39,159 nt of DNA, from assembly GCF_018305005.1 (NCBI RefSeq), contig NZ_JAGQEG010000053.1, forward strand, positions 1 through 39,159. Reading direction: 5' to 3'. The stretch comes from Collimonas silvisoli (GTDB lineage: Bacteria; Pseudomonadota; Gammaproteobacteria; Burkholderiales; Burkholderiaceae_D). Below the pieces are notes generated by a model. That model did not search any database, had not been told where the DNA came from, and worked only from the letters and a program-made list of their open reading frames with translations. Shown in pieces: positions 1 to 39,159 of this stretch (position 1 is its first letter; each line of letters starts with the position of its first letter). Made by a program: the position numbers and the translations under genes.

Positions 1-557
1 TGTTCCTGCGGTTTGGTTTGCGCCACCGGCGGCGTGATCTCCCCCGGGGTGGAGGATGGCCACTCGCCTTTTTCTATCATCGCCGCGATCGGGTCGGGCG
101 GATTGACCGGATATAAGTCGAATACCAGCCGGTGCTGGTATCCGCCCACCGGCGCCAGGGTGAACACCTGCGGTTTGATTTCTTCCTTCAGGTCGAACAC
201 CAGCCGCACCACGTTAGGGCGGTTCTGGCCGACCCGGACTTGCTTGATATAGGGATCGTTAGGCTGGATCTTGGCGACCAGTTCTTTCAAGGTCGGATTG
301 AGCTCGATGCCTTCGATGTCGACCACCATGCGATCCGGATTTTGCACCAGAAAGTGGGTGGTTTTCAGTTCTGCGTCGTTTTCCAGCGTGACGCGGGTGT
401 AGTCTTCCGCCGGCCAGACCCGCACCGCGACAATCTGTGCGGCGCGCGCCGAGAGTGGCGCCAGCACTGAAATGAGCAAGGTGCCGCCGGCCTTGAGCAC
501 GGTGCGGCGGATTCTTGATTTTAGAGGTTTGGTGCAAATTTCAGTCGAGCGAGACAT
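1..557 (-). CDS. amiC: N-acetylmuramoyl-L-alanine amidase AmiC, N-terminal part (cut by window edge)
   Basis: Periplasmic amidase that cleaves the septal peptidoglycan amide bond during daughter-cell separation. Only the first ~185 residues are present; the zinc amidase domain lies off the left edge. The N-terminus has a twin-arginine-type signal (SRIRRTVLK, then a hydrophobic stretch ending SARA), as in E. coli AmiC. An AMIN targeting domain follows (about residues 35-150: VAVRVWPAEDYTRVTLEND, VVDIEGIELN, VRLVFDLKEEIKPQ, HRLVFDLYPVNPP). A Pro-rich linker starts near the cut. The start is the ATG at 557-555, which overlaps the 3' end of tsaE by 37 bases; tsaE-amiC is a common betaproteobacterial pair, probably co-transcribed. 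AmiC rather than AmiB is inferred from the Tat-like signal and AMIN domain. Confidence 0.88.
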   Translation of the reverse strand, partial: MSRSTEICTKPLKSRIRRTVLKAGGTLLISVLAPLSARAAQIVAVRVWPAEDYTRVTLENDAELKTTHFLVQNPDRMVVDIEGIELNPTLKELVAKIQPNDPYIKQVRVGQNRPNVVRLVFDLKEEIKPQVFTLAPVGGYQHRLVFDLYPVNPPDPIAAMIEKGEWPSSTPGEITPPVAQTKPQE

Positions 558-1015
558 TGACTACCCTTATCAGATAACGCCTGCAATTCTACATCACGTC
601 CCCTGTCGGAAACACGGGAAACACTGAGTAATACGCTGATGTCGGGCGGTGGCAACGCGGCTTCGGCGTTTTCCGGCCACTCGACGATGCAGATGGTGCT
701 GTGGTTGAAATATTCGCGGAAACCGGCCTCCAGGAACTCATCCGGGCTGGCCATCCGATACAAGTCGAAATGCATCACTTCGACCGCCTGTTGGTCTATC
801 TGGATGGCATAAGGTTCCACCAAGGTGTAAGTAGGGCTTTTGACGTGGCCCTGGTAGCCGGCGGCGTGCAGCAAGGCGCGGGTCAGCGCGGTCTTGCCGG
901 CGCCCAGATCGCCATGCAGATGAATCGCTAGTCCGGGCAGCAAGGCTCTGGCCATTGCAGCACCCAAAGCGTTGGTTCCAGCTTCATCGTGCAGGTGGGT
1001 TGTAAAATGCGGCAT
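521..1015 (-). CDS. tsaE: tRNA threonylcarbamoyladenosine biosynthesis ATPase TsaE
   Basis: Small P-loop ATPase that partners TsaB and TsaD to make the universal t6A37 tRNA modification. The 164-residue protein has the Walker A motif GDLGAGKTALTRALL, the family motif VKSPTYTLVEPY, the HFDLYRM segment and the IVEWPENAE motif that carries the Walker B-like acidic residues. The ATG at 1015 was preferred over an upstream in-frame ATG at 1081 because the family normally begins just before this His/Thr-rich segment, and the longer form would run into queG. The 3' end overlaps amiC by 37 bases, suggesting translational coupling. It is divergent from queG, with 48 bases between starts. Confidence 0.93.
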   Translation of the reverse strand: MPHFTTHLHDEAGTNALGAAMARALLPGLAIHLHGDLGAGKTALTRALLHAAGYQGHVKSPTYTLVEPYAIQIDQQAVEVMHFDLYRMASPDEFLEAGFREYFNHSTICIVEWPENAEAALPPPDISVLLSVSRVSDRGRDVELQALSDKGSQCLARLKFAPNL

Positions 1016-1063
1016 CTCGTCACATATTCCTATATATAAAGTCTTTTTTGAATCGCTTAAGCC

Positions 1064-2170
1064 ATGGTTGTAACGGATCAAAATCTAGTAGAGCTGGCTA
1101 CCACCATCAAGGCATGGGGGCGGGAGCTCGGCTTTTCCGATATTCGCATCAGCGATGTCGATCTGGCGCAGCAGGAGGCTGGGTTCGAGGCATGGCTGGA
1201 GCTTGGCTATCACGGTGAGATGGATTATATGGCAGCGCACGGAATGAAGCGCGCCCGGCCTGCTGAACTGGTGCCGGGTGCGATCCGGGCGATTGCGGTG
1301 CGCATGGATTATCTGCCGCGCGCCTATCGGGATGATCAAGGCAGCTGGCGGCCACGCGAGCAAGCGCGGCTGGCGCCGGCCGCTGCCGGCACCGCCACTG
1401 TGTCGCTGTATGCGCGTGGACGCGATTATCACAAGGTGCTGCGCTCGCGTTTGCAGCAGCTGGCGGATCGCATCAAAGGTGAAATCGGCGAGTTCGGTTA
1501 TCGGGTGTTCACCGATTCGGCGCCGGTGATGGAGGTGGCCCTGGCGCAGAAGGCTGGCCTCGGCTGGCGCGGCAAACATACGCTGTTGCTGAATCGCGAG
1601 GCCGGATCGTTTTTCTTCCTTGGCGAAATCCTGACCGACCTGCCGTTGCCGGTCGACCAGTCCGTCAGTTCGCACTGCGGGCAATGCGGCGCCTGTATCG
1701 ATGTCTGCCCGACCAAGGCGATTGTCGGTCCTTATCGGCTCGATGCGCGCCGTTGCATTTCTTACCTGACGATTGAATTGAAAGGCAGTATCCCGCTGGA
1801 ACTGCGGCCTTTGATCGGTAACCGCGTGTATGGCTGCGACGATTGCCAGCTGTTCTGCCCGTGGAACAAGTTTGCGCAGCCGTCGGCGCTGGGTGATTTC
1901 GACGTCCGCAATGGCCTCGATCAGGCTACCCTGGTGGAGTTATTCGGCTGGAGCGAGGAGCAATTCAATAGCCGCATGGAAGGCAGTCCGATCCGCCGGA
2001 TTGGTTATCAGCGCTGGTTGCGCAATATGGCGGTCGGTCTCGGCAACGCCGCAGCGGCGGGTGTCAGTACGCCAGAGATCATCGCTGCCTTGCAACTGCG
2101 CAGCGACGATCCGTCTGAGCTGGTGCGGGAGCATGTGGCATGGGCGTTAAAGCAACATGGCGTCGTCTGA
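1064..2170 (+). CDS. queG: epoxyqueuosine reductase QueG
   Basis: Cobalamin- and iron-sulfur-dependent reductase for the last step of queuosine synthesis on tRNA (epoxyqueuosine to queuosine), in the cytoplasm. It is 368 residues, the usual family length. The N-terminal cobalamin-binding region includes the conserved LGYHGEMDYM and the GWRGKHTLLLNREAGSFFF segment. Two [4Fe-4S] ferredoxin-like motifs follow: CGQCGACIDVCPTKAI near residues 205-220 and CDDCQLFCPWN near 257-267. A C-terminal HEAT-like tail (RWLRNMAVGLGNA, LVREHVAWAL) matches the family. It lies head-to-head with tsaE and ends 12 bases before the convergent AEC gene. In many proteobacteria tsaE/queG neighbourhood is conserved. Confidence 0.95.
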   Translation: MVVTDQNLVELATTIKAWGRELGFSDIRISDVDLAQQEAGFEAWLELGYHGEMDYMAAHGMKRARPAELVPGAIRAIAVRMDYLPRAYRDDQGSWRPREQARLAPAAAGTATVSLYARGRDYHKVLRSRLQQLADRIKGEIGEFGYRVFTDSAPVMEVALAQKAGLGWRGKHTLLLNREAGSFFFLGEILTDLPLPVDQSVSSHCGQCGACIDVCPTKAIVGPYRLDARRCISYLTIELKGSIPLELRPLIGNRVYGCDDCQLFCPWNKFAQPSALGDFDVRNGLDQATLVELFGWSEEQFNSRMEGSPIRRIGYQRWLRNMAVGLGNAAAAGVSTPEIIAALQLRSDDPSELVREHVAWALKQHGVV

Positions 2171-2182
2171 CAGATCAAACAA

Positions 2183-3076
2183 TTAGTGTTGCAGCACCCA
2201 CAGCCAAAACGGCAAGGTCAGCGCCGACAACATGGTGCCGGCAGAAATCATGAACGCCACCAGAGGGCCATTGCCGCCCATTCTCGCCGCCAGGATGTAT
2301 GCGCTGGATGCGGTAGGCAAGGCGCAAAACAGCACGACGATCTGCAGTTGCGACGGCGCCAGTCCCAGCCATTGCCCCAGCAGCCAGGCCAGGGCCGGCA
2401 GCGCCAGCAGCTTGATCGCCAGGAAATACCCGGTCAATGCCTTGGCTTGATGCACGCCGCTTAAGCGCAGGCCCGCGCCTACCAGCAGCAAGCCCAGCGC
2501 CAGCGCGGCATTGCCGAGGCGCGACAAGACTGCTCCCGCCACTTCCGGCATCGGCAATCCGCACAGGCTATACAAGAGCCCGCATGCGGTGGCGATCAGC
2601 AAGGGATTGCGCGCCAGTTCTTTGAGCAAGCCGCCGCTTTTATGCGCCAAGGCATGGACCGCAGCCAGATTGCACAAGGGCGCGCCAAAGCCGATCAGCA
2701 ACGCCATCATGCCGGTAGCTTGCTCGCCGCCCAGCCTGGCCGCCAGGGCCAGCGCCATGTACGAATTGAAACGGTAACCGGTTTGCATACCGGATTCATA
2801 ATCCATGGGCGCGGCCTTGATCCACGGTTTTCCCATCCAGGTAAGAATGACGGCGCCGAGCAGTGCGCTCATGCCGACCGCCAGCATTTTGCCGCTGGTG
2901 TCGAAACTGAGCGGGGTGCGCGCCGTGGAATAAAAAAGCAGGGTAGGGAAGAGCAGAAAATACACCAGCTTTTCCGCTCCGGTCCAGAATTCGCCACCCC
3001 AGTTGCTGATGCGGTGCAAGACCGCTCCGAGCAGGATCAGCGAAAAATCGGGAAGCAGCAGGTTGACGATATACAT
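2183..3076 (-). CDS. AEC-family (auxin efflux carrier-like) permease
   Basis: Inner-membrane carrier of the AEC/BASS-like superfamily. Family members export or import organic anions such as malate and malonate; the substrate cannot be told from sequence. The 297-residue protein is almost entirely hydrophobic, with about 9-10 membrane segments. The two halves each contain the discontinuous-helix signature region (NPLLIATACGLLYSLCGLPMP in one half, FCALPTASSAYILAARMGG in the other, the latter being the typical PTA-x-N/S-x motif). It starts MYIVNLLLPDFSLILLGAVL, typical of the family. It is convergent with queG and transcribed away from the orphan unit at 3.3-3.6 kb. Confidence 0.85.
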   Translation of the reverse strand: MYIVNLLLPDFSLILLGAVLHRISNWGGEFWTGAEKLVYFLLFPTLLFYSTARTPLSFDTSGKMLAVGMSALLGAVILTWMGKPWIKAAPMDYESGMQTGYRFNSYMALALAARLGGEQATGMMALLIGFGAPLCNLAAVHALAHKSGGLLKELARNPLLIATACGLLYSLCGLPMPEVAGAVLSRLGNAALALGLLLVGAGLRLSGVHQAKALTGYFLAIKLLALPALAWLLGQWLGLAPSQLQIVVLFCALPTASSAYILAARMGGNGPLVAFMISAGTMLSALTLPFWLWVLQH

Positions 3077-3301
3077 GGCGTGGCGGATGGGGGTGAAAGG
3101 CGCTGAGCGGGTTTGAGATTTTATAACGCCGGCGGCAATGACCTAAAGAAATGTGCCGTCTGCCGGTCGGACTCAATTTGCAAGCGGAATCGGTAGGATG
3201 GGTTTTATCAAACTGACGATCGCCGCCCTGTTTTAGCTGGCAATGTTTCTTTTGGTTAATTTATGCATGTTGATTTGATAAGGGTTTAGTGAAAACCTAT
3301 G

Positions 3302-3328
3302 TTGTTTAGTCAAAATGATTCATATAAA
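3302..3328 (+). promoter_or_regulatory. possible sigma-70 promoter of the orphan unit upstream of ogt
   Basis: TTGTTT at 3302-3307 and TATAAA at 3323-3328 with a 15-base spacer, inside a markedly AT-rich stretch (3240-3345) that contrasts with the GC-rich surroundings. The spacer is shorter than ideal, so this is a weak call. A second TTGACA at 3374-3379 lacks a good -10. Confidence 0.3.
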
Positions 3329-3345
3329 TTATTTGTTAAATCCGG

Positions 3346-3359
3346 GTAACACCTGTTAC
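3346..3359. promoter_or_regulatory. perfect palindrome GTAACA-CC-TGTTAC, candidate operator
   Basis: A 6+2+6 perfect inverted repeat lies 18-31 bases downstream of the candidate -10 and upstream of the orphan transcription unit. The size and symmetry suit a dimeric regulator site. I do not recognise the cognate regulator. Confidence 0.35.
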
Positions 3360-3497
3360 AGTGCGACCACAATTTGACATTGCCGGACTTAAGAACCGAC
3401 TACGGTTTCCGACAAGCAGTAGAGGGATGCAGCACAGAATTCAGATTTTTTAAGCAGCAGAAATGACTGCGAAAGAGGTTAGTAAACAGGATGATAG

Positions 3498-3596
3498 GTG
3501 GTGGTGCATAAGAACGGTATTGATACCGGGGATACTGAGGAGACCGTGCGTTCCAAAATGAAGCTGTCTAAACAGCCAGGAGTGCATACGAAGTAA
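3498..3596 (+). CDS. candidate 32-residue small protein, or part of a small RNA
   Basis: I do not recognise this gene. A short frame begins GTG-GTG-GTG-CAT with AGGA six bases upstream, immediately after in-frame stop codons. It encodes a charged peptide (HKNGIDTGDTEETVRSK, ending QPGVHTK) that stops five bases before a strong terminator. A competing frame at 3463-3561 (starting MTAKEVSKQDDRWWC) has no clear ribosome site. The same stretch contains small hairpins (GGTAT-TG-ATACC at 3516-3527; AACCG-ACTA-CGGTT near 3393-3406), so the transcript may be a non-coding RNA instead. The terminator directly downstream, ahead of ogt, is the best evidence that something is transcribed here. Confidence 0.3.
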   Translation: MVVHKNGIDTGDTEETVRSKMKLSKQPGVHTK

Positions 3597-3600
3597 TTTG

Positions 3601-3628
3601 AGGCGCATCGACAGATGCGCCTTTTTTA
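3601..3628 (+). terminator. Rho-independent terminator of the orphan unit
   Basis: Perfect 8-bp stem AGGCGCAT / ATGCGCCT with loop CGACAG, followed by a T-rich run (TTTTTATTTTA). It lies 15 bases before the ogt start codon and cannot terminate the AEC gene, which runs the other way. Confidence 0.8.
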
Positions 3629-3643
3629 TTTTATGCTTGCGGC

Positions 3644-4177
3644 ATGAATATAATTTCCGATAGCCCTCTCAAGCGCGCCGCCGGCGGCCAGCTTCCCGCG
3701 CAGCACTTCACTGCGGTGGTCGCTGCGCCGTTCGGTGCGATGGGGATACGCACCGAAGCCGGTTTGCTGCACGAGCTGGTCTATCTGCCCCCCTCATTTC
3801 ACGAAAAAGACGCCACCGACGCATTGGCTGCACGCGTGGTCGAGCAGATTCAGCGCTATCTGGAGCAAGCGGATTTTCACTTCGATCTGCCTCTGGCGCC
3901 GCTGGGCACCGCTTTCCAGCACAAAGTGTGGAAGGCGATTGCCGCCATCCCGCGTGGCGAGGTGCTGACTTATGGCCAGGTTGCCAAGCTGGTGCAATCG
4001 GCGCCGCGTGCGGTGGGACAAGCTTGCGGCGCCAACTGGTTTCCGCTGGTGATTCCCTGCCATCGGGTGACCGCGGCTGGCGGCATAGGCGGCTTTTCTC
4101 ATCACGACGAGGAGGATGGCTTCCATCTGCGGGTCAAGCGCTGGCTGCTGGAGCATGAAGGTGTGGTCGGCTTGTGA
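3644..4177 (+). CDS. ogt: methylated-DNA-[protein]-cysteine S-methyltransferase
   Basis: Suicide DNA-repair protein that removes O6-alkyl groups from guanine by transfer to its own cysteine. The 177-residue protein has the active-site motif IPCHRV (about residues 129-134), preceded by the Asn hinge in CGANWFPLVIPCH and by the helix-turn-helix segment (IPRGEVLTYGQVAKL), in which the arginine finger would be expected. The N-terminal domain is of the Ogt type without an Ada domain. No good Shine-Dalgarno precedes the ATG, and the start follows a terminator by only 15 bases, so its promoter must be upstream in or before the orphan unit. The stop overlaps the start of xerD (GTGA). Confidence 0.92.
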   Translation: MNIISDSPLKRAAGGQLPAQHFTAVVAAPFGAMGIRTEAGLLHELVYLPPSFHEKDATDALAARVVEQIQRYLEQADFHFDLPLAPLGTAFQHKVWKAIAAIPRGEVLTYGQVAKLVQSAPRAVGQACGANWFPLVIPCHRVTAAGGIGGFSHHDEEDGFHLRVKRWLLEHEGVVGL

Positions 4178-5136
4178 GGAGGTCCAAGGCCGATGCTCAG
4201 GCTGCAAGCCAGGCAGTAACCCAAGCCAAACCCACGCTAAATGCCGAACACCAAACCGCAATCGACGAGTTTTGCGACAGCTTGTGGCTGGAAGACGGCC
4301 TTGCCAAGAACTCGCTGGAGGCTTATCGCCGCGATATGACGTTATTCGCCTTGTGGTTGCAGGCGCAGCCGGACGCCAAGTCCTTGTTTGCGATCCATGC
4401 CGGCGATCTGAACGCCTATTTTCTGGCCAAGCATGACACCGGCAAGGCAACTTCCTCGAATCGCCGCCTGGCGGTGCTGAAGCGTTTCTATCTGCTGGCC
4501 CTGCGGCAAAACCGCATCAGCACCGATCCTTGCCTGCATTTGCGCTCGGCCAAGCAAGCGCCGCGCTTCCCCAAGATTTTGTCGGAAGCCCAGGTTGAGG
4601 CGCTATTGGCGGCGCCCGATGTCGCCACGCCACTTGGCTTGCGCGATCGCACCATGCTGGAGCTGATGTACGCCAGCGGCTTGCGGGTATCCGAGCTGGT
4701 GTTGCTGAAATCGCTGGAAGTCGGCATGAACGAAGGCGTGTTGCGGATTACCGGCAAGGGTAATAAAACCCGTTTGCTGCCGTTTGGCGAAGAGGCCAGG
4801 AACTGGATCGTGCGCTACCTGAAAGATGCGCGCGGCCAGATAATGAACGGTCAGATGGACGACGCTTTGTTCGTGACAGCACGCGGCGGCGCCATGACGC
4901 GCCAGATGTTCTGGACCCTGATCAAGAAATATGCAATCAAGGCAGCCATCAATGCGCCCCTGTCGCCGCATACCTTGCGCCACGCCTTTGCCACCCACTT
5001 GCTGAATCACGGCGCCGATTTGCGCGTGGTGCAGCTGCTGTTGGGGCACGCCGATATATCGACCACCCAGATTTATACCCATGTGGCGCGCGAGCGCTTG
5101 AAGGCTCTGCATGCGGCGCATCATCCACGGGGGTGA
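4174..5136 (+). CDS. xerD: site-specific tyrosine recombinase XerD
   Basis: One of the two recombinases (with XerC) that resolve chromosome dimers at dif near the terminus under FtsK control. It has the N-terminal SAM-like core-binding domain (LAKNSLEAYRRDM) and the C-terminal catalytic domain with the full tyrosine recombinase set: Arg in ASGLRVSEL, Lys in ITGKGNKTR, HTLRHAFATHLL, and LLGHADISTTQIYTHV with the nucleophilic Tyr. XerD rather than XerC is favoured by similarity of the region around PRFPKILSEAQVEALLAAP. The start is GTG 4174, overlapping the ogt stop. An AGGAGG lies inside codons 2-3 but no in-frame start follows it at proper spacing, so the GTG is retained. Confidence 0.93.
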   Translation: MRRSKADAQAASQAVTQAKPTLNAEHQTAIDEFCDSLWLEDGLAKNSLEAYRRDMTLFALWLQAQPDAKSLFAIHAGDLNAYFLAKHDTGKATSSNRRLAVLKRFYLLALRQNRISTDPCLHLRSAKQAPRFPKILSEAQVEALLAAPDVATPLGLRDRTMLELMYASGLRVSELVLLKSLEVGMNEGVLRITGKGNKTRLLPFGEEARNWIVRYLKDARGQIMNGQMDDALFVTARGGAMTRQMFWTLIKKYAIKAAINAPLSPHTLRHAFATHLLNHGADLRVVQLLLGHADISTTQIYTHVARERLKALHAAHHPRG

Positions 5137-5295
5137 AACTTAGCTGGCCGGATTTGGACAATGCGGACAATGCCGATGAAATCACTTTGTTTGGTTGATA
5201 TTTAAGTAATTTCCTTGGAGTTGAATTCTGCATCCTCTCAATTATTCTCCTGTATCCTGTACGACATCATTCAAGAGTTTATTTAGGGGGCGCAA

Positions 5296-5481
5296 TTGGC
5301 AAAAACGAATTTTCAGTATGAAAAACGGCAAAAAGAATTAGAAAAGAAAAAAAAGAAGGAAGAAAAGCTGAAGCGCAAGCTGGAAAAAGGTTCTTCCACC
5401 GAAGTTGAGGCAGAAGATGCGGCGGAGCCCGAACTGCCTGCGACTGACGAGCCTGCTTCCGATGAGCCCAAGCAGCCTTAA
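5296..5481 (+). CDS. small Lys/Glu-rich conserved hypothetical protein (TTG start)
   Basis: A 61-residue protein of unknown function. It starts with TTG 5296, preceded by AGGGGG at good spacing; no ATG is available in frame nearby. The first half is a strongly basic, probably helical stretch (NFQYEKRQKELEKKKKKEE, then KLKRKLEKG). The second half is acidic and Pro-rich (EDAAEPELPATDEPASDEPKQP region). The sharp charge split, with no signal peptide or membrane segment, suggests a nucleic-acid- or ribosome-associated or disordered protein, but this is inference. Similar short proteins are common in Burkholderiales. It precedes ybaK by 108 bases on the same strand. Confidence 0.7.
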   Translation: MAKTNFQYEKRQKELEKKKKKEEKLKRKLEKGSSTEVEAEDAAEPELPATDEPASDEPKQP

Positions 5482-5589
5482 TCGCTGCCAGTCCGATCAG
5501 CGGCAGGAATTGTCGCTGCATCAAGTTTTACGAAAACATGATTTGCACGCAGGCGCTCCAGCATTGAGCGCTGCATTCAAATACCCGGT

Positions 5590-6075
5590 ATGACAAAACA
5601 TATTTCCGAGACACCGGCGACGCAATTCTTGCGCAAGCACGGCGCGGTCTTTTCCGAACATCCCTATGCATATGAAGAACATGGCGGCACCACGGTGTCG
5701 GCGCGTGCGCTGGGAGTGGATGAACATCATGTGGTGAAAACGCTGGTGATGCAGGATGAGGCGGCCAAGCCCTTGATCATCCTGATGCACGGCGATCGCA
5801 AGGTGTCGACCAAGAACCTGGCGCGGCAGATCGGCTGCAAGTCGGTCGAACCTTGCAAGCCGGAGGTGGCGAATCGCCATTCCGGCTACCTGATCGGCGG
5901 CACTTCGCCGTTCGCTACGCGCAAGGCGCTGCCGGTTTATATAGAAGAGAGCATCCTAGCCTTGCAGAAGATATATATTAACGGTGGCCGGCGTGGTTAC
6001 CTGATCGGCATGGCGCCGCAAAGCGTGGCTGACCTGCTGCAGGCAAAGGCGGTCCGGTGTGCGCTGGACGAATAG
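5590..6075 (+). CDS. ybaK: Cys-tRNA(Pro)/Cys-tRNA(Cys) deacylase YbaK
   Basis: Trans-editing enzyme that hydrolyses cysteine mischarged on tRNA-Pro, in the cytoplasm. At 161 residues it is full length for the YbaK/EbsC family. The family core is visible: TPATQFLRKHGAVFSEHPY at the N-terminus, VKTLVMQ, the HGDRKVSTKNLARQIGCKSVE segment holding the catalytic lysine region, GYLIGGTSPFATRK and the C-terminal INGGRRGYLIGMAP. It lies between the Lys-rich small gene and plsY, all on the plus strand. Confidence 0.93.
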   Translation: MTKHISETPATQFLRKHGAVFSEHPYAYEEHGGTTVSARALGVDEHHVVKTLVMQDEAAKPLIILMHGDRKVSTKNLARQIGCKSVEPCKPEVANRHSGYLIGGTSPFATRKALPVYIEESILALQKIYINGGRRGYLIGMAPQSVADLLQAKAVRCALDE

Positions 6076-6112
6076 GCCCTGAATCAACTAAATACAAAAG
6101 AAAGAGACACGC

Positions 6113-6733
6113 ATGTACACATTGTTATTCGCGCTTGCCGCCTACCTGATCGGTTCGGTTTCGTTCGGCATCATCAGCAGCAAATTGTTCGGGCTGGGAG
6201 ATCCGCGTACCTACGGTTCGAATAACCCCGGCGCCACCAATGTCCTGCGCAGCGGGAATAAGACCGCCGCGGCCCTGACTTTGCTCGGCGACGGATTCAA
6301 GGGCTGGCTGGCGGTCTGGCTGACACAAAAATACGGACCCCAATTCGGCCTGGGCGACGGCGCTCTTGCATTGGCCGCGGTGGCGGTTTTCCTGGGCCAT
6401 CTGTGGCCGGTGTTTTTCCGTTTTGCCGGCGGCAAAGGCGTAGCCACCTTGTTCGGCATCCTGATCGGCATCAGCCTCTGGCTGGGTTTGGCCACCTTGG
6501 CGACCTGGATGATCGTGGCTTATGCGTTTCGCTACTCTTCGCTGGCGGCGCTGGTTGCCAGCGTGTTCGCGCCTTTCTTTTATGCCTTGATGGAGGGCCC
6601 GGACATGATATTGCTGGCGATTGTAGTGATGAGCGCCTTGCTGATCTATCGCCATGCCAAAAACATAGGCAATTTACTGGCGGGCAAGGAAAGCCGTATC
6701 GGCGCCAAGAAAAAGGGGGGCAAAGCCGCTTAA
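6113..6733 (+). CDS. plsY: acyl-phosphate:glycerol-3-phosphate acyltransferase PlsY
   Basis: Inner-membrane enzyme that transfers acyl from acyl-phosphate (made by PlsX) to glycerol-3-phosphate, the first step of phospholipid synthesis. The 206-residue protein has about five membrane segments and the three PlsY cytoplasmic motifs: [16 protein letters not shown], the [19 protein letters not shown] block, and a shorter third motif toward the C-terminus ([15 protein letters not shown]). It ends in a basic tail. AAAGAGA just upstream of ATG 6113 serves as ribosome site. It lies 37 bases after ybaK and ends before a strong terminator. Confidence 0.95.
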
Positions 6734-6775
6734 GCAAACCAGGCAAGGCATCCGGAATGGCAGCCATCCAGGCAC

Positions 6776-6815
6776 AAAAAAGCGCTGACCACTTCCGGTT
6801 CAGCGCTTTTTTATT
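6776..6815 (+). terminator. Rho-independent terminator after plsY
   Basis: AGCGCTGA-CC / GG-T-TCAGCGCT stem (one bulged base) with loop ACTTCC, A-run before and T-run after. The flanking A/T symmetry could let it work in both directions. Confidence 0.85.
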
Positions 6816-7021
6816 TAGATTTACGGCGATTGTTATATTGAATTAGCTATAAGTCGCATTTTGATGATGTTCATATGTAATTAATGTTGCGATGCGACAT
6901 GAGAATTGAGCGCGATATTCCACTTTTCGACTCCATGAAGCTGTCAAATAGCCGCTTTTTTTCACGGCATTTTGCCTTGCTATGCAGCATATTTTCATAT
7001 TGTGAAATTGAATATCGCTAT
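6816..7021. other. AT-rich gap between plsY terminator and the aceE promoter
   Basis: No convincing gene. A 62-codon frame (6884-7072) lacks a ribosome site and runs through the aceE promoter. The only structure seen is an inverted repeat TTTCA-TATTG-TGAAA at 6993-7007, 15 bases upstream of the aceE -35, a possible regulator site for the PDH operon. Confidence 0.4.
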
Positions 7022-7050
7022 TTGGAAATCAAAAAAAGTCCTGTTAGAAT
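7022..7050 (+). promoter_or_regulatory. sigma-70 promoter of the pyruvate dehydrogenase operon
   Basis: TTGGAA at 7022-7027, a 17-base spacer, and TAGAAT at 7045-7050. This gives an untranslated leader of roughly 90 bases before the aceE ATG. Confidence 0.65.
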
Positions 7051-7144
7051 TTGGCACCCGTCTACAAAGTGACGTAGATGCTTGCGACCCAACCCGCCAG
7101 TCCGATGCCAAATTGGACAAGCGCACATATTCAGGAGACTCAGC

Positions 7145-9841
7145 ATGTCAGCCCAGCTCGACCAGGTTTTGGCCCAGGCCGCCAACGATCCAGATGTCAT
7201 TGAAACCCAAGAGTGGCTTGATGCGCTCGAAGCTGTTATTGAAACTGAAGGCCCTGAACGCGCCCATTACTTGATGGAAAGAATGGTTGATCTGGCTCGC
7301 CGCCGAGGCGCCCAGATCCCGTTTTCCAGCAACACTGCATACGTCAACACGATTCCTGCCCATATGGGCGAGCCTTGCCCAGGCAACCTGGAAATCGAAG
7401 AGCGTCTGCGCTCGTGGATGCGCTGGAATGCGATGGCGATGGTGGTCAAGGCCAATCGCCTCGACGGCGACCTCGGCGGCCACCTGTCCAGTTTTGCCTC
7501 GCTGGCCAATATGCTAGGAATAGGCTTCAACCATTTCTGGCACGCGCCATCCGAAAACCACGGCGGCGACTTGCTGTATATCCAAGGCCATTCATCGCCT
7601 GGCGTGTACGCTCGTGCTTTCCTCGAAGGCCGTCTGACCGAAGATCAGCTGCTGCATTTCCGCCGCGAAGTCGACGGTAACGGTTTGTCGTCCTATCCGC
7701 ATCCGAAGCTGATGCCGGATTTCTGGCAGTTCCCGACCGTATCGATGGGTCTGGGGCCGCTGATGGCTATTTACCAAGCCCGTTTCCTCAAATACCTGCA
7801 TGCGCGCAGCATCGCCGATACCGCCAACCGCAAGGTCTGGGCCTTCTGCGGCGACGGCGAGATGGATGAGCCGGAATCGATGGGCGCCATCGGCATGGCC
7901 GGCCGCGAACGTCTGGATAACTTGGTGATCGTGGTCAACTGCAACCTGCAGCGCCTGGACGGACCGGTGCGCGGCAACGGCAAGATCATCCAGGAACTGG
8001 AAAGCGATTTCCGCGGCGCCGGCTGGAACGTGGTCAAGGTCATCTGGGGCGCAGGCTGGGACGATCTGCTGGCGCGCGACAAGGAAGGCATCCTGCAGCG
8101 CGTGATGATGGAAACCGTCGACGGCGAATACCAGAACTACAAAGCCAAGGATGGCGCCTTCGTACGCAAGCATTTCTTCGGCAAGCACCCGAAATTGCTG
8201 GAACTGGTCAGCAAGATGTCGGACGACGACATCTGGCATCTGACCCGCGGCGGCCACGATCCGCACAAGATTTACGCTGCTTTCAAAGTGGCGCAGGAAC
8301 ACAAGGGCCAGCCTACGGTATTGCTGGTCAAGAGTATCAAGGGCTACGGCTTCGGCAAATCGGGCGAAGCACGCAACACCGCGCACAATACCAAGAAGCT
8401 GGACGACGAGGCGATCAAGGCCATGCGCGACCGCTTCCAGTTGCCTATCCCTGACGACAAGCTGCCTGAAGTGCCGTTCTTCAAGCCATCCGACGATACC
8501 CCGGAAATGCAATACCTGCATGAGCGCCGTAAAGCGTTGGGCGGTTATCTGCCGCAACGCCGTCAAAAAGCCGATGAAGTCTTGGTAGTGCCGGAATTGT
8601 CGGCATTCAAGGGGGCTTTGGAGCCAACTGCTGAAGGCCGTGAAATTTCCACTACCCAGGCTTACGTGCGCATCCTGAACACCCTGTTGCGCGATCCTAG
8701 CCTGGGTCAGCGCGTGGTGCCTATCATGGTCGACGAATCGCGTACTTTCGGCATGGAAGGCTTGTTCCGCCAGATCGGTATTTTCAGCCAGGTCGGCCAA
8801 TTGTACGAGCCGGTCGATAAAGATCAGGTGATGTACTACCGTGAAGACAAGGCTGGCCAGATCCTGCAAGAGGGGATCAATGAAGCCGGCGGCATGAGCT
8901 CATGGATTGCTGCGGCAACCTCGTACTCGACCAATAACCGGGTCATGATCCCGTTCTACACCTACTACTCGATGTTCGGCCTGCAACGTATCGGCGACCT
9001 GGCTTGGGCAGCGGGCGACATGCGCGCACGCGGCTTCCTGCTGGGCGGCACTGCCGGCCGCACCACGCTGAACGGCGAAGGCTTGCAGCATGAAGACGGC
9101 CACAGCCACGTGCTGGCGTCGACCATTCCAAACTGCGTGCCTTACGATCCGACTTTCTCGCACGAAGTGGCAGTCATCATGCATGACGGCCTGCGGCGCA
9201 TGGTCACCAATCAGGAAGACGTGTTCTATTACCTGACCCTGATGAATGAGAACTATAGCCATCCGGGTCTCAAGGAAGGCCAGGAAGAGGGCATCATCAA
9301 GGGCCTCTATCTGCTGCAGGAAGGTGGCAAGAAGAGCAAGTTGCATGTGCAGCTGATGGGTTCGGGCACGATTCTGCGCGAAGTCATCGAAGGCGCTGCC
9401 TTGCTGGCCAGCGACTGGGGCGTCGACGCCGATGTCTGGTCGGCGCCGTCGTTCACCTTGCTGGCTCGCGACGGCCAGGATGTGGAACGCTGGAACATGT
9501 TGCATCCGACCGAAACACCGCGTCTGGCGCACATCACCCAATGCCTGAAAGACACCGCTGGTCCAATCATCGTTTCCACCGATTACATGCGTACTTTCGC
9601 TGAGCAGGCGCGTGCTTTCGTTCCGGCAGGCCGTACTTATAAGGTGTTGGGCACAGACGGCTTCGGCCGCTCGGATACGCGCGCCAAACTGCGTGAATTC
9701 TTCGAGGTCAATCGCTACTATGTGGCAGTGGCGGCATTGAAGGCATTGGCAGACGACGGCAAGATCAAAGCCTCGGTTGTCGCCGATGCAATTACCAAGT
9801 ATGGTATCAATCCGGAGAAGCCGAATCCGGTCACGCAATAA
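7145..9841 (+). CDS. aceE: pyruvate dehydrogenase E1 component, homodimeric type
   Basis: Thiamine-diphosphate-dependent decarboxylase that starts conversion of pyruvate to acetyl-CoA in the pyruvate dehydrogenase complex. At 898 residues it is the usual length for the single-chain AceE. The ThDP/Mg motif GDGEMDEPESMGAI ending in NCNLQRLDGPVRGN is present. Other family segments include NTIPAHMGEPCPGNLEIEE, GHSSPGVYARAFLEGRL and HVLASTIPNCVPYDPTF. The start at ATG 7145 is set by AGGAGA six to eleven bases upstream; an in-frame ATG at 7082 would give an atypical extension. First gene of the operon aceE-aceF-HslV-like-lpdA. Confidence 0.97.
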   Translation: MSAQLDQVLAQAANDPDVIETQEWLDALEAVIETEGPERAHYLMERMVDLARRRGAQIPFSSNTAYVNTIPAHMGEPCPGNLEIEERLRSWMRWNAMAMVVKANRLDGDLGGHLSSFASLANMLGIGFNHFWHAPSENHGGDLLYIQGHSSPGVYARAFLEGRLTEDQLLHFRREVDGNGLSSYPHPKLMPDFWQFPTVSMGLGPLMAIYQARFLKYLHARSIADTANRKVWAFCGDGEMDEPESMGAIGMAGRERLDNLVIVVNCNLQRLDGPVRGNGKIIQELESDFRGAGWNVVKVIWGAGWDDLLARDKEGILQRVMMETVDGEYQNYKAKDGAFVRKHFFGKHPKLLELVSKMSDDDIWHLTRGGHDPHKIYAAFKVAQEHKGQPTVLLVKSIKGYGFGKSGEARNTAHNTKKLDDEAIKAMRDRFQLPIPDDKLPEVPFFKPSDDTPEMQYLHERRKALGGYLPQRRQKADEVLVVPELSAFKGALEPTAEGREISTTQAYVRILNTLLRDPSLGQRVVPIMVDESRTFGMEGLFRQIGIFSQVGQLYEPVDKDQVMYYREDKAGQILQEGINEAGGMSSWIAAATSYSTNNRVMIPFYTYYSMFGLQRIGDLAWAAGDMRARGFLLGGTAGRTTLNGEGLQHEDGHSHVLASTIPNCVPYDPTFSHEVAVIMHDGLRRMVTNQEDVFYYLTLMNENYSHPGLKEGQEEGIIKGLYLLQEGGKKSKLHVQLMGSGTILREVIEGAALLASDWGVDADVWSAPSFTLLARDGQDVERWNMLHPTETPRLAHITQCLKDTAGPIIVSTDYMRTFAEQARAFVPAGRTYKVLGTDGFGRSDTRAKLREFFEVNRYYVAVAALKALADDGKIKASVVADAITKYGINPEKPNPVTQ

Positions 9842-9920
9842 GGTACTGGTCTTAATCACTGGACAGCAAGCGTCACATTAGTAAGAACACCCAGCCAGTA
9901 TTAAAATTTCCACGGCTATG

Positions 9921-9965
9921 AATCGCGGGCCTGAATTTTCTGAAAAGAAACTCAGGCCCGCGATT
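9921..9965 (+). promoter_or_regulatory. strong intergenic hairpin between aceE and aceF
   Basis: A perfect 14-bp stem (AATCGCGGGCCTGA at 9921-9934 with its complement at 9952-9965) encloses a 17-base A/T-rich loop. No T-run follows, so it is more likely an mRNA processing or stability element than a full terminator; partial attenuation is possible. Confidence 0.6.
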
Positions 9966-9995
9966 TGCAGCGGGCAGAATGAATGGAGCTAAGCG

Positions 9996-11327
9996 ATGAG
10001 TATGGTGGAAGTCAAAGTCCCGGATATCGGCGACGTCAGTGAAGTTGAAGTCATTGAATTGATGGTGAAAATCGGTGACACGGTAAAAATTGATCAGTCG
10101 CTGATCACAGTCGAATCCGACAAGGCCAGCATGGAAATCCCGTCCAGTCATGCGGGCGTGATCAAGGAATTGAAGGTCAAGCTGGGCGACAAGGTCAAGG
10201 AAGGCACTTTAGTGCTGGTGTTGGAAGCCGATGCGGCAGCTGCCGCACCAGCCAGCGCCCCGGCTGCCGCACCTGCGGCGGCGGTGGCGGCAGCAGTTAC
10301 AGCCCCGGCCCCGGCTCCAGCAGCGGTAGAAAACAAACCGGCCCCGGCAGCGGCGCCAGCTCCAGCGGCGCCAGTCCACGCGAGCGGCAGCATTCCGCAC
10401 GCATCGCCATCGGTGCGCAAATTCGCACGTGAACTGGGCGTTGACCTTAGCAAAGTCGCCGGCACCGGCATCAAGGCTCGCATCACCCACGAAGATGTAC
10501 AGAATTACGTCAAGGGCGTGATCTCAGGTGCGGTCAACGGTAGCGCTGCTGCTTCGAGCAGCAAGGGCGGCAGCGGCGTCGGACTGGATCTGTTGCCATG
10601 GCCGTCGCTGGACTTCAGCAAGCAAGGCCCAACCGAGTTGCTGCCGCTGTCGCGCATCAAGAAGCTCAGCGGTCCGAACCTGCATCGCAACTGGGTCATG
10701 ATCCCGCACGTCACGCAATTCGACGAAGCCGATATCACCGAGCTGGAAGAATTCCGCAAGCAAGCCAATGACAGTTTTGCCAAGGCCAAGTCGCCGGTCA
10801 AGCTGACCATGCTGGCGTTCGTGATCAAGGCCAGCGTCGCGGCGCTGAAGAAATTCCCGGCGTTCAATGCCTCGCTGGATGGCAAGGGTGAAAACCTGAT
10901 CCTCAAGCAATACTACAACATCGGTTTTGCCGCCGATACGCCGAATGGCCTGGTAGTGCCTGTGATCAAGGATGCCGATAAAAAGGGCATCAGTCAGATC
11001 GCTCAGGAAATGGGGGATTTGTCCGCCCAGGCGCGCGACGGCAAGCTGAAGCCGGCCGATATGCAAGGCGCGACGTTCACGATTTCCTCCTTGGGCGGCA
11101 TCGGCGGAACCGCCTTTACGCCGATCATCAATGCTCCTGAAGTCGCGATTCTGGGCTTGTCGAAAGCATCGATGAAACCGGTCTGGGACGGCAAGCAATT
11201 CGTGCCGCGTCTGATGATGCCGACCTCCTTGTCCTACGATCACCGCGTCGTCGACGGCGCCATGGGCGCGCGCTTCAGCGTCTATCTGGCCGATGTGCTG
11301 GCCGACATGCGCAAGACCTTGTTGTAA
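9996..11327 (+). CDS. aceF: pyruvate dehydrogenase E2, dihydrolipoamide acetyltransferase
   Basis: Core of the pyruvate dehydrogenase complex; transfers acetyl from lipoate to CoA. Domains in order: a single lipoyl domain (residues 2-78, lipoyl-Lys43 in ESDKASME), an Ala/Pro linker (78-132), a peripheral subunit-binding domain (about 135-172, HASPSVRKFARELGVDLSKV), a second linker, and the catalytic domain (about 210-443) with the active-site motif SYDHRVVDGAMGARF. At 443 residues it is shorter than enteric AceF because it has one lipoyl domain instead of three. GGAG seven bases before the ATG is the ribosome site. Its 5' end is closely similar to that of lpdA downstream. Confidence 0.96.
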   Translation: MSMVEVKVPDIGDVSEVEVIELMVKIGDTVKIDQSLITVESDKASMEIPSSHAGVIKELKVKLGDKVKEGTLVLVLEADAAAAAPASAPAAAPAAAVAAAVTAPAPAPAAVENKPAPAAAPAPAAPVHASGSIPHASPSVRKFARELGVDLSKVAGTGIKARITHEDVQNYVKGVISGAVNGSAAASSSKGGSGVGLDLLPWPSLDFSKQGPTELLPLSRIKKLSGPNLHRNWVMIPHVTQFDEADITELEEFRKQANDSFAKAKSPVKLTMLAFVIKASVAALKKFPAFNASLDGKGENLILKQYYNIGFAADTPNGLVVPVIKDADKKGISQIAQEMGDLSAQARDGKLKPADMQGATFTISSLGGIGGTAFTPIINAPEVAILGLSKASMKPVWDGKQFVPRLMMPTSLSYDHRVVDGAMGARFSVYLADVLADMRKTLL

Positions 11328-11333
11328 TGCCAG

Positions 11334-11373
11334 GCGGCGCCGAGTGAAAGCAGATTCTTTCGCTCGGCGCCGC
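11334..11373 (+). promoter_or_regulatory. strong intergenic hairpin between aceF and the HslV-like gene
   Basis: A 17-bp stem with a single G-T wobble (GCGGCGCCGAGTGAAAG at 11334-11350 against 11357-11373) and a six-base loop CAGATT. No T-run follows. It starts six bases after the aceF stop codon, suggesting transcript protection or processing that sets E2 levels apart from the genes downstream. Confidence 0.6.
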
Positions 11374-11407
11374 TTGCGGTCAATTGGCATACAGATGGAG
11401 AGCAATT

Positions 11408-11977
11408 ATGACTACCTGCGTTGTCGTCAAAAAAAATAGGCAGATCGCGATTGCATCGGATTCGCTGGTGACTTTCGGCGATACCCGTTTGTCGCATGCT
11501 TACGAGGTCAACAACAAGATCTTCCAGATCGGCGAATCGTATATCACGCTGGCCGGCACCGCCGCCCATTTTCCTGTGATGCGCAAGCTGCTGACGGCGA
11601 TGGGAGAAGAATGCAAGCTGAATCACCGCGATGAGGTGTTTGAAACCTTTTCCAAGGTGCATACCATCCTCAAGGATCAGTATTTCCTGAATACCAAAGA
11701 AGATGAAGACGATCCCTACGAGTCGTCGCAGATCACCGCCTTGGTCGCCAATCCTTACGGTATCTTCGGTGTGTATTCCTATCGCGAAGTTTTCAGTTTC
11801 GATCGTTTCTGGGGCATAGGCAGCGGCCGCAATTTTGCCTTGGGTGCGATGTACGCGGTATATGACCATGACGTCAGCGCCGAGCGCATCGCCGAGGTCG
11901 GGATTCTAGCCGGCGTTGAATTCGACAAAAGCTCTGCCACGCCGATGCGGATTCACAGTTTCGAAATGAAAGCGTAA
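11408..11977 (+). CDS. HslV-like Ntn-hydrolase (proteasome beta-fold) of unknown role
   Basis: A 189-residue protein resembling HslV, the peptidase of the HslUV protease. After removal of Met1 it begins [18 protein letters not shown], lining up with the HslV N-terminus. Numbered from that Thr, it keeps the nucleophile Thr1, Asp17 (ASD) and a Lys at about 36 (NNKIF), plus the AGTAA turn and the [16 protein letters not shown] segment that matches the HslV IGSGGPYA region, followed by [13 protein letters not shown] like SAREIAEKAL. It lacks a neighbouring HslU ATPase. The ATG at 11408 follows GGAGAG; an upstream in-frame ATG at 11384 is less likely. Its place between aceF and lpdA suggests a link to the complex, but substrate and role are unknown. 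Relatives of this kind are sometimes given uninformative names in databases. Confidence 0.75.
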
Positions 11978-12051
11978 GCGGCGCGCAGCATACAACATCC
12001 ACATCACACATTTATTCCTCCCGACGGAGGAGCGAGCATGGAGCAAACGCT

Positions 12052-14151
12052 ATGAGTATGGTTGAAGTCAAGGTCCCGGATATCGGCGACGTCAAAGAAG
12101 TAGAAGTGATCGAACTGATGGTCAAGGTGGGCGATACCGTCAAGGTCGATCAGTCGCTGATCACCGTGGAATCGGACAAGGCCAGCATGGAAATTCCGTG
12201 CAGCCAGGCCGGCGTCATCAAGGAAATCAAGGTCAAGGTAGGCGACAAGGTAAGCGAAGGCTCGTTGATACTGGTGGTGGAAGCCGCCGCAGCTGCCGCC
12301 GCTCCCGTTGCAGCATCGACACCGGCTGCAGCGCCGGCCGCCGCGCCGGTAGCGGCACCTGCAGCAGCGCCCGCAGCAACCGGCGCTGTCAGCACCATCG
12401 AAATCAAAGTGCCGGATATCGGCGATGTCAAGGAAGTCGACGTCATCGAATTGATGGTCAAGGCGGGTGACAGCGTCAAAGTCGACCAATCGCTGATCAC
12501 CGTCGAGTCCGATAAGGCCAGCATGGAAATTCCTTCCAGCCACGCCGGTGTCATTAAAGAAGTCAAGGTCAAGGTCGGCGACAAGGTCAGTGAAGGTTCG
12601 CTGATCGTGTTGCTGGAAACTGCCGGTGCAGCATCGGCGCCGGGGGCAGCTCCTGCAGCAGTTGCGGCTCCTGCCGCTGCGCCCGCTGTCGCCGCTCCGG
12701 CCGCAGTCAGTTTCGCCGGCAAGGTCGATATCGAATGCGACACCATGGTGCTGGGTGCAGGCCCCGGCGGTTATACCGCAGCTTTCCGGGCTGCAGATCT
12801 GGGGCAAAGCGTGGTGATGATCGAGCGTTATCCCAGCCTCGGCGGGGTGTGCCTGAACGTCGGTTGCATTCCGTCCAAAGCATTGCTGCATGCGGCCAAG
12901 GTGATTACCGAAGCCGAGGAAATGGCGCACTTCGGCGTCAAGATGTCGGCGCCGGAAATCGATATCGACGCCTTGCGCGGCTGGAAAGAAAGCGTCATCA
13001 AGAAACTCACCGGCGGTTTGTCCGGCCTGGCCAAGGCGCGCAAAGTGCAAGTGCTGACCGGCAAGGGCGAATTCAGCTCGGCCAATACCATCACGGTAGC
13101 AACCGCGGATGGCCCGAAAGTGGTCGGTTTCAAGAATGCGATTATCGCAGCCGGTTCCTCGGTCGCCAGAATCCCCGGTTTCCCTTACGACGATCCGCGC
13201 TTGATCGATTCCACCGGCGCGCTGGAACTGCGCCAGATCCCAAAGAAACTGCTGGTCATCGGCGGCGGCATTATCGGCCTGGAAATGGCTTGTGTGTATG
13301 ATGCGCTCGGCTCCAAAGTAACCGTGGTCGAATTTGCCGACGGCCTGATTCCGGCAGCCGACCGCGATGTCGTCAAGCCGCTGCAAAAACGCATCGAAAA
13401 ACGCTACGAAGCGATTTACCTGAAAACCAAGGTCACCAAGCTGGAAGCTTTGAAAGAAGGCTTGCGCGCCACGTTTGAAGGCGCCGACAGCAACTCTCCG
13501 GCAGCACCGGAACCGCAACTGTACGACATGGTGCTGATGGCCGTAGGCCGCCGCCCTAACGGCAAGGACATCGCAGCGGAAAAAGCCGGCGTGATCGTCA
13601 ACGAACGCGGCTTCATTCCGGCCGACAAACAGCAGCGCACCAACGTCTCGCACATCTTTGCCATCGGCGACATCGTCAGCGATCCTATGCTGGCGCACAA
13701 AGCCACCAACGAAGCCAAGGTTGCCGCCGAAGTGATCGCTGGTCACAAGGTCGAATTCGATGCGATGACCATCCCTTCGGTGGCGTACACCGATCCGGAA
13801 ATCGCCTGGATGGGCCTGACCGAAACTGAAGCCAAGGCCAAGGGCATTCCTTTCGAAAAGGCTAATTTCCCGTGGGCGGCAAGCGGCCGCGCATTGGCGA
13901 TGGGCCGCGACGACGGCATGACCAAGCTGTTGTGGGATCCAAGCAGCAAGCGCATCATCGGCGCCGGCATCGTTGGCGTGAATGCCGGCGAACTGTTGGC
14001 GGAAACCGTGCTGGCGATGGAAATGGGCGCGGATCTGGAAGATCTGGCGCTGACCATCCATGCGCATCCAACGCTGTCGGAGACGCCGATGTTTGCGGCT
14101 GAAATGGGCCTGGGCACGATTACCGATCTGTTCATCCCGAAGAAGAAATAG
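12052..14151 (+). CDS. lpdA: dihydrolipoamide dehydrogenase (E3) with two N-terminal lipoyl domains
   Basis: FAD enzyme that reoxidises dihydrolipoamide with NAD+ for the pyruvate dehydrogenase complex. It is 699 residues, far longer than a plain E3 (about 470). Domains: lipoyl domain 1 (2-78, Lys43), Ala/Pro linker, lipoyl domain 2 (about 115-190, Lys155), a second linker, then the E3 body from about 228 with the FAD motif [11 protein letters not shown], the redox pair C267/C272 in [10 protein letters not shown], the NAD motif [11 protein letters not shown], the second FAD motif AIGDIV, and the C-terminal HAHPTLSE with catalytic His/Glu. Its own GGAG lies eight bases before ATG 12052; a stronger GGAGG sits in a small hairpin (12016-12031). 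Lipoyl-E3 fusions are known in betaproteobacteria; two copies are notable. Confidence 0.96.
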
Positions 14152-14188
14152 GGATGTAGCGTGGGCACGTAGCGCCCACGCGGCACAC

Positions 14189-14229
14189 AAAAAACGCCGT
14201 TCCGGAATCAAGCGGAACGGCGTTTTTAT
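14189..14229 (+). terminator. Rho-independent terminator of the PDH operon
   Basis: AAAAACGCCGTTCCG / CGGAACGGCGTTTTT stem with loop GAATCAAG, flanked by A-run and T-run. A smaller inverted repeat (GCGTGGGC / GCCCACGC, 14159-14181) lies between it and the lpdA stop. Confidence 0.9.
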
Positions 14230-14314
14230 TTAGAACTCATTTCATCAATATCCGCGAGTGCGAACGCGGCTATTGGGGAGGTAGTGCAAGGCGCGTCGGG
14301 CAGCCAAGGGTGTT

Positions 14315-14398
14315 CCTTGCAGGACGCGTTTCCGCTTGCAAGCGGAAACCGTTTCGCAGGCGGACAGCATGCTGTCCGAATTCCCTGCTACACCCCTT
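14315..14398. repeat. direct-repeat copy A inside the palindromic element
   Basis: Contains the 22-base perfect palindrome at 14328-14349 (arms GTTTCCGCTTG / CAAGCGGAAAC) and the 18-base palindrome CGGACAGCATGCTGTCCG at 14361-14378. Copy B differs by paired changes in the same stems. Confidence 0.88.
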
Positions 14399-14517
14399 GG
14401 CAAGCGGCGCAACGCAGCAATACGCCCCAATAGCCGCGTTCCCGAACGGTTCTTGCCAGAAGAGTCGCTGGCTGCGTTGCGCTCCTTGCCAATAGCTCGC
14501 TATTGGACGCGTCGCAC

Positions 14518-14600
14518 CCTTGCAGGGCGCGTCTGCGCTGGTAGGCGCAGACCGTTACGCAGGCGCACAGCATGCTGTGCGAATTCCCTGCTCCACCCTT
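14518..14600. repeat. direct-repeat copy B inside the palindromic element
   Basis: Contains hairpin GTCTGCGC / GCGCAGAC at 14531-14552 and the 18-base palindrome CGCACAGCATGCTGTGCG at 14564-14581. Relative to copy A, stem positions change on both sides at once, so pairing is kept. Confidence 0.88.
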
Positions 14601-14684
14601 GCCAGCACCTCTTCTGGCAAGAGCGCATCTCACGGATATTGATGAAATGAGTTCTAAGCTCAGTCAGCAGCAATCAATCGAAAA

Positions 14685-15167
14685 TTAGTCGAAATACCGG
14701 CGCACCGCCTCAAAGCGCGTTGCGTAATAACGGTTGTCGAGCCGGTCTATGCGCACTCTGCCGTTGGTCGACGGCGCATTGATGAAGCGGCCGTCGCCAA
14801 TGTAAATGCCGACATGGGAAAAAGCCCGGTGCATGGTATTGAAAAAAACCAGATCGCCGGGCCGCAACTCAGCCTTGGAGATGGCCCGGCCCTGGCGTGC
14901 GATGTCTGCCGCGCTGCCGCTGACTTTGAGGCCCGCAGCCTGCCTGTACACATAACTGACCATGCCGCTGCAATCGAGCCCGGCTTCCGGATTTTTGCCG
15001 CCGAAGCGGTAGTTGGTATCGATCAGGCCCAGCGAATAAATGACGATGTCGTTGCCCTTATCGCTGACCGGCGTGTCGTCGGCAGAGCCGGGGCGGACCG
15101 AACCAACTCCGCCGCAAGCTGCCAGCAACAATGCCAGGCAACAGATAAAGAGATTTTTTAACGTCAT
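14685..15167 (-). CDS. NlpC/P60-family peptidoglycan hydrolase lipoprotein
   Basis: Probable outer-membrane-anchored endopeptidase acting on peptidoglycan stem peptides in the periplasm. The 160-residue protein starts MTLKNLFICCLALLLAACGG, a lipoprotein signal with lipobox LAAC. The NlpC/P60 domain follows: catalytic Cys in GLDCSGMVSYVYR, catalytic His in FSHVGIYIGDGRFINAPS, and the usual RPGDLVFF loop. It is a single-domain form like Spr/MepS. It lies 44 bases downstream of the aminotransferase on the same strand and is convergent with the PDH operon across the palindromic element. Confidence 0.9.
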   Translation of the reverse strand: MTLKNLFICCLALLLAACGGVGSVRPGSADDTPVSDKGNDIVIYSLGLIDTNYRFGGKNPEAGLDCSGMVSYVYRQAAGLKVSGSAADIARQGRAISKAELRPGDLVFFNTMHRAFSHVGIYIGDGRFINAPSTNGRVRIDRLDNRYYATRFEAVRRYFD

Positions 15168-15211
15168 CAGCTAAGCTGGTCCAAGTGAGTTTTACCGGCT
15201 TCTACCGGCTT

Positions 15212-16414
15212 TTATTTCTTCAGCTGACTCAATACATCCGACAACATCGCAATCATCTGATCGATTTCCGCAATCGTCACGTTCAACGCCGGCATGAAAC
15301 GCAGCAGATTGGGACGCGGTGAATTCAGCAACAAGCCGACCGGATTCAGGTCACGCGCGATATCGACGATTTGCGGACCGATGTCGCTGCCCAGTTTCAA
15401 CGCTCGCAGCAAACCTTCGCCGCGCTCGCCTTCGAGTCCATGTTTTTCAGTCAGGTTCAACAACTCGCGGCTCAGGTAAGCGCCCTTGTCTTTTACCGAT
15501 TGCAGGAAACCTGGCTCCAGCAAGGTCTTGATCACTGCCACGCCGACTGCTGTCATCAAGGGATTGCCGTTGTAAGTGCCGCCCTGATCGCCAGCCTCGA
15601 AGCAGGCAATCTCTTCGCGCGCCAGCAACGCCGCCAGTGGCACGCCGCCGCCGATGCCTTTGCCGAGCGTCATGATATCCGGCTGGATGCCGGACAATTG
15701 ATAAGCGAACAATTCGCCGGTGCGGCCCATGCCGGATTGCACCTCGTCGACAATCAGCAAGATGCCGCGCTTTTTGGTCAGTTCGCGCAAGCCTTGCATG
15801 AATTCGCGGCTTGCCGGGATCACGCCGCTCTCGCCTTGAACCGGCTCCAGCATGACCGCCACGGTCTTGTCGTTGATCAGGTTTTCCACGCTGACCAGAT
15901 CGTTCAGTTCAGCTTTGGGAAAGCCCGGCACCTGCGGCGCAAAAATGGTGTCCCAGCCCGGTTTGCCGCTGGCCGACATGGTGGCCAGGGTACGGCCGTG
16001 AAAGCTATGGCTGAAAGTGATGATTTCAAAGCGATGCTGACCCGCCTGGTTCGGGTTTTTCTTGCCCCATTTGCGCGCCAGCTTGATGGCGCCTTCATTG
16101 GCTTCGGCGCCGCTGTTGGTGAAAAACACGCGGTCGAAGCAGGAGTTGGCGGTCAGCAGGCCGGCCAGTTCAATTGAGGGGGCGTTGTAAAAGGCCGGCG
16201 AAGGATTGATGATTTTCTTGGACTGCGCCAGCAACGCATCCTGGATGCATTGCGGCGAGTGGCCCAGCGCATTGACTGCCCAGCCCTGCAAATAATCCAG
16301 GTAACGCTTGCCGGTGTGATCCGTCATCCACATGCCGTTGCCTTCGGTAAACACCAGAGGAGGGCGGTTGGTGATGTACATCAGGTCGTTAACCGGGTAT
16401 TCGCTGAATTCCAT
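15212..16414 (-). CDS. class III (ArgD-type) PLP aminotransferase, probably acetylornithine transaminase
   Basis: PLP-dependent aminotransferase of the acetylornithine/ornithine/4-aminobutyrate family. The 400-residue protein has the class III core: [38 protein letters not shown], the PLP-phosphate/Asp region [20 protein letters not shown], and the Schiff-base Lys in [18 protein letters not shown]. ArgD is favoured by length and [10 protein letters not shown], but AstC- or GabT-like activity cannot be excluded. ATG 16414 has TAGGAG eight bases upstream; an in-frame ATG at 16438 would lie before that ribosome site. The gene is preceded by a terminator-like hairpin and a short ORF with three Arg codons, suggesting attenuation. 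Confidence 0.87.
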
Positions 16415-16445
16415 TGCATTACTCCTAGATATGGGCAAAAAAAAA

Positions 16446-16464
16446 CCACAGGCACCGCCTGTGG
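16446..16464 (-). terminator. Rho-independent terminator within the aminotransferase leader
   Basis: CCACAGGC-ACC-GCCTGTGG perfect stem; on the minus strand it is followed by nine T residues. It lies between the leader ORF and the aminotransferase start, on the same strand, so it would stop transcription before the gene unless it is prevented from forming. Confidence 0.8.
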
Positions 16465-16483
16465 CTTCGTGATCAATCGACGG

Positions 16484-16552
16484 TCACGCGCACGGCTTAC
16501 CTGGCTGAGGTAAAGGGCTGCGGCGTCGTAACAATGTCTTGATCATGTTCAT
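16484..16552 (-). CDS. candidate 22-residue leader peptide with three consecutive Arg codons
   Basis: Short frame on the minus strand beginning MNMIKTLLRRRSP and ending GKPCA. Codons 9-11 are CGA-CGC-CGC. The ATG falls about 8 bases after the -10 of a good promoter, so the transcript would be leaderless or nearly so; no Shine-Dalgarno is present. Two small hairpins (TTACCT / AGGTAA at 16497-16513; CGTGA / TCACG spanning the stop codon) lie between the Arg codons and the terminator. The arrangement, promoter-Arg codons-alternative hairpins-terminator-arginine-family aminotransferase, resembles classical ribosome-mediated attenuation. This is inference from layout only. Confidence 0.45.
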   Translation of the reverse strand: MNMIKTLLRRRSPLPQPGKPCA

Positions 16553-16559
16553 GACGCAA

Positions 16560-16589
16560 ATATTAGGACACTTTTGTGTGGTGCGTCAA
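16560..16589 (-). promoter_or_regulatory. sigma-70 promoter of the aminotransferase leader
   Basis: Read on the minus strand: TTGACG (16589-16584), an 18-base spacer, and TAATAT (16565-16560). The predicted transcription start falls at about 16552-16554, at the ATG of the leader ORF. Confidence 0.65.
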
Positions 16590-16957
16590 ACATTGTTCTT
16601 CCATTCCCACACTCGGCGCCTGCGGTGCAAATCCGACGTTTGGTGGCATGCCGGTCCATATTTCGCATGACGCCATCATATATCAGAAGTTTCCCATGTT
16701 ATTTGCAGGTGGAAATCAACATGATTTCTTGGATTGCACGATAGGGCGAAGGTTGAATGGTTATATAATTGACATGATTTTCCTGCCTGATAAAAATATT
16801 GTTGTGTGGAAATTAAATCTGCTGATCTGATATCTCCCACCATGATGCTTTCTCATTTGACGATGTGAGCGTTGGAACGCTTGCTGTATGCAAAGGGAAA
16901 AAAGGCAAAATTGCCAATACGCGCGAAAGCGCACTATCCAGTTTCGTAAATAATCCT
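16590..16957. other. AT-rich gap between the aminotransferase promoter and the orphan gene pair
   Basis: No convincing gene. An 84-codon frame (16576-16830) overlaps the aminotransferase promoter and has no ribosome site. A possible plus-strand promoter for the genes that follow is TTGACA at 16769-16774, 16 bases, TAAAAA at 16791-16796. Base composition is clearly lower in GC than the neighbours, consistent with acquired DNA. Confidence 0.4.
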
Positions 16958-17065
16958 ATGAACACAATGCAGCAATGGCAGGCAAAAGCAGAATTACAAG
17001 GTAGCCCTGTCGAGGAGTGCGGGACTACGCTTGAGGAGGCAGATTGTGTCATCGCACTTCCCTAG
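16958..17065 (+). CDS. doubtful 35-residue ORF overlapping the next gene
   Basis: Frame starting MNTMQQWQAKAELQGSP with no good ribosome site; the open frame extends upstream to a GTG at 16865 (66 residues). It contains two Cys and overlaps the start of the gene at 17046 by 20 bases. I do not recognise it. The AGGAGG used by the next gene lies inside it, which would allow coupling if it is translated. Confidence 0.25.
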   Translation: MNTMQQWQAKAELQGSPVEECGTTLEEADCVIALP

Positions 17066-18191
17066 ACCAATGAAATCATCGCGGCCGCTGGCGATGCATC
17101 ACCTTCTGCTGCTGCAAGAGCATTCGCTTACCTGGATTTCGCGGTCGGCATTTGGCGGTGATCGCGACGTCTGGAGCGAACAGTCGGCGGTCAATTCGGC
17201 CGAAGGATTTGATCCTCTACCCGCTGCTGCCGATATTTTCAAGCACGCTCCGCGCGGCCGCTTGAAAATGGCCGACAAACTGACGGTATTACTTGGCTAT
17301 CCTTACGTGCGGCATATGGTTTTACCTTGGCGAGCGGCTCTTACCAAGACTTCTGAATGGGAGGGATATGCCAGCGCCAAATTTTATGAACAGTACGGCG
17401 GCGATAATTCCTCCAGAAAAATAGTTGTGGATACGGCTGGATTCGGTCAGCCAAGATTGGCGGCGGCAACCGATGCTGTCCTCGTTGAAGGTTTGCTGGC
17501 GTTGGCGGCTCAGCACAAGTTGCGTCTAGCCTCCTGCATGTCGCTGTTGACGGCTGCTGCGCGTTCTCACTGGGACATGCTGGAAGACAATTGCGTGCTG
17601 AGCTTGCCGCAGCAAGACTCCATGGAATGCCTGTTCAGAAAACAGGGGATGTGGCAGGGTGTCGGCGGCATGCCAACACTACCGGATACCGCATTGGCCG
17701 ATAATGTCGCGGTTGCAGCGCTATTGGCGAAAGCGGACGGATTCGTGGCCAGCGAGAGCCTCGTCTTAGCCGTGACGCCATTCCCTGGCAATTTGCTTCA
17801 AACGCCAGAGCATGCGCCCAATATACGCTGGCTGGATGCGGCGCATCCGTGGCTGGCGGACGGCGACAGCCGGCGCCGTACGGCTGGCTTGACCGCCAGC
17901 GCTGCAGACGTCGAGACAATACGCATCGAGCCTGTCGGCGCGCATGCAGCGGCAAGTGCAGTCAGCGTAAAAAGGGCGGATGAAGATGGTGTTGCATCTT
18001 CGCTCAAAGCGTTTGACAGAGCCAACTTCTCTTGGGGACTCGTGGCACAGCACAAGTTACCCCGGCAGTCTGGTCACTATGGCGAATGGCGCTTGCGAGC
18101 ATGGCATACGCCAATGGCTTGCTCTGTCCGTCAAACTATCTATTTCTGGCTGGATGCGCCACCTTCATGGCCGAGAGAGGAGCTGCAATGA
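17046..18191 (+). CDS. hypothetical protein, possibly a pilus/secretion assembly (PilM/GspL-like) component
   Basis: A 381-residue protein of unknown function. The start is GTG 17046, set by AGGAGG six bases upstream. No signal peptide or clear membrane segment. The central part (KLTVLLGYPYVRHMVLPWRA, EWEGYASAKFYEQYGG, and a later PRLAAATDAVLVEGLLALA) resembles the layout of cytoplasmic GspL/PilM-like proteins with LPW-containing cores found in type II-secretion-like clusters of Oxalobacteraceae; this is weak and from memory. The last ~70 residues look less ordered in composition (rich in His, Arg, Trp), so a frameshifted tail is possible. Its stop overlaps the next start (ATGA), so the two genes are coupled. 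Confidence 0.55.
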   Translation: MSSHFPRPMKSSRPLAMHHLLLLQEHSLTWISRSAFGGDRDVWSEQSAVNSAEGFDPLPAAADIFKHAPRGRLKMADKLTVLLGYPYVRHMVLPWRAALTKTSEWEGYASAKFYEQYGGDNSSRKIVVDTAGFGQPRLAAATDAVLVEGLLALAAQHKLRLASCMSLLTAAARSHWDMLEDNCVLSLPQQDSMECLFRKQGMWQGVGGMPTLPDTALADNVAVAALLAKADGFVASESLVLAVTPFPGNLLQTPEHAPNIRWLDAAHPWLADGDSRRRTAGLTASAADVETIRIEPVGAHAAASAVSVKRADEDGVASSLKAFDRANFSWGLVAQHKLPRQSGHYGEWRLRAWHTPMACSVRQTIYFWLDAPPSWPREELQ

Positions 18192-18826
18192 GCGATTTTC
18201 GCCTATGGCCACGCAACATGAGATCGGCAAATATCGGCCCAAGGCTTGACTTTGTTCAGCCACAGACCCGTTCTGCTATTCAAATGCCTTTGGTGTTGTC
18301 GATGGTTTTGATGGCGGCGGTGCTGGCATTTCTTGGGCAACAATTCTGGACGCCAAGAGAGGCCGGCACAGTTGTAGCTGAAGCGCGCATGAACACTTGG
18401 CCGACAGAAAATGTTCGTGACCTGGCTAGCGCTTCCGTGACTCCTGCTCCCGCCGCCGAGAAAAGCAATCAAGGCCATGCAGAGGAAAATAATCAAACTC
18501 GGTTTGCAACTGGAAATATAAAGCTCGATGAAAAAGCAGTCGACCGTGTTGTTAGCAATAATATGCTGACGCAGGATAAGAAGACGGCAGAAATTAAAGT
18601 CCGCCTGCGGCAACGCCCGGCGCCACGAGTGGTCGCGCTCCGTACCAGCCCATCAGTCGATTATGTGCGTGCTGTGCCGGCGCTTCTAGCCGAGAGAACG
18701 CCTGCTGAGGAGCGTTCTCAACAGCAGCAGCCGATTGTCATGCCTGAGGTGAGTTTCAGACATCATGTCCGCCTGATAGGCGGCATACCTGATGGTGACG
18801 CGACATCGTCGAACAACGGCAAGTAG
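18188..18826 (+). CDS. hypothetical single-pass inner-membrane protein coupled to the preceding gene
   Basis: A 212-residue protein of unknown function, starting at ATG 18188 inside the stop of the previous gene. A short basic cytoplasmic part (MSDFRLWPRNMRSANIGPR, then LDFVQPQTR) precedes one membrane segment at about residues 34-52 (MPLVLSMVLMAAVLAFLG). The rest, probably periplasmic, is polar, rich in Ala/Glu/Gln and of low complexity. This topology is that of PilN/GspM-like assembly proteins, agreeing with the suggestion for its neighbour, but no domain is clear. No pilin, ATPase or secretin gene lies nearby, so the pair is an orphan. Confidence 0.5.
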   Translation: MSDFRLWPRNMRSANIGPRLDFVQPQTRSAIQMPLVLSMVLMAAVLAFLGQQFWTPREAGTVVAEARMNTWPTENVRDLASASVTPAPAAEKSNQGHAEENNQTRFATGNIKLDEKAVDRVVSNNMLTQDKKTAEIKVRLRQRPAPRVVALRTSPSVDYVRAVPALLAERTPAEERSQQQQPIVMPEVSFRHHVRLIGGIPDGDATSSNNGK

Positions 18827-18850
18827 AAAATCGGCTACGTCGCAATCGAC

Positions 18851-18876
18851 AAAATTGATTAAATAAAATTGATTAA
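18851..18876. repeat. two-copy tandem AAAATTGATTAA, 14-base period
   Basis: Two identical 12-base units at 18851-18862 and 18865-18876, directly after the orphan membrane-protein gene and before a short ORF with a ribosome site. Function unknown; it could be promoter or UP-element material. Confidence 0.5.
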
Positions 18877-18894
18877 TACGGAAGAGGTTGGTGG

Positions 18895-18975
18895 ATGAGC
18901 GTAAATGCACGGAGCGCTGTGTATGGTGTTGGACTAGGGGTGCTCATCCCCCGCCGCCGCGAACTTCACAGCTAG
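18895..18975 (+). pseudogene. 26-codon ORF, perhaps the broken start of a third gene of the orphan cluster
   Basis: ATG 18895 has GGAAGAGG a dozen or so bases upstream and encodes a short peptide (MSVNARSAVYGVGLGVLIP, then an Arg-rich tail) that ends exactly where the convergent flavoprotein gene ends (shared bases 18972-18974). The sequence could be the 5' remnant of a longer gene lost by deletion. It may equally be chance. Confidence 0.25.
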
Positions 18976-19997
18976 AGCGCCAGATCCGCTTCCGAAGTAA
19001 ACGAATCCGCATAAAACTCTTCGGCCGGCAGCTTGCACATTGCGACAAAATCGCGCTGCGCCGATTCCACCACGATCGGTGCGCCGCAGGCATACACCTG
19101 GTAAGCAGACAGATCCGGCAAATCATCGATCACTGCCTGATGCACGAAGCCGCTACGGCCGCGCCATTCGTCTTCCGGCTGCGCATTCGAAATCACCGGC
19201 ACGAACTTGAAGTTCGGCAGCGTGCTCGCCCATTCCTCGCATAGCGCCATCATATACAAATCCTGCGGCCGCCGTCCACCCCAGTACAAGGTGATCGGCC
19301 GTTGCGATTCGGTGTGGGCGCATTGTTCGATCAAGGCCTTGATCGGCGCGAAACCGGTACCCGAGGCCAGCAGCACCATCGGCTTGTCGGAATCCTCGCG
19401 CAGGAAGAAAGTGCCGAGCGGCCCTTCCAGGCGCAAGATGTCGCGTTCTTTCAGAGTGGTGAATACCTGATCGGTAAACAAGCCGCCCGGCATGTGGCGG
19501 ATATGCAGTGTCAGGAAATCGTCCTTGTACGGCGCGTTGGCCATGCTGTAGCTGCGCCGCTTGCCGTCGCGCAGCAGAAACTCGACGTATTGGCCGGCTA
19601 AAAATTGCAGGCGCTCGCTGGCAGGCAGTTGCAGCGATAAGATAATCACGTCGTCGGCGACTTTGTCGATCTTGGCGACGCGGGTCGGCATCTTGCGAAC
19701 CGGGAACTCGCCGACGCCGGCCACTTCGCGCGCCTCAATCGTGACGTCCGAATGCGGGGTGGCGCAGCAGAACAGGGCAAAGCCCAGTTGTTCGTCCTTG
19801 ACCGGCAGGGCTTTTTCCTGATGCGCGCCGTGGCTGATCTCTCCATCCAGCAACTTGCCCTTGCATGAACTGCAAGCGCCGTTTTTGCAGCCATAAGGCA
19901 GGCCGACGCCGGCACGTATGGCGGCGTTGAGAATGGTCTCGCCTTCGTCGCAGCTGAATTGGCGGCCGCTAGGCTGAACGGTTATCTGAAAACTCAT
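18972..19997 (-). CDS. 2Fe-2S/FAD/NAD(P) oxidoreductase, CDP-6-deoxy-L-threo-D-glycero-4-hexulose-3-dehydrase reductase-like
   Basis: Single-chain electron-transfer flavoprotein. N-terminal plant-type ferredoxin domain (residues 1-90) with the cluster ligands C37-x4-C42-x2-C45 (YGCKNGACSSCKG) and C78 region (FALFCCATPHSD). The ferredoxin-NADP reductase module follows: the FAD-binding RRSYSMAN, then the nucleotide-binding GTGFAPIKALIEQ and the C-terminal YACGAPIVVESAQRDF. At 341 residues it matches the AscD-type reductases and phenol/toluene hydroxylase reductases. Database naming as glucoseen reductase is common in Burkholderiales, but no deoxysugar genes are nearby, so the physiological partner is unknown. 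Divergent from the YeeZ-like gene, with only 11 bases between starts. Confidence 0.82.
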   Translation of the reverse strand: MSFQITVQPSGRQFSCDEGETILNAAIRAGVGLPYGCKNGACSSCKGKLLDGEISHGAHQEKALPVKDEQLGFALFCCATPHSDVTIEAREVAGVGEFPVRKMPTRVAKIDKVADDVIILSLQLPASERLQFLAGQYVEFLLRDGKRRSYSMANAPYKDDFLTLHIRHMPGGLFTDQVFTTLKERDILRLEGPLGTFFLREDSDKPMVLLASGTGFAPIKALIEQCAHTESQRPITLYWGGRRPQDLYMMALCEEWASTLPNFKFVPVISNAQPEDEWRGRSGFVHQAVIDDLPDLSAYQVYACGAPIVVESAQRDFVAMCKLPAEEFYADSFTSEADLAL

Positions 19998-20008
19998 ACA
20001 ATCCTATA

Positions 20009-20929
20009 ATGAAAAATATAAAACAAAACCATGGCGACAAGCCAGGCAAGCCGCGTCTGTTGATTTTAGGCTGCGGCGACGTCGGATTACGTTTGCTGGC
20101 GTTGCTGAAACACCGGTTTCGCGTGTTTGCCGTCACCAGCCAGCCAGCCCGTTGCGCCGAATTACGCGCCGCCGGGGCGATTCCGTTGGTAGCTGACCTT
20201 GATCAACCGGCAACATTGGCGCGCCTGGCCCGCCTGGCGCAGATCGTTGTCCATCTGGCGCCGCCGCACTCCGCGGGAGAAAAAGACCAGCGCACCCGCA
20301 ACCTGGCCGCCATTTTACCCGAGCGGGCCACCCTTGTTTACATCAGCACCACCGGCGTCTACGGCGATTGCGGCGGCGCGCTGATAAATGAAACCCGCGC
20401 CTTGGCGCCGCATAATGGCCGCGCCAGGCGCCGGGTCGATGCCGAGCAGGTGTTGCGGGCTTGGGCCCGGCGCCGTGACGGGCGCCTGGCGATTCTGCGG
20501 GTGCCGGGGATTTACGCTGCCGAACGGCTGCCGCTGGCACGCTTGCGGCAAGGGACGCCGGCCCTGATTGCCGCAGACGATGTCTATACCAACCATATTC
20601 ATGCCGACGACCTGGCGCGCATCATCGTAGCGGCAATCTTCAAGGCCTCGCCCCTGCGCATCTACCATGCGAGCGACGACTCGCAATTGAAGATGGCGGA
20701 ATATTTTGATCTGGTCGCCCAGGCTTTCGGCCTGCCGCTGCCGCCCCGGCTGCCGCGCGCTGAGCTGGAGCAGGTGGTATCGCCGATGCTGCTATCGTTC
20801 ATGTCAGAATCGCGTCGTTTGCAAAACCAGCGCATCAAGCTGGAATTAGGGGTGCGATTGCGTTATCCCGACGTCGCAACGGCTTTGCTGACGATGGTCG
20901 CGGATGAATGGGCTGAGGATCACGGATAA
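20009..20929 (+). CDS. YeeZ-like NAD(P)-binding SDR-family protein
   Basis: Extended short-chain dehydrogenase-like protein of 306 residues; function of the family is not settled. The Rossmann motif is ILGCGDVGLRLLALL (about residues 18-32). An SDR-like STTGVYGDCGG with the Tyr of the active-site region, HIHADDLARIIVAAI and the C-terminal SRRLQNQRIKLELGVRLRYP match NAD-dependent epimerase-like proteins such as E. coli YeeZ. The ATG at 20009 has no good ribosome site and only 11 bases separate it from the divergent gene, so the start could be somewhat downstream. The protein is Arg-rich in the middle (RARRRVDAEQVLRAWARRRDG). Confidence 0.75.
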   Translation: MKNIKQNHGDKPGKPRLLILGCGDVGLRLLALLKHRFRVFAVTSQPARCAELRAAGAIPLVADLDQPATLARLARLAQIVVHLAPPHSAGEKDQRTRNLAAILPERATLVYISTTGVYGDCGGALINETRALAPHNGRARRRVDAEQVLRAWARRRDGRLAILRVPGIYAAERLPLARLRQGTPALIAADDVYTNHIHADDLARIIVAAIFKASPLRIYHASDDSQLKMAEYFDLVAQAFGLPLPPRLPRAELEQVVSPMLLSFMSESRRLQNQRIKLELGVRLRYPDVATALLTMVADEWAEDHG

Positions 20930-20943
20930 CGCATCGGCAACTC

Positions 20944-21051
20944 TATAACAGGCTTCTATATTTGTTTTTCGCATAAGCATAGAAGTTATAAGTTGTTGTA
21001 AGGCAGAAAGTTGATCGATAAAGTGAAAAACTAATAAAAAAACCACTTTAT
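20944..21051. promoter_or_regulatory. two inverted repeats upstream of the NitT/TauT-type ABC operon
   Basis: The first pairs TATAAC-agg-CTTCTAT (20944-20959) with ATAGAAGTTATA (20979-20990). The second is ATAAAGTG (21018-21025) with CACTTTAT (21044-21051), separated by 18 A-rich bases. Both lie in the 181-base gap before the ABC operon, where a LysR-type or similar regulator site would be expected. TTGATC at 21011-21016 could be a -35. Confidence 0.35.
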
Positions 21052-21110
21052 ATACGCTTGCCAACTTAGGCGCAGCGCTGCAATAGTCGACGCAAAGGCC
21101 GCCATCTCCC

Positions 21111-21884
21111 ATGAAATTATCTTTTCAGCACATCAACAAGCAATTCTCCGGCTTGCCGGTGATCGCCGATTTCAGCCGTGAAATCGAAGAAGGCGAGCTG
21201 GTCGCCCTGGTCGGTCCTTCCGGCTGCGGCAAATCGACCTTGCTGCATCTGGCGGCCGGCCTCGGCGCTCCCAGCAGCGGCGCGGTGTTGGCCGACGGCC
21301 AAGCGATCACAAGCCCGCATCCCGAACGCATGCTGATGTTTCAGGAAAACGCGCTGTATCCGTGGTTGACGCTGGAAGCGAATGTGGCGTTGGCGCTGGA
21401 ATTGCAAAAAGTCAGCAAGGCCAGCGCTCGCCAGCAGGCGCGCGACTGGTTATCAAAGGTCAGCTTGCAAGGTTTCGAGGCTTATTACCCGCACCAGGTT
21501 TCCGGCGGCATGCGGCAGCGGGCGGCGCTGGCGCGGGCCTTCATCACTAAACCGAAAGTGCTGCTGCTGGATGAGCCGTTCGGCGCACTCGATGCGCTGA
21601 CGCGCATGACCTTGCAGGATTCCCTGCGCCAGCTGATCCGCGAAGAGCGCCCGACTGTATTGCTAGTCACGCACGATGTCGACGAAGCTTTGTTCCTGGC
21701 CGACCGGATTCTGGTATTCAGCCCGCGTCCGGCCAAGGTGCTGCGCGAGTTCAATCTGAACCATCACGAGAAAACCCACGATCTATCCGAGTTTGCCGCC
21801 ATCCGGCGGGAAATTCTTTGCCTGCTTGGGATTCACGCGGAGCAGGATGCGTTCGCAAAAAAACTTGAGGGAATTGCCGCATGA
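21111..21884 (+). CDS. ABC transporter ATPase, NitT/TauT (SsuB/TauB) type
   Basis: Cytoplasmic ATPase of an importer for nitrate, sulfonate, taurine or thiamine-precursor-like solutes. 257 residues. Walker A GPSGCGKST, Q-loop MFQENALYPWL, signature VSGGMRQRAALARAF, Walker B KVLLLDEPFGALDA and H-loop LLVTHDVDEAL are all present. First gene of a four-gene operon; its end overlaps the binding-protein start by four bases (ATGA). The order ATPase-binding protein-permease is typical of the family. The substrate is not evident. Confidence 0.93.
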   Translation: MKLSFQHINKQFSGLPVIADFSREIEEGELVALVGPSGCGKSTLLHLAAGLGAPSSGAVLADGQAITSPHPERMLMFQENALYPWLTLEANVALALELQKVSKASARQQARDWLSKVSLQGFEAYYPHQVSGGMRQRAALARAFITKPKVLLLDEPFGALDALTRMTLQDSLRQLIREERPTVLLVTHDVDEALFLADRILVFSPRPAKVLREFNLNHHEKTHDLSEFAAIRREILCLLGIHAEQDAFAKKLEGIAA

Positions 21885-22897
21885 AATTTAACTTCGCCAA
21901 CACCAAACTAAAGCCGCTACTGCTGCTTCCTGCGCTGCTGCTGTCGCTGGCGGGGCAGGCCGGCGCCGCCGAAAAATTCAAGATCGGTTATTTGCGGGTC
22001 ATGGACGATGCGCAGGCGATTGCCGCTTTTGAGGGCGGGTTTTACAAGAAACATGGTCTGGAGGTGGAACTGGTCGAGTTCAAATCGGGCACCGATCTGA
22101 TCAAGGCCATCGTCGGCGGCCAGCTCGATAGCGGCGTGCTGGGCTTTACCAATGCCGCGGCCTGGGCCTCCAAAGGCGCCGACCTCAAGGTGGTGGCCGG
22201 CGCCCAGCATGGCTATCACGCCATCGTGGTGCGCGAGGATAGCGGCATCAAGGATGTGGCCGGATTGAAGGGACACACCCTGGCCTCGCAGGCCGAGGGC
22301 AGCACCGCCGACACCGTGCTCAAAGGCGTGACGCTCAAGAACGCCGGCTTGAAGGCCGACGATGTCAACATTCTCGGCGTCAGTCCGCAGGTGGCGGTGC
22401 AATCGCTGGTGGGCAAGCGCGTCGATGCCGCTTTCCTGTTCGAGCCGCAAGCCAGCATCGCGAAACTGGTGGCGCCGGTCAAACAGATTTACGAGGTCGG
22501 CGAAGTCTGGCCTTTCCCCTGCATGGTGGTGATCACTTCCGGCGAGACGCTGGCGAAGCGCCGCGAAGCTGTCTGGAAGTCGCTGGATGCGCAGCGTGAA
22601 GCGATCGATCTTTTGCAAAAAAATCCGGCGGCGGCATCGAAATTGATTGCCGGCTATTTCATCGCCGATCCAACCTTGAAAACCCTGAAGCAAGGCGATC
22701 TGCCGCGTGAGACGGTGATCCGCGACGCTATCAAGAGCCAGACCTTCAGCGCCGTGCTGACCGCCAAGGAACTGGCGCGCATGCAGGAACTGGCAAATAT
22801 CCTGCAAGAGCAGGGCTCCTTGAAAACGCGCGACGGCAAACCGTTCAACGTCAACGCGATCATTGATTTGGACTGGCAAAAAGACCGCAAGCTCTGA
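21881..22897 (+). CDS. periplasmic substrate-binding protein, NitT/TauT (NMT1/SsuA-like) family
   Basis: Delivers the solute to the permease next door. 338 residues with a Sec signal peptide (KPLLLLPALLLSLAGQAGAA, cleavage after about residue 30). The mature part has the NMT1-like fold markers: EKFKIGYLRVMDDAQAIAAFE, FYKKHGLEVELVEFKSGTDL, GGQLDSGVLGFTNAAAWAS, GVSPQVAVQSLVGKRVDAAF, and FEPQAS. Start overlaps the ATPase stop. Sulfonate, nitrate or pyrimidine-precursor uptake are all possible; no linked catabolic gene decides. Confidence 0.9.
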   Translation: MKFNFANTKLKPLLLLPALLLSLAGQAGAAEKFKIGYLRVMDDAQAIAAFEGGFYKKHGLEVELVEFKSGTDLIKAIVGGQLDSGVLGFTNAAAWASKGADLKVVAGAQHGYHAIVVREDSGIKDVAGLKGHTLASQAEGSTADTVLKGVTLKNAGLKADDVNILGVSPQVAVQSLVGKRVDAAFLFEPQASIAKLVAPVKQIYEVGEVWPFPCMVVITSGETLAKRREAVWKSLDAQREAIDLLQKNPAAASKLIAGYFIADPTLKTLKQGDLPRETVIRDAIKSQTFSAVLTAKELARMQELANILQEQGSLKTRDGKPFNVNAIIDLDWQKDRKL

Positions 22898-22960
22898 TCG
22901 TTTCGCAGTCAGCTTTCTTCAACACACAAGAATTGTTTTGGCTTATTTTTCCCCTTATCT

Positions 22961-23734
22961 ATGATTACTCAAAGCCGGCTGCGCGGTTACCGCAAAAAAC
23001 TTGCCATGTTGCTGGCTATCTTGTTGATTTTCTTGCTGTGGCAAGTCGCAGCCTGGTCGTTGCCCGATTTCCTGATGCCGGGCGTGCTGCCGGTGCTGGG
23101 GCGTTTGTGGCAAGAAGCGCTGACACCGGAATTCCGCACCGCCTTGTGGGGCAGCCTGACCCGGCTCGGCGGCGGGTATGCGGCGGCGATGCTGTTCGGC
23201 ATCGGCTTCGGCCTGATCGGCGCGGTCCTGTTTTTCTTCCGTGAAGTGCTGAAGTCGGCCATCATCATCCTGCAATCGATCCCGTCGATTGCCTGGGTGC
23301 CGCTGTTCCTGATACTGATGGGTTTCGGCAATCTGCCGATCATGGTGGTGGTGGCGCTGGCGGCTTTTTTTCCAGCCGCTTTAAGCGTGATGAACGCTAC
23401 TGAAAGCGTGCAGCAAGTGCATGTCTCGGCGGCGCGGGTGATGGGCGCGACGCGTTGGGATATGCTGAAACGGGTGTATCTGCCAGCCGTCATGCCGGAA
23501 CTGATTACCGGCGCTCAACTGGCGTTCGGCAATGCCTGGCGCGCCTTGATTTCGGCGGAAATGCTGATTGGCTTTGGCAAGGGACTGGGACGAACCCTGG
23601 CCTACGCAGGCGAAACCGCCGACATGATCGGCGTGATGACCAACATCCTCGCCATTGCGATTCTGGCGGCGCTGATCGATCAGCTGATTCTGGAAAATCT
23701 GAAGCATAGGGTGCTGCGCTATCAGTACGTCTGA
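22961..23734 (+). CDS. ABC transporter permease, NitT/TauT (SsuC/TauC) type
   Basis: Inner-membrane permease, 257 residues with six predicted segments. The EAA loop that docks the ATPase is seen in VSAARVMGATRWDMLKRVY with PAVMPELITG. The preceding SIPSIAWVPLFLILMGFGN is the usual family block. It follows the binding protein by 63 bases and precedes the second binding protein by 12. Confidence 0.93.
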   Translation: MITQSRLRGYRKKLAMLLAILLIFLLWQVAAWSLPDFLMPGVLPVLGRLWQEALTPEFRTALWGSLTRLGGGYAAAMLFGIGFGLIGAVLFFFREVLKSAIIILQSIPSIAWVPLFLILMGFGNLPIMVVVALAAFFPAALSVMNATESVQQVHVSAARVMGATRWDMLKRVYLPAVMPELITGAQLAFGNAWRALISAEMLIGFGKGLGRTLAYAGETADMIGVMTNILAIAILAALIDQLILENLKHRVLRYQYV

Positions 23735-23746
23735 GCGTCTGACGCC

Positions 23747-24571
23747 ATGAACATGAAGCGGCGTTCATTCGTCCTCCGATCTGCGCTATTGCTGCTGGCT
23801 TGCACGCTGCAGGTCAGCGCTTGGGCGGCCAGTTTGCAACAGATCAAACAACGCGGCCAATTGATCGTCGGCGTCAGCTACGTCATTCCACCACATGTTG
23901 CAGGCGCAAAATATCGCACTGCCGACGGTTTCGCCGACACGGTTGCCGAGGACCTGGCGCAGCGCTTGGGCGTCAAGCTGCTTACGGTAAAAGCGACGCC
24001 GCAGAATCGGCAGCAGTTGCTGGCGCAAGGCAAGGTCGATCTGCTGCTGTTGAATCTGACGCGGGCCGATGCCGACACACTCGGCTCCAACGTAAGACTG
24101 CTGCCGACTAGGTATCAGGCGCGCGCCAAACTGATCATGCGCAGCGATACCGATATCAAACGTCTGGCGCAATTGCGCGGCCGCAGCATTTGCGTGGCGC
24201 AAGGCGGAGCTTATGCCGGCAGCGTGGCAGCCAGCTATGGCGCCCTTGAAAAAACATATGAAGCCCCGGCCGACGTATTGCTGGCGCTCAGAACCGGGGT
24301 TTGCGACGCTGCCGTGCAGGATGACGCCGTCTTGAACGGCATGCTTGATTTTCCCGAATGGAAGAAGTTTTCAGCCAGCTTGCCGCTGAATGGCAGCCTG
24401 GCCACACTGAGCTTCGCGCTAAGGTCGGCAGACACCGAACTCGGCGCCTATCTGCAACAGCTGAGCAAGACCTGGGATAGCAACGGCTACTGGGCCGGCA
24501 TGCAAAAAAAATGGATCAGCAATGTCGCTTTCGAGGTCTATTTGGACCAGAACGTGCCCGACTGCCACTGA
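23747..24571 (+). CDS. extracellular solute-binding protein, family 3 (amino-acid type)
   Basis: 274 residues with a Sec signal peptide (MNMKRRSFVLRSALLLLACT, cleaved near AWA-ASL). The family 3 fold is recognisable: QIKQRGQLIVGVSYVIPPHV, the DTVAEDLAQRLGVKLLTVKA block, NRQQLLAQGKVDLLLLNLTR, a central RSICVAQGGAYAGSVAASYG (numbered near 145-165), and GVCDAAVQDDAVL. It belongs to a different family from the NitT/TauT binding protein in the same operon, and no polar-amino-acid permease is linked. It may sense or deliver a related solute, or act with a transporter elsewhere. Confidence 0.85.
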   Translation: MNMKRRSFVLRSALLLLACTLQVSAWAASLQQIKQRGQLIVGVSYVIPPHVAGAKYRTADGFADTVAEDLAQRLGVKLLTVKATPQNRQQLLAQGKVDLLLLNLTRADADTLGSNVRLLPTRYQARAKLIMRSDTDIKRLAQLRGRSICVAQGGAYAGSVAASYGALEKTYEAPADVLLALRTGVCDAAVQDDAVLNGMLDFPEWKKFSASLPLNGSLATLSFALRSADTELGAYLQQLSKTWDSNGYWAGMQKKWISNVAFEVYLDQNVPDCH

Positions 24572-24838
24572 CGGCGGTTGGCGGCCGAGTTGGCAGCTTA
24601 CCTTTGCTACGCCCAACTAATTTATTTGTTTCCCTCTGCGCCGGATAGTAACTAAAATCCAAGTTGGAACGCGTCGTTTTGCCATCGAATCTACGGGGAA
24701 GCCGTCGCATAAAAGAATTTAATGTGGCGGCGTCCCTGCTAGGATGCGATCTGCAAGAGACTTCCCGGTACGCACGCCAGACGATGGGTGCCGATATTAA
24801 AAAAACACTATTATTAAAGACAGACGAAAGGAAAAGCC

Positions 24839-25966
24839 ATGTACGCACGGACCAAACTTATGATGGTTATGTTGGCTGCATTCCCAGCGCTCGCAATGGC
24901 GCAGGAGACACAGGTAGTAAAGATCGGTTTTAGCAGCCCGCTGACTGGCGCTCAGGCATCCGCAGGTAAAGACAACCAGGGCGGCCTGACGATGGCAATT
25001 GATGCGTTAAATGCCAAGGGTATGGTAATTGGCGGCAAAAAGATCAAGTTTGAAGCCGTGATGGAAGATGATCAGGCTGATCCTAAGTCGGGTGTCTCGG
25101 TGGCGCAAAAGCTGGTCGACATGGGCGTCAAGGCGATTGTCGGCCCATACAACTCCGGCGTGACGATCCCTGCTTCGCGCATCTACAACGACGCCGGCAT
25201 CGTGATGGGCACCGTGGCTTCCAATCCAAAAGTGACTATGCAAGGCTTTCCCTATGTGTTCCGGGTAGCTGCCAGCGATAGCCAGCTGGGCGGCAAGATG
25301 GCGCTGTACGCAGCCAAGGAATTGAAGGTCAAGAAGGTTGCGATTATCGATGACCGCACCGCCTACGGCCAAGGCCTGGCAGAGGAATTCGCCAAGGTTG
25401 CAAAAGCCAATGGCATGCAAGTTGTCGGTACCGAATTTACCAATGACAAGGCAACCGACTTCAACGGCATCCTGACCAACATCAAGTCAAAAAAACCTGA
25501 TGCGATTTTCTACGGCGGCTATTCGCCACAGGGCGGCCCGATGACACGCCAGATGAAACAGCTTGGCTTGAATACCTTGCTGCTGGGCGGCGATGGCATT
25601 TGCGCACCGGAAATGGGGCGTCTCGGCGGCGATGCGATTACCGATCAAGTATATTGCACGCAAGGCGGCGCCATGCTGGACAAGCTGGCGTCCGGGAAAG
25701 CTTTCGCAGCGGATTATCAAAAGCGTTTCAATCGTCCTGCCGAAACCTATGCGGCATCGTTCTACGACGGCATGATGCTGATCGCGCAAGCGATGAAAGA
25801 AGCCAATTCGGTAGAGCCTAAGCAATACATATCGGCACTCGAAAAAATTCATTACAAGGGCGTGGCCGGTTCTTACGAGTTTGACGCCAAGCACGATCTG
25901 AAGCAATCGCCGGTGACGGTGTACCGCTTCAAGGGCGGTGCGCCGGAAGCGCTGACCAGCTACTAA
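24839..25966 (+). CDS. branched-chain amino-acid-type ABC substrate-binding protein (LivJ/LivK-like)
   Basis: Periplasmic leucine/isoleucine/valine-binding-protein family member, 375 residues. Signal peptide MYARTKLMMVMLAAFPALAM (cleaved before QETQ). Family blocks: VKIGFSSPLTGAQASAGKDN, KFEAVMEDDQADPKSGVSVA, IVGPYNSGVTIPASRIYNDA, KKVAIIDDRTAYGQGLAEEF, and DAIFYGGYSPQGGPM. AAAGGA lies eight bases before the ATG. It stands alone, closed by its own terminator; no Liv permease or ATPase is in the window. The real ligand may be another amino acid, and the hydroxyproline cassette next door makes an imino acid possible (inference). Confidence 0.92.
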   Translation: MYARTKLMMVMLAAFPALAMAQETQVVKIGFSSPLTGAQASAGKDNQGGLTMAIDALNAKGMVIGGKKIKFEAVMEDDQADPKSGVSVAQKLVDMGVKAIVGPYNSGVTIPASRIYNDAGIVMGTVASNPKVTMQGFPYVFRVAASDSQLGGKMALYAAKELKVKKVAIIDDRTAYGQGLAEEFAKVAKANGMQVVGTEFTNDKATDFNGILTNIKSKKPDAIFYGGYSPQGGPMTRQMKQLGLNTLLLGGDGICAPEMGRLGGDAITDQVYCTQGGAMLDKLASGKAFAADYQKRFNRPAETYAASFYDGMMLIAQAMKEANSVEPKQYISALEKIHYKGVAGSYEFDAKHDLKQSPVTVYRFKGGAPEALTSY

Positions 25967-25993
25967 GACCAAGCAGCAGCGCTTGGTCTTTTA
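25965..25993 (+). terminator. Rho-independent terminator after the LivK-like gene
   Basis: AAGACCAAGC / GCTTGGTCTT perfect 10-bp stem, loop AGCAGC, then TTA. It includes the last bases of the stop codon. Confidence 0.75.
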
Positions 25994-26031
25994 TCGGCCT
26001 TGCAGGCTGCAAACGTGTCACAGAAGTAAAT

Positions 26032-26062
26032 CAGGCGGGGGGCGCTACGCGCTTTCCGCCTG
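26032..26062 (+). promoter_or_regulatory. 31-base hairpin in the leader of the hydroxyproline cassette
   Basis: CAGGCGGGGGGCGC (26032-26045) pairs over 14 positions with GCGCTTTCCGCCTG (26049-26062) around a TAC loop; three of the pairs are consecutive G-U wobbles, which pair only in plus-strand RNA. It lies 51 bases before the dehydratase start. Confidence 0.5.
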
Positions 26063-26113
26063 CCGTCAACATGCAGCTTGATAATACTCCTGGCTCCCTC
26101 ATACAAAATTCCC

Positions 26114-27124
26114 ATGCTAAGTTACACACGAACCATACATACGGTAGATGCGCATACCGGCGGCGAACCGTTGCGTATCGTGATTTCCGGTTTGCCGCCG
26201 GTGCCGGGCAAGACCATTCTTGAGCGCCGCAGCTGGCTCAAAGAGCAGCGCGACGACCTGCGCCGGTTCCTGATGAACGAGCCGCGCGGCCATGCCGACA
26301 TGTACGGCGCGTATCTGCTGCCGCCGGTCACGCCGGCCGCCGATTTCGGCGTGATCTTCATTCATAACGAAGGTTATAGCGACATGTGCGGCCACGGCAT
26401 CATCGCACTCGGCAAAGTGCTGGTGGAGCTCAATCATGTAGAACGCACCATGCCGCTGACGCGCATCGGCTTTGATACTCCGGCCGGCTTCATCGACGCC
26501 CAGGTCGAATGGGATGGCAAGCGCGCCGGCGCCGTCACTTTCCGCAATGTGCCGGCGTTTATCTACCAGCGCGATGTCGAAGTCGAGACGCCGAGTTTCG
26601 GCAAGGTGATTGGCGACATCGTTTTCGGCGGCGCTTTTTATTACTACATGAACGCCGACCAGGCCGGGCTCAAGATCAAGCCGGAGCAGGTGCGCAGCTT
26701 GATACAGCTAGGCGCGGAAACCAAGCAGGCAGTCAAAGACAAAGTAAAAATCCGGCATCCGCTGGAGCCTGACCTGGATACCTTGTACGGCACCATCATC
26801 GACGGCGCGCCGAATGACGCCAAGGCCGATCAAGCCAACGTCTGCATCTTTGCCGACCGCGAAGTAGACCGTTCGCCGACCGGCACCGGCACCTCCGGCC
26901 GCGCCGCACAATTGTTCCTGCGCCAGAAACTGGCCATGAATCAGGTGCTGGTGAATGAAAGCATCGTCGGCAGCTGTTTCCGGGTGCGGGTGATCGGGAC
27001 CACCAAGGTCGGCGAGTTCGACGCGGTGCATACCGAAGTGACCGGCAACGCCCACATCATGGGTTTCAATCAGTGGGTGCTGGAAGACAGCGATCCGTTC
27101 CCGCAAGGTTTTTTCTTGCGCTGA
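26114..27124 (+). CDS. trans-3-hydroxy-L-proline dehydratase (proline racemase superfamily, Cys/Thr type)
   Basis: Cytoplasmic enzyme that dehydrates trans-3-hydroxy-L-proline to delta1-pyrroline-2-carboxylate. 336 residues, proline racemase fold. The first catalytic position is Cys92 in SDMCGHGI. The second position, Cys in racemases and 4-hydroxyproline epimerases, is Thr256 here in DRSPTGTGTSGR, the signature of the dehydratase group. Other family blocks: IHTVDAHTGGEPLRIV and IPHRVGSCFRVRV-like (VNESIVGSCFRVRVIG). ATG 26114 gives the usual family N-terminus (MLSYTRTIHTVDAHTGGEP). The next gene reduces the expected product, which strongly supports the assignment. Confidence 0.9.
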   Translation: MLSYTRTIHTVDAHTGGEPLRIVISGLPPVPGKTILERRSWLKEQRDDLRRFLMNEPRGHADMYGAYLLPPVTPAADFGVIFIHNEGYSDMCGHGIIALGKVLVELNHVERTMPLTRIGFDTPAGFIDAQVEWDGKRAGAVTFRNVPAFIYQRDVEVETPSFGKVIGDIVFGGAFYYYMNADQAGLKIKPEQVRSLIQLGAETKQAVKDKVKIRHPLEPDLDTLYGTIIDGAPNDAKADQANVCIFADREVDRSPTGTGTSGRAAQLFLRQKLAMNQVLVNESIVGSCFRVRVIGTTKVGEFDAVHTEVTGNAHIMGFNQWVLEDSDPFPQGFFLR

Positions 27125-27148
27125 TCTATTTCCAGTGACGAAGACGAC

Positions 27149-28075
27149 ATGCAAATTCTCGACGCCGAAAGCACCGCAGCCGCCTTGCCTTATGCCGAAC
27201 TGGTGCCGGCACTGGTAAAAGTCGCGCAGCAACTGCGCGAAGGCAAGATCAACGCGCCCGAGCGCATGGTGGTAGAAATCGACCAGGCCAGCGTGCTGTT
27301 ATGCATGCCTGCGGTGGCTGCCGATATCGGCATGACCAAGCTGATCACCGTGCATGCCAACAACGCCCAGCATCAATTGCCAGCGATCCAGGGCGAAGTG
27401 GTGGTGTTCGATGCCGCCAGCGGCCGCCGCCTGGCGCTGTTGCACGGTCCCACCGTTACCGCGCGGCGGACAGCCGCGGTAACTCTGCTCGGCATTGAAG
27501 CGCTGTTGCCAGTCAAGCCAAAATCCGCGCTATTGATCGGCACCGGAGTTCAGGCCATCGCCCATGCCGACGGCTTGGTCGAATATTTCGGCGTCAATGA
27601 ATTTTGGGTAGCCGCCCGCGATCTGCCAAAGACCCAGGCATTTTGCGATGCCTTGCAACTGCGTCATCCGCAGATTGTGATCAAGCCTCTGGCCGCCGCC
27701 GCGCTGGCCGCCGATTTGCCGCACACCGATGTGATGATTGCCTTGACTACCTCGCGCGCGGCTGTGATTCCAGCCCATATCGCCGCGACCACGCTGGCGA
27801 TCGGCGTCGGCGCGTTCAAACCGGATATGGTGGAATTCCCGGCTGAGCTGTTGCACAGCCGCACCATAGTGGTCGACTGCCTGGCGGGCGCCAAGCATGA
27901 AGCCGGCGATTTGCTGCAAGCGCAGATCGACTGGAGCAAAGTGCGTGAATTGCCTGATGTGCTGGCGCATGGTTTTGTCCAGCAGGCGCTGTTGCCGGTC
28001 TATAAAACCGTCGGCCAGGCCGCCTGGGATCTGGCCGCTGCGCGCGTCGCGATTGCATCGCTTGGGCTTGCATGA
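27149..28075 (+). CDS. lhpI: delta1-pyrroline-2-carboxylate reductase, ornithine cyclodeaminase/mu-crystallin family
   Basis: NAD(P)H-dependent reductase of 308 residues that would convert delta1-pyrroline-2-carboxylate to L-proline, completing trans-3-hydroxyproline use. The family core is clear: INAPERMVVEIDQASVLLCM, GMTKLITVHANNAQHQLPAI, GPTVTARRTAAVTLLGIEAL, then the dinucleotide-binding LLIGTGVQAIAHADGL, and TTSRAAVIP with GVGAFKPDM. Ornithine cyclodeaminase and alanine dehydrogenase share this fold; the neighbour decides for the reductase. It lies 24 bases after the dehydratase and 10 before a GNAT gene. Confidence 0.85.
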   Translation: MQILDAESTAAALPYAELVPALVKVAQQLREGKINAPERMVVEIDQASVLLCMPAVAADIGMTKLITVHANNAQHQLPAIQGEVVVFDAASGRRLALLHGPTVTARRTAAVTLLGIEALLPVKPKSALLIGTGVQAIAHADGLVEYFGVNEFWVAARDLPKTQAFCDALQLRHPQIVIKPLAAAALAADLPHTDVMIALTTSRAAVIPAHIAATTLAIGVGAFKPDMVEFPAELLHSRTIVVDCLAGAKHEAGDLLQAQIDWSKVRELPDVLAHGFVQQALLPVYKTVGQAAWDLAAARVAIASLGLA

Positions 28076-28085
28076 GGGAAGCAAC

Positions 28086-28580
28086 GTGATTCGCAAAGCA
28101 GTAGAAGCCGATTGCATGAGCCTGACCGCGCTGTCGATCCAGGTCTGGCTGCACACCTATGCCACCGAAGGCGTCAGCGATGATCTGGCGCGCGAGGCGC
28201 TGTCGACTTTCACTCCCGGCTATTTCCACAGCATCATCGCCGATCCGGATTACCGCTTGTTTGTGAAAGTGGATGGCGCCAATCTGCTCGGTTACATCCT
28301 GCTCGATCTGGATTCGCGCTGTGCCGAAGAAAACTACGGCGGAGTCGAGGTCGACACGCTATACGTGCAGGAGCATTTCCATGGCCGCGGCATCGGCAGC
28401 GCGCTGCTGGATCACGCGATCGACAACGCAGGCAACAGACTTTGGCTCACGGCCTGGGCCGGCAATGCACGGGCGCTGGCCTTTTATGGCAGCTATGGCT
28501 TCGTCGACATCGGCACCGCCTGGCACGAATTTGAAGAGCAGAAATACGAGAACCGGATACTTGCTTTTCGAAGAGGATGA
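28086..28580 (+). CDS. GNAT-family N-acetyltransferase
   Basis: 164-residue acyl-CoA-dependent acetyltransferase of unknown substrate. Start GTG 28086 follows GAGGGA at good spacing. Motif A is visible as VDTLYVQEHFHGRGIGSALL (acetyl-CoA pyrophosphate loop RGIG), followed by motif B WLTAWAGNARALAFYGSYGF. It is the third gene of the hydroxyproline cassette, 10 bases after the reductase, so co-transcription is likely. A role in acetylating the imino acid or a toxic analogue is possible but unsupported. Confidence 0.85.
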   Translation: MIRKAVEADCMSLTALSIQVWLHTYATEGVSDDLAREALSTFTPGYFHSIIADPDYRLFVKVDGANLLGYILLDLDSRCAEENYGGVEVDTLYVQEHFHGRGIGSALLDHAIDNAGNRLWLTAWAGNARALAFYGSYGFVDIGTAWHEFEEQKYENRILAFRRG

Positions 28581-28611
28581 ATCCGGCGCTGCTCTGGCAG
28601 CGCCAGATTCA
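28578..28611. terminator. hairpin between convergent GNAT and rhodanese genes
   Basis: TGAATC-c-GGCGCTGC / GCAGCGCC-a-GATTCA stem (14 pairs, one mismatch) with loop TCTG. It includes the GNAT stop codon. No T-run, so termination efficiency is uncertain; position between convergent genes suits a bidirectional end. Confidence 0.5.
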
Positions 28612-28634
28612 CGCGCATAAATTTAAAGGCCGTC

Positions 28635-29099
28635 TCAAGCCCCCAGCCAAGGCAAACCAGCCTTGCACCAGCCATTGACGTTCTTGCGGTGGCCATTATT
28701 GTCTTTATCGCCTTCAAAACCTTCCAGGATATTGAAGCAATTGCTGTAGCCGTTTTCGGTGGCCAGTTTGGCTGCGTGTTGCGAGCGCACCCCGGAACGG
28801 CACAGAAACAGCAGCGGCGTTCCCTTTTCTGCAATCTGCGCCAGTTGCGCCAGGAAATCGGGATTCTGCACGCCGCCGGGATATTGCGACCATTGCACCG
28901 CCGCGTGCTGCGGCTCGCGAATCGCCACCCGGCCGACCCAGTCGCGTTCGGCGTTGGTGCGCACATCCACCAGAATCGCGGCGACATCTGCCTCCAATAA
29001 AGAGAATGCCTCATTAGGGGTCACCGCGCCGGCATAGGGAAGATGATCATTTTGACCGCGTTGTCTGGCAGTGGTCAGGATTTCGTTGCTGGTGGTCAT
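28635..29099 (-). CDS. rhodanese-like domain protein
   Basis: Single rhodanese domain of 154 residues; such proteins carry sulfur as a persulfide on the active-site Cys. The active loop is LLFLCRSGVRSQHAAKLA, with Cys in CRSGVRS. Other blocks: AILVDVRTNAERDWVGRVA at the CH2A-like start and YSNCFNILEGFEGDKD near the end. A C-terminal GWCKAGLPW is a conserved tail in betaproteobacterial members. No signal peptide, so cytoplasmic. Transcribed divergently from glnA; its promoter shares the 424-base gap with the NtrC sites. Confidence 0.9.
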   Translation of the reverse strand: MTTSNEILTTARQRGQNDHLPYAGAVTPNEAFSLLEADVAAILVDVRTNAERDWVGRVAIREPQHAAVQWSQYPGGVQNPDFLAQLAQIAEKGTPLLFLCRSGVRSQHAAKLATENGYSNCFNILEGFEGDKDNNGHRKNVNGWCKAGLPWLGA

Positions 29100-29153
29100 G
29101 GTGTTTCTCCTAAAATGATGTTTTTTGCTTTGATGCTTTGCTGGATATTCAAT

Positions 29154-29170
29154 TGCACCAATATAGTGCC
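29154..29170. promoter_or_regulatory. NtrC-binding site 1 upstream of glnA
   Basis: TGCACC-AATAT-AGTGCC, close to the NtrC consensus TGCACC-N5-GGTGCA. About 190 bases upstream of the sigma-54 promoter. Confidence 0.7.
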
Positions 29171-29193
29171 AATTTGTGGCTTATTTAAGCTTG

Positions 29194-29210
29194 CGCACGA
29201 AAATGGTGCT
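29194..29210. promoter_or_regulatory. NtrC-binding site 2 upstream of glnA
   Basis: CGCACG-AAAAT-GGTGCT; the right half-site is nearly perfect. Centre 40 bases from site 1. Confidence 0.6.
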
Positions 29211-29222
29211 TATATTTTTCGC

Positions 29223-29239
29223 TGCACCGATCTGGTGAT
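29223..29239. promoter_or_regulatory. NtrC-binding site 3 upstream of glnA
   Basis: TGCACC-GATCT-GGTGAT; left half perfect. Centre 29 bases from site 2 and about 110 upstream of the -24 element. Confidence 0.65.
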
Positions 29240-29342
29240 TGGTGATTGCTGTAATGGTAAAGCCAACACTGCAAACCGGTAACATAGCCTTCCACACTAG
29301 CTAATTACAAGGCCGAATAAGCATGCCTTGGCGAAAGGATGG

Positions 29343-29358
29343 TGGCATGGATTCTGCT
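29343..29358 (+). promoter_or_regulatory. sigma-54 promoter of glnA
   Basis: TGGCAT-GGATT-CTGCT, with GG and GC exactly 12 bases apart as required for RpoN. It lies 165 bases before the glnA ATG and downstream of three NtrC boxes, so nitrogen limitation would activate it through the NtrBC pair encoded downstream. Confidence 0.65.
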
Positions 29359-29523
29359 ATCATCCTGCACTGAGTTCTGGTCGTACTGAATTGCTGTCCG
29401 GTCATAGTTTGCTCAATACCTGTACATCATGATGTTACTGCGACGCGGAAAATTGCGTGCAACAGATCCTGAGCAGGTCGCACAATTTAAAATTGCAGTA
29501 CCTTTCATATTTAGGAGATTCAC

Positions 29524-30939
29524 ATGGCAATGACGGCCGCAGAAGTCTTGAAAATGGCAAAAGACAACGAAGTCAAATTCGTTGATTTTCGCTTCGCTGA
29601 CACCAAAGGCAAGGAACAGCACGTAACTGTCCCTGTCTCTCATTTCGATATCGATAAATTTGAGTCGGGTCACGCATTTGACGGTTCTTCTATTGCTGGA
29701 TGGAAGGGTATTGAAGCTTCCGACATGTTGTTGATGCCGGACCCAAACACCGCGAACATCGACCCGTTCATGGAAGAAACCACATTGTTCATGCAATGTG
29801 ACGTGATCGAGCCATCCGACGGCAAGGGCTACGACCGTGACCCACGTTCCATCGCCAAGCGCGCAGAAGCCTATCTGAAATCTTCCGGCCTGGGCGACAC
29901 CGCCTATTTCGGTCCGGAACCGGAATTCTTCATTTTCGACGACGTCCGCTGGGGCGCCGACATGTCGGGTTGCTTCGTCAAGATCGGTTCCGAAGAAGCA
30001 TCCTGGAGCACCGGCGCCAAGCTCGAAGGCGGCAATACCGGCCATCGTCCAACCGTCAAGGGCGGTTATTTCCCAGTGCCGCCGGTCGACAGCTTCCAAG
30101 ACATGCGTTCGGAAATGTGCCTGATCCTGGAATCGCTGGGCATCCCGGTTGAAGTGCATCACCACGAAGTGGCCGGCGCCGGTCAAAATGAAATCGGCAC
30201 CAAGTTCTCGACGCTGGTTGAGCGCGCCGACTGGACTCAGAACCTGAAATACGTGGTCTGGAACGTTGCCCACACCTACGGCAAGACTGCCACCTTCATG
30301 CCTAAGCCTATCGTTGGCGACAACGGTTCCGGCATGCACGTGCATCAATCGGTATGGAAAGACGGCCAGAACCTGTTCGCTGGCGACGGCTATGCCGGCC
30401 TGTCCGAATTCGCGCTGTTCTACATCGGCGGCATCATCAAGCACGCTAAAGCGCTGAACGCGATCACCAACCCAGGCACCAACTCCTACAAGCGTCTGGT
30501 TCCTGGCTACGAAGCACCGGTCAAGCTGGCTTATTCGGCGCGTAACCGCTCGGCTTCGATCCGCATTCCACACGTGGCTAATCCAAAGGGTCGCCGTATC
30601 GAAACCCGTTTCCCGGATCCGCTGGCTAACCCATACCTGTGCTTCGCAGCATTGCTGATGGCAGGTCTGGACGGCGTGCAAAACAAGATCCATCCGGGCG
30701 AAGCAGCATCGAAAGATCTGTACCATCTGCCGCCGGAAGAAGACAAACTGATTCCTACCGTTTGCGCTTCGCTGGAAGAAGCACTGGAAGCGCTCGACAA
30801 GGATCGCGAGTTCCTGACTCGTGGCGGCGTATTCAGCGACAGCATGATCGATGCCTATCTGGATCTGAAAATGCAGGAAGTACAACGCTTCCGCATGACG
30901 ACTCACCCGATCGAATTCGATATGTACTACTCGGTGTAA
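29524..30939 (+). CDS. glnA: glutamine synthetase, type I (GSI-beta)
   Basis: Cytoplasmic dodecameric enzyme that makes glutamine from glutamate, ammonia and ATP. 471 residues, the full GSI-beta length. The beta-grasp signature [20 protein letters not shown], the metal/ATP-binding region [20 protein letters not shown], the substrate-loop region [18 protein letters not shown] and the adenylylation loop [10 protein letters not shown] (Tyr target of GlnE) are present, so covalent control is expected. AGGAG eight bases before the ATG. Preceded by three NtrC boxes and a sigma-54 promoter; followed by a terminator, then DUF4124-ntrB-ntrC. Confidence 0.98.
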
Positions 30940-30961
30940 GTTAGTTCGCAAGTTTGAGCAT

Positions 30962-31030
30962 CCGGTCTTGCACAATGCAAGATCGGACGGCAAGATAAAG
31001 GACAGGGATCTCTCTGTCCTTTTGTCTTTT
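30962..31030 (+). terminator. double hairpin and terminator after glnA
   Basis: First hairpin CCGGTCTTGCA / TGCAAGATCGG (30962-30986, one G-T wobble, loop CAA). Second AAGGACAG / CTGTCCTT (30998-31021) followed by T-rich TTGTCTTTTTAAT, the actual terminator. Confidence 0.8.
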
Positions 31031-31043
31031 TAATACACTTGTT

Positions 31044-31072
31044 TTGTCCATCGGGATATCGCAAACTATATT
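31044..31072 (+). promoter_or_regulatory. probable sigma-70 promoter of the DUF4124-ntrB-ntrC genes
   Basis: TTGTCC (31044-31049), a 17-base spacer, TATATT (31067-31072). A second possibility closer to the gene is TTGACA (31102-31107) with TTGAAT (31124-31129). Confidence 0.5.
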
Positions 31073-31143
31073 GTGCAGGATGGTTTGTCATTGCATGTTT
31101 CTTGACATAAACTAGCGTCTCGATTGAATTGCGAAGAAAGTCT

Positions 31144-31644
31144 ATGAAGCTTCTTTTACCTGGATTTCTGCTGTTGGCCGCTGTCGGCATGGCTCATGCC
31201 CAAAGCGAGGTTTTTCTGTGCGTAGACCAGAATGGCGTCAAGGAATACAAGAACACTGGCGATACCAAGGGTTGCAAGCGCGTCAGTCTGCCGCCGCTGA
31301 CGGTGACTTCGCCCAGTGCCGGCAAGTCGAGCGGAGCAGGTGCAGGCGGCGCAGCTTCCAGCAAACCGGCAACTGCGACTCCGCCTGATTTCCCGAAAGT
31401 GGATAACGGTACGCAAAAAGCGCGCGACAACGATCGCCGCCAGATCTTGCAGGATGAGTTGAAGAACGAGCAGCAGCGCCTGGCTAATCTCAAGAAAGAC
31501 TACAACGACGGCACGCCGGAGCGGCAAGGCAACGAACACAATTACGCCAAGTACCAGGAGCGGGTAGCGTCGATGAAAGAAGATATTTCCCGCAGCGAGA
31601 AAAATATCGATGCACTCAACCGGGAACTGTCGAATCTCAAGTAA
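31144..31644 (+). CDS. DUF4124-type secreted protein with C-terminal coiled coil
   Basis: 166 residues, function unknown. Sec signal peptide (MKLLLPGFLLLAAVGMAHA, cleaved before QSE). A short N-terminal DUF4124-like part (EVFLCVDQNGVKEYKNTGDT, with two Cys that may pair) is followed by a Ser/Ala/Gly/Pro linker (about 60-85) and a charged predicted coiled coil (about 95-166, RRQILQDELKNEQQRLANLK onward). The start ATG 31144 was chosen because it begins the signal peptide. A DUF4124 gene between glnA and ntrB is common in Burkholderiales, but its link to nitrogen control is not known. Confidence 0.82.
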   Translation: MKLLLPGFLLLAAVGMAHAQSEVFLCVDQNGVKEYKNTGDTKGCKRVSLPPLTVTSPSAGKSSGAGAGGAASSKPATATPPDFPKVDNGTQKARDNDRRQILQDELKNEQQRLANLKKDYNDGTPERQGNEHNYAKYQERVASMKEDISRSEKNIDALNRELSNLK

Positions 31645-31677
31645 TACCGCGCATGGTATTAACCTTGCTTGATGCAT

Positions 31678-31705
31678 AAGGCCGCTACTGCGGCCTTTAT
31701 TTTTG
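31678..31705 (+). terminator. Rho-independent terminator after the DUF4124 gene
   Basis: AAGGCCGC-TACT-GCGGCCTT perfect 8-bp stem followed by TATTTTT. It implies that ntrB has its own promoter in 31706-31930, where no clear one was seen. Confidence 0.85.
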
Positions 31706-31934
31706 CCCATCCGGTTTAAGATAGAGCCAAGCCGGACGCACCATAATGTGGCGATTCTGCATATGACCCACCGACATCGCTTACAAAGCTTGTTATGCTC
31801 GGAAAAATGCACCATTTCAATTACACACAGACTTCCTTTGACGCCGACGCCGCATGGGTTGCCGTGCTCAATGTCGTCTGCAGCCGGCTACAGCAGCGTC
31901 CGTCAGGAACCGGTTTTTTAATGAGGATGTCCGG

Positions 31935-33017
31935 ATGCCAATAAAAACTACCGAACGCAACGCACTTGCCAGCCTCGATCTGCTGGCGTCTGCGGTGCTG
32001 GTGCTGGATCAGCAAGGACGCCTGGTGTTTGCCAATGCCGCCGCCGAAAATCTGCTGGAAAGTTCCTGCCGCTTGCTGCTGCAGCAAACCCTGTCGGACC
32101 TGTTCCTGAACCCAGAGCAGCTGATTGCGATTTTCCAGCAGGCGCTGCAACATCAGTTCGACGATTCGCGCCAGGACCTGATCCTGGAGCGCATGGGGCG
32201 CGAACCCTTGTGGGTCGACACCATCGTCACCGCGCTCGACAATCCCGAGATGCCGGTGCTGATCGAGTTGCGCGAGAACGTGCAGCAGCTCAAGCTGGAA
32301 CGCGAGGAGCGCCTGATCGACCAGAGCCAGGTCAATAAAGAGCTGATCCGCAACCTGGCGCACGAAATCAAGAATCCCTTGGGCGGCATTCGCGGCGCCG
32401 CCCAGTTGCTGGAGCTCGAACTGCCGGAGCGCCACGTCAAGGAATTGCGCGAATACACGCAAGTCATCATCAAGGAAGCCGATCGCCTGCAGACCCTGGT
32501 GGATCGCCTGCTGGCGCCGCACCGGCTGGCGCAGATCGTCGGCGACGTGAATATCCATGAGGTATGCGAGCGGGTGCGCAGCCTGATCGTGGCCGAATTT
32601 CCAAGCGGCTTGAGCATCAAGCGCGATTACGATTTGTCGATCCCGCAATTTCGCGGTGACAAGGAGCAACTGATCCAGGCAATTCTGAATATTGCCCACA
32701 ACGCAGCGCAAGCGTTGCACGAGCGCATCAAAGCGGGCGACGCCGAGTTGGTTTTTCAGAGCCGGATAGTGCGGCAAGTGACGCTGGCCAAGGTGCGTTA
32801 CCGGCTGGCACTAGACTTGCATATCATCGACAATGGACCTGGCATTCCGGCCGAGATTCAAGAACGCATTTTTTATCCGCTGGTGTCGGGACGCGATGGC
32901 GGCAGTGGTTTGGGTTTGACGCTGGCGCAAACTTTCGTGCAGCAGCACATGGGGGTAATCGAATGCGAAAGCCGGCCGGGATATACAGATTTCAGAATTC
33001 TGATACCGCTACCTTGA
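31935..33017 (+). CDS. ntrB: nitrogen regulation sensor histidine kinase NtrB
   Basis: Cytoplasmic kinase/phosphatase that, with PII proteins, sets NtrC phosphorylation by nitrogen status. 360 residues. PAS-like sensor domain at about 10-120 (LDLLASAVLVLDQQGRLVFA, NAAAENLLESS), the dimerisation/phosphotransfer block RNLAHEIKNPLGGIRGAAQL with the His, then the ATPase domain: N-box LIQAILNIAHNAAQAL, DNGPGIPAEIQERIF, and the G-box GRDGGSGLGLTLAQTFV. No membrane segment, as expected. ATG 31935 has AGGA upstream; upstream in-frame starts give an atypical Arg/Cys-rich extension. Confidence 0.94.
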   Translation: MPIKTTERNALASLDLLASAVLVLDQQGRLVFANAAAENLLESSCRLLLQQTLSDLFLNPEQLIAIFQQALQHQFDDSRQDLILERMGREPLWVDTIVTALDNPEMPVLIELRENVQQLKLEREERLIDQSQVNKELIRNLAHEIKNPLGGIRGAAQLLELELPERHVKELREYTQVIIKEADRLQTLVDRLLAPHRLAQIVGDVNIHEVCERVRSLIVAEFPSGLSIKRDYDLSIPQFRGDKEQLIQAILNIAHNAAQALHERIKAGDAELVFQSRIVRQVTLAKVRYRLALDLHIIDNGPGIPAEIQERIFYPLVSGRDGGSGLGLTLAQTFVQQHMGVIECESRPGYTDFRILIPLP

Positions 33018-33070
33018 AACCTGTTCGCCGGTTTTTGTAGTGGCCGTCATTGCGCTGATGATCAACGAAT

Positions 33071-33102
33071 TACAGCTTAACTACTACAGCTACAGCTTAA
33101 CT
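33071..33102. repeat. 12-base direct repeat in the ntrB-ntrC gap
   Basis: TACAGCTTAACT at 33071-33082 and 33091-33102 (20-base period), with a partial TACAGC between them. It lies just before the ntrC start. Meaning unknown; it may be slippage. Confidence 0.5.
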
Positions 33103-33124
33103 GACTGCGTGCAGCAGAAAACAC

Positions 33125-34648
33125 ATGAAACCAATCTGGATTGTTGACGACGACGAATCGATTCGATGGGTGCTTGAAAAAGCGCTGGCCCGCGAAAACC
33201 TGAGCACCAAGAGTTTCTCCAATGCGCGCGATGCAATTGAAGCGCTGCAATCGAGCACGCCGCAAGTGCTGGTTTCCGACATCCGCATGCCGGGCGCATC
33301 CGGCCTGGAGTTGCTGCAAACCGTCAAAGCCAAGTTCCCCGGCGTGCCGGTGATCATCATCACCGCGTTTTCCGATCTCGATTCCGCCGTTGCCGCATTT
33401 CAGGGCGGCGCTTTCGAATACCTGGCCAAGCCCTTCGATGTCGACAAGGCAGTCGAACTGATACGGCGCGCGCTGGAAGAAAGTCTGCGCGAAGCGAATG
33501 TCGAGCAAGCCTCTGCCGACACCCCGGAAATCCTCGGACAAGCGCCGGCCATGCAAGATGTGTTTCGCGCCATCGGCCGCTTGTCGCAATCGAACGTGAC
33601 GGTGCTGATCACCGGCGAATCGGGGACCGGCAAGGAACTGGTCGCGCGCGCCCTGCACAAGCACAGCCCGCGCGCAGCGCAACCGTTCATCGCCCTCAAC
33701 ACCGCAGCGATCCCGAAAGATTTGCTGGAGTCGGAATTGTTCGGACATGAGCGCGGCGCATTCACCGGCGCCCAGGCATCGCGCCGCGGCCGTTTTGAAC
33801 AAGCCGAAGGCGGCACCCTGTTCCTGGATGAAATCGGCGACATGCCGTTTGATCTGCAGACCCGCTTGCTGCGGGTTTTGTCGGACGGCCATTTCTATCG
33901 GGTCGGTGGACATCAGTCGTTGAAAGCCAACGTCCGCGTGATCGCCGCGACTCACCAGAATCTTGAAACCCGGGTGCGCGAAGGCCTGTTCCGGGAAGAC
34001 TTGTATCACCGTCTGAATGTGATCAGGTTGCGCTTGCCGAGCTTGCGCGAGCGGCGTGAAGATATTCCTATCCTGACCCGCTATTTCCTTAGCCAGAGCG
34101 CCAAGCAGCTGGGAGTCGAAAGCAAGCGCGTCTCCGATAACGCCATGCGTTTCATGAGCGGCCTGGAGTTGCCGGGCAACGTTCGCCAGCTGGAAAACCT
34201 GTGCAACTGGATTACCGTGATGGCGCCCGGCCAGACCGTCGAGATCAAGGATTTGCCGCAGGATCTGGTCGAGGGCCGTGACCAAAGCATGCAACTGGAA
34301 AGCCCGGCCAGCCGGCCGGTAGCGTTCGATCCGCATCTTTCAGCTCCGGTTGCCGCCGCCGCGCAATATCCTGAAATAGTGCAGCCGGCAGCAGTTCAAG
34401 TTGCCAGCAGCGGCGACAAACAAAGCTGGATTACTTTGCTGGAAGCTGAAGCCGCGCAGATGCTCAGCAATGGCGATGCGGATGTGATGGATGTGCTGGG
34501 AAGGCAATTTGAATCTGCCTTGATCAAGATGGCGTTGCGCCATACCCACGGACGCAAGAACGATGCGGCGGTACGTCTCGGCATCGGCCGCAATACCATC
34601 ACGCGCAAGATTCAGGAGTTGGGCATAGCCGGCGCCAAGGACGATTGA
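33125..34648 (+). CDS. ntrC: nitrogen regulation response regulator NtrC (sigma-54 activator)
   Basis: Phosphorylated by NtrB; activates sigma-54 promoters such as that of glnA. 507 residues. Receiver domain 1-120 with acidic pocket DDDE and phospho-acceptor Asp52 in LVSDIRMPG. AAA+ domain about 145-380: Walker A GESGTGKELVARAL, the sigma-54 contact loop GAFTGA, Walker [14 protein letters not shown], and LELPGNVRQLENL. A linker and C-terminal Fis-type helix-turn-helix (MALRHTHGRKNDAAVRLGIG, then RNTITRKIQELG) end the protein. Convergent with prpR across 32 bases. Confidence 0.95.
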   Translation: MKPIWIVDDDESIRWVLEKALARENLSTKSFSNARDAIEALQSSTPQVLVSDIRMPGASGLELLQTVKAKFPGVPVIIITAFSDLDSAVAAFQGGAFEYLAKPFDVDKAVELIRRALEESLREANVEQASADTPEILGQAPAMQDVFRAIGRLSQSNVTVLITGESGTGKELVARALHKHSPRAAQPFIALNTAAIPKDLLESELFGHERGAFTGAQASRRGRFEQAEGGTLFLDEIGDMPFDLQTRLLRVLSDGHFYRVGGHQSLKANVRVIAATHQNLETRVREGLFREDLYHRLNVIRLRLPSLRERREDIPILTRYFLSQSAKQLGVESKRVSDNAMRFMSGLELPGNVRQLENLCNWITVMAPGQTVEIKDLPQDLVEGRDQSMQLESPASRPVAFDPHLSAPVAAAAQYPEIVQPAAVQVASSGDKQSWITLLEAEAAQMLSNGDADVMDVLGRQFESALIKMALRHTHGRKNDAAVRLGIGRNTITRKIQELGIAGAKDD

Positions 34649-34680
34649 TTGCGCAGCGGATAGGGCTATGGCTGTATTGG

Positions 34681-36333
34681 TCAGTCCCGCCGCTCTCTCA
34701 ATTTCCGCCATAAAGTAGTGCGGCTGATTCCCAGGTATTGCGCAGCCGCCGCGCGATTGCCGTCAAATCTTGCCAGTGTCTGTGCCGCCGATTCAGTGAC
34801 TGGCGGCGCCGCGACAGGTGTCGCCACACCGGCCCCGGCAGCCAGCTCCGGCGCGACCGTCAACAGGAAAGCCGGCGTCAGCGAGCGCAGCGGTTCTGCC
34901 GCCAGGAACAAGGCAACTCGTTCCATCAGATTGCGCAGTTCGCGCACGTTGCCGGGCCACGCATAACTTTCCAGCAGGGCTGCGCATGCCACAACCTCCG
35001 CATGCAGATTGGCGTGAGGCCGCACTTCCAGCGATGCCAGCGCATGTTTCAAACACCATTCCGCCAGCGCCACCAGATCGTCCGGACGCGCGCGCAACGG
35101 CGGTAAATTCAGACGCAAGACACTGATGCGATAAAACAGGTCGGCGCGGAAGCGGCCCTCGCGTACCCGTTGTTCCAGGTCGCAGTGGGTGGCGCTGATG
35201 ATGCGGACATCGACAGCGATCGGGCGGGTCGAGCCGACCCTTACCACTTCGCGTTCTTCCAGCACGCGTAACAAGCGGGTCTGCAACGCCAGCGGCATTT
35301 CGCCGATTTCATCCAAGAATAGCGTGCCGCGATGGGCCGCTTCAAACAAGCCGGCGCGGCCGCCGCGGCGCGATCCTGTGAAAGCGCCTTCGTCGTAACC
35401 GAACAGTTCGGATTCCAGCAGCGATTCAGCAATCGCGCCGCAATTCACCGCAACGAAAGGACGGTTGCTTTTGCCGCCGGCGGTGCCTTGCGCTACCGGA
35501 TGTTCACGGTGAATCGCTTGCGCCGCCAGTTCCTTGCCGCTGCCGGTTTCGCCATGGATCAGGACGGTTGCCGGCGAACGCGCAAACAGCGTCACCGACC
35601 TGCGTATCGCTTCCATTGCGTCCGAGCTGCCGCGCAAATCATTGATGCCGTGCTTGACCCGCAACGTGTCGATCACCGGATAACCACGGCCGCGTGTCGA
35701 TTCCAGCTGGAGTTGCGTCAAGCGCGCCAATTCGAGCGCATCGTTGAACGCTTGCCGGATCGAGGCGGCGGAATAGACAAAGACGCCGGCCAGCCCGGCT
35801 TCCTCGGCCAGGTCGGTGATCAAGCCGGCGCCTACAATCGCCTTGATGCCGCTGGCTTTCAAATCGTTGATCTGAGCCCGGGCGTCTTCTTCGGTGGCGT
35901 AGCTGCGTTGCTCGATGTTCAAGTCGAACGACGCTTGAAACTCTGCCAGTGCCGGCATCGATGCTTGATAGGTGATGACGCCGACATGCGGCGTGATCTT
36001 GCGCGCCCGCGCCAGCGCCTGCATCACATCGAAACCGCTGGCTTTGGCGATGATGACCGGCACCGACAAGCGGCTCTTCAGATACGCGCCGTTGGAGCCG
36101 GCGGCGATCACGGCGTCGCAGCGTTCGGTCGCCAGCCGTTCGCGGATGTGCTGAACGGCGTCTTCGAAGCCGAGCTGGATCGGCGCGATATTGGCTTGAT
36201 GATCGAATTCCAGCGTGATGTCGCGGAACAGATCGAACAGACGCGACACGGAAACGGTCCAGATGACGGGCAGATCGTTAGTGTCGCGGCCGTTGGAAGG
36301 AGAGGAGGGGAAAGAGGGTAGCGGGCGGGCCAT
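34681..36333 (-). CDS. prpR: propionate catabolism transcriptional activator PrpR (sigma-54 dependent)
   Basis: Activates the prpBC genes in response to 2-methylcitrate with sigma-54. 550 residues. PrpR N-terminal sensing domain about 20-195 ([58 protein letters not shown]). AAA+ domain about 235-460: Walker [17 protein letters not shown], loop [16 protein letters not shown], Walker [34 protein letters not shown]-terminal Fis-type helix-turn-helix in [20 protein letters not shown]. Divergent from prpB; three phased TGTTTCA repeats lie 11-39 bases upstream of its start, suggesting autoregulation. Confidence 0.95.
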
Positions 36334-36343
36334 GTGTTATCGA

Positions 36344-36400
36344 TGTTTCAATTATGTTTCATGTTTGTTTCAAAAATTCATTTGGAACGCAGTATGGAAC
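36344..36400. promoter_or_regulatory. phased repeat array, candidate PrpR operator
   Basis: TGTTTCA occurs three times at exactly 11-base steps (36344, 36355, 36366), i.e. on one face of the helix. Two TGGAAC units follow at 36383 and 36395, roughly inverted to the first set. The array is next to the prpR start and about 125-180 bases upstream of the prpB sigma-54 promoter, the expected place for an activator site. Confidence 0.6.
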
Positions 36401-36523
36401 ATCAAGGACGATAATGCAATCATCCCGCCGCCGCCGCGGAACAAGCGCAAGTATCTGATTTCAAATAAATAGTTGTATCAACCGGGTGAGCAGCAAGGGA
36501 GTTTCTACCGGCTGCGGCAGCGA

Positions 36524-36539
36524 TGGCATGACGATTGCA
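36524..36539 (+). promoter_or_regulatory. sigma-54 promoter of prpBC
   Basis: TGGCAT-GACGA-TTGCA, almost the RpoN consensus, with GG and GC 12 bases apart. It is 64 bases before the prpB ATG. Confidence 0.85.
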
Positions 36540-36602
36540 ATAATGCTGTATTGGTTTTTCCATGAAACCGCTAAACCGTTGAATTCGAGACAAGGTGACG
36601 AT

Positions 36603-37493
36603 ATGACGCAATATTCCGCAGGCGCCGCATTCAGACAAGCCGTTCGTGACGAATCGCCATTGCAGGTGGTCGGTGCGATCAATGCCAATCATGCCTTGCT
36701 GGCCAAGCGCGCCGGGTTCAAGGCGATTTATTTATCCGGCGGCGGTGTCGCGGCCGGCTCGCTGGGTTTGCCGGATCTGGGCATTTCCAATCTGGACGAC
36801 GTCTTGACCGATGTCCGGCGCATCACCGATGTTTGCGATCTGCCCCTGCTGGTGGATGTCGACACCGGCTTCGGTTCTTCCGCTTTCAATGTCGCCCGTA
36901 CTGTCAAATCGATGATCAAGTTCGGCGCCGCCGCCATGCATATCGAAGACCAGGTGGGCGCCAAGCGTTGCGGCCATCGTCCCAACAAGGAAATCGTCAG
37001 CAAGCAGGAAATGGTGGATCGCATCAAGGCCGCGGTCGACGCCCGCACCGACGACAATTTCGTCATCATGGCGCGCACCGATGCGCTGGCGGTGGAAGGT
37101 CTGGAGGCGGCGATGGAACGCGCCGTAGCTTGCGTGGAAGCCGGCGCCGACATGATTTTCCCGGAAGCGATTACCCAGCTCGACATGTACCAGACATTCG
37201 CGGCGGCGGTCAAAGTGCCGGTGCTGGCGAACATCACCGAGTTCGGCGCGACGCCGCTGTTCACGGTGGATGAACTGAAATCCGCCGATGTCGGGCTGGT
37301 GCTGTATCCACTGTCGGCTTTCCGGGCGATGAACAAGGCTGCCGAAAACGTCTACACCGCACTGCGCCGCGACGGCACCCAGAAGAACGTGATCGACACC
37401 ATGCAAACGCGCGCCGAGCTGTATGAGCGCATCAACTATCACGAATTCGAGCAAAAGCTGGATGCCTTGTTTGCGCAGCAGAAGGGCAAATAA
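36603..37493 (+). CDS. prpB: 2-methylisocitrate lyase PrpB
   Basis: Last enzyme of the 2-methylcitrate cycle: splits 2-methylisocitrate into pyruvate and succinate. 296 residues. The isocitrate-lyase-superfamily core is clear: [30 protein letters not shown] (Mg-binding Asp), [20 protein letters not shown] with the KRCGH active-site loop, [14 protein letters not shown] and [15 protein letters not shown] 36603 has AAGGTGA upstream; the open frame extends further but through the sigma-54 promoter. First gene after the promoter, 51 bases before prpC. Confidence 0.97.
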
Positions 37494-37544
37494 GCGGTAT
37501 CCGGCATTTGAATCCTTATCAAATAAATCGAATAGGAGATTTAC

Positions 37545-38708
37545 ATGAGTGAACAACAGCCAGCCGCCGCAGCCGCTTTCAAGCCCAAAAAATCGGTGGC
37601 CCTGTCCGGCGTCACCGCCGGCAACACCGCGCTGTGCACCGTCGGCAAGACCGGCAATGATCTGCACTATCGCGGCTACGACATCCTGGATATCGCCGAC
37701 AGTTGCGAGTTTGAAGAAATCGCGCATTTGCTGGTACACGGCAAACTGCCCACCAGCGCTGAACTGAAAGCCTACAAGACCAAGCTGAAAGCTCTGCGCG
37801 GCTTGCCCGCCAACGTCAAGGCTGCGCTCGAATGGTTGCCGGCCGCCTCGCATCCGATGGATGTGATGCGCACCGGGGTTTCTGCGCTGGGCTGCATCCT
37901 GCCGGAAAAAGACGATCACAATACGCCTGGCGCGCGCGATATCGCCGACCGCCTGATGGCTTCGCTCGGCTCGGTGCTGCTGTACTGGTATCACTATAGC
38001 CACAACGGCAAGCGGATCGAGGTGGAAACCGACGATGAATCGATAGGCGGCCATTTTCTCCATTTGCTGCACGGTGAAAAGCCTTGCGCGCTGTGGGAAA
38101 AGGCGATGCACACCTCGCTGATTCTCTACGCAGAACATGAATTCAACGCGTCGACTTTCACCGGCCGCGTGATTGCCGGCACCGGCTCCGACATGTACTC
38201 GGCGATCACCGGCGCCATCGGCGCTTTGCGCGGCCCCAAGCATGGCGGCGCGAATGAAGTCGCCTTCGAAATCCAGAAGCGTTATGACAATCCGGACGAG
38301 GCGGAAGCCGATATCAAGAGGCGCGTCGAGAACAAGGAAGTGGTGATCGGCTTCGGCCACCCGGTGTACACCATCTCCGATCCGCGCAACAAGGTGATCA
38401 AGGAAGTCGCGCGTAATTTATCCAAGGATGCCGGTTCCCTGAAGATGTTCGATATCGCCGAACGGCTGGAGACAGTCATGTGGGACATCAAGAAAATGTT
38501 CCCTAACCTGGACTGGTTCTCCGCCGTGTCGTATCACATGATGGGCGTGCCGACCGGCATGTTTACACCGCTGTTCGTGATTGCCCGCACTTCCGGCTGG
38601 GCTGCGCACATCATCGAACAACGGATAGACAACAAGATTATTCGTCCATCGGCGAATTATGTCGGCCCAGAAGATTTAAAATTTGTCCCGATTGGCAAAC
38701 GCAAATAG
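37545..38708 (+). CDS. prpC: 2-methylcitrate synthase PrpC
   Basis: Condenses propionyl-CoA with oxaloacetate. 387 residues, the short bacterial citrate-synthase form. Blocks: [40 protein letters not shown], the active-site His region [33 protein letters not shown], and [20 protein letters not shown] with the second His. GGAG eight bases before ATG 37545. Gene order after prpB fixes it as methylcitrate rather than citrate synthase. It is followed by a lipoprotein gene, not by prpD or acnD-prpF. Confidence 0.96.
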
Positions 38709-38758
38709 CGCCTGTATGCAAACTGGCAATAGCGGCGCTTGAGCGAGCCAACCGATTG

Positions 38759-38800
38759 CCCCATTGTTGTCTTGGTTGTTTTTTGGCCAGCAATGGGGCT
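38759..38800. terminator. possible terminator/inverted repeat after prpC
   Basis: GCCCCATTG (38759-38767) pairs with CAATGGGGC (38792-38800) across a 24-base T-rich loop. No T-run follows on the plus strand, so termination is uncertain. Confidence 0.4.
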
Positions 38801-38838
38801 CATCCACCGCTTACTTGACGCCTTAGGGCCGGGACAAC

Positions 38839-39159
38839 ATGATTGCTTTTAACGCATTGAATTCTTACCGTATTGCTGCTGCATTGACACTGACCGCATT
38901 GCTGGCCGCTTGCGGCTCCAGCGTGCCGCTCGAAGACAGCAAGCCGCAAGCCAGCTTGCCGAATCTCTTGAAGCTGGAGCCGGCGCCGGCGGCTAGTTTA
39001 CTCACCGGTAATTTCTATTGCGAATTGAGTAACCGGGTTGATCTCGCCAGCACCGGCAAGGGCGAGGTCAAATTGACATGGAAAGGGCGCAGCTACCCGA
39101 TGACAATGGTCAGCACGACCACCGGAGCGGTGCGCCTGGAAGATAAATCAAGTGGTTTG
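38839..39159 (+). CDS. lipoprotein, possibly a MliC-type lysozyme inhibitor (cut by window edge)
   Basis: First 107 residues of a secreted lipoprotein. The signal ends in lipobox LLAAC (ALTLTALLAACGSS), so it would be membrane-anchored and, lacking Asp at +2, probably sent to the outer membrane. After a Pro/Ala linker the sequence FYCELSNRVDLASTGKGEVK, then LTWKGRSYPMTMVSTTTGAV resembles the YxC-start beta-barrel of MliC/PliC inhibitors of C-type lysozyme; the match is suggestive only and the C-terminal half is missing. It follows prpC by 130 bases and does not look part of the propionate pathway. Confidence 0.6.
   Translation, partial: MIAFNALNSYRIAAALTLTALLAACGSSVPLEDSKPQASLPNLLKLEPAPAASLLTGNFYCELSNRVDLASTGKGEVKLTWKGRSYPMTMVSTTTGAVRLEDKSSGL

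What the first reader, a model, noticed from the sequence alone, without database searches (positions are those of the whole stretch)
14230..14657. Cloverleaf-like 428-bp repeat whose two arms carry compensatory base changes
Seen directly: a perfect 25-bp terminal inverted repeat encloses two arms, each closed by its own perfect stem (17 bp and 14 bp) and each carrying one copy of an ~84-bp repeat. The copies differ mostly in paired positions. The stem CGGACAGC...GCTGTCCG in copy A is CGCACAGC...GCTGTGCG in copy B, and the upstream hairpin changes from GTTTCCGC/GCGGAAAC to GTCTGCGC/GCGCAGAC. Paired changes that keep pairing suggest selection on a folded RNA or single-stranded DNA form, not simple decay. 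Inference: a non-autonomous mobile element (mobilised in trans through its terminal repeats) or a structured RNA; no ORF is inside.
Basis: partly seen in the sequence, partly recalled or inferred. Interest (0 to 1): 0.82.

Follow-up and report, generated by a model that had tools for sequence, protein, structure and literature searches.

The report
Cloverleaf-shaped non-coding mobile DNA element
A short, non-coding jumping DNA element that folds like a cloverleaf; its matching base changes are real but look more like DNA-copying corrections between its mirrored arms than the mark of a working RNA, and a related core turns up in other bacteria behind different end sequences.

Summary
The element is 14231-14656, TA at both ends; congener flanks join without it. 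It is a MITE: non-coding, 6 paired copies in its own genome, ends found in 25 of 195 family genomes. 859-bp IS5-family insertion sequences with the same or one-base-variant ends exist in two relatives; none was found in its own draft genome. The basic form is ~269 bp; the window copy carries one ~80-bp REP-like insert in each arm.
Forty-one copies show very strong covariation (56 of 96 pairs changed on both sides). I read it as template-switch correction: paired changes at both ends of single copies (11; shuffles average 0.3) and inverted junction loops. Lack of RNA strand bias (G·U:A·C 60:48; RNase P 86:11) supports this but fades at stricter thresholds. DNA-level selection remains possible. 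A homologous core occurs behind other ends in this genome and in other Burkholderiales.

The parts
14231..14656 (.). whole element, TA at both outer ends (2-bp TA target duplication), 426 bp
   Evidence: sequence; flanks continuous without the element in congeners
14230..14254 (+). left terminal inverted repeat, TTAGAACTCATTTCATCAATATCCG
14633..14657 (-). right terminal inverted repeat
14262..14441 (.). arm A (17-bp closing stem, internal loop, apical hairpin interrupted by an ~80-bp insert)
14441..14449 (.). junction mini-hairpin between the arms (CCC-GAA-CGG here; CCCNNNGGG in most copies)
14451..14622 (.). arm B (14-bp perfect outer stem within a 22-nt 91% pair; conserved loop sequences GTTGCGCTCCTTGC...GCGTCGC around the hairpin CCAATAGCTCGCTATTGG)
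14315..14395 (-). inserted REP-like unit, copy 1 (in arm A)
   Evidence: absent from the 268-269-bp copies
14518..14598 (-). inserted REP-like unit, copy 2 (in arm B), with GCAAGG on both sides when read on the minus strand
14190..14227 (.). perfect inverted repeat with a T run just outside the element, kept at the sites without the element in congeners; looks like an intrinsic terminator (host sequence, not part of the element)

Best explanation
It is a MITE of the IS5 type, derived from or living off insertion sequences whose ends read TAGAACTCATTTCATMAATA and which insert at TA. Shown: ends, TA at both edges, sites without it, dispersed copies, and insertion sequences with these ends and IS5-type transposase frames in related genomes. 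Inferred: that their transposase moves the MITE in trans. The basic element is about 269 bp: an outer stem formed by the terminal repeats, two arms of about 105 bp and a hairpin with a three-base loop at the junction. The window copy is longer because an ~80-bp REP-like unit inserted into each arm, next to a GCAAGG-like site. The two sides of each stem change together. The mechanism I favour for that is template switching (quasipalindrome correction) during DNA replication, in which one arm is copied from the other, so that the palindrome keeps itself without RNA-level selection. This last step is inferred.
For: TA edges and sites without the element; T before and A after in 47 of 63 elements. 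Ends in 25 of 195 family genomes drawn from a larger group, own genome included, 9 of 44 genera. 859-bp IS5-family elements with two overlapping transposase frames in G096 and G064. In G064 the insertion sequence (at one end) and the MITE (at both) carry the variant TAGAACCCATTTCATAAATA, seen at one other place in the partial listing. Copies of 268-269 and 131 bp without the inserts in the same genome. Covariation: 56 of 96 pairs; score 0.287 against 0.033-0.059 for slid controls. Ends: 11 identical changes at both ends (10 elements, about 9 different changes) and 9 one-ended, 8 of these in L108, L143, L149 and L180, which are degenerate or tiny; shuffled ends give 0.30 on average, at most 3 in 1000. 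Junction loop TTC 16/GAA 8 and TCC 8/GGA 6, two reverse-complementary pairs, 38 of 41. PMC8794818 (passages) names multiple compensatory changes and inverted loops among the expected marks of template switching. G.U:A.C 60:48 against 86:11 for RNase P at the 50% threshold (p = 1e-7).
Against: The G.U:A.C contrast depends on the threshold: 55:47 against 37:11 at 75% (p = 0.007), 35:22 against 15:6 at 90% (p = 0.6); for the other strand 67:34 (p = 0.0002 at 50%, 0.25 at 75%) and 25:25 at 90% (p = 0.12) (cells are not independent, so p is rough). Strict thresholds also throw out G.U-rich pairs, but the doubt stands. Recent one-copy changes: Collimonas group (7 rows) 10 double, 6 one-sided, but 6 of the 10 lie in the outer stem and overlap with the end statistics; Herminiimonas-type group (18 rows) 2 double, both in L120, against 7 one-sided; all 41 rows 13 double, 21 one-sided. 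Inverted loops were seen at the junction, not at the two apical loops. The ratio of double changes to unpaired cells is lower than in RNase P (1.96 against 3.10 at 75%). Shuffled ends do not allow for relatedness. No insertion sequence with these ends was seen in the own draft genome; its IS5_3 hits are N-terminal only and below cut-off, so the copies here may be stranded.
Confidence: 0.66

Rival explanations
1. A structured non-coding RNA (or cis-acting RNA structure) under selection, spread as a repeat; compensatory changes reflect selection on the RNA fold.
For: Very strong covariation and fold energy; conserved loop segments across genera; at strict thresholds the mismatch pattern cannot be told from RNase P.
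Against: No clear G.U excess on either strand at the lax threshold, where RNase P has 86:11; paired changes also at the transposon ends; deletion forms of 36-58 bp without the core exist; no Rfam family comes near its gathering score (7 matches up to E 1, best E 0.025).
Confidence: 0.1
2. Selection at DNA level for a hairpin or cruciform, for example because the extruded form helps transposition, is bound by a host protein, or protects the element; compensatory changes are kept by that selection.
For: The architecture and ~270-bp size recur behind different terminal repeats; loop sequences are conserved while stems vary; near-symmetric mismatch pattern.
Against: Selection would have to act on individual insertions; paired changes private to single copies are hard to get by two independent mutations; arm-less derivatives carry intact ends.
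Confidence: 0.2
3. A decayed palindromic relic of an insertion sequence with chance pairing.
For: No copy that I read has a convincing gene.
Against: Fold z about -15; covariation far above shuffles and slides; TA edges and sites without it; same architecture in several genera.
Confidence: 0.02

Closest known systems
Bacterial MITEs (ERIC, NEMIS, RUP, Bcr1, Nezha and others; named in PMC3733652, passages read)
   Same: Short, non-coding, long terminal inverted repeats, dispersed, folding strongly, thought to be moved by transposases that recognise their ends.
   Different: Two-armed core with a junction hairpin, homologous to cores behind other ends; paired changes at both ends of single copies; arms that took in a second, REP-like unit. 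I saw no description of this in the listings or in the passages; subscription journals are mostly not held.
IS5-family insertion sequences (NCBIfam NF033580, transpos_IS5_3)
   Same: Same or one-base-variant ends with TA at the outer edge in G064, G096 and G062; transposase in two overlapping frames in G096 and G064.
   Different: The MITE is non-coding, and a profile of its core finds nothing in these insertion sequences (4 sequences, E up to 10), so the core is not a visible remnant of them.
REP/BIME repeats (for the ~80-bp inserted unit)
   Same: Paired hairpins, dispersed copies, a tandem pair in L018.
   Different: No copy in the fetched flanks (up to about 1.5 kb, some cut by contig ends) of 16 Y1-transposase genes in 8 genomes; sits after GCAAGG-like hexamers.
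Template-switch mutation in hairpins (PMC8794818, passages read)
   Same: Paired changes in one step, inverted loops.
   Different: That work concerns RNA genes; here such marks appear in a mobile DNA repeat and at its ends.

Membership tests
MITE (non-autonomous IS derivative) | short, no transposase or other convincing gene | tested here: met
MITE (non-autonomous IS derivative) | terminal inverted repeats | tested here: met
   25 bp perfect
MITE (non-autonomous IS derivative) | target-site duplication and empty site | tested here: met
   TA at both ends. Of nine congener loci aligned, four keep alignable sequence across the site without the element: L197 and L198 read TTTAAATCAG (one TA), L196 and L199 TTTATATCAG (TATA); the other five have diverged there
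MITE (non-autonomous IS derivative) | dispersed multicopy | tested here: met
   20 end sites in own genome at up to 2 mismatches, 6 pairs and 8 unpaired; 68 distinct pairs collected, 63 kept for the end statistics
MITE (non-autonomous IS derivative) | ends shared with an autonomous element | tested here: met
   859-bp IS5-family elements in G096 and G064; none found in own genome
MITE (non-autonomous IS derivative) | mobilisation in trans shown | not testable with these tools
   needs a transposition assay
structured RNA | covarying base pairs | tested here: met
   56 of 96 pairs
structured RNA | G.U tolerated over A.C on the transcribed strand | tested here: inconclusive
   element 60:48, 55:47, 35:22 and other strand 67:34, 67:34, 25:25 at thresholds 50, 75, 90%; RNase P 86:11, 37:11, 15:6. 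Clear difference at 50% only for both strands, at 75% for one, at 90% for none
structured RNA | transcribed as a discrete RNA | not testable with these tools
   no RNA-seq held
structured RNA | member of a known Rfam family | tested here: not met
   7 matches up to E 1, none near its gathering score
REP/BIME (81-bp unit) | dispersed palindromic repeat | tested here: met
   9 copies of about 81 bp in own genome including the two here; further copies in the family
REP/BIME (81-bp unit) | associated RAYT (Y1) gene | tested here: not met
   0 of 16 Y1 loci carry it in the fetched flanks; relatives outside these 8 genomes not looked at
template-switch correction | paired changes in one step, in single copies | tested here: met
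   (11 paired, shuffles mean 0.30); weaker (12 double, 13 one-sided in two groups, partly the same changes)
template-switch correction | inverted loops | tested here: inconclusive
   seen at the junction loop (38 of 41 in two reverse-complementary pairs), not at the two apical loops

The most novel reading that the evidence does not exclude
The two-armed core is a genetic module in its own right that swaps terminal repeats: it rides behind the ends of different IS5-like insertion sequences across Burkholderiales (TAGAACTC..., TAGGGCCTGTTAACA..., TAGGGCGTGTCGTCACC..., and others), so one structured passenger exploits several transposases, while template switching between its mirrored arms keeps it palindromic and makes both terminal repeats evolve in concert within each copy.
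Probability: 0.35. Interest if true: 0.75.

Novelty: new variant of a known kind. Interest (0 to 1): 0.58.

Why it matters
Covariation is the usual evidence for a functional RNA. Here is a large natural set with very strong covariation in a mobile DNA element, with paired changes even at the ends of single copies and no clear RNA strand bias. It offers a test bed for telling template-switch correction from selection, and a caution for screens that call RNA structures from covariation alone. The related core behind different ends also raises a testable question: how MITEs change transposase.

Tried and rejected
Structured RNA: ranked low, not excluded. Rfam: nothing near a gathering score. RAYT-type mobilisation of the ~80-bp unit: no adjacency to 16 Y1 genes. 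Autonomous partner of the type-2 and type-3 ends: no transposase seen in the stretches read (L367-L381); G400 has no NF033580 match. Gene-orientation bias of insertions: a crude ORF-based script (17 tandem, 15 divergent, 3 convergent) misjudged the window's own convergent context, so it is not used. Direct repeats round the apical hairpin: supported in arm B (27 of 41 with at least 12 of 16 identical, shuffles 3 of 820), not in arm A (0 of 41). Order-wide pattern for the arm B loops: 20 of 399 genomes, but the reversed control rang 13 times in 12 genomes; outside G000, G064 and G400 there are 18 matches in 17 genomes, about the control level, so single hits mean little; nine loci from five of these genomes were looked at. 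A first RNase P control aligned only 4 sequences because of a motif error; one search replaced it (28 sequences; one second copy dropped). Phages: no match; plasmids: two Burkholderia records. Literature: searches found nothing; 23, 43, 45, 49, 63, 74, 77, 78 listed related work; four papers were opened, passages only.

Rows dropped before counts: of the 58 pairs of at least 190 bp, 17 were left out of the structure alignment: L001, L002, L026, L116 and L008 (carry the insert; L008 also lacks most of arm B), L007, L009, L028, L088, L092, L110, L112, L151 (shortened), L108 twice, L126, L143 (unclear or degenerate). Kept although odd: L097, which has an insert of the same kind and lacks most of arm B, and L118, L140, L141, L144 with short extra stretches. 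For the end statistics 5 of 68 pairs were dropped: four 36-bp pairings (L002, L006, L058, L102) and the second L108 pairing; the two freely variable positions 14 and 15 were counted apart. In one search the pattern itself demanded an ending like TGCAAGG, so only the hexamer before the unit is a finding.

Full report
What is there. It folds far better than shuffles as RNA or DNA, z about -15 in both, 0 of 100 shuffles as good. It lies between two genes that point at each other: a lipoyl/pyridine-nucleotide-disulphide oxidoreductase (12052-14151, +) and an NlpC/P60 protein (14685-15167, -), just behind a terminator-like hairpin at 14190-14227.

It is an insertion. Of nine congener loci aligned, four keep alignable sequence across the site and lack the element: L197 and L198 read TTTAAATCAG and L196 and L199 TTTATATCAG, where the window has TA on either side of the element; the other five have diverged there. 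Over 63 elements with both ends, T precedes the left end and A follows the right end in 47.

It is one of many. With up to 2 mismatches the 22-base end occurs at 20 places in the own genome, six pairs and eight unpaired, and in 25 of 195 family genomes (own genome included; drawn evenly from a larger group), 9 of 44 genera. With up to 1 mismatch of a 20-base pattern it occurs in 9 of 399 genomes of the order, five in the family and four outside it (G242, G258, G424, G532); of these four, two stretches of G242 and G424 were read and showed single ends, and none was followed further. Named hits are Herminiimonas, Undibacterium, Noviherbaspirillum, Collimonas and unclassified betaproteobacterial MAGs. 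I collected 68 distinct pairs.

It is nested. Copies of 268-269 bp at C9, C88 and C233 of the same genome lack both 81-bp units; another of 131 bp at C197 lacks most of the core. The 81-bp unit occurs by itself: 9 copies in the own genome and more in the family. Of 14 long copies found by a pattern that fixes the end as TGCAAGG-like, nine follow GCAAGG, the others CCAAGG, GCTAGG, GCCAGG or GGAAGG. The unit sits in both arms of an element in another genus too (G062, L139). So each arm of the window copy was entered by the same kind of unit, at a sequence that is conserved in the arms. Whether it moves by a Y1-type enzyme is open: no copy lies in the fetched flanks of 16 Y1 genes.

Its likely mover. 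Insertion sequences of 859 bp with the same or one-base-variant ends exist in G096 (L111) and in about twelve copies in G064 (L276-L278 read). Their two overlapping frames match DUF4096/DDE_Tnp_1 and NCBIfam transpos_IS5_3; G062 and G161 hold partial or decayed ones. G064 also holds MITE copies with the end TAGAACCCATTTCATAAATA, the variant its insertion sequence has at one end. In the own genome no such insertion sequence was found. A profile of the MITE core finds nothing in four of these insertion-sequence stretches.

Paired changes. On 41 copies (one of them, L097, has an insert and lacks most of arm B) 96 predicted pairs have 97% of cells paired. In 56 pairs some copy has changed both sides. 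The covariation score is 0.287, against 0.095 in shuffles and 0.033-0.059 when partners are slid.

What makes them. An RNA tolerates G.U but not A.C. RNase P, one copy from each of 28 genomes of the family, gives 86 G.U to 11 A.C at the 50% threshold, 37:11 at 75%, 15:6 at 90%. The element gives 60:48, 55:47 and 35:22, and folded on the other strand 67:34, 67:34 and 25:25. The difference from RNase P is clear at 50% (p = 1e-7 and 2e-4), remains at 75% for the given strand only (p = 0.007; other strand 0.25) and is gone at 90% (p = 0.6 and 0.12). So a strand bias is not seen, but the comparison is not decisive. In the two densest groups, 12 changes seen in one copy only are double (11 still paired) and 13 one-sided: 10 and 6 in Collimonas, 2 and 7 in the Herminiimonas type, where both doubles are in L120; over all 41 rows 13 and 21. 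At the ends, outside the two freely variable positions, 11 departures occur identically at both ends of one copy (10 elements; L002 and L006 share one and L009 and L027 another) and 9 at one end, 8 of these in four degenerate or tiny elements; shuffled ends give 0.30 on average and at most 3, without regard to relatedness. Some are multi-base, as in L003 and L027. The three-base junction loop is TTC (16) or its reverse complement GAA (8), TCC (8) or its reverse complement GGA (6), in 38 of 41; the apical loops show no inversion. Multiple simultaneous compensatory changes and inverted loops are what template switching predicts (PMC8794818, passages). Against it, the ratio of double changes to unpaired cells is lower than in RNase P. 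I hold template switching likely, not proven, with DNA-level selection as the main rival.

A core behind several ends. A profile of the 41 cores without their ends finds 11 of 13 elements of the same genus, own genome included, that end in TAGGGCCTGTTAACA or close to it (type 2), 13 of 15 elements of a genome of another family, G400, that end in TAGGGCGTGTCGTCACC (type 3), a 284-bp Burkholderia cenocepacia element with a different 31-bp end, and a one-armed element in G232. All hits counted have E up to 0.04, the best of each kind 9e-16, 2e-14, 8e-14 and 4e-10; the best of 40 shuffled controls has 0.19, and the four missed are short deletion forms (E-values are for this small set). Likeness between types 1 and 2 runs up to GAGATGCGTTC / GAGTGCGAACGCG and stops at the end sequence (read by eye). 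The ends of types 2 and 3 are akin to each other (11 of 15 bases) and intermediate ends occur in the own genome, which speaks for divergence as much as for swapping; types 1, 2/3, B. cenocepacia and G232 are the clearly different ones. The five I folded share the plan of outer stem and two arms; the B. cenocepacia one lacks the CCCNNNGGG junction; G400 also holds one-armed and end-to-end derivatives.

Verdict. A known kind of object, a bacterial MITE, with unusual anatomy and an unusually clear record of how its arms evolve.

Noticed in passing
own genome G000: C7:6521-6865, C144:54296-54639, and contig ends such as C4, C22, C29, C75, C122: A second MITE type with ends TAGGGCCTGTTAACA and a related core; the contig ends that were read break inside it.
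   Followed up: partly
L275 1336-1619 (Burkholderia cenocepacia NZ_CP091013.1): A 284-bp two-armed element with a different 31-bp terminal repeat and the same arm B loop sequences; the 3.2-Mb record is labelled a plasmid but is of chromosome size.
   Followed up: partly
L342-L355 and L361 (G400): A third family of about 270-bp elements with ends TAGGGCGTGTCGTCACC, in both core orientations, with one-armed (170 bp) and 54-95-bp deletion forms.
   Followed up: partly
L149, L158, L166, L180: Minimal elements of 38-60 bp that consist of little more than the two ends.
   Followed up: no
G000:C175:22573, C235:18154, C11:68118-68139, C88:44611; also L184: Unpaired right ends of about 37 nt that stop at the same place (GCGTTCT read outward in), as if derived in one way.
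   Followed up: no
L018 (G019:C65:75927-76093): Two ~60-bp relatives of the REP-like unit in tandem about 106 bp apart, BIME-like.
   Followed up: no
arm B of most copies, e.g. window 14474-14516: The sequences on the two sides of the arm B apical hairpin are a direct repeat of about 16 nt rather than complementary; 27 of 41 copies reach 12 of 16.
   Followed up: partly
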